Assembly: GCF_020551945.1 (NCBI RefSeq)
Contig: NZ_JAJBZH010000005.1
Location: 62,001 to 126,000, forward strand
Reading direction: 5' to 3'
Length of the DNA: 64,000 bases
From: Cellulosimicrobium marinum
GTDB lineage: Bacteria > Actinomycetota > Actinomycetes > Actinomycetales > Cellulomonadaceae
The notes beneath the pieces were generated by a model. It saw nothing but the letters and a program-made list of their open reading frames with translations, did no database searches and was not told where the DNA came from. Positions 1 to 64,000 of this stretch are shown here, piece by piece (position 1 is the first letter of the stretch; every line of letters starts with the position of its first letter). Both the position numbers and the translations under genes were made by a program.

Positions 1-1
1 G

Positions 2-538
2 CGGGACCTGGCGGGCGACGACCTGGGCTCGCTGCTGGGCCTCGTGCCGCAGAAGGCGTACCTGTTCTCCGGCACGGTCGCGGACAACCTGCGCTACGGC
101 AGGCCGGACGCGACCGAGGACGAGATGTGGGAGGCGCTGGGCGTCGCGCAGGCGCGGGAGTTCGTCGAGGCGCTCGACGGCGGGCTCGACGCCCCGGTGG
201 CGCAGGGCGGCACGAACTTCTCGGGGGGTCAGCGCCAGCGCCTGGCCATCGCCCGGGCGATCGTGCGCGACCCCGCGGTGTACCTCTTCGACGACTCGTT
301 CTCCGCGCTGGACTACGCGACCGACGCCCGCCTGCGCGCGGCGCTCGCGCCCCGCACGCGCACCTCCACGGTGATCGTGGTCGCCCAGCGCGTCGCGACG
401 ATCCGCGGCGCCGACCAGATCCTCGTGCTCGACCACGGCCGCGTCGTGGGCCGCGGCACGCACGCCGAGCTCCTGGCGACGAACGAGACGTACCAGGAGA
501 TCGTGTACTCCCAGCTCTCCATCCAGGAGGCGGCATGA
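2..538 (+). CDS. ABC exporter half-transporter, C-terminal part (degenerate ATP site)
   Basis: The reading frame is open from the left edge, so only the last 178 residues are seen. They hold the Q-loop (GLVPQKAYLF), the ABC signature (FSGGQRQ), Walker B (VYLFDDSFSALD) and the switch region (IVVAQRVATI). The catalytic Glu after Walker B is Asp and the switch His is Gln. In heterodimeric exporters such as TM287/288 this marks the subunit carrying the non-hydrolysing site. It overlaps the next gene by 4 bases (ATGA), so the two subunits are almost certainly made together. It would pump lipophilic compounds or peptides out across the membrane; the substrate cannot be read from the sequence. Confidence 0.93.
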   Translation, partial: RDLAGDDLGSLLGLVPQKAYLFSGTVADNLRYGRPDATEDEMWEALGVAQAREFVEALDGGLDAPVAQGGTNFSGGQRQRLAIARAIVRDPAVYLFDDSFSALDYATDARLRAALAPRTRTSTVIVVAQRVATIRGADQILVLDHGRVVGRGTHAELLATNETYQEIVYSQLSIQEAA

Positions 539-2604
539 GCCGCGACGCGCAGGCGCCGGCGCGGGACGCGTCGTCGACGCGGCTGGCCGGCCGTCCCCGG
601 GGTGGCGGGCCGGGCGGTCCCATGGGCGGCATGGGCATGCCCGGCGAGAAGGCGATGGACTTCCGCGGGACGCTGCGCCGGTTCGCGGGCGCGCTGCGCC
701 CGGAGCGCCTGCCCGTCCTCGCCGTCGTGGTGCTGGGCGTGGCGTCGGTCGCGCTCGCGGTGGCGGGGCCCAAGCTCCTCGGCAACGCGACGAACGTCAT
801 CTTCGCGGGCGTCGTCGGCTCGCAGCTCCCGTCGGGGATCACGCAGGAGCAGGCCGTGCAGGGTCTGCGGGACCAGGGGCAGGGTCAGGTCGCCGACCTC
901 GTCTCGGGCATGCCGGGGCTCGTGCCGGGCGAGGGGATCGACTTCACGGCGCTCGCCACGGTGCTCGCGTGGGTGCTGGCCGTCTACGTCGGGTCGTTCC
1001 TCTTCGGCTGGCTCCAGGCCCGGATCACGGCGGTGGTGGTGCAGCGCACCGTCTTCCGCCTGCGGGGGGACGTCGAGGCCAAGCTCGGGCGGCTCCCGCT
1101 GTCGTACTTCGACCGCAACGCCCGCGGCGAGATCCTCTCGCGCGTGACGAACGACATCGACAACATCTCCCAGACGCTCACCCAGACGCTGTCGCAGCTC
1201 GTCACCTCGGTCCTCACCGTGATCGGCGTCCTGGCGATGATGTTCTGGATCTCGCCCCTGCTCGCGGTCGTCGCCCTCGTGACGGTCCCGCTGTCCGTGG
1301 TCGTCACGGCGCAGATCGCGAAGCGCTCGCAGCCGCAGTTCATCCAGCAGTGGGCGGCGACCGGTCGGCTCAACGCGCACATCGAGGAGATGTACACGGG
1401 CCACACCCTCGTGAAGGTGTACGGGCACCAGCAGGCTGCGGCGGACGACTTCGACCGCGAGAACGAGGACCTGTACCGGTCGAGCTTCCGGGCCCAGTTC
1501 ATCTCGGGGACGATCCAGCCGGCGATGGGCTTCATCGCGAACCTCAACTACGTCGTCGTGGCCGTCGTGGGCGGGCTGCGGGTCGCGTCGGGCACGATGA
1601 CGCTCGGCGACGTGCAGGCGTTCATCCAGTACTCGCGGCAGTTCACGCAGCCGATCACCCAGATCGCGTCGATGATGAACCTGCTCCAGTCGGGCGTCGC
1701 GTCCGCCGAGCGCGTCTACGACCTCCTCGACGCGCAGGAGCAGTCGCCCGACCCGACGCCCGCCGCGACCGTGGACCCGGTGCGGGGCCGGGTGGCGTTC
1801 GAGGACGTCTCGTTCTCCTACGACCCCGAGCGGCCCCTCATCGAGCACCTGGACCTCGTCGTCGAGCCGGGCCGGACGGTCGCGATCGTCGGCCCCACGG
1901 GGGCGGGCAAGACGACGCTCGTCAACCTCCTCATGCGCTTCTACGACGTCGACTCGGGCCGCATCACGCTCGACGGCGTCGACACCCGCACGATGACGCG
2001 CGACGACCTGCGCTCCGACATCGGCATGGTGCTGCAGGACACGTGGCTGTTCCAGGGCACGATCGAGGAGAACCTGCGCTACGGCGTGCGCGACGGGCAC
2101 CACGTGGGGGAGGAGGAGTTCCTCGCGGCGACGCGAGCGACGTCGGTCGACCCGTTCGTGCGCACGCTGCCCGACGGGTACGCGACGGTGATCGACGACG
2201 AGGGGTCCAGCGTCTCGGCGGGGGAGAAGCAGCTCCTGACGATCGCGCGCGCGTTCCTCGCCGACCCGGCGATCCTCGTGCTGGACGAGGCGACCAGCTC
2301 GGTCGACACGCGCACCGAGGTGCTCGTGCAGCAGGCGATGAACGCGCTGCGGGCCGGGCGGACGTCGTTCGTCATCGCGCACCGCCTCTCGACGATCCGC
2401 GACGCGGACACGATCCTCGTCATGGAGGACGGCTCGATCGTCGAGCAGGGGTCGCACGACGAGCTCCTCGCGGCGGGCGGCGCCTACGCGCGGCTCTACG
2501 AGAGCCAGTTCGCGGCGCCGGTGGCCGACGCGGGCGACCCGGACGGGCCCGAGGGCCCACCGGCGTCGGCGGCACCCGCGCCGGTCCCGCCGCCGGCCGG
2601 CTGA
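535..2604 (+). CDS. ABC exporter, permease-ATPase half-transporter (catalytic partner)
   Basis: 689 residues. A Gly/Met-rich cytoplasmic start is followed by a six-helix type IV exporter domain (about residues 55-350) and an ATPase domain with Walker A GPTGAGKTT (from residue 453), signature VSAGEKQ (about 560), Walker B ILVLDEATSS with the catalytic Glu, and switch VIAHRLSTI. Site residues are intact here while the upstream partner has the degenerate set, so the pair is an asymmetric heterodimer. The ATG overlaps the partner's stop, and AGGAGG at 525-530 sits just upstream, which fixes the start. The C-terminal 35 residues are a Pro/Ala-rich tail. Substrate unknown. Confidence 0.95.
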   Translation: MSRDAQAPARDASSTRLAGRPRGGGPGGPMGGMGMPGEKAMDFRGTLRRFAGALRPERLPVLAVVVLGVASVALAVAGPKLLGNATNVIFAGVVGSQLPSGITQEQAVQGLRDQGQGQVADLVSGMPGLVPGEGIDFTALATVLAWVLAVYVGSFLFGWLQARITAVVVQRTVFRLRGDVEAKLGRLPLSYFDRNARGEILSRVTNDIDNISQTLTQTLSQLVTSVLTVIGVLAMMFWISPLLAVVALVTVPLSVVVTAQIAKRSQPQFIQQWAATGRLNAHIEEMYTGHTLVKVYGHQQAAADDFDRENEDLYRSSFRAQFISGTIQPAMGFIANLNYVVVAVVGGLRVASGTMTLGDVQAFIQYSRQFTQPITQIASMMNLLQSGVASAERVYDLLDAQEQSPDPTPAATVDPVRGRVAFEDVSFSYDPERPLIEHLDLVVEPGRTVAIVGPTGAGKTTLVNLLMRFYDVDSGRITLDGVDTRTMTRDDLRSDIGMVLQDTWLFQGTIEENLRYGVRDGHHVGEEEFLAATRATSVDPFVRTLPDGYATVIDDEGSSVSAGEKQLLTIARAFLADPAILVLDEATSSVDTRTEVLVQQAMNALRAGRTSFVIAHRLSTIRDADTILVMEDGSIVEQGSHDELLAAGGAYARLYESQFAAPVADAGDPDGPEGPPASAAPAPVPPPAG

Positions 2605-2640
2605 GGTCCGGCCGGCCGACGGTCCACGGGCGGCTGGTCC

Positions 2641-3504
<864 letters not shown>

Positions 3505-3508
<4 letters not shown>

Positions 3509-5244
3509 GCGCGGGCTCCTTCGAGGACGCGGGCGGCGGACGGGGTGGAGGCGAGCGTGAGCCACCCGCCCGAGAGGTTGCGGGCGTCGAGCCCGGCGGC
3601 GAGCAGGACGCGGGTCGCGAGGGCGGAGCGCACGCCGCTCGCGCAGTGCACGGCCACGGGGCGGCCGTCGGCGGCGTCGCGCACCTCGTCGAGCCGCCCT
3701 CGCAGCTCGGTGTGCGGGACGTTGAGGGCGCCGTCGACGTGGCCGGCCGCGTGCTCGGCGCGCGAGCGCACGTCGAGCACGAGCGACGTCGCGAGCACGT
3801 CGTCGAGGTCGGCGGCGTGCCACTGCGGCATCGTGCCGTCGAGCACGTTCTGGGCGACGAACCCCAGCATGTTCACCACGTCCTTCGCGGACCCGTAGGG
3901 CGGCGCGTACGCGAGCTCGAGCTCGGCGAGGTCGTCCGCGGTCATGCCGGCGCGCAGGGCGGTCGCGAGGACGTCGATCCGCTTGTCGACGCCCGTGCGG
4001 CCCACGGCCTGGGCGCCGAGGAACCGTCCGTCGGGCGCGAAGCTCGCCGTCACGTGGACGGGCTCGGCGCCGGGGAACCAGCCGGCGTGGTGCGGGGTGT
4101 GCACGCGCACCTGCTCGTGCGCGACCCCCGCCGCGTCGAGGGCCGCGTGGCTCGCGCCGGTGACGGCCGCGGTGAGGCCGAGCACCCGCACGACGGCGGT
4201 GCCGAGCACCGGCGCCTGCGGCGTCGTACGACGGCCGAGCATCGAGTCGGCGGCACGCCTGCCCTGCCGGTTCGCCGGCCCGGCGAGCGGCACCGGGCCA
4301 CGGGCGCCGGTGACGGCGTGCACGACCTCGACGGCGTCGCCCACGGCCCACACGTGCGGGTCGGACGTGCGCTGGTCGGCGTCGACCCGGATCGCGCCGC
4401 GCTCGCCGAGCGCCAGCCCGGCCGCCGCGGCGAGCTCGCTCGCGGGACGCACGCCCGCGCTCACGAGGACGAGGTCCGCTGGCAGGACGGTGCCGTCGGC
4501 GAGCTCCACGTCGACGGCGTGCGGCGCACCGGGCCGGTCGACGACGGCCCGCACCGCCGTGCCGAGGTGCAGCCCGACCCCGTGCTCGCGCAGCTCGGCC
4601 GCGAGGAGCGGGGCGAGGTCGGGCTCCAGCGGCGGGAGCACCTGGTCGGCGACCTCGACGAGCGCGACGTCGGCCCCGCGCGCGACGAGCGCCTCCACCG
4701 CCTCGAGACCGATGAACCCGGCACCGACCACGACGGCACGCACCGGCCGGCCGTCGTGCTCGACCGTGGCGAGCCGCGCGAGCGCCGCGTCGAGGTCGGG
4801 GACCGACCGCAGCGTGCCGACCGCCGGGTGGTCGATCCCGTCGACCGGGGGCAGCACGCTCGTGGCGCCGGGGGCGAGCAGGAGCGCGTCGTACGCGATC
4901 TCGTCGACGGTGCCGTCGCGCACCACGGTGACCGTGCGGCGCTCGCGGTCGACGGCGACGGCCTCGGTGCGGGTGCGGACGTCGAGGTCGAGCGCGGCGC
5001 GCAGGGTCTCGGGCGTGTGCAGGAGGAGGTCGTCGCGGTGCTGGACCTCGCCGGACAGGTAGTAGGGCAGTCCGCACCCGGCCCACGAGACGTGGTCCGA
5101 GCGTTCGAGCACGACGATCGAGGCGTGCTCGTCGAGCCGGCGGGCGCGGGCGGCGGCGCTCATGCCGCCGGCCACGCCGCCCACGACGACGATCCGGTGG
5201 GGTGTGTCGGGTCCGGGGGAGGGGTGCGCGGAGGGAGGGAGCAT
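3505..5244 (-). CDS. CoA-disulfide reductase-like flavoprotein fused to rhodanese (CDR type)
   Basis: 579 residues. An N-terminal FAD site (VVVGGVAGGMSAA) is followed by the single-Cys active site SWAGCGLPYY (Cys57) of the CoA-disulfide reductase/NADH-peroxidase branch, a second Rossmann motif (VVVGAGFIGLEAVEAL), the FAD-binding AVGDAVEV, a dimerisation domain, and a C-terminal rhodanese domain with loop CASGVRS (Cys534). Such fusions reduce CoA disulfides, polysulfides or CoA persulfides using NAD(P)H. It heads the operon with rhodanese, Cys-rich peptide and CstR-like repressor. The ATG at 5244 lies 8 bases after a perfect palindrome (5253-5270), the likely operator. The exact substrate (CoA disulfide versus persulfide) cannot be told from sequence. 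Confidence 0.93.
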
Positions 5245-5252
5245 GGCTCCAC

Positions 5253-5270
5253 GATACCCCCGGGGGTATC
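5253..5270. promoter_or_regulatory. Candidate CstR/CsoR operator (perfect 18-bp palindrome)
   Basis: GATACCCCCGGGGGTATC is perfectly self-complementary and has the TACC-GC-tract-GGTA layout of CsoR/CstR-family operators. It ends 8 bases before the ATG of the reductase gene, the first gene of the operon whose last gene encodes a CstR-like repressor. A repressor bound here would block transcription start or early elongation. Confidence 0.75.
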
Positions 5271-5345
5271 GACTCCCGACCGTGCGGGCGGTGATCCTCG
5301 CCACGCGGGTGGACGGCGGGTCGGCGGCGGGTGGGGATGCGGGCG

Positions 5346-8165
<2,820 letters not shown>

Positions 8166-8294
8166 GCGTCCTATTCGACCCCCGATCCGCACTTCGCGCG
8201 AGGGGCGAAGGTCCGGGGACGGGTCGCACGGCCTCCCTACGTGGTGGCAGCGTCGCGCGGCCGCCCGTGCGACGACGACGTCGGAGGTGGCACG

Positions 8295-11200
8295 ATGCCT
8301 GACGCGAACGAGGAACGGTCCGTCCTCGAGCTGCGGATCCACGGCGTGGCGAACACGCCGCCCCACGGGATGCTCGACCTGCCGCCCGACGAGGTCGACC
8401 GGTGCGACGGCGACGGGCTCGGCAGCTTCTGGACGGCGACCGCGGAGGCGGACGCGCGCGACCGCGCCCCCGGGACCGCGGAGCACCCCGTCGCTCCCGG
8501 CGACCTGCACGCCGTCCGGCCCGACGTGCGCCGCGAGGCGTACTCGTGGGGCGGGATGGCCCGGCACGGCGGCCTGCCGCTCGCGGGCGCGCTCGGGGCG
8601 GTCGCCCGCGGCGCGAACCGTGCCCTGTGGGCGCTCAACGTGCCGTTCGGCCTCGCGAACGTCGCCTACTGGGCGCGTCGCGTGCCCGGCGCGGAGGACT
8701 CCGCCGACCGTGCCGCACCCGTCGCCGCGCCTCCGGGCCGCTGCGACGACGAGACGGTCGAGCGTGCGCGCCCCGAGGCGGCCGCCGCGGCCGTGCGCGT
8801 CTTCGGGCTCGCCCTGACCCTGCTGCTCGCCGCCGCCCTGACGACCGTCGCCGTGGCGACCCTGGGCACGCGCTGCATGGGCGTCGTCGACCCGGACGCC
8901 ACCACCGTCCAGGTCTGCGCCCGCGTGCCCGACGTGCTCGACGGCCTCGCGCGCACCGACCACGGGAACCGGGTGGCGATCCTCTCGGCGCTCCCCGTCG
9001 TCGTGGTCCTCGCGCTCGTCCTGCTGGCGCGCTCCGGGCAGGTGCGCTTCGACGAGCGGGTGTCGATCGCGCGCGCGGGGCAGCGCCAGGTGGGCGCGGG
9101 CACGGGCCCGCTGCTGTACCGGGCCGGGTTCTGGAGCCGTCGCGTCGCCGGGCCCGCACCGCTCCTCGCGCACCTCGCGGCCGCCCTCGGCCTCGTGGGG
9201 GTCCTGCTCGCGTGGACCGACGACCGTCCCGCGGCCGGGACGGCCGTCCTCGTCGTCGGGGCCGCGGCCGTCGTGCTCGGTGCCGTCGTCGTCGCGCTGC
9301 GCTCGGACGACCGCGGCGTCCAGGCCGAGCCGCCGGGGTGGAAGAGCGCCCTCGCGGTGGCCGCGCTCGTGCTCGGGTGCGCGGCGTGGGTCGGCGCGAT
9401 GGTCGTCAGCGCCCGGCGGGTGCCCGGGACGGCGCTGCCGGCCTACGTGGGGATCGACGTCGCGCCGACGGTGCTCGGCGGCGTCCTCGTCGGCATCGCC
9501 GCGGCCGGGCTCGTGTGGCGGCGGCAGGTGCCCGCCGTCCTGTGGTCGCTCGTCCCGCTCGTCGTCACGGGGTGCCTCGTCGTCGTGGCGGTCGTGACGA
9601 CGCCCGAGACCGTCGACGTCGTCCTCGTCGCGGTCGCGGCGGCCGTGTTGCTCGTCCCGCTCGTCCCTACCCTCCCGGGGGTCGTGCGCCCCGGCGCCGG
9701 CGGGAGCGACCGGTGGGTGGGATGGTCCGGGGCCGGGCCCGGGGTGTTCCTGCTCCTGGCGACCGCGACCGCCGCGGTGCTCACGAGCCTCCTCGTCCTC
9801 GGGACCCAGCTGCTCCTCACCGGGGGGCGCGACGCGCGGCCCGCCGCCGAGGGCGCGCTCGTCGTCGACATCGTGCGCACCGTCCCCGGCCCCGAGGACC
9901 TGCCGGTCCCGTCGGCGTACACCGAGTTCGGGGCGAGCGCGATCGTCCTCGTCGTCGTCGCGCTGGGCGGGCTCGTCATGCTCGCCGGTCCCGGCCTGCA
10001 CGACCTCGTGCGCACCTGGACACGGTGGATCCCTCGCGCGGCCGGTACGACCGCCGACCTCGCCGGGCCGACCGGCTGGGCGGCCCGCACGCTCCAGGAG
10101 GCCGAGGCCCGACGCACGCCGGGCACGCGCCAGCGCATCGCCGACATCCCCCTCGCCGCGCGGCGGACCGTCCGTGCGCGCCAGGTCGCGGCGGTCACCC
10201 ACCGGGCGGAGCCGGCCGTCGGCGTCCTCGCTCTCGCGGCCTGGGCGGCGCTCGTCCTCGCGCTGCTCGCGCGCGACGACGCCGCGTCGGTCGCCGGGGT
10301 CCCCGGGCTGTCCCTGCGCGGGCTCGACCCCGTCGCCGTCCCGTTCGTCGGGGGCCTCGCGCTCGCCCTCGTCGCGAGCTTCGTCGCCGCCGGGGCGAAC
10401 GGGGCAGCCCGCCCCTGGGGCCTGCTGTGGGACCTCATGTGCTTCCTGCCCCGCAGCGCCCACCCGTTCGGGCCGCCGTGCTACGCCGAGCGGGTCGTGC
10501 CCGAGGTCGCGGCACGCGTGGACGCGTGGCTCGACGCCGAGGACGTGCCCGTCGGCCCGGCGCGGGAGGCCGCCGCGCCGCGCCGCCGCGTCGTGCTCTC
10601 CGCCCACTCGCTCGGCGCCGTCGTGGCGGTCGCCGTCGTGCTCGGCCGCGCCGGGAACCCCTCGCCCGTCCCGGACGACGCCGCGCCACCACCGCGCACC
10701 GACGGGGACGGCCGCGTCGGGCTGCTCACCTACGGCGTCCAGCTCCGCCCCTACTTCGGCCGGTTCTTCCCGTCCCTCCTCGGGCCGCAGGTGCTCGGCA
10801 CGCCCGCCTGCGCCGGCCCCGCGGGACGCGGCGACCCCTGGCGCGACCAGACCGACGACCCCCGCCGTGCCGTGCGCGCCGCCGCCCGCGCGGTGCCGCC
10901 CGACGACGCGACCGGCGCGCCCGCCCGGGAACGCGCCGCGTCCTACGAGGAACGACGCCGCGACGCGCTGCGACGCGACGCGGACGTCCGGGCCGCCCGC
11001 GCCCGCGTCCGGCACGCCATCGCGCGCGACGCCGCCGACGACCACGTCGACGCCCTGCGCGACCAGGTCCGGCGCGCCGAGGCCGAGCTCGCCGCGGCGC
11101 TCGCACCGCTCGCCGAGGCCGAGGCGCAGGTCGCCGACGAGGCGGCCACGCGCCGTCGGGCCCTCGACGAGGACGCCGACCGGGCCGAGCAGGACTACCG

Positions 11201-11702
11201 GGCCGCGCGCAGCGCCCTCGTCCACGCGCGACGGGCCGACCCGCGCCACCGCGCCGAGCTCACCCTGGACGCGACGGCGCACCGCCGTGCCGCCGACACC
11301 GCCTGGGCCCGCGCGCGCTGCGGCCCCGGCGCGAGCGTCCTCCCGCCCTCGACGCCCACGCTCGTCCGCCTCCTGCGGCACGCCGAGCACGGCCCCGCCT
11401 GGGTCAACCTGTGGCGGCGCACCGACTACCTCGGGTTCCCCGTCGTGTCCTACGGCACCAACCCCGTCGACCGCGGCGCCGACGAGGTCGACCGCGGCGC
11501 CTACCTCTTCACCGTCGCGACGCACAGCGGCTACTACCGCGCCTGGGCCTACCACGAGGGTCTCGACACCGTGCTGCGGCGGCTCGGCGTGCCGACCCCG
11601 CGCCCCACCCCGCCACCACCGCCCGAGGACGGGCCCCGGACCGACGCCCGGGCGACCGCGGGTACGGGCGGGCCGGCCGGTCGGGGACAATCGACCCCGT
11701 GA
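8295..11702 (+). CDS. Large polytopic membrane protein with split serine-hydrolase motifs
   Basis: 1135 residues; the ATG has GGAGG eight bases upstream. The N-terminus reads ELRIHGVANTPPHGML, where His16-Gly17 looks like the oxyanion HG of alpha/beta hydrolases. About twelve hydrophobic helices follow (roughly residues 165-710). The nucleophile elbow SAHSLGAV has Ser772. A charged, Ala/Arg/Glu-rich stretch (about 870-1000) is probably coiled coil. Near the end, TDYLGFPVVSYG and a THSGYYR segment (His1077) could supply the remaining triad. I recognise it only as an actinobacterial family of unknown function with an HGV-x(2)-TPP start. A lipid-acting hydrolase is a guess. Its TGA overlaps the GTG of the methyltransferase gene that follows. 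Confidence 0.85.
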   Translation: MPDANEERSVLELRIHGVANTPPHGMLDLPPDEVDRCDGDGLGSFWTATAEADARDRAPGTAEHPVAPGDLHAVRPDVRREAYSWGGMARHGGLPLAGALGAVARGANRALWALNVPFGLANVAYWARRVPGAEDSADRAAPVAAPPGRCDDETVERARPEAAAAAVRVFGLALTLLLAAALTTVAVATLGTRCMGVVDPDATTVQVCARVPDVLDGLARTDHGNRVAILSALPVVVVLALVLLARSGQVRFDERVSIARAGQRQVGAGTGPLLYRAGFWSRRVAGPAPLLAHLAAALGLVGVLLAWTDDRPAAGTAVLVVGAAAVVLGAVVVALRSDDRGVQAEPPGWKSALAVAALVLGCAAWVGAMVVSARRVPGTALPAYVGIDVAPTVLGGVLVGIAAAGLVWRRQVPAVLWSLVPLVVTGCLVVVAVVTTPETVDVVLVAVAAAVLLVPLVPTLPGVVRPGAGGSDRWVGWSGAGPGVFLLLATATAAVLTSLLVLGTQLLLTGGRDARPAAEGALVVDIVRTVPGPEDLPVPSAYTEFGASAIVLVVVALGGLVMLAGPGLHDLVRTWTRWIPRAAGTTADLAGPTGWAARTLQEAEARRTPGTRQRIADIPLAARRTVRARQVAAVTHRAEPAVGVLALAAWAALVLALLARDDAASVAGVPGLSLRGLDPVAVPFVGGLALALVASFVAAGANGAARPWGLLWDLMCFLPRSAHPFGPPCYAERVVPEVAARVDAWLDAEDVPVGPAREAAAPRRRVVLSAHSLGAVVAVAVVLGRAGNPSPVPDDAAPPPRTDGDGRVGLLTYGVQLRPYFGRFFPSLLGPQVLGTPACAGPAGRGDPWRDQTDDPRRAVRAAARAVPPDDATGAPARERAASYEERRRDALRRDADVRAARARVRHAIARDAADDHVDALRDQVRRAEAELAAALAPLAEAEAQVADEAATRRRALDEDADRAEQDYRAARSALVHARRADPRHRAELTLDATAHRRAADTAWARARCGPGASVLPPSTPTLVRLLRHAEHGPAWVNLWRRTDYLGFPVVSYGTNPVDRGADEVDRGAYLFTVATHSGYYRAWAYHEGLDTVLRRLGVPTPRPTPPPPPEDGPRTDARATAGTGGPAGRGQSTP

Positions 11703-12580
11703 TCCCCCAGAGCCTGCACGTCGTCCGCGTCACCGACCCCGCCGACGAGCGGCTCGCCGACTACACACGCCTGACCGACGTCGCGCTGCGCGCCAAGCAC
11801 GAGCCCGAGAAGGGGCTCTACATCGCCGAGAGCTCGACCGTCATCCGCCGCGCCCTCGCCGCGGGCCACCGGCCCCGGTCCTTCCTCATGGCCGAGCGCT
11901 GGCTCGCCGACCTCGCCGAGGACATCGCCGCGCTCGCCGCCCGCCACCCCGTCGACGACGCCCCGGGCGGCACCGGCGAGCCCGTCCCCGTGTTCGTCGG
12001 CGAGCCCGACGTCCTCGAGGCCATCACCGGGTTCCACCTCCACCGCGGGGCGCTCGCGGCCATGCACCGCCCGCCCCTGCCGAGCGTGCACGACCTCGTC
12101 ACCGGAGCCCGCCGCGGCGCGGGCGCCCGCCGCGTAGCCGTCCTGGAGGACGTGGTCGACCACACGAACGTCGGGGCGATCTTCCGGTCCGCCGCGGCGC
12201 TGGGCGTCGACGCCGTGCTCGTCTCGCCGCGCTGCGCGGACCCGCTGTACCGCCGGTCGGTGCGCGTGAGCATGGGCACGGTGTTCCAGGTCCCGTGGAC
12301 GCGGTTCGCGACGTGGCCCGGCGGCCTCGCGGCGCTGCAGGAGGACGGGTTCGTCGTCGCCGCCCTGGCCCTGTCCGACGACGCGGTGAGCCTCGACGAC
12401 CTCGTCGCCGACGCGCCCGAACGGCTCGCGCTCGTGCTCGGCACCGAGGGCGACGGCCTCTCCCGCGGCGCGGTGGACGCGGCGGACCGCGTGGTGACCA
12501 TCCCCATGGCCGGGGGAGTGGACTCGCTCAACGTCGCCGCGGCGTCGGCGGTCGCGTTCTGGGCGACGCGCGCGCACTGA
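11699..12580 (+). CDS. SpoU/TrmH-family RNA 2'-O-methyltransferase
   Basis: 293 residues. The carboxy half shows the three knotted-methyltransferase motifs: motif 1 HTNVGAIFRSAAALGVDAV, motif 2 LVLGTEGDGLS, and motif 3 IPMAGGVDSLNVAAASAVAF. The amino part (with the EKGLYIAESSTVIRRAL substrate-binding region) is the SpoU substrate-binding type. It would methylate a ribose in rRNA or tRNA using S-adenosylmethionine; which base is not clear. The GTG start overlaps the previous stop as GTGA. GACAAT seven bases before the start could also allow a leaderless transcript. The gene is followed by a hexamer tandem repeat. Confidence 0.92.
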   Translation: MIPQSLHVVRVTDPADERLADYTRLTDVALRAKHEPEKGLYIAESSTVIRRALAAGHRPRSFLMAERWLADLAEDIAALAARHPVDDAPGGTGEPVPVFVGEPDVLEAITGFHLHRGALAAMHRPPLPSVHDLVTGARRGAGARRVAVLEDVVDHTNVGAIFRSAAALGVDAVLVSPRCADPLYRRSVRVSMGTVFQVPWTRFATWPGGLAALQEDGFVVAALALSDDAVSLDDLVADAPERLALVLGTEGDGLSRGAVDAADRVVTIPMAGGVDSLNVAAASAVAFWATRAH

Positions 12581-12599
12581 CGCGCGCGCGGGGGAACCT

Positions 12600-13103
<504 letters not shown>

Positions 13104-13155
13104 GCGCCGACCATACCGAGGGCCGCCGACGACTCCGGGACGGGGGGAAACGCGT

Positions 13156-13196
13156 CGGGCCCGGTGGCACGGCGCAAGCGCCGACCACCGGGCCCG
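13156..13196 (-). terminator. Hairpin terminator
   Basis: Arms 13156-13167 and 13185-13196 pair over 12 bases and enclose a second CGGCG/CGCCG stem. It begins 15 bases after the stop of the SRPBCC gene on the minus strand. There is only a short T run (TTT) after it. Confidence 0.7.
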
Positions 13197-13210
13197 TGGG
13201 GCGGTGCGGG

Positions 13211-13660
13211 TCAGCTCACGTCGCCGCGCCACGCGCCGGTCTCGACGCCGCGCGACTCGACGAACTCCTTGAAGCGGGCGAGGTCGCCCTTGACGCGACG
13301 CTCGTCGAGCTGGAGGAGGTCGCCGGTCTTCTCGACGACACCGTCCGGGCTCCACTCGAGCTGGACGGTGACGCGTGTCTCCGCCTCGCTGAGCCGGTGG
13401 AACGTGACGACGCCCGCGTGGTCGGGGCCGGACGTCGAGTTCCACGCCACCCGCTCGTCAGGGTGCTGCTCGGTGATCTCGGCGTCGAACTCGCGCTCGA
13501 CCCCGCCGATCTTCGTCCTCCAGTGCGTGTGCGTCGCGTCGAGCTGCCGGATCTCCTCCACGCCCTCCATGAAGCGGGGGAACTCCTCGAACTGCGTCCA
13601 CTGGTCGTACGCGGTGCGGACCGGGACGGCGACGTCCACCGTCTGCATGACCGTGCTCAT
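13211..13660 (-). CDS. SRPBCC (START-like) family protein
   Basis: 149 residues starting MSTVMQTVDVAVPVRTAYD, the first strand and helix of a helix-grip fold. QWTQFEEFPRFMEGVEEI and the central W-R-T-K-I-G strand match the polyketide-cyclase/dehydrase and coenzyme Q-binding COQ10-like set. Such proteins hold a hydrophobic ligand in a deep cavity; the ligand is unknown. GAGGAGGTAGGACG precedes the ATG, a strong ribosome site. It stands alone and is followed by a strong hairpin. Members of this group are often stress-related proteins in actinobacteria, but that role is not shown here. Confidence 0.85.
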   Translation of the reverse strand: MSTVMQTVDVAVPVRTAYDQWTQFEEFPRFMEGVEEIRQLDATHTHWRTKIGGVEREFDAEITEQHPDERVAWNSTSGPDHAGVVTFHRLSEAETRVTVQLEWSPDGVVEKTGDLLQLDERRVKGDLARFKEFVESRGVETGAWRGDVS

Positions 13661-13753
13661 CGTCCTACCTCCTCGTCGGGGGTGATCTGGCGAGCACCCA
13701 CCTTCACCGGCCTGGCGTGCGCTCGCCCGTCGAGACGGCCTGTGTGACGACGG

Positions 13754-14377
13754 TCACTCCACGTGGCTGGACGGGTCCCCGGACGCGGGCTGCACGCGGT
13801 CCTGGGCGTCGCCCGGGTCGGTCGCGGACCGGGGGACCACGCCGAGCTCGTCGAGCAGGAAGAGGAAGGAGCGTGCGTAGGGGTTGTCGTCGACACGTGC
13901 GCGGACGTCGGGCCAGTCGACCTGCTCGCGCAGGGCCCGCGCGACGGGCAGCAGGCGGGAGAAGTCGCAGAAGTGCTCGCCGAGGACGCGCAGCTTGGAC
14001 GTGAGGATCTCCGTCGCCGACAGCACGGGCATACGGACCGCGAGCACCTCGATCTCGTCGGTGCGCGCGAGGAGGTCGTCGTCGATGGGTTCGCCGACCA
14101 TCCGGTACAGGACGTCCACGAGCTCGCCGCGGTGGTACGCCTTGAACAGCCAGTTCTCGGTCGGCTCCGTGATCTCGAGCCCGGCTTGCGCGAGCACGTC
14201 GCGAGCGCGGTCCACGTCGACCTCGCGGATCGCGAAGTCCGCGTCGTGGCTCGGCTCCGGCGCACCCCGCGCCCAGGCCGCGTAGCCGCCGACCAGCGCG
14301 TGCGGGACGCCGGCCTCGGCGAGCGCGGCCGCCGTCATGCGCAGGCCGTCGTGCAGGGCCTCCCTGTCGTCCACCAT
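13754..14377 (-). CDS. Nucleotidyltransferase-fold protein
   Basis: 207 residues. The amino part reads LVGGYAAWARG, then SHDADFAIREVD, matching the GG-x(n)-hDxD core of the polymerase-beta-like nucleotidyltransferase fold (two acidic residues in DAD). Later ILTSKLRVLGEHFCDFSRLL is a common helical region in this group. Relatives include antitoxin/toxin AbiEii-like and aminoglycoside-type enzymes, but no partner gene is next to it, so a toxin role is unsupported. The C-terminal 25 residues are polar and probably disordered. Function unknown. Confidence 0.75.
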   Translation of the reverse strand: MVDDREALHDGLRMTAAALAEAGVPHALVGGYAAWARGAPEPSHDADFAIREVDVDRARDVLAQAGLEITEPTENWLFKAYHRGELVDVLYRMVGEPIDDDLLARTDEIEVLAVRMPVLSATEILTSKLRVLGEHFCDFSRLLPVARALREQVDWPDVRARVDDNPYARSFLFLLDELGVVPRSATDPGDAQDRVQPASGDPSSHVE

Positions 14378-14476
14378 GCCCCGGGTCTACACCAGGGCCG
14401 GGCACCCGGCACGCCGCGACGGGTTCCCACGACCCACCGCGTGCAACGGTGCGCCGCTGTACCGAGAATCGAGACG

Positions 14477-15340
14477 ATGCGCCTCGCGACGTTCAACATC
14501 CTGCACGGACGGTCGACGGTCGACGACCGGGTCGACGTCGACCGCTTCGCCGCGGCGGTCCGCGCTCTGGACGCGGACGTGCTCGCGCTCCAGGAGGTGG
14601 ACCGCGACCAGCCGCGCTCGCACCGGACCGACCTCACGACGGTCGCCGCCGAGGCGAGCGGGGCGGTCGACCACCGTTTCGTGGCGACGCTCGTCGGCGA
14701 GCCCGGCGTGTGGTCGGCGCCCACGGGCGAGCACCAGCCCGGGCAGGCGGCCTACGGCATCGCCGTGGTGAGCAGGTTCCCCGTGCGCGCGTGGCGCACC
14801 GTCGTCATGCCCCCGCCGCGCACCCGCGTACCCGTGCGCTTCCCGGGACGACGGCTGCCGACGCTCGTGCGCGACGAGCCGCGCGCCGCCCTCGTGGCCC
14901 ACGTCGCGGCCCCCGCCGGTCCGGTCACGGTCGTCTGCACGCACCTGACGTTCGTGCCGGGCAGGAACCTCACCCAGCTCGTCCGCCTCACGCGGTCCCT
15001 CGCGGAGGACGCGCGGGCGGGGGAGCCCGTCGTCCTCCTGGGGGATCTCAACCTCGACGCCCCGCAGGCCGCGCGGGCGAGCGGGTGGCACCCCCTGGTG
15101 AGCGCGCCGACCTTCCCCGTCGCCGCGCCGACGCGCCAGCTCGACCACGTCCTCGCGCACGGGCCGGTACGGTCCACGGCCCCGGCGACCGCGGTCGACA
15201 CCGGGCTGTCGGACCACCGTGCGCTCGTGGTCACGGTGGCGCTCGGCGGCGAGCACGCGCCGTCGCCGACGCGCTCCCACGCCGCCGACGAGGACCGGTC
15301 GCCGACGGCCGGGCCACCGGGGGCGGGCCCGGCGGGGTGA
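14477..15340 (+). CDS. Endonuclease/exonuclease/phosphatase-family protein
   Basis: 287 residues. Family motifs occur in order: ATFNILHG at the start (metal-coordinating Asn), ALQEVD (catalytic Glu), TVVCTHLTF, VVLLGDLNLDAP (GDxN), and SDHRALVVTV at the end (the Asp-His pair). This fold cleaves phosphodiester or phosphomonoester bonds in DNA, RNA, inositol lipids or sphingomyelin; the substrate is not readable. No signal peptide is seen, so it is probably cytoplasmic. The C-terminal 35 residues after the domain are low in complexity. The ATG lies seven bases after GAGAAT, a possible promoter for a leaderless message. Confidence 0.87.
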   Translation: MRLATFNILHGRSTVDDRVDVDRFAAAVRALDADVLALQEVDRDQPRSHRTDLTTVAAEASGAVDHRFVATLVGEPGVWSAPTGEHQPGQAAYGIAVVSRFPVRAWRTVVMPPPRTRVPVRFPGRRLPTLVRDEPRAALVAHVAAPAGPVTVVCTHLTFVPGRNLTQLVRLTRSLAEDARAGEPVVLLGDLNLDAPQAARASGWHPLVSAPTFPVAAPTRQLDHVLAHGPVRSTAPATAVDTGLSDHRALVVTVALGGEHAPSPTRSHAADEDRSPTAGPPGAGPAG

Positions 15341-15379
15341 CGTGCGTCGCACCGGCCGCGGCTAGGCCCGCGCGAAACC

Positions 15380-15398
15380 GTAGATTAGCCTTACCTAC
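15380..15398 (+). promoter_or_regulatory. Iron box (IdeR/DmdR site) abutting a GTG start
   Basis: GTAGATTAGCCTTACCTAC matches 16 of 19 positions of the actinobacterial iron-box consensus (TWAGGTWAGSCTWACCTWA). The GTG of the siderophore ATPase begins at the next base, so the transcript is probably leaderless and shut off when iron-loaded repressor binds. Confidence 0.85.
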
Positions 15399-16253
15399 GT
15401 GAGTTCTTCCCCGGTCGTGCCCGCCACCGCGGAGCCCACGGGCGCCGCGGCGCTCGCCGGCCACGACCTGCACCTGTCGTACGACGCGCGGACCGTCGTC
15501 CACGGCGCGGGCCTCGACCTCGCGCCCGGCCGCGTCACCGCGCTCATCGGACCGAACGGCTCGGGCAAGTCCACGCTCCTGCGCTCGCTCGCGCGCCTGC
15601 ACCGCCCCGACGCGGGCAGCGTCACGCTCGACGACGGCGAGGACGCCCTCGCCTTGCACCCCAAGGACTTCGCGCGGCGCGTCACGCTCCTGTCGCAGAG
15701 CCGGCCCACGCCGAGCGGGGTGAGCGTGCGCGACGTCGTCGGCTACGGCCGCCACCCCTACCGCGGACGCTTCCGCGCCAACGACCCGGACGGGCCCCGC
15801 GCCGTCGCGCACGCGATGGCCGTGACGGGTGTCGCGTCGATGGCCGACCGCGGCGTCGACGAGCTCTCGGGCGGCGAGCTGCAGCGTGTGTGGCTCGCCA
15901 CGTGCCTCGCCCAGGACACGGGCGTCCTCCTGCTCGACGAGCCGACCACGTACCTCGACCTGCGCTACCAGGTCGAGCTCCTCGACCTCGTGCGCGACCT
16001 CGCCTCCGAGCACGGCGTGGCCGTGGGCGTCGTGCTGCACGACCTCAACCAGGCCGCCACCGTCGCCGACGAGGTCGTCCTGCTCCACCGGGGCGTCGTC
16101 CGGGCGACGGGCCCCGCCGACGAGGTGCTCACCTCCGGGCTGCTCTCCGACGTGTACGGCATCCACGTGGACGTGTACACGCACCCGCTCACCGGCCGCA
16201 CGTGCTGCGAGCCGCTGGGCCGCCACGCCGCGCGCGTGGGCGCCACCCCCTGA
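15399..16253 (+). CDS. Iron-siderophore ABC transporter, ATP-binding protein
   Basis: 284 residues of the FecE/FepC type. Walker A is GPNGSGKST, the signature DELSGGELQR, Walker B VLLLDEPTTYLD and the switch GVVLHDLNQA. LDLRYQVELLDLVRDL is characteristic of the siderophore group. The GTG start is fixed by the iron box ending on the preceding base. The gene leads an operon of ATPase, binding lipoprotein and fused permease, under iron repression. It powers import of a ferric siderophore; which one is unknown. Confidence 0.95.
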   Translation: MSSSPVVPATAEPTGAAALAGHDLHLSYDARTVVHGAGLDLAPGRVTALIGPNGSGKSTLLRSLARLHRPDAGSVTLDDGEDALALHPKDFARRVTLLSQSRPTPSGVSVRDVVGYGRHPYRGRFRANDPDGPRAVAHAMAVTGVASMADRGVDELSGGELQRVWLATCLAQDTGVLLLDEPTTYLDLRYQVELLDLVRDLASEHGVAVGVVLHDLNQAATVADEVVLLHRGVVRATGPADEVLTSGLLSDVYGIHVDVYTHPLTGRTCCEPLGRHAARVGATP

Positions 16254-16327
16254 CCTCCCGACCTCCCGCCTGCACCGCCCGCCCGGGTCCTGCCGTGGCC
16301 GGGCACCGACCGAACCGAAGGACTGCC

Positions 16328-17323
16328 ATGCGCCCGACCCGAACCCGCGCCCTCGCCGGGGCCGCCCTCACCCTCGTCACCGCGCTCGCCCTCACGGCGT
16401 GCGGCACGACGGAGGACCCCGAGGCGGAGTCCACCACCGACGACGCCGCCGCGTCCGCCGGGCCCGTCACCTACACCGACGAGCGCGGCGAGCACACGCT
16501 CGACGCCCCCGCCACGGAGATCGTCTCGCTCGAGTGGGGCCTCACGGAGAACCTCGTCGCGATCGGCGTCGAGCCCGCCGGCCAGGCCGACGTCGAGGGC
16601 TACAACACGTGGGACACCGTCGCCCCGATCGACGCGGGCACGCCCGACGTCGGCATGCGCGGCGAGCCGAGCCTCGACGCGATCTCCGCGCTCGAGCCGG
16701 ACCTCGTCGTCACGACGACGGACGTCCCGGAGAACGTCATCGCGCAGATCGAGGAGATCGCGCCCGTCCTCGCGCTGCGCGGCTCGGACGGCGAGGACCC
16801 GATCGGCTACATGCGCTCCACGGTCGAGACCCTCGGCACGGTCACGGGCCGCGAGGACGAGGCCGCCGCGGCGCTCGAGGAGTACGACGCCACGATCGCC
16901 GACGCGACCGCCGCGCTCGACGAGGCCGGGCTCGCCGGGGCCGACTTCACCATGGCCGACGGCTGGATCGCCAACGGCGCCGTCTCGATCCGCATGTACA
17001 CGCCCGGCTCGTTCTTCGGCGCGATCGGCGAGGAGCTCGGCCTCGTCAACGCCTGGACCGAGGGCGGCGACCCCGACTACGGGCTCGCGCAGACCGACGT
17101 CGAGGGCCTGACCCAGCTCGGCGACGTGCAGTTCCTCTACGTCGCGAGCGAGTCCGAGGCCAACCCGTTCACCGACGGCCTCGAGGGCAACGCCGTGTGG
17201 GAGCAGCTCCCGTTCGTCACGGCCGGCGACGTGCACCGCCTGCCCGACGGCATCTGGATGTTCGGCGGCCCGCTGTCCGCGTCGGCCTACGCGGACGCCG
17301 TCGTCGAGGCCCTGACGGCCTGA
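16328..17323 (+). CDS. Iron-siderophore ABC transporter, substrate-binding lipoprotein
   Basis: 331 residues. A signal peptide with lipobox ALTACG puts the acylated Cys at about residue 25, so the protein is anchored outside the membrane. The mature part reads VTYTDERGEHTLDAPATEIV, then EPDLVV, the class III periplasmic-binding-protein fold of ferric siderophore binders, with a long connecting helix. An acidic Thr/Ala linker (residues 29-45) follows the anchor. AAGGA seven bases upstream supports the ATG. It sits between the ATPase and permease genes and delivers the siderophore to the permease. Confidence 0.94.
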   Translation: MRPTRTRALAGAALTLVTALALTACGTTEDPEAESTTDDAAASAGPVTYTDERGEHTLDAPATEIVSLEWGLTENLVAIGVEPAGQADVEGYNTWDTVAPIDAGTPDVGMRGEPSLDAISALEPDLVVTTTDVPENVIAQIEEIAPVLALRGSDGEDPIGYMRSTVETLGTVTGREDEAAAALEEYDATIADATAALDEAGLAGADFTMADGWIANGAVSIRMYTPGSFFGAIGEELGLVNAWTEGGDPDYGLAQTDVEGLTQLGDVQFLYVASESEANPFTDGLEGNAVWEQLPFVTAGDVHRLPDGIWMFGGPLSASAYADAVVEALTA

Positions 17324-17375
17324 CGCCTGCCGGCACGCTGAGCAGCAGGGTTCGCGAGAGGACGACGGGACCACG

Positions 17376-19625
17376 GTGACGAGGCACGAGCGCACGACGG
17401 TGGAGCCGGACACCCTCCTGCTGGAGGACCCGGCACGGTCGGGCGTGCCCGCGGACCCGGACGTCGCGCCGGACGAGGCGACGCTGCACGACGCGGATGC
17501 GGTCGCAGGGGGCGGCGGCGCCGTCGACGCGGACCGCGGCGAGGCGTCCGGCCCGACGACGGCCGCGGCACCGGGGCGCACGTCGCGCCTCGGGGTCGTG
17601 GGGGCCTTCGTCGTGGCGGTCGCGCTCGCGGCCGTCCTCGCGGCCGTGCACGTCACGCAGGGCACCGCCGACGTCGGCGCCCTCGACCTGCTGCGCCTGC
17701 TCACGGGCGGCGAGGGCGTCGACCAGACGGTCGCCGTCCTCGTCGCGTCGCGCGTGCCGCGCCTCCTCGCGGGCCTGCTGCTCGGTGTCGCCCTGGGCGT
17801 CGCCGGCGCGGTCCTGCAGTCGGTCGCGCGGAACCCCCTCGCGTCGCCCGACACGCTCGCGGTCAACGCCGGCGCCTACCTCTCGGTCGTCGTCGTCGCC
17901 GCGTTCGGCCTCTCGGTGCCGTTCTACCTCCAGGGCGGGCTGGCCTTCCTCGGCGGCCTCGCCGCGGCAGGGCTCGTCCTCGTCCTGGCACGCGGCGGCG
18001 CGGACGGGCCCACCCGGCTCGTCCTCGCCGGGTCCGCGATCATGCTGGCGCTGCACTCGCTCACCACCGTCCTGCTCGTGCTGTTCGAGCAGGAGACGAC
18101 CGGCCTGTTCGCGTGGGGGAGCGGGTCCATCGTCCAGTCGGGCACGCGGACCGTCGCGATGGCGACGCCGGTCGTCGCCGTCGGTGTCCTCGCGGCGCTC
18201 GCGATGTCGCGCCGCCTCGACCTGCTCGGCCTCGGGGACGACGCCGCGACCGTCCTCGGCATCGACGTGCGCCGCACGCGCGTGGCCGCCGTGCTCGTCG
18301 CGGTGCTGCTCGCGGCGATCGCCGTCACCGTCGCCGGCCCGGTCGGGTTCGTGGGGCTCGCCGCACCCGTCGTCGCCCGGCTCGTCGCCCGGCGCGTGCC
18401 CGGCCTCGGACGGCACGTGCTGCTCCTGCCGTTCGCGGCCGTCGTCGGTGTCGTCGTGGTCCTCGGCGCCGACGTGCTGCTGCGCCTCGTCCTGCCGAGC
18501 AGGCTCTCGATCGCCGTTCCGACGGGCGTCGTCACGACCGTGCTCGGCGCGGGCCTGCTCATCTGGCTCGCGCGCCGCCTGCGCGACTCCGGCCCCGGCG
18601 CACGGGCCGCCCACGGGTCGCTCAGCCGCCCCCGCACACCGCGGACCGTGCTCCTCGTGGTCGTCGCGCTCGTGCTCGCCGTCGCCGCGGCGACCGTCGC
18701 GGGCCTGCTCCTGGGCGACCGGGTCGTGCTCCTCGGGGACGTGGCGAACTGGTGGAACGGCGTCGCCGGGCGCCAGGTGACGTTCGTCCTCGACCAGCGC
18801 CTGCCCCGTGTCCTCGCGGCGCTCCTCGCGGGCGCCGCGCTCGCGCTCGCCGGCACGATCGTCCAGGCGGTGTGCCGCAACCCGCTCGCCGAGCCCGGCC
18901 TGCTCGGCGTGACCTCCGGCGCCGGGCTCGGCGCCGTGACGATGATCCTCCTCGTGCCCGGCGTCGGGATCTGGCCCATGTCGGCTGCCGCCGCGCTCGG
19001 CGCGTTCGTCGTGTTCGGCCTCGTCTACGGCTTGGCCTACCGCGGCGGGCTGAGCTCCGACCGCCTCGTGCTCATCGGCATCGGCGCGCAGGCGGGCGTC
19101 ATGGCGCTCATCACGCTGATCGTCGTGGTCGTCGCGCCGTGGGACGTCAACCTCGCCCTCACGTGGCTGTCCGGGTCGACGTACGGGCGCACGCTCGAGC
19201 AGCTGATCCCCGTCGTCCTCGCGCTCGTCGTCCTCACGCCGCTCGTCGCCGTGTTCCGGCGCGACCTCGACGTCGTCGCGCTCGACGACGACACGCCGCG
19301 CGTCCTCGGAGTGCCGCTCGACCGCACGCGCCTCGTCCTCCTCGGCGCCGCGGCCGTGCTCACCGCGGCCGCCGTGTGCGCCATCGGCGCGCTCGCGTTC
19401 GTCGGCCTCGTCGCCCCCCACGCCGCCCGCGCGCTCGTCGGGGCGCGGCACGCGCGCGTCGTGCCCGTCGCGATGCTGCTCGGTGCGCTGCTCGTGTCCG
19501 TCGCGGACACGCTCGGCCGGTTCGTCATCGCCCCCGGGCAGATCCCCGCCGGGCTCGGCACCGCGCTGCTCGGCGCCCCCTACTTCGTCTACCTCCTGTG
19601 GCGCAGCCGCGGCCGCGGAGCGTGA
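17376..19625 (+). CDS. Iron-siderophore ABC transporter, fused double permease (FecCD x2)
   Basis: 749 residues: two FecCD permease domains in one chain (about 70-400 and 420-749), as in FhuB. Each half has the RNPLA motif ([11 protein letters not shown] and [11 protein letters not shown]) and the ATPase-contact/pore segment G-x-FVGL-x-AP near its end. Around twenty membrane helices are expected. An acidic, disordered 60-residue N-terminal extension precedes the first helix. The GTG at 17376 was taken because a GAGAGGA lies upstream and the frame continues no further with a better site. With one fused chain the transporter needs only two ATPase subunits. Confidence 0.94.
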
Positions 19626-19686
19626 CCGGTCTCACCGTCATCGCGGGCGTCCACGCCGCCGGACGGGTTGACCCGGGCGGGTCCGC

Positions 19687-19705
19687 ACAGGTTAGCCTCA
19701 CCTGT
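19687..19705 (+). promoter_or_regulatory. Second iron box, abutting the SIP start
   Basis: ACAGGTTAGCCTCACCTGT has the central TTAGCCT-x-ACC of the iron box and 7-base inverted ends when extended by one base either side. The GTG of the siderophore-interacting protein starts at 19706. The layout repeats that at 15380-15399. Confidence 0.82.
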
Positions 19706-20734
19706 GTGAGCCAGACCGTCGTGTCCCGCACCCGTGCCCGCCGAACCGCCGCCCGCGCGACGGCGCCGTGGCGCTTCTTCGACGTCGAGGTGGCGCGCGT
19801 CGAACAGCTCACCCCGAGCTTCCGCCGGTTCACGTTCACCGGCCCCGAGCTGGACCGGTTCGCCGACCCCGGCCTCGACATCCGGATCAAGTTCGTCCTC
19901 CCCGCCCCCGACGGCGGCTACGCGCACCTCGTGCGCGACGCCGACGAGTGGTACGCCGCGTGGCGCGCCCAGCCCGAGGAGCGCCGCAACCCGCTGCGCA
20001 CCTACACGACCGTCGCCGTGCGCCCCGAGGCCCGCGAGGTCGACGTCGACGTCGTGCTCCACGGCGACGCCGGGCCCGCGTCGCGGTGGGCGCTCACGGC
20101 GGACATCGGGACGCCGCTCGTCCTCCTCGGTCCGGACGCCGCGTTCGACGGACCCACCGGCGGTGTCGAGTTCCACCCGCCGGCACGCGCCCACGCGCTG
20201 CTCCTCGCCGGCGACGAGACGGCGCTGCCCGCCCTCGTCGCGATCTGCGAGGACCTGCCCGCGGACGCCACGGGCGAGGTCGTCGTCGAGGTCCCGCACG
20301 CCGCCGACGCCCGTCCGTTCACCGCGCCCGCCGGGCTGCGCGTGACGTGGCTGGGCCGGGACGACGCGCGACAGGACGAGTCGGCAGAGGGCGGGTCGGC
20401 GCAGGGAGAGGGCGACGCTCCCGTCGCGCACGGCGCGCTCCTCGTCCCCGCCGTCAAGGCCGCCGCCGCGCGCCTCCTCGGCGCGGGCGTGCTCGGGGCG
20501 GACCCGCCCGCGCAGTGCCGCACCGCGGAGGACCTCGAGGACGTCGACGTCGACTCCTCGATCCTGTGGGAGGTCCCCGGGCTGCTGGAGGAGGACACCG
20601 TCCTGTACGCGTGGCTCGCGGGCGAGGCCGGTGCGATCAGGACGCTGCGCCGCCACCTCGTGTCCGACCTCGGCGTGGACCGCCGCGCCGTGGCGTTCAT
20701 GGGCTACTGGCGCGAGGGCCGCGCCGAGGGCTGA
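19706..20734 (+). CDS. Siderophore-interacting protein (FAD ferric-siderophore reductase)
   Basis: 342 residues. The SIP order is clear: a beta-barrel FAD domain ([20 protein letters not shown], then [14 protein letters not shown] and GPASRWA, the flavin and pyrophosphate contacts), and a carboxy NAD(P)H-like domain ending [16 protein letters not shown] and GYWREG. It would reduce Fe(III) in the imported siderophore so that iron is released in the cytoplasm. A 60-residue insertion of low complexity (around 215-270) lies between two strands of the second domain. It has its own iron box, so it is co-regulated with, not just read through from, the transporter genes. Confidence 0.92.
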
Positions 20735-20741
20735 GCGGTTC

Positions 20742-21323
20742 TCAGCCGACCGGGACCGCGAGGTCCTCGACGACCTCCACGCCGGGCAGCCGTCCGAGCA
20801 GGTGCCCGGGGAGCAGCAGCTTCGAACGGCGCACCCCGCTGCCGACGAGGGCGAGCGCGCCGTCGGTGACGACGCGCGCGTCCACGAGCACGCGCCACCC
20901 GGCGGGGAGACCGATCGGCGTGATGCCGCCGTACTCCATGCCCGACTCGGCGGTCGCGCGCTCGGTCGGCAGGAACGACGCCTTGCGCACGTCGAGCAGC
21001 TTGCGCACGCGCGTGTTGACGTCGGCGCGGGTGTGCGCCCGCACCACGGCGGCGGCGACCCGCTCGTCCCCGGCGCGCACGCCGCCCACGAGGACGCAGT
21101 TCGCCGACGCCTCCACGGGCAGCGAGAACGCGTCGTTGAGCGTCGCGGTGTCCGCGAGGTCCGGGTCGATCTCGGTGACGGCGACGAGCGCCGCCACGTC
21201 GGGGTCGGCCTCGGCCCAGGTGCGCAGCGCGTCGGCGGTCACCGGGGCGAGCAGATCGGGATGGTCGAGCGCGGGCTCCCAGTGCAGGGAGCCAAGCGTG
21301 GGCAGCGTCGTGGAGGCGTCCAT
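20742..21323 (-). CDS. YbaK/ProX-type aminoacyl-tRNA deacylase-like protein
   Basis: 193 residues. VEASANCVLVGG, then RADVNTRVRKLLDVRKASFL, ESGMEYGGITPIGLP and the closing GSGVRRSKLLLPG are the typical ordered segments of the YbaK/INS editing domain, including the Lys in RKAS and the GG-x-TP loop. Such proteins hydrolyse mischarged aminoacyl-tRNAs in trans. Which tRNA it edits is unknown. A good ribosome site (GGGAAGGA) precedes the ATG. It converges on the SIP gene with only 7 bases between stops. Confidence 0.9.
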   Translation of the reverse strand: MDASTTLPTLGSLHWEPALDHPDLLAPVTADALRTWAEADPDVAALVAVTEIDPDLADTATLNDAFSLPVEASANCVLVGGVRAGDERVAAAVVRAHTRADVNTRVRKLLDVRKASFLPTERATAESGMEYGGITPIGLPAGWRVLVDARVVTDGALALVGSGVRRSKLLLPGHLLGRLPGVEVVEDLAVPVG

Positions 21324-21376
21324 GGGTCCTTCCCGGCGGTCCGTCCCGCGGCACGGGTGGGTGTGGCGGGTCGCCG

Positions 21377-21937
21377 TCAGTCTGCCACCTGGTACGTCAC
21401 CGTGAGCGTGGCCCGGGCGAGCGTGCGGAACAGGGCGTTGAACGCGACGGCCGTCGGTGTGGCGTCGGGGCCGAGCCCGGCGGTGTCGGCGAGGGAGTCG
21501 ACGTCGAGCGCGTGCACGGCGAACACGTACCGGTGCGGGCGGTCCCCGGGCGGCGGCGCCGCGCCCGTGTAGCCGGGGTCGCCGCCGTCGTGCCGCACCT
21601 GGAACGCGCCGTCCGGCAGGGAGCCGCCGTCGGGCGAGCCCGCACCGGTCGGGAGCGCCGTGACGGTCGCGGGCAGGTCGGCGACGGTCCAGTGCCAGAA
21701 GCCCGCGGGGGTCGGGGCGTCGGGGTCGAAGCACGACACGACGAACGATCGGGTGCCCTCCGGGGCGCCGGACCACGCGAGCGCGGGGGAGCGGTCGCCT
21801 CCGGAGGCGACGTGCGCGTCGGGCATGGTGGCGCCCTCGGCCAGGTCGCTGCTCGTGAGCGCGAAGGTCGGCACCGCGGGGAGCTGGGCGTACGGGTCGG
21901 GGGCAGGCGGACGGGAGTCGAGGTCCACGGTCGTCAT
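21377..21937 (-). CDS. YbhB/YbcL (PEBP-like) family protein
   Basis: 186 residues. The phosphatidylethanolamine-binding fold is shown by SPALAWSGAPEGTRSFVV, DPDAPTPAGFWHWTVADLPA (the DPDxP and H-W ligand-site motifs) and HRYVFAVHALD. Bacterial YbhB-like proteins bind small anions or lipids; no definite role is known. The Met giving MTTVDLDSR was chosen; an in-frame ATG nine bases upstream is possible, and a still longer frame to 22027 is unlikely. No signal peptide is present. It lies alone, downstream of nothing and upstream of the YbaK gene in the same direction. Confidence 0.88.
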   Translation of the reverse strand: MTTVDLDSRPPAPDPYAQLPAVPTFALTSSDLAEGATMPDAHVASGGDRSPALAWSGAPEGTRSFVVSCFDPDAPTPAGFWHWTVADLPATVTALPTGAGSPDGGSLPDGAFQVRHDGGDPGYTGAAPPPGDRPHRYVFAVHALDVDSLADTAGLGPDATPTAVAFNALFRTLARATLTVTYQVAD

Positions 21938-22094
21938 GCCCCTCATGGTGCCGAACGGCCCGCGACCAGGCATCTCGGCCGATGCGCGCCCTCTCAGGCT
22001 CAGGTCGAGGTCGAGGGTTTCGCCCAAGTCTCCAGCGGCGGTCGAGGGTTATGGGGGAGCATTCGGACGAAGCCGACGACCCGCCCGCCCGGAG

Positions 22095-22148
22095 TTGACA
22101 CGCCCGGCACGGCGGCCGAACACTGGAAGAGTTCGAACACCTGTTCGA
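22095..22148 (+). promoter_or_regulatory. SOS promoter with LexA box
   Basis: TTGACA at 22095-22100 is a perfect -35. The LexA box TCGAACACCTGTTCGA at 22133-22148 is a perfect inverted repeat of the actinobacterial SOS consensus (TCGAAC-N4-GTTCGA). It lies 57 bases before imuA', so the whole mutagenesis cassette should be DNA-damage induced. The -10 is weak and not clearly assignable. Confidence 0.9.
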
Positions 22149-22204
22149 ACACGGTGGGGTCGTCGCGCGGCCCGACCCTGGCACGAGCAGGACCGGGAGG
22201 CGAG

Positions 22205-23059
22205 ATGACCGTCGTCGCCGACCCGGCCGGGCCGCAGGCCACGGACCGTGCCGCGCTCGCCCGCGCCGCCCTCCGGCGCGCCGAAGAACGCGCGGGGGTC
22301 CGCCGCCACGACCTGCGCGCCCCCCTCGCCACCGTCCCCGGGCAGGCCCCAGGACGGTCCGTGCCGCAGCCGCCTCCCACCACCCCCCGGCACCGCACCC
22401 TGCCGCCGGCCTCCGGGGCCGACGAGCGGTCGTGGCCCGTGCCCGGCCCGCTCACCGCCCTGCTCCCCACCGGGACGATCCGGCGCGGCACCGTCCTCAC
22501 CGTGCGCGGGTCCACGAGCCTCCTGCTCGCGCTCGTCGCGGGCGCGTCGACCGCCGGGGCGTGGACGACGGCCGTCGGCCTGCCCGACGTCGGGCTGCTC
22601 GCCGCCGCGGACGCCGGCGTCGACCTCGGCCGTCTCGCGCTCGTGCCGCGCCCCGGCCCGGACGCCGCGCTCGCCGTCGCCGCGCTCGTCGACGGCATGG
22701 ACGTCGTGGTCGTCGGCCCCGCCGCCGACCTCACGGACACCGACCGACGCCGCGTCCTCGCCCGCGCGCGCGAGCGCGGCACCGTCCTCGTCGCCGCGAC
22801 CGCGTGGCCCGGGGCCCACGTCGCGCTCACCGTGACGGGCGGCGCGTGGACCGGCGCGGACCACGGAGCGGGCTGGCTGCGCCGCCGGACCCTGCAGGTC
22901 GAGCGCGCGGGCCGCGCGGGCGCGCCGCGCCCCGCCCGGGTCGAGGTCGAGCTGCCGTTCGCCCACCGGGACTGGCCCGCCCACCTCGTCGAGCAGGACG
23001 CCGCCGCGCCCGCCGCCCCGGAGCACCCCGGCACGGACCGGCTGAGGCTCGTCGGATGA
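22205..23059 (+). CDS. imuA': SOS mutagenesis accessory protein ImuA'-like
   Basis: 284 residues. It has the outline of a RecA-like core (strand segments TVLTVRGSTSLLLALVAGAS, AWTTAVGLPDVGLLAAADAG, VDGMDVVVVGPA) but no Walker A. A long Pro-rich N-terminal region precedes the core. This weakly conserved protein is recognised mainly by position: it directly precedes imuB and dnaE2 behind a LexA box, and overlaps imuB by 4 bases (ATGA). ImuA' is thought to work with ImuB to bring DnaE2 to lesions and the beta clamp. GGAGGCGAG is just ahead of the ATG. Confidence 0.85.
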   Translation: MTVVADPAGPQATDRAALARAALRRAEERAGVRRHDLRAPLATVPGQAPGRSVPQPPPTTPRHRTLPPASGADERSWPVPGPLTALLPTGTIRRGTVLTVRGSTSLLLALVAGASTAGAWTTAVGLPDVGLLAAADAGVDLGRLALVPRPGPDAALAVAALVDGMDVVVVGPAADLTDTDRRRVLARARERGTVLVAATAWPGAHVALTVTGGAWTGADHGAGWLRRRTLQVERAGRAGAPRPARVEVELPFAHRDWPAHLVEQDAAAPAAPEHPGTDRLRLVG

Positions 23060-24711
23060 GCGGGCACCCCACCCGCACCGCCGCGCTCTGGGTCCCCGAC
23101 TGGCCCGTCCTCGCGGCGATGGCCGTCCGCGAGATCCCCGCGCACGTGCCCGCCGCGACGCACGACGGACGCCGCGTCGTCGCCGTCTCCGCCACCGCGC
23201 GCGCCGCCGGCGTGCGGCGAGGCATGCGGCGCCGTCGGGCCCGCGAGTGCTGCCCCGAGCTCGAGCTCCTCGACGTCGACGACACGCGCGACGCCCGCGA
23301 GTTCGAGCCCGTGGCCCTCGCCGCCGAGTCCGTCGTCGCCGGCCTCGAGATCACCCGCCCCGGCCTGCTGCTCCTGCCCGCCGACGGCGCGAGCCGCTAC
23401 CACGGCTCCGACGAGTCCCTCGCCCACGCGCTCGTCGCACGCGTCGTGGCACGCACCGGCCACGAGGCCCAGGTGGGGGTCGCCGACGGCATCCTCGCCG
23501 CGGTGCTCGCCGCCCGCACCACCGTCGTCGTCCCCCCGGGGCAGACCCCGGCGTTCCTCGCCCCGCGCCCCACGTCCGACCTCGTGCACGTCGCGACCCG
23601 GCCCGACGTCGCCGTCGCCGTGACCGACCTCGTCCAGCTCCTCGACCGCCTCGGCGTCCGCACCCTCGGCGCGCTCCGCGCCCTCCCGCCCGCGACCGTG
23701 GAAGGCCGGTTCGGCGACCTCGGGGCCTGGGCCCACCGCCTCGCGCGCGGCGAGGACCTGCGCCCGCCCGCCCGACGACGCGTCGAGCCCGACGTCGCGG
23801 TCACCACCGAGCTCGACCCGCCCGCCGAACGGGTCGACGTCGCCACCTTCGCCGCCCGCCGCCTCGCCGAGGACCTGCACGACCAGCTCGTCACCCGCTC
23901 GCTCGTCGCCGGCCGCCTGCGCATCACCGCCCGCACCACCGCCGGGGACGACCTCGACCGGACGTGGCGGCTCGACGCACCCGGCGCGACCAGCCCCGCC
24001 CGCCTCACCGACCGCGTGCGCTGGCAGCTCGAGGGCTGGCTCACCGCGTCGTCGGTCCGGGCGGCCCGCACCGCACGCACCCCGCACGGCACCTCGCCCG
24101 GCGGGCCGCAGACCGTGCCCGACGTCGCACCGCTCACCCGCCTGACCCTCACCGCCGAGGAGGTCGTCCCCGCCGGGGCCGAGCAACCACGCCTCTGGGG
24201 CGCCTCCAGCGGCGAGGACCAGCGCGCCCACCGCGCCCTCGGCCGCGTCCAGGGCATCCTCGGCGGCGACGCCGTGCTGCGCGTCCAGGTCCAGGGCGGA
24301 CGCGACCCCGCCGACCGCGTGCACCTCGTGCCGTTCGGGGAGGACGTCACCCGCCCCCGCGACCCGGACCCGCCATGGCCCGGCGGGCTCCCCAGCCCCG
24401 CACCCGCCCTCGTGCCCGTCGACCCGTACGACGTCACCCTGCTCGACGCCGCCGGGAACCCCGTGGTCGTCGACGCACGCCTCGCGACGAGCGGCGCACC
24501 CGCCACCGTGCGATGCCCCCGCGACGGCGAACCCCCGCCCGGGACCGCGCACGCCGTCGTCGACTGGGCCGGACCCTGGCCCCTCGCCGAACGCTGGTGG
24601 ACCCCCGCACCCCGCCGCCGCGTCCACCTCCAGGTGCTGCTCGACGACGGCCGCGGACTCCTCCTCGCCGGCACCCGAGGCCGCTGGACCGTCGAAGGGG
24701 TCTACGACTGA
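23056..24711 (+). CDS. imuB: ImuB, inactive Y-family polymerase homologue
   Basis: 551 residues. It is aligned with Y-family DNA polymerases (ATARAAGVRRGMRRRRAREC, then GASRYHGSDESLAHALVARV, then the helix-hairpin-helix LGVRTLGALRALPPATVEGRFG). The catalytic acidic triad is missing: the first motif reads RTAALWVPDWPVLAA instead of the usual D-x-D. This is the known property of ImuB, a scaffold joining ImuA', DnaE2 and the sliding clamp. A possible clamp-binding segment lies in the carboxy half (QPRLWG region, about residue 375). It overlaps imuA' by 4 bases and dnaE2 by 1 base. Confidence 0.92.
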   Translation: MSGHPTRTAALWVPDWPVLAAMAVREIPAHVPAATHDGRRVVAVSATARAAGVRRGMRRRRARECCPELELLDVDDTRDAREFEPVALAAESVVAGLEITRPGLLLLPADGASRYHGSDESLAHALVARVVARTGHEAQVGVADGILAAVLAARTTVVVPPGQTPAFLAPRPTSDLVHVATRPDVAVAVTDLVQLLDRLGVRTLGALRALPPATVEGRFGDLGAWAHRLARGEDLRPPARRRVEPDVAVTTELDPPAERVDVATFAARRLAEDLHDQLVTRSLVAGRLRITARTTAGDDLDRTWRLDAPGATSPARLTDRVRWQLEGWLTASSVRAARTARTPHGTSPGGPQTVPDVAPLTRLTLTAEEVVPAGAEQPRLWGASSGEDQRAHRALGRVQGILGGDAVLRVQVQGGRDPADRVHLVPFGEDVTRPRDPDPPWPGGLPSPAPALVPVDPYDVTLLDAAGNPVVVDARLATSGAPATVRCPRDGEPPPGTAHAVVDWAGPWPLAERWWTPAPRRRVHLQVLLDDGRGLLLAGTRGRWTVEGVYD

Positions 24712-27700
24712 TGCCCACCCCCCGGTACGCCGAGCTGCACGCCCACTCCGCGTTCAGCTTCCTCGACGGCGCGTCCCACCCCGAAGAGCTCGCCGCCGAG
24801 GGCGCCCGCCTCGGCCTGACCGCGCTCGCCGTCACCGACCACGACGGCCTCTACGGCGTCGTGCGCTTCGCCGAGGCCGCACGCAAGGTCGGGCTCGACT
24901 CGATCTTCGGCGCCGAGCTCCACCTGCCCGCCCCTGCCCCCTCCGGCGCCCCCGTGCTCGACCCGCCCACCGGCGTCCCCGACCCCCGCTCCACCCACCT
25001 GCTCGTCCTCGCCCGCGGCCCCCAGGGATACCGGAACCTGTCGAGCGCCATCGGCACCGCCCACCTCGCCACCGGCACCAAAGGCGCCGCCGACCACCGC
25101 CTCGACACGCTCGGCGAGCAGGCGGACGGCCAGTGGCTCGTCCTCACCGGCTGCCGCAAGGGCGCCGTGCGCCGCGCGCTCGTCACCACCGGGCGCGACG
25201 CCGCACGCCGCGAGCTCGACCGGCTCGTCGCCACCTTCGGCGCCGACAACGTCGCCGTCGAGATCACCGCCGACGACGACCCCCGCACCGCCGACCTCCA
25301 CGACGCCCTCGCCGCCCTCGCCACCGACGCCCACCTCCCGCTCGTCGCCACCACCGCCGCGCACTACGCCCGCCCCCGCGACGCCGACCTCGCCGGGGCG
25401 CTCGCGGCCGTGCGCGCCCGCTCCTCGCTCGACGACATGGACGGCTGGCTGCCCGGCGCACCCACCGCGCACCTGCGCTCCGCCGCCGAGATGCTCGCGC
25501 GCCACCGGCGGCACCCCGAGGCTGTCGCCACCGCCGCAGCGCTCGGCGACGAGTGCGCGTTCGACCTGCGCCTCGTCGCCCCCGCCCTCCCGCCCTACCC
25601 CGTGCCCGACGGGCACACCGAGGCCACGTGGCTGCGCGAGCTCGTGCGCCGTGGCGCCGAGGACCGCTACGGGCCCCGCGGGAGCGAGCGCGTCCCCGGC
25701 GCGTGGGCGCAGATCGACCACGAGCTGCGCGTCATCGAGGACCTCGGCTTCCCCGGGTACTTCCTCGTCGTGTACGACCTCGTCGAGTTCTGCCGCGTGC
25801 ACGGCATCCTCGCCCAGGGCCGCGGCTCGGCCGCCAACTCCGCCGTCTGCTACGCGCTCGGCATCACCGCCGTCGACGCCGTCCGCCACGGCCTGCTGTT
25901 CGAACGCTTCCTCGCGCCCGAGCGCGACGGCCCGCCCGACATCGACGTCGACATCGAGTCCGCGCGCCGCGAGGAGGTCATCCAGCACGTCTACGGGACG
26001 TTCGGCCGCACGCACGCCGCGCAGGTCGCGAACGTCATCTCCTACCGGCCGAAGTCCGCCGTGCGCGACGCCGCCCGCGCGCTCGGGTACGACGTCGGGC
26101 AGGCCGACGCGTGGAGCAAGTCCATCGAGCGCTGGGGGTCGCTCCGCGGCCCCGACCCGACCTCGCCCGCGGCCGACCGCGCCGCCAAGGAGCGCGACAT
26201 CGCGGCGAAGGTCGTCACGCGGACCGCCGCGAAGGACGCGCGCGTCGCGGCGCTGTGGGGACCGGCGGAGGGGGGCGGTCCGGAGCAGGTGGCGGCTGGG
26301 AGGGAGGTGGGGGTGGCGCGCGCGGCCTCCCCTCCGCGGGCCTCGCCCCTCGGCCCGCTCCCGCCAGACCCGGCCACGGCCGCGCGCGCCACCCCCACCT
26401 CCCCACGCACCGGCACCTTCCGGGGCGGCGCCTCGCGCGACGTCCGCGTCGTCGACCCCCTCGCCGAGGAGGACGGGAGCCGACGCACGGAGAGAGGCCG
26501 GGGGGTGCGGAGCGCCGAGGGCCGTGGTCGGGTCTGGCGGGAGGACCCGAGGCACGAGGGTCCGGATAGTAGGCCCGAGCGCGGTCCGCACCCCCCGGCC
26601 GGACCTGACCGCAGCCGTGGTGCTCAGCCAGGGATCGACGGGGCGCTGCGCGCCGACGACACGCACGACGTCGTGCCCGCGCACCGGCCGCCGTCGGCCG
26701 AGCAGGACGGCGAGATCCCCGGCGAGGTGCTGGACCTCGCGGACCGGATGCTGCGGCTTCCGCGGCACCTCGGGATCCACTCGGGCGGCATGGTCATGTG
26801 CGACCGGCCGGTCATCGAGGTGTGCCCGGTGGAGTGGGCGCGCATGGAGGGGCGCACCGTCCTGCAGTGGGACAAGGAGGACTGCGCCGACGCGGGCCTC
26901 GTGAAGTTCGACCTGCTGGGACTCGGGATGCTCACGGCGCTGCGCATCGGGTTCGGGCTGGTCGAGCGGCACGAGGGGTCGCGCCTGGAGCTGCACACGC
27001 TGCCCGCCGAGGACCCGGCGGTGTACGACCTGCTGTGCGCCGCGGACACCGTCGGGGTGTTCCAGGTGGAGTCGCGCGCGCAGATGGCGACGCTGCCGCG
27101 CCTGCGACCACGGACGTTCTACGACATCGTCGTCGAGGTCGCGCTCATCCGGCCCGGGCCGATCCAGGGCGGGTCCGTGCACCCGTACATCAACCGGGTC
27201 CGGGGGCGGGAGCCGGTGACGTTCCTGCACCCGCTGCTGGAGAAGTCGCTGGGCCGGACGATGGGCGTGCCGCTGTTCCAGGAGCAGCTCATGCAGATGG
27301 CGATCGACGTCGCGGACTTCACGCCCGCGGAGTCGGACCAGCTGCGCCGCGCGATGGGGTCGAAGCGGTCGGTGGAGCGCATGGAGGCGCTGCGCGAGCG
27401 GCTCATGGACGGGATGCGGAAGAAGGGCGTCGACGATGCGCGGGTGCGCGAGCAGATCTACGACAAGCTCAAGGCGTTCGCCGACTTCGGGTTCCCCGAG
27501 TCGCACGCGTACTCGTTCGCGTTCCTCGTGTACGCGAGCTCGTGGCTCAAGGTGCACCACCCGGCGGCGTTCTACGCCGGGCTGCTCGCGGCGCAGCCCA
27601 TGGGGTTCTACTCGCCGCAGTCGCTCGTCGCGGACGCGCGCCGCCACGGCGTCACGGTGCTGCGCCCCGACGTCAACGCGTCCGACGTCGAGGCGACGGT

Positions 27701-28664
27701 CGAGCGGCTGCCCTCGCCCTCGCCTGCGGGAGGGAGCGAGGACCGCGCTCGGGCCTACCCTCCGGACCCTCGTCCCTCGGGTCCTCCCGCCAGACCCGAC
27801 CACGGCCCTCGGCGGTCCCCGCCCCCTCCCGGAGCGAGGCCTCCACGGATCGACACCGCGTTCGGGCCCGAGCCGGACCTCGGGCTCGCGGTGCGGCTGG
27901 GGCTCGCGAGCGTGCGCGGGCTGGGCAAGGACGCGGCGGAGCGGATCGTCGCAGCCCGGGACGCGCCGTCGGACGGTGGGACCGCCCGGCCGTTCCGCGA
28001 CCTGCGCGACCTCGTGCGACGCGTCGACCTCACGACCACCCAGCTCGAAGGGCTCGCCACGGCGGGGGCGACCGACTGCCTGGGGGTGACGCGGCGCGAG
28101 GCGCTGTGGGCCGCGGGCGCGCTGTCCCAGGAAGGGCCGGGCACGCTGCCGGGTGTGAGCGTCGGTGTCGAGGCGCCGCCGCTGCCGGGCATGTCGGACG
28201 TCGAGACGTCCGTCGCCGACGTGTGGGCCACGGGGGTGTCCACCGACTCCTACCCGACGCAGTACGTGCGCGACGGGCTGACGGCGGCGGGGGTGCTCAC
28301 GGTCGCCGGGGCGGTCGAGGTCGCGGACGCGATCGCGGTAGCGGACGACGCCGAGCACGCCGCGGGGGAGGCCCCGGGCACGCGGCCGGGGTCGCGGGTC
28401 GCCGTCGGGGGCGTCGTCACGCACCGGCAGCGGCCCGGCACCGCCGGGGGCGTGACGTTCCTGTCGCTGGAGGACGAGACGGGCATCCTCAACGTCGTGT
28501 GCTCGCCCGGTCTGTGGCGGCGGTTCCGCACCGTCGCGCGGTCGTCCGCGGCCATGGTGGTGCGTGGCCGGCTCGAACGTGCCGACGGCGCGACGAACCT
28601 CGTCGCGGAGCACCTCGCCCCGCTCTCGTTGCAGGTGTCGACGACGTCGCGCGACTTCCGCTGA
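24711..28664 (+). CDS. dnaE2: Error-prone DNA polymerase DnaE2, with in-frame palindromic insertions
   Basis: 1317 residues, about 200 more than usual for DnaE2. The PHP domain begins AELHAHSAFSFLDGASHPEE; the catalytic DID motif is PPDIDVDIES (Asp410, Asp412); LPRHLGIHSGGMV and VEWARMEGRTVLQWDKED are typical of DnaE2; the C-terminal OB fold reads GGVTFLSLEDETGILNVV. The excess length is two low-complexity segments. Residues about 517-664 contain palindromic elements A and B, and about 1001-1048 contain element C. They add no stop codon or frameshift. Since motifs on both sides are intact the enzyme is probably active, copying across lesions after SOS induction. ATG overlaps the imuB stop by one base. 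Confidence 0.95.
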   Translation: MPTPRYAELHAHSAFSFLDGASHPEELAAEGARLGLTALAVTDHDGLYGVVRFAEAARKVGLDSIFGAELHLPAPAPSGAPVLDPPTGVPDPRSTHLLVLARGPQGYRNLSSAIGTAHLATGTKGAADHRLDTLGEQADGQWLVLTGCRKGAVRRALVTTGRDAARRELDRLVATFGADNVAVEITADDDPRTADLHDALAALATDAHLPLVATTAAHYARPRDADLAGALAAVRARSSLDDMDGWLPGAPTAHLRSAAEMLARHRRHPEAVATAAALGDECAFDLRLVAPALPPYPVPDGHTEATWLRELVRRGAEDRYGPRGSERVPGAWAQIDHELRVIEDLGFPGYFLVVYDLVEFCRVHGILAQGRGSAANSAVCYALGITAVDAVRHGLLFERFLAPERDGPPDIDVDIESARREEVIQHVYGTFGRTHAAQVANVISYRPKSAVRDAARALGYDVGQADAWSKSIERWGSLRGPDPTSPAADRAAKERDIAAKVVTRTAAKDARVAALWGPAEGGGPEQVAAGREVGVARAASPPRASPLGPLPPDPATAARATPTSPRTGTFRGGASRDVRVVDPLAEEDGSRRTERGRGVRSAEGRGRVWREDPRHEGPDSRPERGPHPPAGPDRSRGAQPGIDGALRADDTHDVVPAHRPPSAEQDGEIPGEVLDLADRMLRLPRHLGIHSGGMVMCDRPVIEVCPVEWARMEGRTVLQWDKEDCADAGLVKFDLLGLGMLTALRIGFGLVERHEGSRLELHTLPAEDPAVYDLLCAADTVGVFQVESRAQMATLPRLRPRTFYDIVVEVALIRPGPIQGGSVHPYINRVRGREPVTFLHPLLEKSLGRTMGVPLFQEQLMQMAIDVADFTPAESDQLRRAMGSKRSVERMEALRERLMDGMRKKGVDDARVREQIYDKLKAFADFGFPESHAYSFAFLVYASSWLKVHHPAAFYAGLLAAQPMGFYSPQSLVADARRHGVTVLRPDVNASDVEATVERLPSPSPAGGSEDRARAYPPDPRPSGPPARPDHGPRRSPPPPGARPPRIDTAFGPEPDLGLAVRLGLASVRGLGKDAAERIVAARDAPSDGGTARPFRDLRDLVRRVDLTTTQLEGLATAGATDCLGVTRREALWAAGALSQEGPGTLPGVSVGVEAPPLPGMSDVETSVADVWATGVSTDSYPTQYVRDGLTAAGVLTVAGAVEVADAIAVADDAEHAAGEAPGTRPGSRVAVGGVVTHRQRPGTAGGVTFLSLEDETGILNVVCSPGLWRRFRTVARSSAAMVVRGRLERADGATNLVAEHLAPLSLQVSTTSRDFR
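26302..26403 (-). repeat. Palindromic element A (inside dnaE2)
   Basis: Outer arms 26302-26327 and 26378-26403 are perfect 26-base inverted repeats. The 50-base core, read on the minus strand, has the CGGGTCTGGCGGGAG block of the family and an inner 7-bp stem (26336-26342 with 26352-26358) around the loop GAGGGGCGA. The insertion stays in the dnaE2 reading frame. Confidence 0.85.
26496..26600 (+). repeat. Palindromic element B (inside dnaE2)
   Basis: Outer arms 26496-26511 and 26585-26600 pair perfectly over 16 bases, with arm sequence unlike that of A. The core has CGGGTCTGGCGGGAG, an inner 6-bp stem (26543-26548 with 26558-26563) and the loop GAGGCACGA. It lies in the opposite orientation to A and C. 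Confidence 0.88.
27724..27834 (-). repeat. Palindromic element C (inside dnaE2)
   Basis: Arms 27724-27746 and 27812-27834 pair at 20 of 23 positions. Its core, read on the minus strand, is nearly identical to that of B over about 75 bases (four differences), with inner stem 27764-27769/27779-27784 and loop GAGGGACGA. It encodes a Pro/Arg-rich segment of DnaE2. Confidence 0.88.
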
Positions 28665-28671
28665 GCCCCTC

Positions 28672-28706
28672 GCCCCGCCGACCGGTCGCGCGACGTGAGG
28701 CGGGGC
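28672..28706 (+). terminator. Hairpin terminator after dnaE2
   Basis: GCCCCGCC (28672-28679) pairs with GGCGGGGC (28699-28706), enclosing a smaller self-complementary GTCGCGCGAC. It starts 8 bases after the dnaE2 stop. No T run follows. Confidence 0.6.
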
Positions 28707-28781
28707 ACCGCGCATCATCGGGGCGCTGCGCTCGCTCCCTCCAGGAAGAGCACCGGGCCGCACGCACGGTGGGAGGTGGAC

Positions 28782-29369
28782 ATGGGACCGGGGAGGAGGG
28801 CGTCGCACGTCCTCGTCACGGCGGCGCTCCTCGTCACCTGGGGACTGGCGGGCTGCATCACGCCGAGCCCGGCGGGCGACGACGCCGGCGAACCGACCTC
28901 GCTCGTCGGCGCCGGGGAGGAGACGGCGGGCGGAGCGGAACGCCAGGACGCGAGCCCCGGCGGAGGTACCGGCGAGGGTACCGGTGGTGTGGGCGTCGTC
29001 CCCTCTCCCGTCCGTGTCCCGGCCTTCAGCCAGATCGGCCAGGGGATCGACGAGGCGTTCCCCGCGATCGAGGACGCGGTGGCCGCGGCGTGCGGAGGCG
29101 AGCTGTGCCTCGTCCTCGTGCGCGAGGTGATCGAGGGTGACGAGAGCTCCGAGCTCTGTGCGTTCTCCGGTCTGCGTCCCGCGTCGGGAGCGGTCGTCGA
29201 GCGCGACGAGGTGCTCGTGGTCGAGGTCCGGTGCCCGCCCGAGGGGGTGACGGAACCGCGACCGGAACCCGGCGTGGGACCTCAGGACCCGGACGGCGAC
29301 GAGTCGGACGGCGGGAACGGCACCGTGCCCGACGATGGGGCGTCGCCGGGAGACGACTCCGATGGCTGA
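28782..29369 (+). CDS. Lipoprotein of unknown function
   Basis: 195 residues. The signal peptide ends in the lipobox GLAGC (Cys at about 25), so the mature protein is anchored to the outer face of the membrane. A Gly/Thr/Glu linker follows, then a single small domain (about 75-150) with two Cys pairs (CGGELC, then ELCAFS and RCPPE) that may form disulfides, and a Gly/Asp-rich acidic tail. I do not recognise the family. GGGAGGTGGAC precedes the ATG. It overlaps the next gene, a membrane protein, by 8 bases, so the two products probably act together. Confidence 0.75.
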   Translation: MGPGRRASHVLVTAALLVTWGLAGCITPSPAGDDAGEPTSLVGAGEETAGGAERQDASPGGGTGEGTGGVGVVPSPVRVPAFSQIGQGIDEAFPAIEDAVAAACGGELCLVLVREVIEGDESSELCAFSGLRPASGAVVERDEVLVVEVRCPPEGVTEPRPEPGVGPQDPDGDESDGGNGTVPDDGASPGDDSDG

Positions 29370-30291
29370 GCACGCACCCGGCCGTGCCGCGGACGGCACG
29401 CCGGACGTGCGGGAGCCGACGGACGGGCGCGACGCGGCCGGAGACATCCCGCGCGTCGCGCGCATCCTCACCCAGGTCGTCGCACCGGCGACGCTGATCA
29501 CCGGGCTGCTGTACTTCTTCGGCCGGTCGCACGCGACGTACTTCCTGCAGCACCTCGGGGTCGACGTCACGGTCCTCCAGCTCACCACGCAGGACTACCT
29601 GCTGCGGTCCCAGGACGGCCTGCTCGTCCCGCTGCTCGTGGTGAGCGTGAGCGTCCTGGCGGGGCTGTGGGTGTGGAGCGTCGTGCCCGACGAGGTCCGG
29701 CGGGCGGTCGACGGCCACCGGCAGCGGACGGCGGTGGCCGTCGTCGGCTCGGTGCTCGTCCTGTGCGGCGTGCTGCGCGCGCTCGGGGTCGTGCTGCTCC
29801 CCGAGGCGTGGAGCTGGGTCGCACCGGCGTGTCTCGCGCTCGGCGTGGTGCTCCTCTCCACGGCGGTCGTCGCCCACCGGCGGGCCGCCGGGATCCGTGT
29901 CCGGGCGGGGACCCGTCTCACCGAGTGGGGCGCGGTCTTCGTGCTGGTGGCGCTCGCCCTGTTCTGGGCCGTGGCCGACTACTCGGCGGCGGTCGGGACG
30001 CAGCGTGCGCGGCAGTTCGTCGCCGAGCTGCCCACCGCTCCCGGCGTCGTGGTGCGCAGCGCGGAGGACCTCGGTCTCGTCACCGTGGGGACGCCGGACG
30101 ACTGCCCGGAGGGGGCCGCGCTGCCGTACCGGTCGACGGGCTACGTGCTCCTCACGCGGTCCGGCGGGTACGACGTGCTCGTGCCGCGCACCTGGACCTC
30201 CGGCGACCCCGTGCCGCTGGTCCCGGTCGACCCCGGGGTGCGGCTCGACTTCGTGGCGGGCGGCGCACCGGTCGACGACCCGGGGTGCTGA
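29362..30291 (+). CDS. Membrane protein of unknown function
   Basis: 309 residues with about five hydrophobic helices (starting near residues 37, 83, 118, 145 and 187). A cytoplasmic 30-residue start is polar, and a carboxy-terminal outside domain of about 100 residues contains two Cys (DDCPEG and the final Cys) and a strand-rich region (YVLLTRSGGYDVLVPRTW). The segment LLYFFGRSHATYFLQHLGVDV between helices 1 and 2 is seen in an actinobacterial family without known role. The ATG at 29362, with GGGAG upstream, overlaps the lipoprotein gene, which suggests a two-protein surface unit. It converges on the NTF2-like gene. Confidence 0.75.
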   Translation: MAEHAPGRAADGTPDVREPTDGRDAAGDIPRVARILTQVVAPATLITGLLYFFGRSHATYFLQHLGVDVTVLQLTTQDYLLRSQDGLLVPLLVVSVSVLAGLWVWSVVPDEVRRAVDGHRQRTAVAVVGSVLVLCGVLRALGVVLLPEAWSWVAPACLALGVVLLSTAVVAHRRAAGIRVRAGTRLTEWGAVFVLVALALFWAVADYSAAVGTQRARQFVAELPTAPGVVVRSAEDLGLVTVGTPDDCPEGAALPYRSTGYVLLTRSGGYDVLVPRTWTSGDPVPLVPVDPGVRLDFVAGGAPVDDPGC

Positions 30292-30318
30292 CCGTCGGGG
30301 GCGCCGTCGCCACGGCCG

Positions 30319-30714
30319 TCAGGGGGCGTCCGCGAGCCGGACCTCGACGCAGACCTCGAACGTGTCGCGCGCGCGGCGCAGCAGGTACAGCACGGTGTCG
30401 GACTCCTGCTCGTTCGCCCACTCGTCGCGGTAGCTCCAGCGGACCTTCGCCCAGACGAGCGCGTCGCCGACCTCCTCGACGGCCTCCAGGTGCGCCGCCG
30501 CGGCGACGAGACCGCGTACGCGGTACCCGTGGGCCCGGTCGTGCGCGGCGTCGCGGACGGCGTCGGGGTCGGGCACGACCTGGGAGCCGGTCGCGTCGAC
30601 GACGAGCGCGGGGAAGCCGTAGGACTCCGCGATGGTCTCCAGGTCGCCGGTGCTCACCGCGACCCCGAACGTCGTGAGGAACGCCTGGACGTCGTCGCTG
30701 TCGTAGGAGTCCAT
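30319..30714 (-). CDS. NTF2-like (SnoaL-type) domain protein
   Basis: 131 residues. The N-terminal helix (DDVQAFLTTFGVAVSTGDLETIAESYGFPALVVD) followed by mixed strands ending VLYLLRRARDTFEVCVEVRL is the cone-shaped NTF2-like fold. Many such proteins are small-molecule isomerases or binding modules; none of the catalytic Asp-His pairs can be assigned. It lies downstream of the RIO-type kinase gene in the same direction with a 24-base gap and may share its transcript. Confidence 0.65.
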   Translation of the reverse strand: MDSYDSDDVQAFLTTFGVAVSTGDLETIAESYGFPALVVDATGSQVVPDPDAVRDAAHDRAHGYRVRGLVAAAAHLEAVEEVGDALVWAKVRWSYRDEWANEQESDTVLYLLRRARDTFEVCVEVRLADAP

Positions 30715-30738
30715 GTCCCCGTTCTACCGTCCGTCTCC

Positions 30739-31674
30739 TCACCACGCCTGGGCGAGCAGGTCGGCGAAGAGCGTGTCGGCGTCCGCGTCGAGACCCCGCG
30801 AGGCGAACCACGCGCTCATGGTCCGGCAGTCGCGCAGGAGCAGCTCGGTGCCGAACGGGTTGGCGACGAGGTCGACGACCTGCGGCAGGTCGATGATGAC
30901 GATCCGGTCGTCGTCGACCAGGACGTTGTAGGGGGACAGGTCGCCGTGCGCCCACCCGTGCCGGGCCATGACCGCCATCGCGTCGCGCAGCTGGTCCCAC
31001 CACGACGCGAGGAGCTCGGCGTCCGGGCGGGCGCGGGCGAGGCGGGGTGCCGCCTCGTGCGCGTCGCCGTCGCTCGACCCGACGAACTCCATGAGGATCT
31101 CGTTCCCGTCGATCTGCAGGGGGTAGGGGACGGGCGCGCCGGCGGACCAGAGGTCGCCCAGCGCGGCGAACTCGGCGGCCGCCCACTGGCCGGCGGCGAC
31201 CTGGCGCCCGTAGGAGGACTTGCGGTCGAGGGCACGACGGTCGCGCGTGCGCCGCACCCGGCGGTCCTCGGTGTAGAGGGTGTCGCGGCGGAACGCGCGG
31301 TGGTCGAGGTCGCGGTAGCGCTTGGCCGCGAGCACCGATCGCCGCGCGGGGTCGCCGGGGACCGCACGCTCCACGAGGAAGACGTCGGCCTCCTTGCCGG
31401 TCTTGAGCACGCCGAGGTCGGTGTCGACGGCTGCGTCGGCGGTGACCACCCAGTCGGGGCGTGGCTCCGGACCGCGCTGGCCCTTCTCGACGGCGTGCCA
31501 GGTGGACCAGCGCTGGCCGGGTCCGAGGGCGGCGTCGAGCACGCCCAGCGCCTCGCGGGCGAGCTCGTCGGCGTCGTCGTGCCGGCGCAGGCGCCGTGGC
31601 GGGGGAGTGCGCGGGTCGCGCGCGAAGGTCGGGGGGAGGTCGGGGTAGGGGTCGGTCAGGTCGTGCTCGGGCAC
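30739..31674 (-). CDS. RIO1-type serine kinase-like protein
   Basis: 311 residues. The RIO signature LGVLKTGKEADVFLVE (the glycine-free nucleotide loop), the Lys in AAKRYR, the catalytic loop HGDLSPYNVLV and the metal-binding IIDLPQ all appear in order, so it should be an active atypical kinase. Bacterial RIO proteins have no settled substrates. The GTG start has GAAGGAG six bases ahead. Seventy bases upstream on the same strand is a 19-codon frame with a very strong ribosome site, a possible leader peptide. An NTF2-like gene follows. Confidence 0.9.
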   Translation of the reverse strand: MPEHDLTDPYPDLPPTFARDPRTPPPRRLRRHDDADELAREALGVLDAALGPGQRWSTWHAVEKGQRGPEPRPDWVVTADAAVDTDLGVLKTGKEADVFLVERAVPGDPARRSVLAAKRYRDLDHRAFRRDTLYTEDRRVRRTRDRRALDRKSSYGRQVAAGQWAAAEFAALGDLWSAGAPVPYPLQIDGNEILMEFVGSSDGDAHEAAPRLARARPDAELLASWWDQLRDAMAVMARHGWAHGDLSPYNVLVDDDRIVIIDLPQVVDLVANPFGTELLLRDCRTMSAWFASRGLDADADTLFADLLAQAW

Positions 31675-31743
31675 GGTGGCTCCTTCGGGCGGGGAGCGCC
31701 CGGTGCCTCCGGCGCCGTGGCGGCGCGCGTGGAGGGCTGCGCC

Positions 31744-31803
31744 TCAGCGGCGCGCGGTGCTCCCGGGGGTGGTGGGTGCGCAGGCGTGGGTCGTCCAGCT
31801 CAT
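31744..31803 (-). CDS. Candidate 19-residue leader peptide
   Basis: ATG AGC TGG ACG ACC CAC begins a frame of 19 codons ending in TGA, preceded by GGAGGAAGGAGGA four bases from the ATG, the strongest ribosome site in this region. The peptide (one Trp, one Cys, Thr- and Pro-rich) resembles nothing I know. It precedes the RIO kinase gene by 70 bases and follows the YdjM-like gene on the same strand. It may be a translated leader or a chance frame. Confidence 0.45.
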   Translation of the reverse strand: MSWTTHACAPTTPGSTARR

Positions 31804-31887
31804 CGCGTCCTCCTTCCTCCGGTGCCCGACGGCGCGGGCTGCTCCGACCGACGGTGCCACCGCCCGCGGCGGGCGGGCAACGCCTTT

Positions 31888-31906
31888 TCCGCGGTGCTGC
31901 CGCGGA
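31888..31906 (-). terminator. Small hairpin after the YdjM-like gene
   Basis: TCCGCGG and CCGCGGA form a 7-bp stem around five bases, seven bases after the stop at 31913 on the minus strand. There is no T run on that strand. Confidence 0.4.
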
Positions 31907-31912
31907 CGGTCG

Positions 31913-32737
31913 TCAGGCGACGGCGACCGCGGTGTCGATGGCGGCGACGAGCCGGTCCCACGTGCCGAGGGTGTCGAAGCCCATCTGGTCGAGAGCCGAC
32001 CAGGTGAAGCCGACGACGGCGTACAGCCCGACCGCGGTCGCGAGCAGCCACTCCCGCACGGAGCCGGTGTCCCCGAGCAGGGGGACGGCGAAGCTCCCAC
32101 CAGGTCGCCACACGTCGTCGACGACGAGCGAGCGCCGCACCCAGCGCGGGGAGCGGAACTTTACGGGCCACAGCAGCGGGGCGCCGTTGGTCGTGAGGAC
32201 GTCGCCGAGGATGTGCACGGTGACGCCGATCCCGACGGCGACCGGCATCCAGTTCCACTCCTCGGGGGCGAAGAGCGCGACGAGCGCGGCGACCGTGAGC
32301 GACGTGAGCCAGGGAGCGAGCTTGCCGCGGCGCGTGAGCTTGAGCGCCTTGAGCGCGAGCGCGACGAGCAGGACGGTGAGGATCCCGGCGCCGACGTACA
32401 CGGTCCCGAACGACGCGGTCTCGACGGTGACGAGGCCCGCCGCCCACGCGAGCGCCGTGAACACGGCGATCCCGAGGAACGAGTGCGTGCCCTGCCGGTG
32501 CCCGCCGGCGACGGTCTCGACGGCGTCGGAGACCCACTCGCTCACCGGCGGCAGGGAGTGCGCGAACGTGCCGTTGTGGTGGTCGGCGTCCGGCAGGAGG
32601 GCCGCGCCGGCGCAGACGACGGCGCCCGTCATCACGCCGACGGAGGAGACGGGGTGCCAGCCGAGGGCGAACGGCGCGGTCGAGGTCACGGCGACCCACG
32701 CGGCGGCTCCCGACGCGGCGTGGTGGGCACCCATCAT
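31913..32737 (-). CDS. YdjM-family membrane protein (DUF457, metal-dependent hydrolase-like)
   Basis: 274 residues with about six membrane helices. The DUF457/YdjM pattern is clear: GAHHAASGAAAWV at the start, LLPDADHHNGTF, GGHRQGTHSFLG and HILGDVLTTNGAPLLWPV. The conserved His and Asp residues form a putative metal site like that of the phospholipase C/P1 nuclease fold. In E. coli YdjM is an SOS-induced inner membrane protein, but no LexA box is visible here. Two consecutive ATGs are possible starts; the first was used. Function in the cell is not known. Confidence 0.85.
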   Translation of the reverse strand: MMGAHHAASGAAAWVAVTSTAPFALGWHPVSSVGVMTGAVVCAGAALLPDADHHNGTFAHSLPPVSEWVSDAVETVAGGHRQGTHSFLGIAVFTALAWAAGLVTVETASFGTVYVGAGILTVLLVALALKALKLTRRGKLAPWLTSLTVAALVALFAPEEWNWMPVAVGIGVTVHILGDVLTTNGAPLLWPVKFRSPRWVRRSLVVDDVWRPGGSFAVPLLGDTGSVREWLLATAVGLYAVVGFTWSALDQMGFDTLGTWDRLVAAIDTAVAVA

Positions 32738-32928
32738 GGTGAGGCGGTCTCCTTCGGTCGGCTGCCGGGTTCGTCGGCGTCGGGCGGTGTGTCCGGAACG
32801 TCGGAACCCTACCGGGGGCACCCCACACCGTGGACAAGGTGGTCGCCGCACCTGAGGGTGACCGAGGAAAAGTGTGCCAAGCGAGGTCTTCACGCACCGG
32901 CCCCCGCGCGCGTCCTCGTCGCCCCCCG

Positions 32929-32934
32929 TAGCCT
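32929..32934 (+). promoter_or_regulatory. -10 element of a leaderless promoter
   Basis: TAGCCT, then six bases, then the ATG at 32941. There is no purine-rich ribosome site, so transcription probably starts at the A of the start codon. Confidence 0.6.
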
Positions 32935-32940
32935 CGACCG

Positions 32941-33378
32941 ATGCACCTGCGTACCGCGTCCGCCGTCGGGCTCGCCGCCCTGCTCGGGTCGTCCGGCGTG
33001 CTGCACCTCGTCCGCCCGCAGGTGTTCGAGCCGTTGATCCCGCACGGCCTCGGTCCGGCGAGGGCCTGGGTCGTGGGGAGCGGGCTGGCCGAGCTCGCGT
33101 GCGCGACCGCGCTCGTGCTGCCGCAGACACGCCGGGTCGGCGGGGCGGCCAGCGCCGCCCTGCTCGTCGGCGTCTTCCCGGGCAACGTGAAGATGGCCCT
33201 CGACTCCCGTCCCGGCGCGCGGTCCTGGGCCGGCAGGCCTGCTGTCGCGTGGGGCCGGCTGCCGCTCCAGGTGCCGCTCGTCGCGTGGGCGGTGTCCGTG
33301 GCGCGGGAGGCTCCCGGCCCTGGCCGGGCGCGCGTCGGCGCCCCCCACCGTGGACGAGGGGCGCCGACGGGTCGGTGA
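32941..33378 (+). CDS. DoxX-like membrane protein
   Basis: 145 residues with four hydrophobic helices. ASAVGLAALLGSSGVLHLVRP, LGPARAWVVGSGLAELACATALVLP and VGVFPGNVKMALD place it in the DoxX/DUF417-like group of small membrane proteins, sometimes linked to thiol redox stress. The function here is unknown. Leaderless start. Its last 15 codons lie inside the strong hairpin 33333-33369, so the carboxy end (VGAPHRGRGAPTGR) is encoded by terminator DNA. It converges on the zinc dehydrogenase gene, 3 bases between stops. Confidence 0.8.
   Translation: MHLRTASAVGLAALLGSSGVLHLVRPQVFEPLIPHGLGPARAWVVGSGLAELACATALVLPQTRRVGGAASAALLVGVFPGNVKMALDSRPGARSWAGRPAVAWGRLPLQVPLVAWAVSVAREAPGPGRARVGAPHRGRGAPTGR
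33333..33369. terminator. Bidirectional hairpin shared by convergent genes
   Basis: CGTCGGCGCCCC (33333-33344) pairs perfectly with GGGGCGCCGACG (33358-33369). It overlaps the end of the DoxX-like gene and lies 12 bases past the dehydrogenase stop. Confidence 0.7.
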
Positions 33379-33381
33379 CCG

Positions 33382-34524
33382 TCAGGCGGCCGGCTTGAGC
33401 AGCACCTTCGTCCAGCCGTCCTCACGCGCGTCGAAGTGCGCGTACGCGTCCGCGGCCTCGCCGAGACCGAGCTCGTGCGAGACGATGAACGAGGGCCGCG
33501 CCCGGCCGGCGACGATGAGGTCGCGCAGCTGGCGGTTGTAGCGCATGACCGGCGCCTGGCCGGTGCCCATGTGCTGGCCCTTGGTGAAGAAGGTGCCGTA
33601 GTCCCAGCCGATCCGGCCCTGCTGGGCGCCCTCGTCGGCCGCGCCCGGGTCCTGCGGCACGTAGACGCCGACGACGCCGATGCCTCCCGTCGCGCGCACG
33701 ACCTGGACGAGGTTGTCGAGCACGAGCTCGGGGTGCTCCTCGCCGGACGGGTCGTGCGCCTGGTAGCCGACCGCCTCGACGCCGCTGTCGACGCCGCGGC
33801 CGAGCGTGGCGTCCATGATCTGCTCGACCGGGTCGCCGGCCGAGAAGTCGATCCCCTGCGCGCCGATCTCCTCGGCGAGGCGCAGCCGGTCGGGCTCCTT
33901 GTCGACGACGAAGACGCGAGCGGCACCGCGGATCAGCGCGCTGTGGGCCGCCATGAGCCCGACGGGCCCGCCGCCGAAGACCGCGACGTCGTCACCGGGG
34001 GAGACGCCGGCGAGCTCGGTGCCGTGCCAGCCCGTGGGGAAGATGTCGGACAGCATCGTGAAGTCGTTCTCGTGGTCCGTGCCCTCGGGCAGCTCCAGGA
34101 GGTTGAAGTCCGCGTAGGGCACGCGCAGTACCTCGGCCTGACCGCCGTCGTACGGGCCCATGTTGGCGTAGCCGTAGGCGGCGCCCGCCATGCCCTCGGT
34201 CGGGTTGGTCCGCAGGCAGAACGACGTCCAGCCCGCGATGCAGTTGCGGCACGTGCCGCACGCGATGTTGAACGGGACGCTCACGCGGTCGCCGACCTTG
34301 ACACGGCCGACGGCGCCGCCCACCTCCTCGACGATCCCCATGTTCTCGTGGCCGAGGACCTTGCCCTCCTCGACGGCGGTCCGCCCCTCGTACATGTGCA
34401 GGTCGGAGCCGCAGATGTTCGTGGTCGTGATCCGGACCAGGGCGTCGGTGGGCTCCTCGACCCGGGCGTCCGGGACGTCGGTGACCTCGACCTGCTTCGG
34501 TCCGCGGTAGACGACGGCGCGCAT
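33382..34524 (-). CDS. Zinc-dependent dehydrogenase, formaldehyde dehydrogenase-like
   Basis: 380 residues of the medium-chain dehydrogenase family. The catalytic zinc site is CGSDLHMYEG with GHENMG; the structural zinc Cys cluster is in CGTCRNCIAGWTSFC; the NAD site is VAVFGGGPVGLMAAHSA with an acidic residue (DKEPD) that favours NAD. The inserted segment GYANMGPYDGGQAEVLRVPYADFN is typical of glutathione-independent formaldehyde dehydrogenase (FdhA-like) proteins. It probably oxidises formaldehyde or a small alcohol. A strong GGAGGACC lies ahead of the ATG. Single-gene unit. Confidence 0.9.
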   Translation of the reverse strand: MRAVVYRGPKQVEVTDVPDARVEEPTDALVRITTTNICGSDLHMYEGRTAVEEGKVLGHENMGIVEEVGGAVGRVKVGDRVSVPFNIACGTCRNCIAGWTSFCLRTNPTEGMAGAAYGYANMGPYDGGQAEVLRVPYADFNLLELPEGTDHENDFTMLSDIFPTGWHGTELAGVSPGDDVAVFGGGPVGLMAAHSALIRGAARVFVVDKEPDRLRLAEEIGAQGIDFSAGDPVEQIMDATLGRGVDSGVEAVGYQAHDPSGEEHPELVLDNLVQVVRATGGIGVVGVYVPQDPGAADEGAQQGRIGWDYGTFFTKGQHMGTGQAPVMRYNRQLRDLIVAGRARPSFIVSHELGLGEAADAYAHFDAREDGWTKVLLKPAA

Positions 34525-34682
34525 CGTGGTCCTCCTCGTGTCGGTGGGCCGCCCGGTCGTCCGGGCGGCCCAGCCATCGTGCGCACGGGACGCGGCGGTT
34601 CGCACGTCCTCCGACGGCAGGCCGCCGGAGGGCGTGCGCCCGAATTCTTGGCGTGCATTTCCGAGGAGCTCTCGAAAGAGGG

Positions 34683-34711
34683 TTGTGCCGCGCCGGGGCG
34701 TGCCGTACGGT
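34683..34711 (+). promoter_or_regulatory. Candidate sigma-70-type promoter for a small unit
   Basis: TTGTGC (34683-34688), a 17-base spacer, and TACGGT (34706-34711). It is followed by a 42-codon frame with ribosome site and then a terminator with a T run, so it probably drives a short transcript of about 235 bases. Confidence 0.5.
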
Positions 34712-34776
34712 AATCCTCGGTTCGCCGACGGCGGGCCGTCACGTCCCGAGAGCCTGAACCGGAGAGGAGCGGCGCC

Positions 34777-34905
34777 GTGCGTGAGTCCTTCTGGTCCGGC
34801 GAGCGTCGTCCCGCCGACCGCAGCGCGCGACCGTCCTCGGTGCCGAGCGTCGACCATCTGCGCGACGCCCGCTCTCTCGCGCCCTCCGGACAACCCGTCG
34901 ACTGA
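34777..34905 (+). CDS. Candidate small protein (42 aa) in a short transcription unit
   Basis: The frame starts GTG CGT GAG TCC, seven bases after GGAGAGGAG, and ends TGA at 34905. The product is basic at first (ESFWSGERRPADRSARP) then polar; it has one Trp and no Cys. A promoter-like pair lies at 34683-34711 and an intrinsic terminator 18 bases after the stop, which makes a self-contained unit. I do not recognise the product. It could also be a small RNA with a fortuitous frame. The pseudo-tRNA and rtcB follow downstream. Confidence 0.5.
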   Translation: MRESFWSGERRPADRSARPSSVPSVDHLRDARSLAPSGQPVD

Positions 34906-34923
34906 CGCTCGCGTCGACCGACG

Positions 34924-34954
34924 GGCCGTTCCGGGAAGTTCCGGGACGGCCTTT
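34924..34954 (+). terminator. Intrinsic terminator
   Basis: GGCCGTTCCGG (34924-34934) pairs with CCGGGACGGCC (34941-34951) with one G-T pair, loop of six, and TTTCT follows. This is the most canonical terminator in the window. Confidence 0.8.
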
Positions 34955-34985
34955 CTCATGCACTCCGACATCAGTCGGGTGCGCA

Positions 34986-35012
34986 ATTCTTGCGATTCTT
35001 CTCGCCATTCTT
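34986..35012. repeat. AT-richer patch with three ATTCTT repeats
   Basis: ATTCTT occurs at 34986, 34995 and 35007, and once more at 34644. The patch is notably AT-rich for this chromosome and lies between the small unit's terminator and the pseudo-tRNA/rtcB genes, so it may hold the rtcB promoter or an activator site. No clear -35/-10 pair can be named. Confidence 0.5.
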
Positions 35013-35119
35013 GCCGGTGTCGTGCGTGCATTGTCCGCGCGGCGTGGTGAATGCACGGCGAGCGACTCGTCAAGCGCCGGACGCCTCGCGTCCCGTCTGC
35101 CCGACGTGAAAGGGCACCA

Positions 35120-35190
35120 GCGCACGTAGCTCAGCGGCAGAGCACCGGCCCGTCGGCCGGCGGACGAGGGTTCGACCCCCTCCGCGCGCA
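35120..35190 (+). ncRNA. tRNA-like RNA with degenerate anticodon arm, upstream of rtcB
   Basis: 71 bases fold as a tRNA. Acceptor 35120-35126/35183-35189 has six of seven pairs (one A-C mismatch); U8 and A9 are present; the D arm is GCTC/GAGC with A14, GG18-19 and A21; the T arm GAGGG/CCCTC encloses TTCGACC; the discriminator is A. The anticodon arm, however, forms a 6-bp stem CCGGCC/GGCCGG (35145-35150, 35155-35160) with only the tetraloop CGTC, so no seven-base anticodon loop exists. CCA is not encoded. It ends 61 bases before rtcB on the same strand. It may be an RNA-repair substrate, sensor or leader for RtcB. It is probably not a decoding tRNA. Confidence 0.75.
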
Positions 35191-35251
35191 CACCGTCCCG
35201 CCGGTCCGGCGGGCGCCACAACCCGACACCCGACCCGAGGAGGTCATCACC

Positions 35252-36484
35252 GTGAGCACCGAGGCCCACGCGTTCCCCGTCCCGCTGTCCGGAGCCAAGG
35301 CCCCCACGCTCATGTGGGCGCACGAGCACGAGGTCGAGCCGGCGGCGCTCCAGCAGCTGCGCAACATCGCCGGGCTGCCGTGGGTCGAGGGTGTGCGCGT
35401 CATGCCCGACGTCCACCTCGGCAAGGGTGCGACGGTGGGCTCGGTGATCGCGATGCGCGACGCGGTCTCGCCGAACGCCGTCGGCGTGGACATCGGGTGC
35501 GGCATGATCGGCGTGCGCACGTCGCTCACGGTCGAGGACCTGCCGGACGACCTGCACACGATCCGCTCCCGCATCGAGGCGGCGATCCCGGTCGGCTTCC
35601 ACGCGCACGACGACCCCGTCGACGTGCGGCGGCTGCGCGCGATCGCGGGGAACGGCCCGGCCGAGGTCGGGCGGGGGGCGGACGCGTTCTGGGCGCGCTT
35701 CGACGCGCTGCACGGCCGGGTGTCCGACATCGAGATCCGTGCGCGCCGCCAGCTCGGAACGCTTGGCGGAGGCAACCACTTTGTGGAGTTGTGTTCGGAT
35801 CGGTCTGGTTCTGTGTGGCTCCAGTTGCACTCAGGTTCGCGCAACATCGGCAAGACGCTCGCCGAGCAGCACGTCGCCGTCGCGAAGCGGCTCGAGCACA
35901 ACCAGGGCCTGGTCGACCGCGAGCTCGCGGTCTTCCTCGGCGGCACGCCGGAGATGGACGCCTACCTGTCCGACCTGTGGTGGGCGCAGGAGTACGCGGC
36001 CCGTTCGCGCGCGGTGATGATGACGCTCGTCGTCGACGCGGTCCGGGCGTCGTTCGCGGACCGCGAGGTCACGTTCGAGGAGGCGGTCAACGTGCACCAC
36101 AACTACGTCGCGGTGGAGCAGGTCGACGGCCAGGACCTCGTCGTCACCCGCAAGGGCGCGATCCGCGCCGGTGCGGGCGACCTCGGCCTCATCCCGGGCT
36201 CGATGGGCACGGGGTCGTACATCGTGCGGGGCCTCGGCAACCCCCGGTCGTACTGGTCGGCCTCGCACGGCGCCGGCCGCCGGATGTCGCGCACGAAGGC
36301 GAAGAAGACCTTCACGCTCGACGACCTCGCGGCGCAGACGGCGGGCGTCGAGTGCCGCAAGGACGCCGGGGTGCTCGACGAGATCCCCGGCGCGTACAAG
36401 GACCTCGACGCGGTGATCGCCGCGCAGTCCGACCTCGTCGAGGTCGTCGCACGCCTCACGACGCTCCTCTGCGTCAAGGGCTGA
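35252..36484 (+). CDS. rtcB: RNA-splicing ligase RtcB
   Basis: 410 residues. RtcB joins 2',3'-cyclic phosphate or 3'-phosphate and 5'-OH RNA ends using GTP and Mn2+. Seen here: RVMPDVHLGKGATVGSV, NAVGVDIGCGMIGVRT (the metal-binding Cys), LGGGNHFVEL (His metal ligand and Asn), LQLHSGSRNIG, LGLIPGSMGTGSYIV, and the guanylylated His in SASHGAGRRMSR. GAGGAGG eight bases upstream fixes the GTG. A tRNA-like element lies just upstream. Bases 35755-35838, coding for the GGGNH to HSGSR region, are only 57% GC (48 of 84) and use rare A/T-ending codons, unlike the rest. Confidence 0.95.
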   Translation: MSTEAHAFPVPLSGAKAPTLMWAHEHEVEPAALQQLRNIAGLPWVEGVRVMPDVHLGKGATVGSVIAMRDAVSPNAVGVDIGCGMIGVRTSLTVEDLPDDLHTIRSRIEAAIPVGFHAHDDPVDVRRLRAIAGNGPAEVGRGADAFWARFDALHGRVSDIEIRARRQLGTLGGGNHFVELCSDRSGSVWLQLHSGSRNIGKTLAEQHVAVAKRLEHNQGLVDRELAVFLGGTPEMDAYLSDLWWAQEYAARSRAVMMTLVVDAVRASFADREVTFEEAVNVHHNYVAVEQVDGQDLVVTRKGAIRAGAGDLGLIPGSMGTGSYIVRGLGNPRSYWSASHGAGRRMSRTKAKKTFTLDDLAAQTAGVECRKDAGVLDEIPGAYKDLDAVIAAQSDLVEVVARLTTLLCVKG

Positions 36485-36501
36485 CGCCGCGGCAACCCCG
36501 C

Positions 36502-36543
36502 GGGCACCGTCGGCGTCGGGACGCCCCGACGTCGACGGTGCCC
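36502..36543. terminator. Bidirectional hairpin after rtcB
   Basis: The 19-base arm 36502-36520 pairs with 36525-36543, one G-T pair. It lies between rtcB and the convergent ABC permease gene and can serve both. Confidence 0.8.
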
Positions 36544-36548
36544 GGCGC

Positions 36549-37439
36549 TCACGACGACACGTCCGCCGTCGTGAACCGGCTCCACGCGAGCGCACCGAAG
36601 ACCGCCGCCCACGCCGCCTGCACGGCGAGGCCCTGGCCGAGCACGCCGAGGTCGACCTGGGCGCGCAGGAGCTCGCCGACGTCGAGCCAGTGGTGGGTGA
36701 GCAGCGCGCCGTGCACGACCGACAGCTGGGGGAGCGCGTCGAGCACGCCCGAGACGATGGCGACGACGACGGTCGCCGCCATCGCGGCGACCGGCACCTC
36801 GGTCAGGGTGGAGAAGAACAGCCCGACCGCGACGAGCCCGGTGAGGGACAGCCCGACGTACGCGACGATCGCCGCGGTGCGGGCCACGCCCTCGGCCGTG
36901 GACACCGTGTCGCCGGAGAGCAGGGTGACCTCGCCGACACCGAAGAAGGCCGCACCGGTGACCAGCCCGGACAGGGCGATCACGGCGACGGTGCAGCCGG
37001 CGAACACGAGCGCGGCGAGCGCCTTCGCGGCGAGGAGGCGCGTCCGCGGCACGGGGACGAGCAGGAGGTAGCGCAGCGTTCCTGCCTGGGCCTCGCCGGC
37101 CACGGCGTCACCCGCGACGATGCCCACCACCAGCGGGAGCAGCAGGGGCAGGCACGCGACGAGCGCGGTGAGCACGAGGAAGAGGCCGTTGCCGGTGACG
37201 CGGTCGAGGAACGGCGGCCCTCCGGCGGCGACGGCGGTGTCCTGGGTGACGAGGACGACGGTGCCGATGAGGACGGGGACGAGCGCGAGCCCGGCCAGCA
37301 GGACGAGGTTGCGCCGCCGTCCCAGGACCAGGCGGAGCTCGCTGGCCAGCAGCCGCGCGAAGGCGCCGCGCGACCGGGCGGGCGCCGACCCCTGCCCGAC
37401 CGGGTGCTGGGTGTCGGGCGACGCGTCACCGGGCGACAT
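36549..37439 (-). CDS. ABC-2 type transporter, permease
   Basis: 296 residues with six hydrophobic helices. RLLASELRLVLGRRRNLVLLAG at the start and the GEAQAGTLRYLLLVPVPRTRLLAAKALAAL segment (coupling helix of ABC-2 permeases) identify the type. It overlaps the ATPase gene by 14 bases. Together they form an exporter, perhaps of a drug, lipid or lantibiotic-like peptide. Substrate not readable. Last gene of the three-gene operon with the LolA/RseB-like protein. Confidence 0.87.
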   Translation of the reverse strand: MSPGDASPDTQHPVGQGSAPARSRGAFARLLASELRLVLGRRRNLVLLAGLALVPVLIGTVVLVTQDTAVAAGGPPFLDRVTGNGLFLVLTALVACLPLLLPLVVGIVAGDAVAGEAQAGTLRYLLLVPVPRTRLLAAKALAALVFAGCTVAVIALSGLVTGAAFFGVGEVTLLSGDTVSTAEGVARTAAIVAYVGLSLTGLVAVGLFFSTLTEVPVAAMAATVVVAIVSGVLDALPQLSVVHGALLTHHWLDVGELLRAQVDLGVLGQGLAVQAAWAAVFGALAWSRFTTADVSS

Positions 37440-38385
37440 CGAAGCCCTCCCCGGTGAGCTCGACGAACAGGTTCTCCAGGCTGGGTCGGCGGACCTCGAG
37501 CCCGACGAGGTCGAGCCCCGCGCCCACCATGGCGGCCGAGATCTTCTCCGGGGCGACGAGGCCCTGGCGCGCGGACAGCGCCGTGCCGTCGACCCGGACG
37601 TCGCGGAGGCCGAGGTCGCCGAGGAGCCGGGCGGCGCCGTCGACGTCGCTGGGCGTGGTGCTCACGACCACCGTCGCCTCCTCGCCCGCGGCGAGCTGTT
37701 CCGGCGGTCCCTGGACGAGGAGCCTGCCGCGGCTCATGATCCCGACGTGGGTGCACACCTGCTCGACCTCGCCGAGGAGGTGCGACGAGACGAGGACGGT
37801 CGTGCCGCCGTCGGCCAGCTCGCGCAGGAGGTGGCGCACCTCCCGGGTGCCCTGGGGGTCGAGCCCGTTGGTCGGTTCGTCGAGCACGAGCAGGTCGCGC
37901 GGTCGCAGGAGGGCCGCGGCGAGCCCGAGGCGCTGCTTCATGCCGAGGGAGTACTGCCGGAACGGCTTGCGGGCCGCCGCGGCGAGCCCGACCCGGTCGA
38001 GGGCCGCGGCCGCCCGGCGGTCCCGGGTCCGGGGGTCGGCGGTCGCGTCCACGGCGTCGAGCCGGTCGAGGTTCGCGCGCCCCGACAGGTAGGGGTGGAA
38101 GCCCGGCCCCTCGACGAGCGCGCCGACCCGGGGCAGGACGCGCGGGCCCGCAGCGGGCATCGGCTCCCCGAGGAGCGCGGCGGTGCCCGACGTCGGCGCG
38201 ACCAGCCCCAGCACCATGCGCAGGGTGGTCGTCTTCCCGGACCCGTTCGGCCCGAGGAAGCCGTAGACGGCGCCGCGGGGCACCTCGAGGTCGACGCCGT
38301 CCACGGCCACCTGGCCCGACCGGAAGCGCTTGGTGAGCCCGTGGGTGCGCACGGCGGGCGCCGACGCCGCGACGTCGCCCGTCAT
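37426..38385 (-). CDS. ABC-2 type transporter, ATP-binding protein
   Basis: 319 residues. Walker A LGPNGSGKTT, signature YSLGMKQRL, Walker B LLVLDEPTNGLDPQG and switch VLVSSHLLGE are all intact. The carboxy 80 residues are the DUF4162-like extension common in drug-exporter ATPases. The start ATG overlaps the stop of the RseB/LolA-like gene (ATGA), and its own end overlaps the permease. A complete half-size exporter with the permease. Confidence 0.94.
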   Translation of the reverse strand: MTGDVAASAPAVRTHGLTKRFRSGQVAVDGVDLEVPRGAVYGFLGPNGSGKTTTLRMVLGLVAPTSGTAALLGEPMPAAGPRVLPRVGALVEGPGFHPYLSGRANLDRLDAVDATADPRTRDRRAAAALDRVGLAAAARKPFRQYSLGMKQRLGLAAALLRPRDLLVLDEPTNGLDPQGTREVRHLLRELADGGTTVLVSSHLLGEVEQVCTHVGIMSRGRLLVQGPPEQLAAGEEATVVVSTTPSDVDGAARLLGDLGLRDVRVDGTALSARQGLVAPEKISAAMVGAGLDLVGLEVRRPSLENLFVELTGEGFDVAR

Positions 38386-39644
38386 GCGAGGTCGCGCAGG
38401 ACCTCGGCGGGCACGGCCCCGGCGAGGACGCGGCCGTCGTCCGTCACGAGCACCGACAGGAGCGCCGAGGACAGCAGGCGGCCCTCGGGGACCTCCTCGG
38501 TGAGCTGCTCGTACAGCGCCGCGGCGTCGATCTCGGGCAGGGCCGGACCGGTGCCGTCCTCGCCGACCAGCTCGCCGTAGAGGTCCTGCGCACCGGCGGA
38601 GCCGAAGCTGCGCTCGAGCCCGGGCAGCGCGGACGCGGAGGCGGGGTCGCCCGCGAGCAGACCGGCGACGTCCACGCCCTCGACCGCGACGACCGTCTCC
38701 CAGCCCGACCCGTGCACCGAGACGCCTTCGGGCGCCCCCGTCAGCGCCTCGGGACCGGCCGCCGAGCGGTCCGCCGGCTCCGGCAGCGGGACCTCGACCT
38801 CGCGCGTGGCCGCACCCGCGGGTGCGGAGAAGTCGAAGACGGCGTCGTCGGGCGTCGCGAACGACACGTCCGTGAACCCGATCTCCAGGGCGGGCGTCTG
38901 CGCGTCCTGCGTGCTCCAGACCTGGACCCGCAGGGGCGTGGACGTCTCCGCGTCGACCGCGACGAGCACGCGCTCCACGAGCGTGCCGTGGGTGCGCGGG
39001 ACGAGGCCCAGCTGGTAGGAGTCGCGCCCCGCGACCTCGGTCGCCGAGCCGACCGACACGTCGGTCGACAGCGCCGCGTACGCGAGGAGCGCGTCCGCGG
39101 CCTGGGCCGGCGTCGGGAGGTCGCCCGCGACGTCGGGCGCGGTGCCGGAGCGCGCGGCCTCGTCGAGCTCGGAGTAGGCCGCCAGGTCGTCCGGCGAGAC
39201 CGTGTAGTGCACGACCTCGTCGTCGCGGCTGGAGTACGTCCAGGCCTCGGGTCCGTCCCGCACGACGGAGTACTCCGACAGGTCGCCCAGCAGCGCCGCG
39301 CGGGAGCGGTCCTCGCCGTCTGTCCACAGGCGGACGGTCGAGCTGCCTCCGAGCAGGTCGAGCGGGCTCGCGCCCTGCAGCTCCTCGAGCGGCAGGTCCG
39401 GCAGGCCCAGCCGGGCGGTGTGCACCACCGTCCCCGACAGCGGGACGCGGTCGGCCTCCGCGACCCTGGCCAGCAGCTCGGCGGGGGTGAGCTCGGGGAG
39501 GTCGGAGCCGGCGGAGGCCACGAGCGACGGTGCGGCGAACGCGCCGGCGACGACGGCGCCGACCGCGACCGGGACGGCCCAGCGGGCACGGCGGGACGGT
39601 CCGCGAGCGGGCGCGGGGGACGGGCTGACGGGTTCGGCGGTCAT
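38382..39644 (-). CDS. RseB/LolA-like extracytoplasmic protein
   Basis: 420 residues. One N-terminal membrane helix (about 25-48, uncleaved or a signal) is followed by SGTVVHTARLGLPDL and GPEAWTYSSRDDEVVHY, the concave beta-sheet start of the LolA/RseB (MucB) fold, then LVERVLVAVDAETSTPLRVQV and EIGFTDVSFATPDD. The rest (270-420) is a second domain with TEEVPEGRLLSSALLSVLVTDDGRVLAG. Such proteins bind lipids or regulate anti-sigma factors; actinobacterial members are commonly beside ABC exporters and two-component systems, as here. First gene of the exporter operon, divergent from a response regulator 104 bases away. Confidence 0.75.
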   Translation of the reverse strand: MTAEPVSPSPAPARGPSRRARWAVPVAVGAVVAGAFAAPSLVASAGSDLPELTPAELLARVAEADRVPLSGTVVHTARLGLPDLPLEELQGASPLDLLGGSSTVRLWTDGEDRSRAALLGDLSEYSVVRDGPEAWTYSSRDDEVVHYTVSPDDLAAYSELDEAARSGTAPDVAGDLPTPAQAADALLAYAALSTDVSVGSATEVAGRDSYQLGLVPRTHGTLVERVLVAVDAETSTPLRVQVWSTQDAQTPALEIGFTDVSFATPDDAVFDFSAPAGAATREVEVPLPEPADRSAAGPEALTGAPEGVSVHGSGWETVVAVEGVDVAGLLAGDPASASALPGLERSFGSAGAQDLYGELVGEDGTGPALPEIDAAALYEQLTEEVPEGRLLSSALLSVLVTDDGRVLAGAVPAEVLRDLA

Positions 39645-39748
39645 GGCGACACCGTGGCACAGCTCACCTGTGGTCACGCTGAGAGGCGACGACGCACCCG
39701 GCGCTCTCCACCGCGCGGTCGCGGCGGCCGGGGTGCCATGCTGGCGGC

Positions 39749-40438
39749 GTGCGGGTGCTGGTGGTCGAGGACGAGCGGGGCGTCGCCAAGGCGCTGCGTC
39801 GCGGCCTGCTGGCCGAGGGGTTCGCCGTCGACGTCGCGCTCGACGGGCTGCGCGGTCTCGAGCTCGCCGCGTCGGGGGAGTTCGACGCCGTCCTCGTCGA
39901 CATCATGCTGCCCGGCCTGAACGGGTACGACGTGGTCGCCCGGCTCCGCGAGCTCGGCGTCTGGACACCCGTGCTGATCCTCAGCGCCAAGGACGGCGAG
40001 TACGACATCGCGGACGGCCTCGACCTCGGCGCGGACGACTACGTGACGAAGCCGTTCTCCTTCGTCGAGCTGGTGGCGCGCGTGCGGGCCCTGGTGCGGC
40101 GGGGGCCGCAGCCGCGCCCGGCGGTCCTCACGGTGGGCGAGCTCTCCCTCGACCCGGCGACGCGCGTCGTCACCCACCGCGGGTACGAGGTGGTGACCAC
40201 GGCCCGCGAGTTCGCCCTGCTCGAGTACTTCATGCGCCGGCCGGGCCAGGTCCTCGGCAAGGTGGAGCTGCGGGACCACGTGTGGGACACGGCGGGCGAC
40301 GGCCTCAACGTCGTCGAGGTCTACGTGGGCTACCTGCGGCGCAAGTTCGGCCAGGCGGTCATCGAGACCGTGCGAGGCGCCGGCTACCGCCTGGTGGTCC
40401 CCCGAGGGGCCGCGGTACCCGGCCCTCCGCCGTCGTGA
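39749..40438 (+). CDS. OmpR-family response regulator
   Basis: 229 residues. The receiver domain has the acidic pocket VVEDE, phospho-acceptor Asp in LVDIMLPG, the Thr/Ser switch in LILSAKD and the Lys in YVTKPFS. The winged-helix output domain reads TTAREFALLEYFMRRPGQVL, and VEVYVGYLRRKFG is its recognition helix region. GTG start. It overlaps its kinase by 4 bases (GTGA) and is divergent from the exporter operon (38382-39644), which is its probable target. Confidence 0.94.
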   Translation: MRVLVVEDERGVAKALRRGLLAEGFAVDVALDGLRGLELAASGEFDAVLVDIMLPGLNGYDVVARLRELGVWTPVLILSAKDGEYDIADGLDLGADDYVTKPFSFVELVARVRALVRRGPQPRPAVLTVGELSLDPATRVVTHRGYEVVTTAREFALLEYFMRRPGQVLGKVELRDHVWDTAGDGLNVVEVYVGYLRRKFGQAVIETVRGAGYRLVVPRGAAVPGPPPS

Positions 40439-41823
40439 CGCGGCGTCGGCGCACGTGGTCGTTGCGCGCCCGGCTCACCGCTCTCGCCTCGCTCGTGCTC
40501 GCGACCGCGTTGGTGGTCGGCGCGCTCGTCCTGTCCTCGGTGGTGTCGAGCGGTCGGGTCGCGGCGCTGGACGAGATCACGCGCGAGCGCGCGCTCCAGG
40601 TCGCCCGCCTCGCCGCGAGCGGGCAGGTCCCGGACGTCCTGCCCGTCTCCGAGCCGGGTGAGGTCGTCCAGCTCCTCGGCCCGGCCGGGGAGGTCCTGGC
40701 GTCCTCGGCGACGGCGAGCAGGACGCTGCCGGTCCTGCCCGCCGACGAGCTCGCGACGCTGCGTGCCGAGGCGGACGCGCACCCCGACGGCACGGGCGAC
40801 GTGCGCGTGGTCGGCACGGACCGCAGCGCCTACGACGCCGCGGCCCGGGTCGCGGTCGTGCCCGTCGCCGGGGACGGCGGCGCCACCGCCGTGGCGAGCA
40901 TGCCGCTGCAGGAGGTCGAGGGGGTGGTGCGGGCGCTGCGGGTCGCGCTCGCCGTCGTCGTCCCGCTGCTCACCCTCGTGGCCGCAGCGGTGATCTGGGC
41001 GGTGCTCGGCCGGGCGCTGTCTCCCGTGGAGGAGCTGCGGCGCGGCGCCGCGGCGATCGCGCGGTCCGGCGGTCCCGGGACGCTGCCCGTGCCCCGCGCC
41101 GACGACGAGCTCGGCGCCCTCGCCCGCACGCTCAACGCGATGCTCGACAGCCTGCGCGCGGCGGAGGCGCGGCAGCGCTCGTTCGTCGCGGACGCGGCGC
41201 ACGAGCTGCGGTCCCCCGTCGCGGCGCTGCGGGCGAGCGTCGAGGTCGCCCGGCTCCATCCGGCGTCGTTCCCCGCGGACGAGCTCGCCGCCGAGCTCGA
41301 GGACGAGGTGCTGCGGCTGCAGGCGCTCGTCGACGACCTGCTCGTGCTCGCGCGGCTCGGTGCGCGAGCGCCCCACGACGAGGACGTCGACCTCGGCGCG
41401 GTGGCGCACGAGGTCGCCGCGACCACCGCGGAGCGACGGCCGGGGGAGCGGGCACGCCCGCGCGTCGAGATCAGGGTGGTCGTCGACGGGCGGGCCACGG
41501 CGCGCGGCGACCGGGCCGCGGTCGCCCGGATCCTGCGCAACCTCGTCGACAACGCCGTGCGTCACGCCGCGTCGCGCGTCCGGGTGACGGCCGGTCCGGG
41601 GCTGCTCGTGGTCGACGACGACGGGCCGGGCATCGACGTCGCCGACCGTGAACGGGTCTTCGAGCGGTTCACGCGGCTCGACGAGGCGCGCGAGCGCGAC
41701 GCCGGAGGGACCGGCCTGGGCCTGGCGATCGCCCGGGAGACCGCCCGCGAGCACGGGGACGACGTGGTGCTCGGGGAGTCGCCGCTGGGCGGCCTGCGCG
41801 CCGAGGTGCGGCTGTCGGCTTGA
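40435..41823 (+). CDS. Sensor histidine kinase
   Basis: 462 residues. Two membrane helices (about 18-40 and 165-188) frame an outside sensor domain of about 125 residues; a HAMP domain follows; the H-box is DAAHELRSPVAALRASVE; the ATPase domain shows NLVDNAVRHA, DDGPGI and GGTGLGLAI. It phosphorylates the upstream-encoded regulator. The stimulus is unknown; the neighbouring exporter suggests cell-envelope stress. The GTG is fixed by overlap with the regulator stop. Confidence 0.94.
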   Translation: MTRRRRTWSLRARLTALASLVLATALVVGALVLSSVVSSGRVAALDEITRERALQVARLAASGQVPDVLPVSEPGEVVQLLGPAGEVLASSATASRTLPVLPADELATLRAEADAHPDGTGDVRVVGTDRSAYDAAARVAVVPVAGDGGATAVASMPLQEVEGVVRALRVALAVVVPLLTLVAAAVIWAVLGRALSPVEELRRGAAAIARSGGPGTLPVPRADDELGALARTLNAMLDSLRAAEARQRSFVADAAHELRSPVAALRASVEVARLHPASFPADELAAELEDEVLRLQALVDDLLVLARLGARAPHDEDVDLGAVAHEVAATTAERRPGERARPRVEIRVVVDGRATARGDRAAVARILRNLVDNAVRHAASRVRVTAGPGLLVVDDDGPGIDVADRERVFERFTRLDEARERDAGGTGLGLAIARETAREHGDDVVLGESPLGGLRAEVRLSA

Positions 41824-41827
41824 CCGC

Positions 41828-41883
41828 CGCGCCGGGTCCGCCGCACCGGGTCCGCCGCGCCGCGTCCGCCCCGCCGCGTCCGC
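41828..41883. repeat. 14-bp tandem repeat, four copies
   Basis: Four units of CGCGCCGGGTCCGC type (two with GGG, two with GCG in the middle) directly follow the kinase stop and end at the convergent kinase gene. They fill the whole intergenic gap. Confidence 0.85.
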
Positions 41884-41890
41884 CTGACGG

Positions 41891-43444
41891 TCAGGCGCGG
41901 TCGCGGGGGAGGCGGACGGTGAAGGTCGTGCCGGTGGGGCCGGGCTCGTCGGCGGTGCGCGACTCGACGCCGATGGTGCCGCCGTGCGCGGTGACGATCG
42001 CGTCGACGATCGCCAGGCCGAGGCCGGTCGAGCCGCCGGTGCGGTTGCGGGCGTCGTCGCCGCGCGCGAAGCGGCGGAAGAGCACGGGCCGCAGGTCGGG
42101 CGCGATGCCGGGGCCGGCGTCGGTGACGTCCACGACCACGTCGTCGCCGTCGTCGCGCACCCGGACGTCCACGCGCGTCCCGCGCGGCGTGTGGGTGCGG
42201 GCGTTGGCGAGCAGGTTCGCCAGCACCTGGCGCAGGCTCGCCTCGTCCCCGGTGACGACGAGGTCGGAGCCGTCCGCCTCGCGGTCGGCGTCACCGTCGT
42301 CGGCGTCACCGTCGTCGCCCGGCAGGACGAGGCCCCAGTCGTGGTCGGGACCGGCGGCGTGGGCGTCCGTGACCGCGTCGACGGCGAGCGCCGCGAGGTC
42401 GACGGGCTCGCGGTCGAGGGGGCGGCCGGCGTCGAGGCGTGCGAGGAGGAGGAGGTCCTCGACGAGGCCGGTCATGCGCACGGCCTCGGACTCGATGCGG
42501 TCGAGGGCGCGGGACGTGTCGGGCGGGACGACGTCGGGGGAGCGGCGCACGAGCTCGGCGTACCCGCGGATGGACGCGAGGGGGGTGCGCAGCTCGTGGC
42601 TCGCGTCGGCGACGAAGCGGCGCACCTGGGTCTCGGACTCGTGCCGGGCGACGAGCGAGGTCTCGACGTTCTCCAGCATGCGGTTGAGTGCGGCGCCGAC
42701 CTGGCCGACCTCGGTGCGGGCGTCGGTGAGGTCGGCCGGGACGCGGGGGATGGCGTCGATCTCGCCGCGGGCGAGCTCGAGCTCGGACACGCGGCCGGCG
42801 GCGGCGGCGACGTCGTCGAGGGGTCGCAGGGAGCGGCGCACGAGCCAGGTGCCGAGCGCGGCGGCGCCGAGCAGCCCGACGAGGCCGAGCAGCGCCTCGA
42901 CGGCGACGAACTGCTGCACGGCGGCGTCGACGTCGGCGGTGCTCTGCGCGACGACGCTGCCGACCCCGTCGTCGCGGGTGGTCGCGACGGCGCGGTACCC
43001 GCCGAGGTCGGGCACGTCGACGTCGTGGGGCTCGCCGTCCGCGGGGACGTCGGTCAGGGCGGCGACCTGGGCGTCGTCGAGCTGTTCGAACGCGCCGGTG
43101 GAGGTGACGTAGCCCGCGAGCGCGACGGTGTCCCCCTCGGTGCGCACGACGACGGTGCCGGGGCCGACGCCGAACGGGAACCGGGCGGGGTCGTCGTCGA
43201 TCCCGGGGCCGTCGGGGAACCCGCCGGGGAGGTCGCCGGCCGGTCGGTCGGTCCCCGGGGGGCGTTCCTCGCGCCCGCTCGCCTCGACGAGGGACTGGTC
43301 GAGCTCGGCGACGAGCTGGCCGCGCAGCGCGAGGGCGGAGGCGGTGGCGAGGCCGGCGGTGACGAGGAGCAGCACGCCCACGAGGACGACGACGAGGCGT
43401 CGCCGCAGCGCCGTGGGGCGTGCGGGGGGTGCGGGGTCAGGCAC
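41891..43444 (-). CDS. Sensor histidine kinase (partner of the cueP-linked regulator)
   Basis: 517 residues. Helices at about 15-38 and 180-200 enclose a 140-residue outside domain that is acidic and Pro/Gly-rich (ASGREERPPGTDRPAG onward). HAMP, H-box DASHELRTPLASIRGYAE, N-box ANLLANARTHTP, DAGPGI and STGLGLAI are intact. A loop rich in Asp (GDDGDADDGDADREADG) interrupts the ATPase domain. It overlaps the regulator by 8 bases. With the CueP-type lipoprotein upstream, copper or envelope redox stress is a reasonable but unproven signal. Confidence 0.93.
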   Translation of the reverse strand: MPDPAPPARPTALRRRLVVVLVGVLLLVTAGLATASALALRGQLVAELDQSLVEASGREERPPGTDRPAGDLPGGFPDGPGIDDDPARFPFGVGPGTVVVRTEGDTVALAGYVTSTGAFEQLDDAQVAALTDVPADGEPHDVDVPDLGGYRAVATTRDDGVGSVVAQSTADVDAAVQQFVAVEALLGLVGLLGAAALGTWLVRRSLRPLDDVAAAAGRVSELELARGEIDAIPRVPADLTDARTEVGQVGAALNRMLENVETSLVARHESETQVRRFVADASHELRTPLASIRGYAELVRRSPDVVPPDTSRALDRIESEAVRMTGLVEDLLLLARLDAGRPLDREPVDLAALAVDAVTDAHAAGPDHDWGLVLPGDDGDADDGDADREADGSDLVVTGDEASLRQVLANLLANARTHTPRGTRVDVRVRDDGDDVVVDVTDAGPGIAPDLRPVLFRRFARGDDARNRTGGSTGLGLAIVDAIVTAHGGTIGVESRTADEPGPTGTTFTVRLPRDRA

Positions 43445-44207
43445 GGGCGTCGTCCGTGCCGGTGGCGGGCTTGAGCACGTACCCGACGCCGCGCAGCGTG
43501 TGGATCATGGGGTCGTGGCCCTTGTCGATCTTACGGCGCAGGTAGGAGATGTAGAGCTCGACGATGTTCGCCTGCCCGCCGAAGTCGTAGTTCCAGACGC
43601 GGTCGAGGATCTGCGCCTTGGACAGGACGCGGCGGGGGTTGCGCATGAGGTACCGCAGGAGCTCGAACTCGGTCGCGGTGAGCCGGACCTCCTGGCCCGC
43701 GCGGCGCACCTCGTGGGAGTCCTCGTCGAGCTCGAGGTCGCCGACCACGAGGACGGCGTCCTCGCGCTGCGCGGCTGCGCCGCCGCGGCGCAGCAGCCCG
43801 CGCAGGCGGGCGACGACCTCCTCGAGGCTGAACGGCTTCGTGACGTAGTCGTCGCCGCCCGCGGTGAGCCCGGCGACCCGGTCCTCGACGGCGTCGCGGG
43901 CGGTGAGGAAGAGCACCGGGACGTCGGGGTCACGCTCACGCAGCCGCCGCAGGACGGTGAGGCCGTCCATGTCGGGGAGCATGACGTCGAGCACGACGAC
44001 GTCCGGTCCCGTCTCCCGGGCGGTGCGGACCGCGGTGTGGCCGTCGAGCGCGGTGGAGACGTCCCACCCTTCGTAGCGCAGCGCGGAGGTGAGGAGCTCG
44101 GCGAGGTTGGGCTCGTCGTCGACCACGAGCACGCGCACGGGGGAGCCGTCCGGCCTCGTCAGGCGGGGACGGTCGGCGGGCTGGCTCGTGAGCGGTGCGG
44201 CGGTCAT
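43437..44207 (-). CDS. OmpR-family response regulator
   Basis: 256 residues. A 20-residue polar start precedes the receiver (VLVVDDE, phospho-Asp in VVVLDVMLPDMDG, LFLTARD, YVTKPFS) and a winged-helix domain (TEFELLRYLMRNPRRVLSKAQIL, VELYISYLRRKI). Close to the PrrA/TrcR/MprA branch of actinobacteria by pattern. It lies 76 bases downstream of cueP on the same strand and overlaps the kinase gene, so the three may be one transcript. Confidence 0.93.
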   Translation of the reverse strand: MTAAPLTSQPADRPRLTRPDGSPVRVLVVDDEPNLAELLTSALRYEGWDVSTALDGHTAVRTARETGPDVVVLDVMLPDMDGLTVLRRLRERDPDVPVLFLTARDAVEDRVAGLTAGGDDYVTKPFSLEEVVARLRGLLRRGGAAAQREDAVLVVGDLELDEDSHEVRRAGQEVRLTATEFELLRYLMRNPRRVLSKAQILDRVWNYDFGGQANIVELYISYLRRKIDKGHDPMIHTLRGVGYVLKPATGTDDARA

Positions 44208-44283
44208 GGGACCAGCCTCTCGCCCGGGGACGTCCGGCGCCTGTGGTGAACCTGTGCGGTGCCTGTGCGCTCGCGCCCGGTGG

Positions 44284-44853
44284 TCAGGTGAGCTGCACGG
44301 TGGTGAGGCAGGTCGGGTCGTCCACGGCGGTCGTGACGACGGTCTGGCCGGTGCGGCCCTGCGCCTCGACGCGGACCTGCGCCTCGACGTCGCGCGGCAG
44401 CCAGTACCCGACGAAGCCGTTGTCCTCGAGCCGGGTGTCCTCGTCGACGAGCGTCTCGCCGGTGGCGGTGTCGACCACCGTGACCCGGACGTCCTGGCCG
44501 CCGAGCTCGCCCTGGCACGTGGTGAGGGAGTGGAACGTGCAGGGGTGGGTCTGCTCGACGTACGGCGCGACGGACAGGTAGAACGCGTCGTCGGGCAGGT
44601 CGAGGGTGGTCTCGTCGTCGCCGTCCGCGTCGGTGAGCAGGAGCGTGTCGCCGCGGACGGACGCCATGAGGTCGGTGGGCCTTTCGGCGACCGGGATCGA
44701 CTCGAGGTGCTCGACGATTTCCGGCCCGTCCATCCCGTCGAGCCCGTGGCTCTCCAGCAGCCCGGCCGTCGGCTCCGGGTCGGCGGGCGCGGTGCACCCG
44801 GCGAGCGCGAGCAGGGCGGCCGCGGCGAGCGGGACGAGGAGGTGGCGTCTCAT
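44284..44853 (-). CDS. cueP: CueP-family copper-binding lipoprotein
   Basis: 189 residues. The lipobox LAGC places the anchor Cys at residue 20. The mature part carries the CueP core: FYLSVAPYVEQTHPCTFHSL, then TCQGELGG, then DNGFVGYWLPRD, and finally DPTCLTTVQL. The three conserved Cys and the His of CTFH match the copper-binding residues described for Salmonella CueP, which supplies copper to periplasmic superoxide dismutase. Here it would act on the outer face of the membrane. It precedes a response regulator/kinase pair in the same direction. Confidence 0.85.
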   Translation of the reverse strand: MRRHLLVPLAAAALLALAGCTAPADPEPTAGLLESHGLDGMDGPEIVEHLESIPVAERPTDLMASVRGDTLLLTDADGDDETTLDLPDDAFYLSVAPYVEQTHPCTFHSLTTCQGELGGQDVRVTVVDTATGETLVDEDTRLEDNGFVGYWLPRDVEAQVRVEAQGRTGQTVVTTAVDDPTCLTTVQLT

Positions 44854-44951
44854 GCGGCCATCCTGGCGGTCCGACCTGGGAGGACCCAGGGGACGAGGTC
44901 CCGGACCTCGCCCCGCGGCCGGGAGGAGGTGAATGACGTCCGACCTGCCGG

Positions 44952-45344
44952 CTATGCCAGCTCGTCGTCGCCGACGTGCTCGAGCCAGGTGACCACCTGG
45001 CCGTTCTCGTCCGCCTCCTGGATCGCGACGTGGGCCATGAACCGGTCCGGCGTGGCCCCGTGCCAGTGCTCCTCGCCCGGCTCGATGTAGACCACGTCGC
45101 CGGGACGGATCTCCTGCACGTCGCCGCCGCGTCTCGCCACGTAGCCGATGCCGTCGGTGACGTACAGGGTCTGGCCCTTGGGGTGGTGGTGCCATGCGGT
45201 GCGAGCGCCCGGGGTGAACCGCACGTGGGAGGCCCCGACGGCGGACTGGTCGTCCGGGTCGCGGATCGCGTCGATGAGGACGGTGCCGGTGAACCAGTCC
45301 TGCGGTCCGGTGGCGCTCTGACCACCACTTCTCGTGAGCTTCAT
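44952..45344 (-). CDS. Cupin-domain protein
   Basis: 130 residues, a single small beta-barrel. Cupin motif 1 includes ARTAWHHHPKGQTLYVTDG (metal-binding His residues and Glu-like Gln), and motif 2 is RPGDVVYIEPGEEHWHGA. Enzymes of this shape include quercetinase-like and carboxymuconolactone-linked proteins; the reaction here is unknown. It ends in TAG. It lies 31 bases downstream of the zinc dehydrogenase gene, so it is probably co-transcribed with it. Confidence 0.88.
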   Translation of the reverse strand: MKLTRSGGQSATGPQDWFTGTVLIDAIRDPDDQSAVGASHVRFTPGARTAWHHHPKGQTLYVTDGIGYVARRGGDVQEIRPGDVVYIEPGEEHWHGATPDRFMAHVAIQEADENGQVVTWLEHVGDDELA

Positions 45345-45375
45345 GGTGCGGCCCTTCTCTTCTCGTCGGTAGGAC

Positions 45376-46398
45376 TTACAGGGTGAGCAGCACCTTGGTG
45401 GCGCGTCGTTCGTCCATGGCCCGGTAGCCGTCGGCGGCCTGCTCGAGCGGGAGGGTGAGGTCGAAGACCTTGCCCGGGTCGATCGTGCGGTCCCAGATGA
45501 GCTGGATCAGGTCGGGCAGGAACCGGCGCACGGGGGCGGGGCCGCCGAGGATCTGCACCTGGGAGAAGAAGAGGAGCTCGCCGGGCAGCTGGACGTCGTG
45601 GGTGACGCCGACGAAGCCGACGTTGCCGCCGGGGCGTGCCGAGCTGATGGCCTGCACCATGGACTCCTGCGTCCCGACGGCCTCGATCACGGAGTGTGCG
45701 CCGAGGCCGTCGGTGAGCTCCTTGATGCGGGCGACGCCTGCTTCGCCGCGCTCGGCGACGATGTCGGTGGCACCGAAGTGGCGGGCGAGGTCCTGACGGT
45801 CCGCGTGGCGGGACATGGCGATGATGCGCTCGGCGCCGAGCTGCTTGGCGGCGAGGACGCCCATGAGGCCGACGGCGCCGTCGCCGACCACGGCCACGGT
45901 CTTGCCGGGACCGGCCTGGGCGGCCACGGCGGCGAACCAGCCCGTGCCCAGCACGTCCGAGGCGGCCAGCAGGTGCGGGATCAGGTCCGGGTCGGGCTGG
46001 CCCGGGGTCGCGACGAGGGTGCCGTCGGCGTAGGGGATGCGCGCCTTCTCCGCCTGGGTGCCGATGGCGCCGTCGACGAAGATGCGGTGCACGCAGCTCG
46101 ACGGGAAGCCGGCCCGGCAGATCTCGCACGTGCCGTCCGAGATGACGAACGAGCCGACGACGAAGTCCCCGGGCTTGACCGTGGTGACCTCGGAGCCGAC
46201 CTCCTCGACGACGCCGACGTACTCGTGGCCCATGGTGGCGTGGTCCACCTGGTCGGCGCCGCGGTACGGCCACAGGTCCGACCCGCAGATGCAGGTCGCC
46301 GACAGGCGGATCACCGCGTCCGTCGGGTCGACGATACGCGGGTCCTCGCGCTCTTCCACCCGGACGTCGCCGGGGCCGTGCATGATCACTCCGCGCAT
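45376..46398 (-). CDS. Zinc-dependent alcohol dehydrogenase
   Basis: 340 residues, medium-chain type. CICGSDLWPYRG and GHEYVGVVEE give the catalytic zinc site; GTCEICRAGFPSSCVH holds the structural zinc cysteines; VAVVGDGAVGLMGVLAAKQLGA is the NAD(P) site, with SRHADR at the selectivity position suggesting NADP. Its stop is TAA, rare in this window. It leads a two-gene operon with the cupin gene and is divergent from a MmyB-type regulator, which probably controls it. Substrate not known. Confidence 0.9.
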   Translation of the reverse strand: MRGVIMHGPGDVRVEEREDPRIVDPTDAVIRLSATCICGSDLWPYRGADQVDHATMGHEYVGVVEEVGSEVTTVKPGDFVVGSFVISDGTCEICRAGFPSSCVHRIFVDGAIGTQAEKARIPYADGTLVATPGQPDPDLIPHLLAASDVLGTGWFAAVAAQAGPGKTVAVVGDGAVGLMGVLAAKQLGAERIIAMSRHADRQDLARHFGATDIVAERGEAGVARIKELTDGLGAHSVIEAVGTQESMVQAISSARPGGNVGFVGVTHDVQLPGELLFFSQVQILGGPAPVRRFLPDLIQLIWDRTIDPGKVFDLTLPLEQAADGYRAMDERRATKVLLTL

Positions 46399-46524
46399 CA
46401 CTGCTCTCCTTCGCTGGTGGTCGTCCCAGGATCGCCCTCGTTCCGCACGCACGGGAGTCCCTGCGGAGGGGTGTACCGGTGGTAGACCCCTCGCCACGGA
46501 CTGCCTCCCCGCCCGGTCGAGCCT

Positions 46525-46530
46525 TAGCGT
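46525..46530 (+). promoter_or_regulatory. -10 element of a leaderless promoter
   Basis: TAGCGT, six bases, then the ATG at 46537. The 138-base divergent region shared with the dehydrogenase gene holds no other clear element. Confidence 0.6.
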
Positions 46531-46536
46531 GTCGGC

Positions 46537-47421
46537 ATGGACAACCGAGCAGAGGTGCGCGAGTTCCTCGTGTCGCGGCGCGGCAAGGTCACCCCGGAGG
46601 CTGCCGGTATCGTCGGCGGTGCCAACCGCAGGGTGCCGGGCCTGAGGCGGAGCGAGGTCGCCGCGCTGGCGGGCGTGAGCGTGGAGTACTACGCCAAGCT
46701 CGAGCGCGGCTCCATCGGCGGAGCGTCGGCCTCCGTGCTCGACGCCGTCGCGGGCGCCCTGCAGCTCGACGACACCGAGCGTGCGCACCTGTTCGACCTG
46801 GCCCGGGCGGCCGACGGGGTGCCGACGTCGGGCCGGAGCCGACGCCGATCGCCCCGCGCAGGGGCGGCTCGCCCCAGCCTGCAATGGGCGCTGGCGGCGA
46901 TCACCGACGGCGTCGCGTTCGTCCGCGACCAGCACCAGGACCTCCTGGCGACCAACCCGCTGGGCCGCGCCTTCTACTCCCCGGTCATCGGGGACGGCGG
47001 GCGCACGCCCAACCTCGCCCGCTTCCAGTTCCTCGACCCCGCCGCACGCGACTTCTACCCCGACTGGGACCTGTTCGCCGAGATGTGCGTCGCCATCATG
47101 CGCGCCGAGGCCGGCCGGGACCCGCACGACAAGGGTCTGCAGGACCTCGTCGGTGAGCTGTCCACCCGCAGCGAGGTATTCCGCCGGCTGTGGGCCGCCC
47201 ATGACGTCCGCACCCACGGCGCCGGCACCAAACGCTTCCGCCACCCCGTCGTCGGCGAGCTCACCCTGGCGTACGAGGAGCTCGCGATCACCGCCGAACC
47301 GGGCCAGGTCCTCATGGTCTACACCGCCGAGCCCGGCTCGCCGTCGGCCGAGCGGTTGCGTCTGCTCGCGTCCTGGGCCGCCGACACCTCGGCGACGGTT
47401 CCTGCGAGGACGGAGCGCTGA
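46537..47421 (+). CDS. XRE/MmyB-family transcriptional regulator
   Basis: 294 residues. The helix-turn-helix reads VPGLRRSEVAALAGVSVEYYAKLERG, the standard start of this large actinobacterial family; a MmyB-like ligand-binding domain follows (LQWALAAITDGVAFVRDQHQDLLATNPLGRAFY, then ELSTRSEVFRRLWAAHDVR, which may bind a fatty acid). Divergent from the dehydrogenase/cupin pair and overlapping the acetyltransferase gene by one base (TGATG), so it probably controls both sides. Confidence 0.92.
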   Translation: MDNRAEVREFLVSRRGKVTPEAAGIVGGANRRVPGLRRSEVAALAGVSVEYYAKLERGSIGGASASVLDAVAGALQLDDTERAHLFDLARAADGVPTSGRSRRRSPRAGAARPSLQWALAAITDGVAFVRDQHQDLLATNPLGRAFYSPVIGDGGRTPNLARFQFLDPAARDFYPDWDLFAEMCVAIMRAEAGRDPHDKGLQDLVGELSTRSEVFRRLWAAHDVRTHGAGTKRFRHPVVGELTLAYEELAITAEPGQVLMVYTAEPGSPSAERLRLLASWAADTSATVPARTER

Positions 47422-47996
47422 TGGACCTGCAGGAGTTCCGCGCCCTCGTCGCCCGTCGCGAGCGCATCGCAGCGGGCTCGGGCGCCCACGCCCTCATGAA
47501 CGACACGGCGCAGGACGCGTTGCGTGTCATGGCGGAGCTCAACGGCGGATACCGGAGCCCTGACGAGGTGCGGGCACTGCTGGCCCGGCTCACCGGGCGC
47601 CCCGTGGACGAGTCGGTCACGCTGTTCCCGCCCTTCCACTGCGAGTTCGGCAAGAACCTCACGCTCGGCCGCGACGTGTTCATCAATATGGCGTGCCGCT
47701 TCCAGGACGCCGGTGGCATCACCATCGGCGACGGCTCGCTGCTCGGTCACGGCTGCACGATCGTCACTCTCGACCACGACCTCGACCCCGCACGCCGCGG
47801 CGACATGATCCCCGCGCCCGTCACCATCGGGCGCCAGGTCTGGCTCGGCGCCGCCGTCACGGTCGTGCCCGGAGTGACGATCGGCGACGGCGCCGTCGTC
47901 GGTGCAGGAGCAGTCGTCACCCGGGACGTCCCCGCCGACACCATCGTCGCCGGCGTGCCCGCACGACGTATCCGGGACACCGGCTTCACCGCCTGA
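47421..47996 (+). CDS. Hexapeptide-repeat sugar O-acetyltransferase (Maa/LacA-like)
   Basis: 191 residues. The N-terminal maltose-acetyltransferase cap is followed by a left-handed beta helix built from hexapeptide repeats (ITIGDGSLLGHGCTIVTLDH, VTIGRQVWLGAAVTVVPG, VTIGDGAVVGAGAVVTRDVP). The catalytic His is in TLDHD, and the end VAGVPARRI is typical. It transfers acetyl from acetyl-CoA to a sugar hydroxyl. It is translationally coupled to the regulator upstream. Confidence 0.92.
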   Translation: MDLQEFRALVARRERIAAGSGAHALMNDTAQDALRVMAELNGGYRSPDEVRALLARLTGRPVDESVTLFPPFHCEFGKNLTLGRDVFINMACRFQDAGGITIGDGSLLGHGCTIVTLDHDLDPARRGDMIPAPVTIGRQVWLGAAVTVVPGVTIGDGAVVGAGAVVTRDVPADTIVAGVPARRIRDTGFTA

Positions 47997-48081
47997 CGCA
48001 TGGCGTTCACGCCGCGACGTGTCCTCGAGCGCTGCCAAGGCGGTCATCGAGCAACCCAAGGCTCGTCGCCCCGTCCCGGGA

Positions 48082-48123
48082 ACGACGAAGCGGGCCCAGG
48101 TTGCCCTGGACCCGCTTCGTCGT
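48082..48123. terminator. Long bidirectional hairpin
   Basis: ACGACGAAGCGGG-C-CCAGG (48082-48100) pairs with CCTGG-A-CCCGCTTCGTCGT (48105-48123) with one mismatch. It lies between the acetyltransferase gene and the tRNA-Leu gene, which converge. Confidence 0.8.
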
Positions 48124-48138
48124 CGCTGTCTCAACGAG

Positions 48139-48223
48139 TGTCCGGAGGGGGACTTGAACCCCCACGCCCGATAAAGGGCACTAGCACCTCAAGCTAGCGC
48201 GTCTGCCATTCCGCCACCCGGAC
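48139..48223 (-). tRNA. tRNA-Leu (anticodon GAG)
   Basis: 85 bases. Acceptor GTCCGGG pairs with TCCGGAC (one G-T pair), the anticodon stem is GCTAG/CTAGT-side with loop CTTGAGG giving GAG, a long variable arm (TGCCCTTTATCGGGCG) marks class II, and the T arm is GGGGGTTCAAGTCCCCC. The discriminator is A and CCA is not encoded. It decodes CUC and CUU leucine codons. Confidence 0.96.
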
Positions 48224-48453
48224 GAGTGGACCTTCGCGGCGTTTCCGCCGTTCCGGTGCGGGGAAAAACATAGCACGGTTCGCGGGTGGTTCCCGCATCG
48301 CCGTCCGCTCCCCGGGACCCAAGGCACGGACGGTCGGCGCGCCCGACGGCGCGTCCACGACGCCACCGGACGCGCCCGGATGCGCTGCACGGCGTGGGGG
48401 GACGCACTGGGGCACACTGGGCGGATGAGGGCGACGTGCGGGCAGGGATCCGC

Positions 48454-49734
48454 GTGAGCGACGAGCAGCGGCCGACGAGCGGACCGGTCCCGACGCCACG
48501 CCCCGGGTCGGGGTCGGATCGGTCCGCGGCGTCGATCAAGCACCTGGCGGGCGCGTCGCGCGAGGCGCGCAAGGTGGCCGGCGCACGGCGCAACCCGTCC
48601 GTCGTCGGGTACGACGAGACGGTGCCCGCGTGGCTGCGCACGACGGCCGGGTGGTCGTGGCGGCTGCTCCTCGTGGTCGCGGCGGTCGCGCTGATCTTCT
48701 ACGCGACGGCGCAGGTGCAGCTCGTGTTCGTCGCGGTCTTCCTCGCGCTCGTCATCACGTCCGTGCTGCGCCCCGTGACGGACTTCTACGCGCGGGTCAT
48801 GCCGCGGGGGCTCGCGACGGGGCTCGCGATCCTGTCGGCGTTCCTGTTCATCGCCGGCCTGCTCACGTACGTCATCTCGTCGGTCGCGGGGCAGTGGCAG
48901 AGCCTCGCGGACCAGTTCGACCAGGGCATCGCCCAGATCCTCGACTTCCTGGAGAACGGCCCGCTGCCGGTCTCGATCACCTCCGACGACGTGGACGGCT
49001 GGATCGAGAACGGGCGGCAGTGGCTCACGGAGCACGGCGGGGACATCGCCAGCCAGGCGGCGGCCAGCGCCGGGTCGGTGTTCGAGGCGTTCGCGGCCAT
49101 CGCGCTGGCGGTCTTCTGCACGGTGTTCTTCCTCGCCCGGGGCAAGGACATGTGGACCTGGTTCCTCAACCAGCTCCCGTCGCGCTCGCGCGAGACGTGG
49201 AAGGTCGCGGGCGGTGCGGGCTGGTACACGTTCTCCGGGTACGCGCGCGGGACCGTGATCATCGCGCTCGTCGACGGGATCCTCGCGTTCATCCTCCTCG
49301 CGATCCTCGGCGTGCCGCTCGCCGCACCGCTCGCCGTGCTCGTCTTCATCGGCGCGTTCATCCCCATCATCGGCGCGCCGCTCGCGATGATCATCGCCGC
49401 GGTCGTGGCGCTCGCCGCGGAGGGGTTCGTCACCGCGCTCATCGTCACCATCGGGATCGCGCTGATCGGCCAGTTCGAGGGCCACATCCTGCAGCCGCTG
49501 ATCATGGGCGCCCAGGTGTCGCTCCACCCCGTGGTCGTCGCGATCGCCGTCACGGGGGGAACCCTCCTCGCGGGGATCCTCGGCGCGGTCGTGTCGGTGC
49601 CGCTCGTCGCGGTGGCGTGGTCGGTGTTCTCCCGCCTGCGCCACAAGGACCCCCCGATGGAGGACGAGGTGCCGACGGCCAAGGAGATCGCGCTGTCCGA
49701 CGGCGCGGGGGGCGCGACGCGCGACGCCGAGTGA
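48454..49734 (+). CDS. AI-2E family transporter
   Basis: 426 residues, with a 60-residue polar start and about seven or eight membrane helices. The order WLRTTAGWSWRLLLVVAAVALIF, LALVITSVLRPVTDFYARVMPR and later FIGAFIPIIGAPLAMIIAAVVAL, then EGHILQPLIMGAQVSLHPVV, is typical of the AI-2E/YdiK/PerM exporters. Members move small molecules or sodium/protons; the autoinducer name is historical. Start choice: GTG at 48454 (AGGG seven bases ahead); an in-frame GTG at 48436 is also possible. Acidic tail. Confidence 0.88.
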   Translation: MSDEQRPTSGPVPTPRPGSGSDRSAASIKHLAGASREARKVAGARRNPSVVGYDETVPAWLRTTAGWSWRLLLVVAAVALIFYATAQVQLVFVAVFLALVITSVLRPVTDFYARVMPRGLATGLAILSAFLFIAGLLTYVISSVAGQWQSLADQFDQGIAQILDFLENGPLPVSITSDDVDGWIENGRQWLTEHGGDIASQAAASAGSVFEAFAAIALAVFCTVFFLARGKDMWTWFLNQLPSRSRETWKVAGGAGWYTFSGYARGTVIIALVDGILAFILLAILGVPLAAPLAVLVFIGAFIPIIGAPLAMIIAAVVALAAEGFVTALIVTIGIALIGQFEGHILQPLIMGAQVSLHPVVVAIAVTGGTLLAGILGAVVSVPLVAVAWSVFSRLRHKDPPMEDEVPTAKEIALSDGAGGATRDAE

Positions 49735-49752
49735 CGCCCGCGGCCGGTCCCG

Positions 49753-50055
49753 TCAGCGCGGGACCGCGGACACCTCGGGCGCGAGCCGCAGCGTGACCCG
49801 CACGGGCTCGCCCGCCGACTTCCCCAGCCGCGCGCGCACCGCGCGCAGCACGGCGAGCAGGTGCGGCCCGCCGTAGGCGACGAGCGACGCCCGGTAGGCC
49901 ACGTCGTCGACGCGGACCGTCACGGGGACGCGGCCGCGCGTGCCGAACAGCTCCGCCGTGTCGACCGGGATCTCGACGAACAGGCCGGTCGCGGTCCCCG
50001 ACGCGGTGAGGACGGCGTCGAACGTCACCTCGCCGGGGTCCGTCCACGTGGGCAT
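49753..50055 (-). CDS. DUF1905-domain protein
   Basis: 100 residues, one domain. VTFDAVLTASGTATGLFVEIP, then TRGRVPVTVRVDDVAYRASL and AVRARLGKSAGEPVRVTLR show the DUF1905 (AF2212-like) beta-barrel. No activity is established for the family. It converges on the AI-2E gene and is divergent from the alanine dehydrogenase gene. Confidence 0.82.
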   Translation of the reverse strand: MPTWTDPGEVTFDAVLTASGTATGLFVEIPVDTAELFGTRGRVPVTVRVDDVAYRASLVAYGGPHLLAVLRAVRARLGKSAGEPVRVTLRLAPEVSAVPR

Positions 50056-50137
50056 GGCCACGACCGTAGCCGACGTCGGCGCGCGGGGGAACGGCCGTCG
50101 TCGTGCACGAGCGGCGACCCCACGACCACACTGGACC

Positions 50138-51253
50138 ATGAGGATCGGCATACCCACCGAGGTGAAGAACCACGAGGACCGCGTCGCGCTCACCCCCGCC
50201 GGCGCCCACCACCTCGTGCGGGCCGGGCACGAGGTGCTCGTCCAGTCGGGGGCCGGCGACGGCTCCCACCTGCCGGACGCCGAGTTCGAGCGCGCGGGCG
50301 CGCTCGTCGTCGCGACCGCCGACGACGTCTGGGGCGGTGCGGAGCTCGTCTGCAAGGTCAAGGAGCCGGTCGCGTCGGAGTACCGACACCTGCGCGACGA
50401 CCTGCTCCTGTTCGCCTTCCTCCACCTGGCCGCCGACGCCGCGGGCACGCGCGCGCTCCTCGCCGCCGGCACGACGTCGGTGGCGTACGAGACCGCGCAG
50501 GCGCCCGGTGGCGGCCTGCCGCTGCTGGCCCCGATGAGCGAGGTCGCCGGACGCATGGCGACGCAGGTCGGCGCCTGGCTGCTGCAGCGCCCCGCCGGGG
50601 GCAGGGGAGTGCTGCTCGGCGGTGTGCCGGGCACGCCGCCGGGACGCGTCGTCGTGCTCGGTGGGGGGACGGCCGGGCGCAACGCCGCGCAGGTCGCCGT
50701 CGGGATGCGTGCCGAGGTCACCGTCGTCGACCTGTCGCTGCCCGTGCTGCGCGACGTCGACCGCGAGTTCGCCGGGCACGTGCGCACCGTCGCGTCGACC
50801 GCGCACGCGGTCGAGCGTGCAGTGCTCGACGCGGACCTCGTCGTCGGTGCCGTCCTCGTGGCGGGCGCCCGGGCGCCGCGGCTCGTCGGCGACGACCTCG
50901 TGGCGCGCATGCGTCCCGGTGCCGTCCTCGTGGACGTCGCGGTGGACCAGGGCGGGTGCTTCGAGAGCTCGCGGCCCACGACCCACGACGACCCGACGTT
51001 CGCCGTGCACGGCACGACCTTCTACTGCGTCGCGAACATGCCGGGCGCCGTCCCGGTGACGAGCACGCAGGCGCTCACCAGCGCGACGCTGCCCTACCTC
51101 GCACGCCTCGCGGACGGCGGCCTGGACGCCGTGCGCGACGACCCGCTGCTGCGGTCCGGGGCGTCGACGCACCGCGGCACGCTGCTCAACGAGGCCGTCG
51201 CCGCCGCGCACGACCTCCCGTGGTCGCCCGCGGCCGACACGCTGGGCGGGTGA
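50138..51253 (+). CDS. ald: Alanine dehydrogenase
   Basis: 371 residues, the usual size. MRIGIPTEVKNHEDRVALTP at the start (catalytic Arg), KVKEP (substrate Lys), LHLAAD (catalytic His) and the Rossmann motif VVVLGGGTAGRNAAQVAVG followed by TVVDLS are all present; FYCVANMPGAVPVTSTQAL is a hallmark near the end. It reversibly deaminates L-alanine to pyruvate and ammonia with NAD. No ribosome site is seen; CACACT five bases before the ATG suggests a leaderless message. Confidence 0.94.
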   Translation: MRIGIPTEVKNHEDRVALTPAGAHHLVRAGHEVLVQSGAGDGSHLPDAEFERAGALVVATADDVWGGAELVCKVKEPVASEYRHLRDDLLLFAFLHLAADAAGTRALLAAGTTSVAYETAQAPGGGLPLLAPMSEVAGRMATQVGAWLLQRPAGGRGVLLGGVPGTPPGRVVVLGGGTAGRNAAQVAVGMRAEVTVVDLSLPVLRDVDREFAGHVRTVASTAHAVERAVLDADLVVGAVLVAGARAPRLVGDDLVARMRPGAVLVDVAVDQGGCFESSRPTTHDDPTFAVHGTTFYCVANMPGAVPVTSTQALTSATLPYLARLADGGLDAVRDDPLLRSGASTHRGTLLNEAVAAAHDLPWSPAADTLGG

Positions 51254-51258
51254 GCGCC

Positions 51259-51277
51259 GCCGTCGGGCCACGACGGC
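51259..51277 (+). terminator. Hairpin after ald
   Basis: GCCGTCG pairs with CGACGGC around a five-base loop, six bases after the stop. No T run. Confidence 0.5.
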
Positions 51278-51333
51278 GCCCGCGCCGTCGGAATCCTGGT
51301 GACCCGCGACGGGACGGGTGGCAGTCTGGGCCC

Positions 51334-51963
51334 GTGCAGCCCTTCACCCTCGCCGACGCCCGCGTCCACCTCGCCACCCCCACTCTCGACGACGTCGACG
51401 CGATCACCACGGCCTGCCAGGACCCGGACGTCGCGGCCTGGACCGTCGTCCCGTCGCCGTACGCGCGCGAGGACGCCGTGGGGTTCGTCGAGGGCTACGT
51501 CGGGCCCGGCTGGGAGCGGGGGAACGTCCTCACGTGGGCGGTCCGCGCGTCCTCCCCGGACGGGAGCGGCACGGGCGGTTCCGGTCCGCTGCTCGGCATG
51601 GTGGGGCTCGGCCTCGACGACGCCCCGGACGCCGAGCGGTCCGCCGAGCTGGGCTACTGGATGGCGCCCGCGGGTCGCGGCCGGGGTCTCGCGACCGCCG
51701 CGTGCCGCCTCGTCGTCGACCGGGCGTTCGACCCTGAGGGTCTCGGGCTCGCGCGCCTGTCGTGGGAGGCGTACGTCGGCAACTGGCCCTCGCGGCGGCT
51801 CGCGTGGCGGCTCGGGTTCCGTGTCGAGGGCACGGTGCGCGGCCACGCGCTCCAGCGGGGCGTGCGGCGCGACGCCTGGGTCGCGACCCTGCTCGCCGAC
51901 GACCCGCGCGAGCCCGCCGAGCCGTGGCCCTCCGACGCGCCCCGCGTCGCCACGCCCGCCTGA
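51334..51963 (+). CDS. GNAT-family N-acetyltransferase (RimJ/RimL-like)
   Basis: 209 residues. The order VHLATPTLDDVDAITTACQDPDVAAWTV, then ELGYWMAPAGRGRGLATAACRL (acetyl-CoA loop G-R-G-L-A), then SWEAYVGNWPSRRLAWRLGFRVEGTVRG is typical of the ribosomal-protein N-acetyltransferase-like branch. It may modify a protein N-terminus, an antibiotic or a small amine. GTG start, six bases after CAGTCT. Alone between two hairpins. Confidence 0.87.
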   Translation: MQPFTLADARVHLATPTLDDVDAITTACQDPDVAAWTVVPSPYAREDAVGFVEGYVGPGWERGNVLTWAVRASSPDGSGTGGSGPLLGMVGLGLDDAPDAERSAELGYWMAPAGRGRGLATAACRLVVDRAFDPEGLGLARLSWEAYVGNWPSRRLAWRLGFRVEGTVRGHALQRGVRRDAWVATLLADDPREPAEPWPSDAPRVATPA

Positions 51964-51970
51964 CCGGGAC

Positions 51971-52009
51971 CGCTCCCGGCGCGCACCCTGACCGGTGCCG
52001 CCGGGAGCG
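51971..52009 (+). terminator. Hairpin after the GNAT gene
   Basis: CGCTCCCGGCG (51971-51981) pairs perfectly with CGCCGGGAGCG (51999-52009), loop of 17. It starts 8 bases after the stop. Confidence 0.65.
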
Positions 52010-52056
52010 CGCCGAATCCGTTTCGCCCCGGCGACGGCCGGGGGCAGGATGGGCGC

Positions 52057-54174
52057 ATGACGTCCCAGCCGCTCGCGCCCACCGGCGCAGACCTCGACCT
52101 CGACCCGGCCAACCCGTTCGCCGCGCCGTCGACCCTGCCCTACGAGCTCCCCGACTACACCGCCGTGCGGGAGGAGCACTACGCCCCGGCGCTGCGTGCC
52201 GCGATGGCCGCGCAGCGCGCCGCCGTCGAGGCGATCGTCACCGACCCCGACGCGCCGACCGTCGCGAACACGCTCGACGCGCTCGAGCGCTCGGGGCGGT
52301 CCCTGGCGCGCGTCGCGAACGCGTTCTACAACCAGCTCAGCGCGGACGCGACGCCCGGCCTGGAGGCGATCGAGGAGGAGCTCGCGCCCGAGTACGCGGC
52401 GCACCGCGACGCGATCTCCATGGACGCCCGGCTCTTCGCGCGGGCCCGCGCGCTGCAGGACGCGGCGGACGCGGGCGACGTCGTCCTCCAGCCCGACGCC
52501 GCGTGGCTGCTGCGCACCCTGCTCGTCGACGTCCGTCGTGCGGGCGTCGAGCTGGGCGCCGCCGACCAGGAGCGCCTGCGCGAGATCAACGGCCGCCTCA
52601 CGAGCCTGGAGGCCGCGTTCGGACGCCGGCTGCTCGCGGGCGCGAACGCGGCGAGCGTGCTCGTCACCGACCCGGCCGAGCTCGACGGGCTCCCGGACGA
52701 CGCGGTCGCCGGGGCCGCCGCCGCGGCAGCCGCACGCGGGCACGACGGCGCGTGGCTGCTCGAGATGCAGCTTCCCACCCAGCAGGGCGTGCTCGCCTCC
52801 CTCACGGACCGGGACGTGCGCGAGCGCGTGCAGCGCGCGTCGGAGGCCCGCGGCGCGACCGGGGACGACCACGACACGCGCGAGATCGTCCTGGAGACGG
52901 TGCGCCTGCGCGCCGAGCGTGCGCGGCTGCTCGGGTACGAGCACCACGCGGCCTACGTCGCCGAGGACGCCACGGCGAAGACCACCGAGGCCGTGGACGC
53001 GATGCTCTCCCGTCTCGCCCCTGCCGCCGTCGCGAACGCGCGGCGCGAGGCCGCCGACCTGGAGGCCGCCCTGCACGCCGACGCGCCCGGCGCGACCCTG
53101 CGCGCGTCGGACTGGTCGTTCTACGCCGAGCGGGTCCGCAAGGACCGCTTCGCGCTCGACGACGCCCTCCTGCGCCCCTACCTCGAGCTCGAGAAGGTGG
53201 TGCACGACGGCGTCTTCCGCGCCGCGAACCGCCTCTTCGGCATCTCGTTCACCGAGCGCACCGACCTCGTCGGGTACCACCCCGACGTGCGCGTGTTCGA
53301 GGTGTTCGACGCCGAGACGCCCGGCGCGCCGGGGGAGGGCATGGGCCTGTTCCTTGCCGACTGGTACACGCGCGAGGCCAAGCGCGGCGGCGCCTGGATG
53401 AACAACCTCGTGGACCAGAACCACCTGCTCGGCCAGAGGCCCGTCGTGGTGAACAACCTCAACATCGTCAAGCCCCCGGCGGGCCGGCCCACGCTGCTCG
53501 TCTGGGACGAGGTCATCACCCTCTTCCACGAGTTCGGCCACGCCCTGCACGGCCTGTTCTCCGACGTCCGGTACCCGTCCCAGTCCGGCACCGAGGTGCC
53601 GCGCGACTTCGTCGAGTACCCCTCGCAGGTCAACGAGATGTGGGCGTGGGAGCCGGAGATCCTGCGCGCCTACGCCGTGCACCACGAGACGGGCGAGCCG
53701 ATGCCGTCGGAGTGGGTCGACACGATGCTCGCGTCGCGCCAGTTCAACGAGGGCTTCGGCACGACGGAGTACCTCGCTGCCGCCCTGCTCGACCAGGCGT
53801 GGCACCTGCTCGGGCCCGACGCCGTCCCGTCCGCCGTGGACGACGTCGTGCCGTTCGAGGTGGCGGCGCTCGAGGACGCCGGGGTCGCGTTCGCGCCCGT
53901 CCCGGCGCGCTACCGCACGACGTACTACAACCACGTGTTCGGGGGCGGCTACGCGGCCGGGTACTACTCGTACATCTGGTCGGAGGTGCTCGACGCCGAC
54001 ACCGTCGAGTGGTACCGCGAGAACGGCGGTCTCACGCGCGAGAACGGCGAGCGGTTCCGCCGCGTCCTCCTCGCGCGCGGCGGCTCGCAGGACCCGCTGG
54101 ACTCGTTCCGCGACCTGCGCGGCCGCGACGCCGACATCACCCCGCTCCTCGCCCGCCGCGGCCTCGACGCCTGA
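52057..54174 (+). CDS. M3-family peptidase (peptidyl-dipeptidase Dcp / oligopeptidase A type)
   Basis: 705 residues, the full length for the family. The zinc site HEFGH is at residues 491-495, with the third ligand Glu in FVEYPSQVNEMW, and the substrate-loop Tyr residues in RTTYYNHVFGGGYAAGYYSY. The amino two thirds are helical (DAPTVANTLDALERSGRSLARVANAFYNQL). It cleaves short peptides in the cytoplasm; no signal peptide. A perfect 15-bp hairpin follows the stop by 10 bases. Confidence 0.95.
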   Translation: MTSQPLAPTGADLDLDPANPFAAPSTLPYELPDYTAVREEHYAPALRAAMAAQRAAVEAIVTDPDAPTVANTLDALERSGRSLARVANAFYNQLSADATPGLEAIEEELAPEYAAHRDAISMDARLFARARALQDAADAGDVVLQPDAAWLLRTLLVDVRRAGVELGAADQERLREINGRLTSLEAAFGRRLLAGANAASVLVTDPAELDGLPDDAVAGAAAAAAARGHDGAWLLEMQLPTQQGVLASLTDRDVRERVQRASEARGATGDDHDTREIVLETVRLRAERARLLGYEHHAAYVAEDATAKTTEAVDAMLSRLAPAAVANARREAADLEAALHADAPGATLRASDWSFYAERVRKDRFALDDALLRPYLELEKVVHDGVFRAANRLFGISFTERTDLVGYHPDVRVFEVFDAETPGAPGEGMGLFLADWYTREAKRGGAWMNNLVDQNHLLGQRPVVVNNLNIVKPPAGRPTLLVWDEVITLFHEFGHALHGLFSDVRYPSQSGTEVPRDFVEYPSQVNEMWAWEPEILRAYAVHHETGEPMPSEWVDTMLASRQFNEGFGTTEYLAAALLDQAWHLLGPDAVPSAVDDVVPFEVAALEDAGVAFAPVPARYRTTYYNHVFGGGYAAGYYSYIWSEVLDADTVEWYRENGGLTRENGERFRRVLLARGGSQDPLDSFRDLRGRDADITPLLARRGLDA

Positions 54175-54184
54175 CCCGCCCGAC

Positions 54185-54220
54185 CTGCGGTACTACCCCG
54201 CGACCGGGGTAGTACCGCAG
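54185..54220 (+). terminator. Perfect 15-bp hairpin after the M3 peptidase
   Basis: 54185-54199 pairs perfectly with 54206-54220 around six bases. The arms contain GGTACTACCCC, whose core recurs in the tandem repeats at 54400-54462. No T run follows. Confidence 0.7.
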
Positions 54221-54280
54221 TCCAGGACGAGGCACCGCGGTGCCCTGTGCCCCCGGGACCAGGGTGAGGTGGTGCAGGGA

Positions 54281-54369
54281 GGGCGGGTGGGGGCGCCGCG
54301 TCGTGGTGGGCCTGGCGGGAGCCGCGAGGCACGAGCGGCGGATGGGAGACGCGGCGCCCCCGCCCGCCC
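54281..54369 (+). repeat. Palindromic element D (intergenic)
   Basis: Arms 54281-54302 and 54348-54369 pair at 22 positions with one G-T pair. The core has the GGCCTGGCGGGAG block, inner stem GCCGC/GCGGC (54321-54325, 54335-54339) and the loop GAGGCACGA, identical to that of element B in dnaE2. It lies between the M3 and M20 peptidase genes. Confidence 0.85.
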
Positions 54370-54399
54370 GACACCCAGGGCGACCACGCGACGTCGGGC

Positions 54400-54462
54400 G
54401 ACCGGGGTACTACCTCGCGCACCCGGGGTACTACCTCGCGCGACCGGGGTTTCGCCTCGCGG
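54400..54462 (+). repeat. 21-bp tandem repeat, three copies, upstream of the M20 gene
   Basis: Units at 54400, 54421 and 54442 share CCGGGGTACTACCTCGCG (the third with GTTTCG in place of GTACTAC). They end eight bases before the -10 element of the M20 peptidase gene and could be operator sites or a slippage array. Confidence 0.8.
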
Positions 54463-54469
54463 GTGCCGG

Positions 54470-54475
54470 TAGCGT
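54470..54475 (+). promoter_or_regulatory. -10 element of a leaderless promoter
   Basis: TAGCGT, six bases, then ATG at 54482. No ribosome site is present. Confidence 0.65.
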
Positions 54476-54481
54476 GGGGTC

Positions 54482-55825
54482 ATGACCACCGCTCGTCCTG
54501 AGGACCTCGCCGTGCCCGTTCCCACCGCCCAGGACGAGGTGGTGCGGATCTGCCAGGAGCTGCTGCGCATCGACACGTCCAACTACGGGGACGGGTCGGG
54601 GCCGGGCGAGCGGGCCGCGGCGGAGTACGTCATGGGACTGCTGCACGAGGTCGGGCTGGAGCCGGAGCTGTTCGAGTCGGCGCCGGGGCGGGCGAGCGTC
54701 GTCGTGCGGCTCGAGGGGCAGGACCCGACGCGTCCGGCGCTGGTACTGCACGGCCACCTCGACGTGGTGCCCGCGCAGGCGGGGGACTGGTCGGTCGACC
54801 CGTTCGCGGGCGAGGAGCGTGACGGCCTGCTGTGGGGTCGTGGCGCGGTCGACATGAAGGACATGGACGCGATGATCCTCGCGGTCGTGCGGCAGATGGT
54901 GCGCGAGGGGCGCAAGCCGGCGCGTGACGTCGTGGTCGCGTTCTTCGCCGACGAGGAGGCGGGCGGCACGTTCGGGGCGCGGTACGCCGTCGATCACCGC
55001 CCGGAGCTGTTCGAGGGGGCGACGGAGGCGATCAGCGAGGTCGGCGGGTTCTCGGTCGAGGTCGGGGGGCGCCGGGCGTACCTGCTGCAGACGGCGGAGA
55101 AGGGCATCGCGTGGCTGCGGCTCGTCGCCGAGGGGCGCGCGGGCCACGGGTCGCAGGTCAACCCCGACAACGCGGTGACGCACCTCGCGGAGGCGGTCGC
55201 GCGGATCGGCACCCACCACTGGCCGTACACCCTGACGCCGACGGTCGACGCGCTGCTGCGCGGCGTGGCCGACCTCACGGGCCTGCGGTACGACCCGCAG
55301 GACCCGGGCAGCGTCGACGCGCTCGTGGCCGCGCTCGGCCCGGCGTCGCGGTTCGTCGGCGCGACGGTGCGGCACACGTCCAACCCGACCCAGCTCGACG
55401 CGGGGTACAAGGCGAACGTCATCCCGGGGCGGGCGGAGGCCGCGATCGACGCGCGCCTGCTCCCGGGGCACGAGGAGGAAGGCTTCGCGCGTCTGCGCGA
55501 GCTGGCGGGCGAGCACGTGCGGGTCGAGGAGATCCATCGTGACATCGCGCTGGAGGTCCCGTTCTCCGGTGACCTCGTGGACTCGATGGTCGACGCGCTC
55601 GTCGCGGAGGACCCGGGGGCGACGGTGCTGCCGTACACGCTCTCGGGCGGCACGGACAACAAGTCGTTGGCGCGTCTCGGCATCACGGGCTACGGGTTCG
55701 CCCCGCTGCGTCTGCCCGCGGACCTCGACTTCTCGGGGATGTTCCACGGGGTCGACGAGCGGGTGCCGGTCGACTCGTTGCGCTTCGGTGTGCGCGTGCT
55801 GGACCGTCTGCTGCGCACCTGCTGA
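54482..55825 (+). CDS. M20-family metallopeptidase
   Basis: 447 residues. Zinc ligands and the catalytic pair appear in order: LVLHGHLDVVPA (His, Asp), WGRGAVDMKDMDA (bridging Asp), FFADEEAGGTFGARY (catalytic Glu-Glu), and TLSGGTDNKSLAR near the end. A dimerisation (lid) domain lies between about 195 and 330. Related to carboxypeptidase/dipeptidase and ArgE/DapE enzymes; its size and SGGTDNKS favour the carboxypeptidase-like M20 group common in actinobacteria. Leaderless start. Confidence 0.93.
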   Translation: MTTARPEDLAVPVPTAQDEVVRICQELLRIDTSNYGDGSGPGERAAAEYVMGLLHEVGLEPELFESAPGRASVVVRLEGQDPTRPALVLHGHLDVVPAQAGDWSVDPFAGEERDGLLWGRGAVDMKDMDAMILAVVRQMVREGRKPARDVVVAFFADEEAGGTFGARYAVDHRPELFEGATEAISEVGGFSVEVGGRRAYLLQTAEKGIAWLRLVAEGRAGHGSQVNPDNAVTHLAEAVARIGTHHWPYTLTPTVDALLRGVADLTGLRYDPQDPGSVDALVAALGPASRFVGATVRHTSNPTQLDAGYKANVIPGRAEAAIDARLLPGHEEEGFARLRELAGEHVRVEEIHRDIALEVPFSGDLVDSMVDALVAEDPGATVLPYTLSGGTDNKSLARLGITGYGFAPLRLPADLDFSGMFHGVDERVPVDSLRFGVRVLDRLLRTC

Positions 55826-55835
55826 GGTCGGCGGG

Positions 55836-56642
55836 TCAGGGGGTGCCGAGGAGCGCGGTGACCGCGGCGCGCAGCTGCGCACGGTAGCCGCCGCCGAAGA
55901 GCACGGCGTGCACGGCGAGCGGGTACACCTGGTGGAGGGTGACACGGTGCCGCCAGCCGCGCGCGAGCGGGTGGACCTCCTCGTAGCCCGCGACGACCTC
56001 GGCCAGGTGCGGCGCGCCGAACAGCGCGAGCATCGCGAGGTCGGCCTCGCGGTGCCCGCCGTGGGCCGCCGGGTCGAGGAGCACCCCGTCGACACCGCCC
56101 GCACCGTCGGCGACCCACATCACGTTGCCCGACCACAGGTCGCCGTGCACGCGCGCGGGCGCGTCGTCGAGAGCGGGCCGGGCCAGGTCCGCGAGGCGGT
56201 CGGCGAGGCGGCCGAGCAGGGCGGCGTCGTCCGGCCCGAGGGCGCCGCGCTCGCGACCCAGCCGGGCGACGGGCGCGAGCCGGGCCTCGGCGTAGAACGT
56301 CGGCCAGTCGCCCCAGGCCCCGGTCGCCATCGGCAGCGGGTCGGCGAGCGGTCCGAAGAACGCGTCCCCCGCCCACCCGGGTGCGGGTGCGCCCCAGGCC
56401 GGCGCCCCGGCGTCGTGCACGACGGCGAGCCCTCGCCCGAGCGCACGGGCGGCGGCGGGCGTCGGGCGGACGGGGTGGAGACGTTCGAGGGCGAGGTGGT
56501 CGTCCGCGACGCCGAGCACGCGCACGACGCGCGGGCCGCCCGGCACGCGCAACCAGTCCAGGCCGGCGGCCTCGCACGCGAAGAAGCCCTCGGGCGCGCC
56601 GACGCGGGACTTCGTGAAGACGTCCTCCGCGGACGGCGTCAC
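55836..56642 (-). CDS. Fructosamine kinase-family protein
   Basis: 268 residues. The family is shown by FFACEAAGLDWLRVPGGPRVV at the start, LGRGLAVVHDAG, then HGDLWSGNVMWV (catalytic Asp), the metal-binding LLDPAAHGGHREADLAML and a carboxy helical part with LHQVYPLAVHAVLFGGGY. It would phosphorylate ketoamine sugars on glycated proteins or amino acids, a repair of glycation. The GTG overlaps the stop of the small DUF5703 gene (GTGA), which fixes the start. Confidence 0.9.
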   Translation of the reverse strand: MTPSAEDVFTKSRVGAPEGFFACEAAGLDWLRVPGGPRVVRVLGVADDHLALERLHPVRPTPAAARALGRGLAVVHDAGAPAWGAPAPGWAGDAFFGPLADPLPMATGAWGDWPTFYAEARLAPVARLGRERGALGPDDAALLGRLADRLADLARPALDDAPARVHGDLWSGNVMWVADGAGGVDGVLLDPAAHGGHREADLAMLALFGAPHLAEVVAGYEEVHPLARGWRHRVTLHQVYPLAVHAVLFGGGYRAQLRAAVTALLGTP

Positions 56643-56872
56643 AGGGTCGAGCGGACCCGGATGATCTTGCGGCGCAGCCACACGCGGCGCTCCCCGCCGA
56701 CGTACAGGCGGGTGCGGGCGAGCTCCCACCGCCCGTACTCCGCCTCGTCCGTGAGGAGCCTGCGCGCGTCGGACCGGCTCGTGGAGCGGTCGATCGTCAG
56801 GACGCGGTACTCGTACTGCCCGCCGTTCGTGGCCCGCCCGGGGCCTCGGCGTGACGTCGGCCTGCTCTCCAC
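56639..56872 (-). CDS. DUF5703-family small protein
   Basis: 77 residues. The core YEYRVLTIDRSTSRSDARRL, then EYGRWELARTRLYVGGERRV and WLRRKIIRV is a conserved actinobacterial sequence of unknown role, very rich in Arg; nucleic-acid or ribosome contact is a guess. GTG start with GAGGGA upstream. It is translationally coupled to the fructosamine kinase-like gene. Confidence 0.82.
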   Translation of the reverse strand: MESRPTSRRGPGRATNGGQYEYRVLTIDRSTSRSDARRLLTDEAEYGRWELARTRLYVGGERRVWLRRKIIRVRSTL

Positions 56873-56927
56873 CTGTCACCGTCCCTCTCGCTCGCGCTAA
56901 CGAGTGCCATTGTGCCCCTCCCAGGGC

Positions 56928-56933
56928 TACCGT
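56928..56933 (+). promoter_or_regulatory. -10 element of a leaderless promoter
   Basis: TACCGT, six bases, then ATG at 56940. Confidence 0.6.
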
Positions 56934-56939
56934 CAGGGT

Positions 56940-57296
56940 ATGACCGCTGACCCGCGTGCCGCGCTCGACCGGTTCGTCGCCGCTCTCGAGGCCCACTACA
57001 ACGCCGTCGCCGCACGTCGCGGGGAGGACGACCCCGCCGTCGACGACGCCTACTACGTGCTCGCGGACGCCTTCGAGGTCTACGACGAGGCGCTCGGGCA
57101 GGTGCACGGGGAGGCGACGCCGTTCTACCTCGCGGAGGAGGACGACGACGAGGACGAGGACGAGGACGACGACGAGGACGACGAGGAGGACGACGAGGAG
57201 GACGACGACACGCTCGACGCCCTCGACGACTCGCTCGACGACGCGCTCGACGACGACGAGCTGGAGGGCGAGCTGGAGTCCGACAGGGCCCGTTGA
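56940..57296 (+). CDS. Small protein with long acidic tail
   Basis: 118 residues. The first 65 form a helical domain (RAALDRFVAALEAHYNAVAARRG, then DAYYVLADAFEVYDEAL), which I recognise from actinobacterial proteins sometimes labelled primosomal, without evidence for that role. The rest is almost only Asp and Glu (bases 57139 onward are a run of GAC/GAG codons), then LDDSLDDALDDDELEGE. Such tails mimic nucleic acid or bind cations or basic proteins. Leaderless ATG; an upstream in-frame ATG at 56904 is less likely. Confidence 0.8.
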   Translation: MTADPRAALDRFVAALEAHYNAVAARRGEDDPAVDDAYYVLADAFEVYDEALGQVHGEATPFYLAEEDDDEDEDEDDDEDDEEDDEEDDDTLDALDDSLDDALDDDELEGELESDRAR

Positions 57297-57336
57297 CGAG
57301 CGCGACGTCGACGAGCGGGCCCCTGTCGGGCCGGGC

Positions 57337-58305
57337 TCACCAGCGCTCGGGGTAGCCGATCTCGATCTCGCTCACGTCGTCGAGCGCGGCGCGCACCGCA
57401 TCGGGGAGCACGAGGTCGACGGCGTCGAGCGACGCGCGCAGCTGCGCCGGGGTGCGGGCGCCGACGAGCGCGCTGGCGACCGCGGGCCGCCCGAGCAGCC
57501 AGGACAACGCGACGTCGAGGGGGGCGCGCCCGAGCCCGTCCGCCGCGGTGACGACGGCCTCGACGACGCGCGACGCGGTCCGGTCGAGGTACGGCTCGAC
57601 GAAGCCCGCGAGGTGCGGTGACGCCCCGCGGGAGTCGGCGGGCAGGGTGCGCCGGTACTTGCCGGTGAGCACGCCGCGTCCCAGCGGCGACCACGCGAGG
57701 AGCCCCAGTCCGAGCTCCCGTGCGGCGGGAACGGCCTCGCGCTCCGCCCCGCGCTGCAGCAGCGAGTACTCGAGCTCGGTGGCCGCGAGGCCGACGTCGT
57801 CGGCGCCGCCGAGCAGCGCCGACGCGCGGGCCGTGGACCACCCGGGGTGGTTCGACAGGCCGACGTAGCGGGCCCGGCCCGAGGTGACGGCCTGCCGCAG
57901 TGCGGAGACGGTCTCGAGGAACGGCGTCGTGGGGTCGGGTGCGTGGACGAGGAACAGGTCCACGTGGTCCGTGCCGAGCCGTGCGAGGGACTCGTCGAGG
58001 GAGTCGAGCAGCGCGCCCCGGGAGGCGTCGACCACGGGCCCGTCCGCCGTGTGGCGCACGCCCGCCTTGGTGCACAGCACGACCTCGCGCCGGTCGACCT
58101 TCGTGCCGAGCAGCGACCCGATGAGCGACTCGGCGTCGCCGTCGGCGTACGACGCCGCGGTGTCCACGAGGGTGCCGCCCGCGTCGACGAAGTCGCGCAG
58201 CTGCTCGGCGGCGTCGATCTCGTCGGTGTCCCGGGCCCACGTCATGGTGCCGAGCCCGAGGGCGGACACGCGCAGACCGGTACGGCCGAGCTGGCGGAGT
58301 TCCAT
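57337..58305 (-). CDS. Aldo/keto reductase
   Basis: 322 residues, a TIM barrel. RQLGRTGLRVSALGLGTMTW, DTAASYADGDAESLIG (catalytic Asp and Tyr), CTKAGVR (Lys), HVDLFLVHAPDPTTP (His), YVGLSNHPGW, and GRPAVASALVGARTPAQLR (NADPH phosphate contacts) are all in order. Matches the YghZ/general stress AKR branch. It reduces carbonyl compounds with NADPH. Alone. Confidence 0.92.
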   Translation of the reverse strand: MELRQLGRTGLRVSALGLGTMTWARDTDEIDAAEQLRDFVDAGGTLVDTAASYADGDAESLIGSLLGTKVDRREVVLCTKAGVRHTADGPVVDASRGALLDSLDESLARLGTDHVDLFLVHAPDPTTPFLETVSALRQAVTSGRARYVGLSNHPGWSTARASALLGGADDVGLAATELEYSLLQRGAEREAVPAARELGLGLLAWSPLGRGVLTGKYRRTLPADSRGASPHLAGFVEPYLDRTASRVVEAVVTAADGLGRAPLDVALSWLLGRPAVASALVGARTPAQLRASLDAVDLVLPDAVRAALDDVSEIEIGYPERW

Positions 58306-58435
58306 GGGAGCCGAGGGTACCGGCGACCACCCCCAGGCGCGGGTCGGGCGGGCCGTGCCGGGCGGGGTGGCGGCCAGGTTCACCCGGCGGGGGAGCGCAG
58401 CGCCGCGGGTGCTCCCGGGCGTCGCCCCGGGCGGG

Positions 58436-58441
58436 TAGGGT
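58436..58441 (+). promoter_or_regulatory. -10 element before uppP
   Basis: TAGGGT, eight bases, then GTG at 58450; no ribosome site. Confidence 0.55.
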
Positions 58442-58449
58442 GACCGCTC

Positions 58450-59328
58450 GTGAACGCGTGGGAAGCCGTCCTCCTCGGCCTCGTCCAGGGACTCACCGAG
58501 TTCCTCCCCATCTCGTCGAGCGCGCACCTGCGCATCGTCGGTGAGCTGATCGGGTCCCAGGACCCGGGCGCGGCGTTCACCGCCATCACGCAGATCGGGA
58601 CCGAGACCGCCGTCCTGCTGTACTTCCGCCGCGACATCGCGCGGATCTGCGCGGCGTGGTGGCGCTCCCTGCGCGGCGACCACGGCAGCGACTGGCGCTC
58701 GCGCATGGGACGCGCCGACCACGACGCGATGATGGCGTGGTTCATCGCGCTCGGGTCGGTGCCGATCGTCGTCCTCGGCCTGCTGTTCCAGGAGGCGATC
58801 GAGAACACGTTCCGCAACCTGTACCTCACGGCGCTCATGCTCGCGGTCTTCGCGCTGCTGCTCGGTTGGGCGGACCGGGTCGGGGCGAAGCGCCGGACGC
58901 TGCGCGAGCTCAGCGCGCGGCAGGCGATCGGGTTCGGCTTCGCGCAGGCGCTCGCGCTCGTGCCGGGCGTCTCGCGGTCGGGCGGCACGATCACGGCGGG
59001 GCTGCTCATGGGGTTCACGCGCGAGGCCGCGGCGCGGTACTCGTTCCTGCTCGCGATCCCGGCGGTGCTGGGCTCGGGCCTCTACCAGCTCGTGAAGTCC
59101 GCGGGGGAGGAGCCGCTGCCGGGTGCCCCGGACGCCGGTGCGACGCTCATCGCCACCCTCGTCGCGTTCGTCGTCGGGTACTTCGTCATCATCGCGTTCC
59201 TCAAGATCGTCTCGACGTTCTCCTACACGCCGTTCGTGGTGTACCGGCTCGCGCTCGCGGCGGTCGTCGTGCTGCTGCTCCTCACCGGCGTGCTGGAGCC
59301 GGGCGGGACGCAGGCCGCGACCCCCTGA
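58450..59328 (+). CDS. uppP: Undecaprenyl-diphosphatase
   Basis: 292 residues with eight membrane helices. The two signature motifs are [18 protein letters not shown] (Glu-rich motif 1) and [19 protein letters not shown] (motif 2 with the catalytic Ser/Arg). It removes a phosphate from C55-PP so that the lipid carrier can be recycled for peptidoglycan and other surface polymers; it also gives bacitracin tolerance. GTG start. Followed by mshC 134 bases downstream, which has its own promoter. Confidence 0.95.
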
Positions 59329-59450
59329 CGGCGCCGCCGCGGCCCGTGCGGGCGTGGGATCCGTCACGCCCGCGGGGACGCGTCCCCGGTCACGTCCCGG
59401 TCGGGCGTCTGCCGGGCGGGACGACGGCGCGGGGCCCGCGACCTGGCCGT

Positions 59451-59456
59451 TAAGGT
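59451..59456 (+). promoter_or_regulatory. -10 element of a leaderless mshC promoter
   Basis: TAAGGT, six bases, then GTG at 59463. Confidence 0.65.
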
Positions 59457-59462
59457 GGTCGC

Positions 59463-60737
59463 GTGCACAGCTGGCCCGCCCCGCAGATCCCCGAGCTCCC
59501 CGGCCGCGGCCACCCCGTCCGGGTGCACGACTCCACCACCGGCGAGCTCGTCGTCGCCGCCCCGGGCGAGACCGCGCGGCTCTACGCGTGCGGGATCACG
59601 CCCTACGACGCCACGCACATCGGCCACGCCAACACCTACGTGGCGTTCGACCTGCTCGTGCGGGCGTGGCGCGACGCCGGCCAGCACGTCACGTACGCGT
59701 CCAACGTCACCGACGTCGACGACCCGCTGCTGGAGCGTGCCTCCGCGACGGGCGTCGACTGGCGGGCCCTCGCCGCGGAGCAGATCGCGCTGTTCGCCGA
59801 GGACATGACCGCGCTCGGCGTGGTCCCGCCGGACGTGTGGGACGGCGCGGTCGAGAAGATCCCGGCCGTGGTCGACGCGGTGAGCGAGCTGCTCGCGGCG
59901 GGCGCGGCGTACCGCGTCCCGGTCGAGCCCGGCGCCGGCGGCACCGACCCGGGCCTCGGCGACGTCTACGCCGACCTCTCGGCCGACCCGGCGTTCGGCT
60001 CCGTCTCCCGCTTCCCGCGCGACGTCATGGAGCGGCTGTTCGCCGAGCGCGGGGGAGACCCGGACCGCGACGGCAAGAAGGACCCTCTCGACCCGCTGCT
60101 GTGGCGGCGTGAGCGACCGGGCGAGCCCGCGTGGGACGGCGGCGTGCTCGGCACGGGCCGGCCCGGGTGGCACGTCGAGTGCGCGGTCATCGCGCGCGAC
60201 GCCCTCGGCCTGCCGTTCGACGTGCAGGGCGGCGGCGCGGACCTGCTGTTCCCGCACCACGAGATGTCGTCCTCGCACGACCGGGTGCTGTCCGACGGCG
60301 CCGCGCCCCGCGTGCACGTGCACGCCGGGCTCGTGGGCTACGAGGGCCACAAGATGAGCAAGTCGCTCGGCAACCTCGTGCTCGTCTCGACCCTGCGGGC
60401 CGGCGGCGCGGACCCCATGGCGATCCGTCTCGCGCTGCTCGCGCACCACTACCGCGCCGAGTGGGAGTGGACCGACGACGACCTCCCGCGCGCCGCGCAG
60501 CGTCTGGAGACGTGGCGCGACGCCGTGTCCGGCAACGGCGGCCCGGACCCCAGCGTGATGCTCGACGCCGTGCGCGCCGCGCTCGCCACGGACCTCGACG
60601 CCCCCGCGGCGCTCGCCGCGGTCGACACGTGGGCGGCGACCGCCCTCGCGCCGGGCCGGGACACGACCGCCGACGACGAGGGTGCGCCCGGCGTCGTGGC
60701 GCGCGCCGTCAACGCGCTCCTCGGCGTCCGCCTCTGA
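59463..60737 (+). CDS. mshC: Cysteine:glucosaminyl-inositol ligase MshC (mycothiol synthesis)
   Basis: 424 residues, a paralogue of cysteinyl-tRNA synthetase without the tRNA-binding C-terminal part. [20 protein letters not shown] holds a zinc Cys and the HIGH-like motif; [20 protein letters not shown] and [10 protein letters not shown] carry the other zinc ligands; the KMSKS loop is [10 protein letters not shown]. It joins cysteine to the 1-D-myo-inosityl-glucosamine intermediate of mycothiol. This is a strong sign of an actinobacterium. It is followed by a PAC2 gene on the other strand. Confidence 0.96.
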
Positions 60738-60786
60738 GCGACGCGCCCGCGGTGTCCCGGCCTGCCGGGCGACCGGGCCGTCCGCC

Positions 60787-61662
60787 TCAGACCGTCGGGC
60801 CCTTGCCGCGCTCGCCCGGGCTGCCGGGGTCGCGGCGGCGCAGGTAGCGCTCGAACTCGCGAGCGATCGCCTCGCCGCTCGCCTCGGGCAGCTCCGCGGT
60901 GTCCTTCGCCTCCTCGAGCTGCTGCACGTACTCGGCGATCTCGGCGTCCTCCGCGGCGAGCTCGTCGACACCGTGCTGCCACGCGACCGCGTCCTCGGGG
61001 AGCTCGCCGAGCGGCACCGGCTCCGACAGCATCTCCTCGATGCGCGCGAGGATCGCGAGCGTCGCCTTGGGGGACGGCGGGTGCGCCACGTAGTGCGGCA
61101 CCGCCGCCCACAGCGACACCGACTGCAGACCGCGCTCGGCGGCGGCGTGCTGGAGCACCCCGACGATCCCCGTCGGTCCCTCGTAGGCGCTGGGCTCGAC
61201 GTCGAGCACCGCCTGCAGCCCGACGCTCTCCGACGTCGCCGTCATGGGGATCGGCCGGGTGTGCGGCACGTCGGCGAGGAGCGCGCCGAGCGTGACGACG
61301 GACGTCACGCCGTGCGCCTCCGCGAGGTCGAGGATCTCGCGGCAGTACCGGCGCCAGCGCATCGAGGGCTCGATGCCGTGCACCAGCAGCACCCGCCGCC
61401 CGCTCGGCTCGACGGTGGCGGCCGCGATCGTCGTGGTGGGCCACTCGATCTCCCGGCGGCCCTCGTCGTCGGTCGTGACGACGGGCCGGTTCACCTGGAA
61501 GTCGTGGTACTCCTCCGGGTCGAGGCTCTCGACGTCCTCGGCGCCCCACACCTCGTGCAGGTGCGTCAGCGCGGACGTGGCCGCGCTGCCGGCGTCGTTC
61601 CAGCCCTCGAACGCCGCGATCATCACGGTCTGCCGGGCGCCGTCCGGCGCGTTCTCGCTCAT
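60787..61662 (-). CDS. PAC2-family protein
   Basis: 291 residues. MIAAFEGWNDAGSAATSALTHL at the start, VLLVHGIEPSMRWRRYC and TSVVTLGALLADVPHTRPIPM are the hallmarks of the PAC2 (proteasome assembly chaperone-like) family found near actinobacterial proteasome genes. Its function in bacteria is not settled. ATG start. Located between mshC and the HAD gene in opposite orientation. Confidence 0.92.
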   Translation of the reverse strand: MSENAPDGARQTVMIAAFEGWNDAGSAATSALTHLHEVWGAEDVESLDPEEYHDFQVNRPVVTTDDEGRREIEWPTTTIAAATVEPSGRRVLLVHGIEPSMRWRRYCREILDLAEAHGVTSVVTLGALLADVPHTRPIPMTATSESVGLQAVLDVEPSAYEGPTGIVGVLQHAAAERGLQSVSLWAAVPHYVAHPPSPKATLAILARIEEMLSEPVPLGELPEDAVAWQHGVDELAAEDAEIAEYVQQLEEAKDTAELPEASGEAIAREFERYLRRRDPGSPGERGKGPTV

Positions 61663-61809
61663 CGCCCCAGCCTATGCGGCCCGTCCGTCGCAGGTCGGAG
61701 GTTCGCGCGTGGCGAAGTGGGCACGTGTCCCGGCGGGACCCGGAGGAGCGCCACGTACCCTGGACGGGTCGGCACGCACCCGGCACCCCCTTCCCGATGG
61801 AGATCTCCC

Positions 61810-62526
61810 GTGACGTCCGCACGCCCGCAGCCCGCCCCGACGACCCTCCCGCAGGCGGTCCTGTGGGACATGGACGGCACGCTCGTCGACACGGAGCCCT
61901 ACTGGATGACGGCCGAGCACGAGCTCGTCGCCGCGCACGGCGTGTCGTGGACGCACGCGGACGCGCTGTCGCTGGTGGGCAGCCCGCTGACGGTCTCCGC
62001 GGGCATCCTGCAGGAGCGCGGCGGTGTCGACCTGCCCGTCGACGAGATCGTCGGGTTCCTCCTGCGCCGCGTCGTCGAGCAGGTCCGCGTGGCGGTCCCG
62101 TGGCAGCCGGGCGCGCGCGAGCTGCTGGCGTCGCTGCGGGACGCGGGCGTCCCGTGCGCGCTCGTCACCATGTCCTACCGGGAGCTCGCCGTCCCGGTGG
62201 CCGAGCTCGCCCCGGAGGGGTCGTTCGCGACGCTCGTGTGCGGGGACGACGTCGAGCACGGCAAGCCGCACCCGGAGCCGTACCTCGAGGCGGCGCGCCG
62301 ACTGGGTGTGGACGTGACGCGCTGCGTCGCGATCGAGGACTCGCCGACGGGCATCGCGTCCGCACGAGCGGCCGGCGCGGCGACGCTCGGCGTCCAGGCC
62401 GTCGTCCCGGTGACGGCCGCGCCCGGGCTGAGCCGCACGCCCTCGCTCGAGCTCGTCGACGTCCCGCTCCTCGGTCGGTTGGTCGGGGGCGACACGGTGG
62501 ACCTGCTGACCGACGACGCGGCGTAG
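61810..62526 (+). CDS. HAD-superfamily hydrolase (beta-phosphoglucomutase-like)
   Basis: 238 residues. Motif I is AVLWDMDGTLVDTEPYW, motif II ALVTMSYRE, motif III with GDDVEHGKPHPEPYLEAA, and motif IV AIEDSPTGIASARAAGA, so all catalytic residues are present. A helical cap is inserted after motif I. Substrate is an unidentified phosphorylated metabolite. GTG start with GGAGAT upstream. Part of the conserved row that leads to trmI. Confidence 0.93.
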   Translation: MTSARPQPAPTTLPQAVLWDMDGTLVDTEPYWMTAEHELVAAHGVSWTHADALSLVGSPLTVSAGILQERGGVDLPVDEIVGFLLRRVVEQVRVAVPWQPGARELLASLRDAGVPCALVTMSYRELAVPVAELAPEGSFATLVCGDDVEHGKPHPEPYLEAARRLGVDVTRCVAIEDSPTGIASARAAGAATLGVQAVVPVTAAPGLSRTPSLELVDVPLLGRLVGGDTVDLLTDDAA

Positions 62527-62570
62527 CCGACCGAGGCGACGCGCTGTCACGTCCGTCCCCGGCGAGCGCA

Positions 62571-62576
62571 TACCCT
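62571..62576 (+). promoter_or_regulatory. -10 element of a leaderless promoter
   Basis: TACCCT, six bases, then GTG at 62583. Confidence 0.65.
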
Positions 62577-62582
62577 TTCGGG

Positions 62583-63752
62583 GTGGACGGACCCGAGCCC
62601 CGAGACACCCGCACGCCCGCCGGCCCGCGCACGAAGGGCTGGGTCATCGGCCGGGTCGTCGGAGCCCCGGTGATCCTCACGCCGTCGTGGTTCCTCGCCG
62701 CCGCGGTGCTCACCGTCCTCTTCGCCCCGACCGTGCAGCGCCTCGCGCCGCGCCTGGGCGGCGAGATCTACCTCGTCTCCTTCGCGTTCGTCCTCCTGCT
62801 CTTCGCGTCCGTGTTCCTCCACGAGGTTGCGCACGCGGTCGTCGCGCGAGCCCGCGGCCAGCACGTCACCGAGCTCGCCGTCACCCTCTGGGGCGGGCAC
62901 ACCGCCTACTCCGGCACCTCGGCGCGCCCCCTCGACGGGTTCCTCATCTCCGTGGTCGGCCCTCTGACGAACCTCGCGCTCGCCGTCGTGTTCTGGCTGA
63001 CGTTCCAGGCCCAGCCCACGTTCTCCGTCCCCGCCCTGCTCCTGTACGCGGCGGCGTTCTCCAACGCCTTCGTCGGGTTCTTCAACCTCCTCCCCGGGCT
63101 CCCGCTCGACGGCGGGCAGATCCTCGAGTCGGCCGTGTGGGCCGCGACGGGCTCGCGCACCAAGGGGACCGTCGCCGCCGGGTGGGTCGGGCGGGCCGTC
63201 GCCGTCGGCGTCGTCGCCTGGGCGCTGCTGTGGCCGCTCACGCTCGGCGTGCGGCCGGACCTGTGGACCGTGGCGTGGGCCGCGCTCATCGGCGCGTTCC
63301 TGTGGTCCGGCGCGGGCCAGGCCATCGCCGCGGGTCGCACGCGCGAGGCCGTCGCCGGGCTGTCCGTGCGGGCGCTCGCGGGGCCGGCGGTCCCCGTCGC
63401 GGCCGGAGTCAGCGTCGCCGCCGCCGGGGCCGAGGTGGGCCGCGCCGGCGGGCCGCACGTCCTCGCCGTCGTGGTCGACGCCGCGGGCGCGCCCGTCGGG
63501 TACGTCGACCCCGCCGCGGCGGCCGCCGTCCCCCCGGCCGACGCCGCCACGACACCCGTCTCCGCCGTCGTGGTGCCGCTGCCGCCCGGGGCGAGCGTCG
63601 ACGTCGGGCTCTCCGGGCAGGACATGCTCGCGGCGCTGTCCCGCGCCGGCCGGCAGGCGGCCGTCGTGGCCGTGACCGACGGCGGGCGCGTCGTCGGGGT
63701 GCTCGAGGTCGCCCGGGTCGTCACCGCGCTGCGCGACGCCCGCGCCCGCTGA
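62583..63752 (+). CDS. Site-2 protease-type M50 metalloprotease with CBS domains
   Basis: 389 residues. Six or so membrane helices carry the zinc motif HEVAHAVVARARG and the second-site LPLDGGQILE, as in intramembrane site-2 proteases. The C-terminal 130 residues form a CBS-pair-like region (GPHVLAVVVDAAGAPVGYVD, then AVVAVTDGGRVVGVLEVARV) that may bind a nucleotide and gate activity. It would cut a membrane-bound anti-sigma factor or similar protein. GTG start, leaderless. Confidence 0.93.
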   Translation: MDGPEPRDTRTPAGPRTKGWVIGRVVGAPVILTPSWFLAAAVLTVLFAPTVQRLAPRLGGEIYLVSFAFVLLLFASVFLHEVAHAVVARARGQHVTELAVTLWGGHTAYSGTSARPLDGFLISVVGPLTNLALAVVFWLTFQAQPTFSVPALLLYAAAFSNAFVGFFNLLPGLPLDGGQILESAVWAATGSRTKGTVAAGWVGRAVAVGVVAWALLWPLTLGVRPDLWTVAWAALIGAFLWSGAGQAIAAGRTREAVAGLSVRALAGPAVPVAAGVSVAAAGAEVGRAGGPHVLAVVVDAAGAPVGYVDPAAAAAVPPADAATTPVSAVVVPLPPGASVDVGLSGQDMLAALSRAGRQAAVVAVTDGGRVVGVLEVARVVTALRDARAR

Positions 63753-63762
63753 CCCACGGGCG

Positions 63763-63802
63763 GGGCCGACCGGCCGCGCCGGACGGTGCGGCCGGTCGGC
63801 CC
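63763..63802 (+). terminator. Perfect 15-bp hairpin between the protease and trmI
   Basis: 63763-63777 pairs with 63788-63802, loop of ten. It ends one base before the -10 element of the next gene. Confidence 0.75.
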
Positions 63803-63803
63803 G

Positions 63804-63809
63804 TAGGAT
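63804..63809 (+). promoter_or_regulatory. -10 element of the trmI promoter
   Basis: TAGGAT, eight bases, then GTG at 63818. It directly follows the hairpin. Confidence 0.6.
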
Positions 63810-63817
63810 GGTCGCCC

Positions 63818-64000
63818 GTGACCCACGAGCCGAGCGCCACGACCCCGCCCACCGCACCCGGCCCCGCACGTCCGGACGGCCCCGCCCGCACCGCGACCGG
63901 AGCCGACGAACGACGCGGCCCGCTCCGCGTGGGCGACAAGGTGCAGCTCACGGACCCGCGCGGGCGCCTGCACACCATCACCCTCGCCCCCGGCGCCACG
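63818..64000 (+). CDS. trmI: tRNA (adenine-N1)-methyltransferase TrmI, N-terminal part
   Basis: Only 61 residues are in the window; the frame runs off the right edge. After a polar 35-residue start comes GPLRVGDKVQLTDPRGRLHT, the N-terminal barrel of TrmI, which methylates A58 in the T arm of tRNA. The methyltransferase domain is not seen. Its place after PAC2, HAD and the M50 protease supports the call. Confidence 0.82.
   Translation, partial: MTHEPSATTPPTAPGPARPDGPARTATGADERRGPLRVGDKVQLTDPRGRLHTITLAPGAT

Follow-up and report, generated by a model that had tools for sequence, protein, structure and literature searches.

Three palindromes within dnaE2

The window analysed here, a 64,000 nucleotide stretch of the Cellulosimicrobium marinum genome, carries the dnaE2 gene, whose protein matches the NCBIfam model for error-prone DNA polymerase with a score over the cut-off, and four palindromes of 91-108 bp, three of which (A, B and C) lie inside dnaE2 (Table 1). 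The DnaE2 frame is uninterrupted across all three, as a preliminary description of this DNA had claimed, and A and B are indeed in opposite orientation. With up to two mismatches the palindrome arms measure 29 nt (A), 21 nt (B) and 20 nt (C), and B is 91% complementary to C across 95 nt, the top-scoring inverted repeat listed for the window. All three are matched in a whole-genome search by the covariance model R1, for which 26 other copies were used, among them the copy at 54280-54370 but neither A, B nor C; a sequence-only nhmmer model detects B and C and misses A. The three in-frame segments, presumably translated into protein, therefore stand, with their limits, earlier placed at residues 517-664 and 1001-1048, corrected to those in Table 1.

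Table 1. The dnaE2 gene and the four palindromic elements of the window
Feature	Position	Strand	DnaE2 residues	Remarks
dnaE2, error-prone DNA polymerase, host gene	24711-28664	+	1317 aa	NCBIfam NF004225
copy A	26299-26406	- (antisense to dnaE2)	~530-566	R1 E value 9.2e-7; common to congener G019
copy B	26495-26601	+ (sense to dnaE2)	~595-631	R1 E value 9.2e-8; common to congener G019
copy C	27727-27831	- (antisense to dnaE2)	~1006-1041	R1 E value 4.3e-8; apparent remnants in congeners G003 and G021
fourth copy, intergenic	54280-54370	+		found by nhmmer model and covariance model

All three segments sit outside the conserved blocks of DnaE2, in linkers of variable length, which agrees with the placement between conserved motifs first suggested. 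When DnaE2 is mapped onto structure 2hpi_A, which we take to be the solved Pol III alpha of Taq, aligned residues 525/540 and 878/884 bracket the places of the inserts. Region 495-690 comprises 196 residues here, compared to 81-126 in 15 congeners and 220 in G019, and region 985-1065 comprises 81 residues, compared to 33-73 in 16 congeners. As the relatives also have linkers at both places, the net excess is smaller than the approximately 195 added residues originally estimated. An AlphaFold model gives the inserts pLDDT values below 50, but it scores some conserved stretches (fragment residues 41-82 and 354-402) just as low, which leaves it as weak support for disorder.

Presence, absence and apparent remnants in congeners

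Alignment with the DnaE2 genes of 16 congeners, with copies called by nhmmer at E 0.01, reveals insertion-free relatives with intact flanks. Fourteen of the 16 are without a copy, so the pattern that was named in advance as the mark of true protein domains, the same segments with conserved amino acid sequence in all relatives, is not what is seen. G019 has both A and B, with an amino acid sequence similar to that found here, and the A/B linker of G020 (C. terreum) holds a C-type copy separate from them. Two of the 14 negative congeners show apparent in-frame remnants at site C, in G021 the outer arms alone and in G003 the right part alone, and at site A five congeners have the left arm alone while the others are without it. 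Comparison of these sequences indicates that A, B and C are insertions, not domains.

The remnants would most readily reflect erosion of former copies, although those at site A (five congeners) and site C (two) could be pre-insertion sequence instead of deletion scars. Because the arms are copy-specific, we also considered that they were formed by inverted duplication of the target, but deletion is the simpler account of site A since the left arm is missing from other congeners.

A dispersed hairpin family

Each element is a hairpin in which a nearly fixed core, with the internal loop GTGGYGGGTCTGGCGGGA / GGATGGTA and the apical part CGAGGAACGAG, lies between an inner stem of about 5-7 bp and a long outer stem. 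The stem sequences vary between copies yet remain complementary: 98.4% of cells are paired, double changes number 126 compared to 35 in shuffles, and 1324 of 1360 stem positions are Watson-Crick, with G.T mismatches (21) commoner than A.C (8). Outer stems are 16-38 bp long with at most two mismatches in 39 of the 50 parsed copies; the other 11 have a break near the foot, too little sequence, or an adjacent N. The 3' internal loop contains GTAG in 25 of these 50 copies, but no end carries it as a tag. Stem evolution was followed at orthologous loci in 20 parsed comparisons (two loci were unparsed), of which seven were dropped, two at L100 (wrong copy), three at L116 and two at L106 (stems out of register or broken). 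The remaining 13 show 186 unchanged positions, seven compensated double changes, ten single changes after which the pair is still G-T or Watson-Crick, and five broken pairs. Searches of the copies against Rfam gave nothing near the gathering score, the overlapping matches being miRNA-type hairpin models far below threshold, and a known RNA family was accordingly rejected.

R1 finds about 83 copies in this genome, a census that leaves aside two partial tandem copies (L114) missed by the covariance model. All 17 Cellulosimicrobium genomes, this one included, are positive, with 12-83 copies each. A first sample, in which none of eight genomes from other genera of the family and one of 14 from other families were positive, suggested a genus-restricted element, a view abandoned when a larger, less sensitive search across the order found patchy copies elsewhere (23 of 297 genomes positive, own included). 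The core is conserved in other families while the stems covary. The family is thus one of Cellulosimicrobium and some other Micrococcales, patchy within the order, and as we found no description of it in the literature it appears to be new.

Copies between and inside genes

None of the 57 classified spacers bearing an element (62 classified intergenic copies) is divergent, whereas of 66 element-free spacers nearby that measure 100 nt or more, 27 are. In 49 of the 62 copies the gene lying 3' of the element ends toward it, and the same orientation is seen in 13 of 13 cases in other genera, among 20 copies that we picked. The orientation of the intergenic copies and the retention of the core in other families suggest that the element has some function and is more than a passive hitch-hiker. 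Orthologous spacers carry it patchily, and the intergenic spacers are too diverged for a target-site duplication or base-precise empty site to be read. At one locus, L109, a hairpin that resembles a terminator and has a similar arm is present in G021 and G003.

Sixteen of the 83 copies are intragenic and in frame (a further locus, L274, was dropped as its frame looks spurious), even though, in the first 320,765 bases looked at, coding calls cover about 89%. They lie in 14 genes including those for DnaE2, LigD and PcrA/UvrD; repair genes make up three of the 14. Eight are sense and eight antisense, which differs from the intergenic preference (Fisher 0.03). Seven of the 13 hosts other than DnaE2 were compared with orthologs (23 loci from four genomes, two to four per gene), and for each of them one or more orthologs have no copy recognisable by eye. 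Inspection by eye also shows that unrelated genes read the element DNA in several frames and from either strand.

Relation to known palindromic elements

Palindromes inside genes, DnaE2 included, are already known from Rickettsia and other bacteria. For GTAG/CGTC REPs, intragenic copies are published from the genes of DnaE2, UvrD/REP helicase and DNA ligase (PMC3733652), and inserts of the RPE-4 type reach even the alpha chain of DNA polymerase III (PMC3767692, PMC10969869). What seemed new in the preliminary description therefore appears new only as an element family, as repeats in such repair genes are in print.

Like REPs, the element lies 3' of coding regions, where genes converge or run in tandem and rarely where they diverge, and sometimes inside repair genes of the same three kinds (PMC3733652). 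However, REPs carry a terminal tag and have short stems, which measure 6-13 bp in most GTAG REPs and 8-9 bp in CGTC REPs (PMC3733652), whereas most outer stems here are longer and the tag is missing; Actinobacteria are not among the REP-bearing phyla as given in that account. The RAYT domain PF01797 (Y1_Tnp) has no match in the window's genome, the control being positive in five of 14 named genomes. The palindromic elements of Rickettsia (RPE) and Wolbachia are similar in being palindromes of about 100-150 bp, present in many copies and in frame in unrelated genes (PMC3767692, PMC10969869), and the element described here is likewise dispersed and missing from some orthologs of its hosts. This likeness is one of size and placement; the phylum is different, and the present element has a fixed core with copy-specific stems. 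Nematomorpha mitochondrial genes also tolerate palindromes within translated sequence, but there both arms encode conserved protein (PMC6649704) while here the segment is dispensable in congeners. As to MITEs, which have conserved terminal inverted repeats, a target-site duplication and a parent transposon, the arms differ among copies and no duplication is readable in the diverged spacers.

Assembly of an explanation

We consider it highly probable (roughly 0.85) that A, B and C belong to one family of dispersed hairpins, tolerated in DnaE2 linkers and later eroded, and likely that the element is REP/RPE-like. On this explanation copies would persist mainly downstream of stop codons, and the copies found inside genes would be those that keep the frame uninterrupted and sit for the most part in linkers or tails. 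Those in DnaE2 occupy two linkers of variable length throughout the genus, and genic copies would subsequently be eroded or removed by in-frame deletion. The element is presumably mobile, with an agent that moves it, and the inserts are probably neutral for the polymerase.

The opposing view, in which A, B and C would be genuine protein domains or loops conserved in the DnaE2 of this clade, could appeal to the similar A and B of G019, but it is contradicted by the insertion-free congeners and by the reading of the same DNA in several frames and both strands elsewhere, and we give it almost no credence. Tuning of DnaE2 mutator activity by the inserts, raised in the preliminary description, is hardly more attractive: three copies in one gene, and repair genes among the hosts both here (DnaE2, LigD, PcrA) and for REPs elsewhere (PMC3733652), speak for it, but in congeners the copies are absent, eroded or separately placed, DnaE2 linkers of many lengths exist, and the repeat resides in 13 other unrelated genes, so the suggestion is unsupported and very improbable. 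A classical REP or MITE, mobilised by RAYT or by some other known transposase, would fit the placement, which follows the published REP pattern (PMC3733652), but the long outer stems, the missing terminal GTAG/CGTC tag and the copy-specific arms make this unlikely. A RAYT-driven REP specifically is rejected on the negative PF01797 search of the window's genome, and this one transposase domain, which was the whole of the transposase search, yielded no mobilising enzyme.

A stronger contender, though one we hold at less than even odds, is that the intergenic copies are functional 3'-end RNA elements (terminator, processing or stability) that are also mobile, the intragenic copies being misplaced and silenced by translation. 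The avoidance of divergent spacers, the orientation toward gene ends here and in other genera, its loss in intragenic copies, the core kept across families with covarying stems, and the excess of G.T over A.C mismatches are all consistent with such a role. Set against this, copy number varies widely between genomes, orthologous spacers are patchily occupied, and copies that insert upstream of genes may simply be eliminated. Furthermore, stems that are almost purely Watson-Crick fit upkeep at the DNA level as well, and the preferred orientation puts the complement of the G.T-richer strand in the neighbouring transcript, so that two hints conflict. More tentatively still, the dispersed hairpin family could be an undescribed Micrococcales element that acts as an oriented 3'-end RNA/DNA hairpin and also spreads, landing repeatedly in frame in the linkers of multidomain proteins (DNA repair and other) and so serving as a natural linker generator.

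Implications

These findings extend the phenomenon seen in Rickettsia and with REPs to a G+C-rich actinobacterial genus, by means of an apparently unrelated element. With its conserved core and rewritten stems it is a candidate for a new family of structured RNA or DNA. The genes for DnaE2, UvrD/PcrA and ligase, hosts to REPs elsewhere, are hosts again here, and the question of why repair genes accept inserts thereby becomes testable. With 16 intragenic cases, and full, eroded and absent copies among congeners, the birth and loss of protein linkers can be traced, linkers that would come from selfish or regulatory DNA.

Hairpins in the dnaE2 reading frame

The dnaE2 gene of Cellulosimicrobium marinum (24711-28664, plus strand, 1317 aa) is crossed by three palindromes, A, B and C, without closure of its frame, confirming the preliminary description of palindromes lying in frame within it. 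B and C, which complement each other at 91% over 95 nt, represent a variant of the hairpin element with an asymmetric stem foot, and the A+B stretch used as query gives 73 matches in the genome, many of them both strands of one palindrome. Upstream, a gene at about 23056-24711 has weak similarity to DNA polymerase IV (Y-family), under the curated cut-offs, and its stop codon overlaps the dnaE2 start codon, an arrangement that we take to resemble the ImuB-DnaE2 pair.

Positions of the palindromes, the second dispersed repeat and the genes hosting hairpin copies
Feature	Position	Detail
Palindrome A (-)	26299-26406	arms 29 nt, at most 2 mismatches
Palindrome B (+)	26495-26601	arms 21 nt, at most 2 mismatches
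Palindrome C (-)	27727-27831	arms 20 nt, at most 2 mismatches
Second repeat	window 54190-54215 and 54400-54445; loci L106, L114, L118, L125-L132	
Host DnaE2		three copies
Host LigD		copy between phosphoesterase and ligase domains
Host PcrA/UvrD		copy before tudor domain
Host SDR/FabG-like protein		
Host GntR-aminotransferase regulator		copy between the two domains
Host ABC permease-ATPase fusion	L115:1851-4013	one frame; copy in joint between two domains
Host redoxin-NHL protein		
Host glycosyltransferase		copy in C-terminal tail
Host biotin carboxylase		
Host metal P-type ATPase		copy after HMA domain
Host ABC ATPase		
Host HrpA-like helicase		copy inside DUF3418
Host LivM-like permease		copy in tail
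Host MMPL protein		copy in tail

On the Pol III alpha chain (PDB 2hpi_A), PDB matches put the A/B stretch in the interval from residue 525 to 540 and C in that from 878 to 884, in each case outside the aligned blocks. In an AlphaFold model (821 residues, 36 sequences, mean pLDDT 62.9) all but one of residues 516-656 and most of 1006-1047 have pLDDT below 50, and the inserts show no strand, and no helix of four residues or more except at the very start. This is weak support for disorder, as conserved stretches (fragment residues 41-82 and 354-402) score equally low, and it leaves the odds of the insertion reading unchanged, since that reading is not carried by the model.

A dispersed and covarying element

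Starting from B, an nhmmer model gathered 53 copies in the first-collected neighbourhoods and missed A, which was added by hand to give 54. The copies share near-constant landmarks, a loop GTGGYGGGTCTGGCGGGA, an apical CGAGG(A/G/C)ACGAG and a 3' loop CGGATGGTA, while the sequences of the inner and outer stems vary with complementarity kept. The outer stem measures 16-38 bp in 39 of 50 parsed copies (at most two mismatches) and is shorter by the same rule in the other 11. In a 26-copy alignment 98.4% of cells are paired, against at most 48% when partners are shifted by 1 to 3 columns, and double changes number 126 against a shuffle mean of 35. Stem positions of 85 distinct copies from several genomes, 20 off-register copies excluded and those common by descent not being independent, are Watson-Crick in 1324 of 1360, G.T in 21, A.C in eight and otherwise mismatched in seven. 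An Rfam search of element copies gave no credible match.

With A, B and C withheld from its construction, a covariance model recovers them (E values 9.2e-7, 9.2e-8 and 4.3e-8, respectively) among 83 copies in this genome. The surroundings of all 83, with genes called by a codon-usage script rather than taken from an annotation, put 16 copies within 14 genes; one more is doubtful, contig edges hold four, and the intergenic copies occupy convergent (24) or tandem (38) but never divergent spacers. None of 57 distinct spacers with the element is divergent, compared to 27 of the 66 nearby spacers that lack it. For 49 of the 62 intergenic copies, the neighbouring gene on the 3' side has its end facing the element (binomial 5e-6, for copies not fully independent). 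Intragenic copies are divided equally, eight sense and eight antisense, and by eye their DNA is read in several frames on both strands. That orientation is biased between genes and not within them suggests selection on the intergenic copies. Hairpins stand at the ends of contigs C2, C5, C9 and C12 (L123, L256, L119 and L276), where repeats probably caused the assembly breaks. A second dispersed repeat, of units like GGTACTACCTCGCGCGACC spaced by about 21 nt, lies beside many hairpin copies, often inverted across them.

In a first wider sample, 17/17 genomes of the genus, C. marinum included, have copies (12 to 83 each), as do none of eight from other genera of the family and one of 14 from other families. 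An order-wide sample, filtered more strictly and with no more than 15 candidates per genome taken to scoring, matched at least 23 of 297 genomes, C. marinum included, and at least 12 of 95 genera; these are lower bounds, as C. marinum there gives 15 of its 83 copies. Twenty chosen extra-genus matches all have a recognisable core, by eye, with differing stems, and extra-genus stems covary when 23 matches are aligned to the model. Thirteen of the 20 are intergenic (eight convergent, five tandem, none divergent), all with a gene end facing the element's 3' side, and seven lie in open frames of genes, among which NHL, P-type ATPase and HrpA-like genes are again recognised by eye. Among 19 copies from G009 and other congeners, picked for equal model scores so that near-identity is partly due to choice, the hairpin of about 90 nt is nearly identical while the flanks are 62-66% identical, indicating that hairpins are constrained or homogenised.

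Insertion or protein domain

DnaE2 is found in all 17 genomes of the genus, and nhmmer (E 0.01) detects no element copy in the gene in 14 of the 16 congeners, using a model which earlier missed A of C. marinum yet detects the A copy of G019, where A and B are both present. In C. terreum (G020) a C-type copy of its own, which probably arose independently, lies within the A/B linker; among 27 aligned loci of 80 the element is visible by eye only in the C. terreum locus (L019). The left flank of A stands without a palindrome in five congeners (G004, G005, G009, G012 and G022). In G021 (83% complete) and G003, with 95% identity across the 325 searched residues, site C looks eroded: still in frame, it retains in the former the outer arms, enclosing a very small loop, and in the latter the right part. 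Seven of the 13 other host genes were compared (23 ortholog loci, four genomes), each having at least one ortholog without a copy recognisable by eye; LigD and SDR matches in G021 spread over several frames, which may be draft errors. Three orthologs of the ABC fusion are also fused, none with a clear copy. Copies are likewise present or absent between unchanged flanking genes at 14 intergenic loci. The congeners without copies, the apparent in-frame remnants and the orthologs without copies support the proposal that the dnaE2 palindromes are in-frame insertions.

In the redoxin-NHL gene, the element occupies one and the same position in C. marinum (L117) and in a second genus of its family (L282), reflecting either an old or a repeated insertion. 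HrpA-like helicase genes from two bacterial families (L278, L301) have their copies at differing places, L278 with an apparent decayed second copy by eye. The element in the L111 spacer is reversed in G003 (L224), a second species, by either inversion or independent insertion. Orthologs of L109 without the element (L208, L209) have a terminator-like hairpin containing GGAGGGGCGGC, an arm sequence of element copies in C. marinum and C. terreum.

Relation to known palindromes and possible role

Palindromes inside genes are a known phenomenon, even in DnaE2: a survey of REPs reports them downstream of genes and also within those for DnaE2, UvrD/REP helicase and DNA ligase (PMC3733652), and in-frame placement of RPEs in genes is reported elsewhere (PMC10969869, PMC3767692). 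The main text of the REP survey never uses 'actinobacteri', and a more recent one tabulates predicted REPs in Actinomycetota genomes with the word 'intragenic' absent from its main text (PMC12306157). A literature search, with subscription journals mostly outside it, returned nothing recognised as this element; neither the hairpin family nor its occurrence in actinobacteria appears to have been described.

A search of the genome with PF01797 found no RAYT/IS200 domain, and the suggestion that the inserts tune the mutator polymerase is unsupported. Intergenic copies are perhaps selected as 3'-end hairpins, a role at odds with the surplus of G.T pairs, which points to the other strand. On the best reading, dispersed hairpins persist downstream of genes, and copies that land in genes are kept with the frame intact, chiefly in linkers and tails, and are later eroded.
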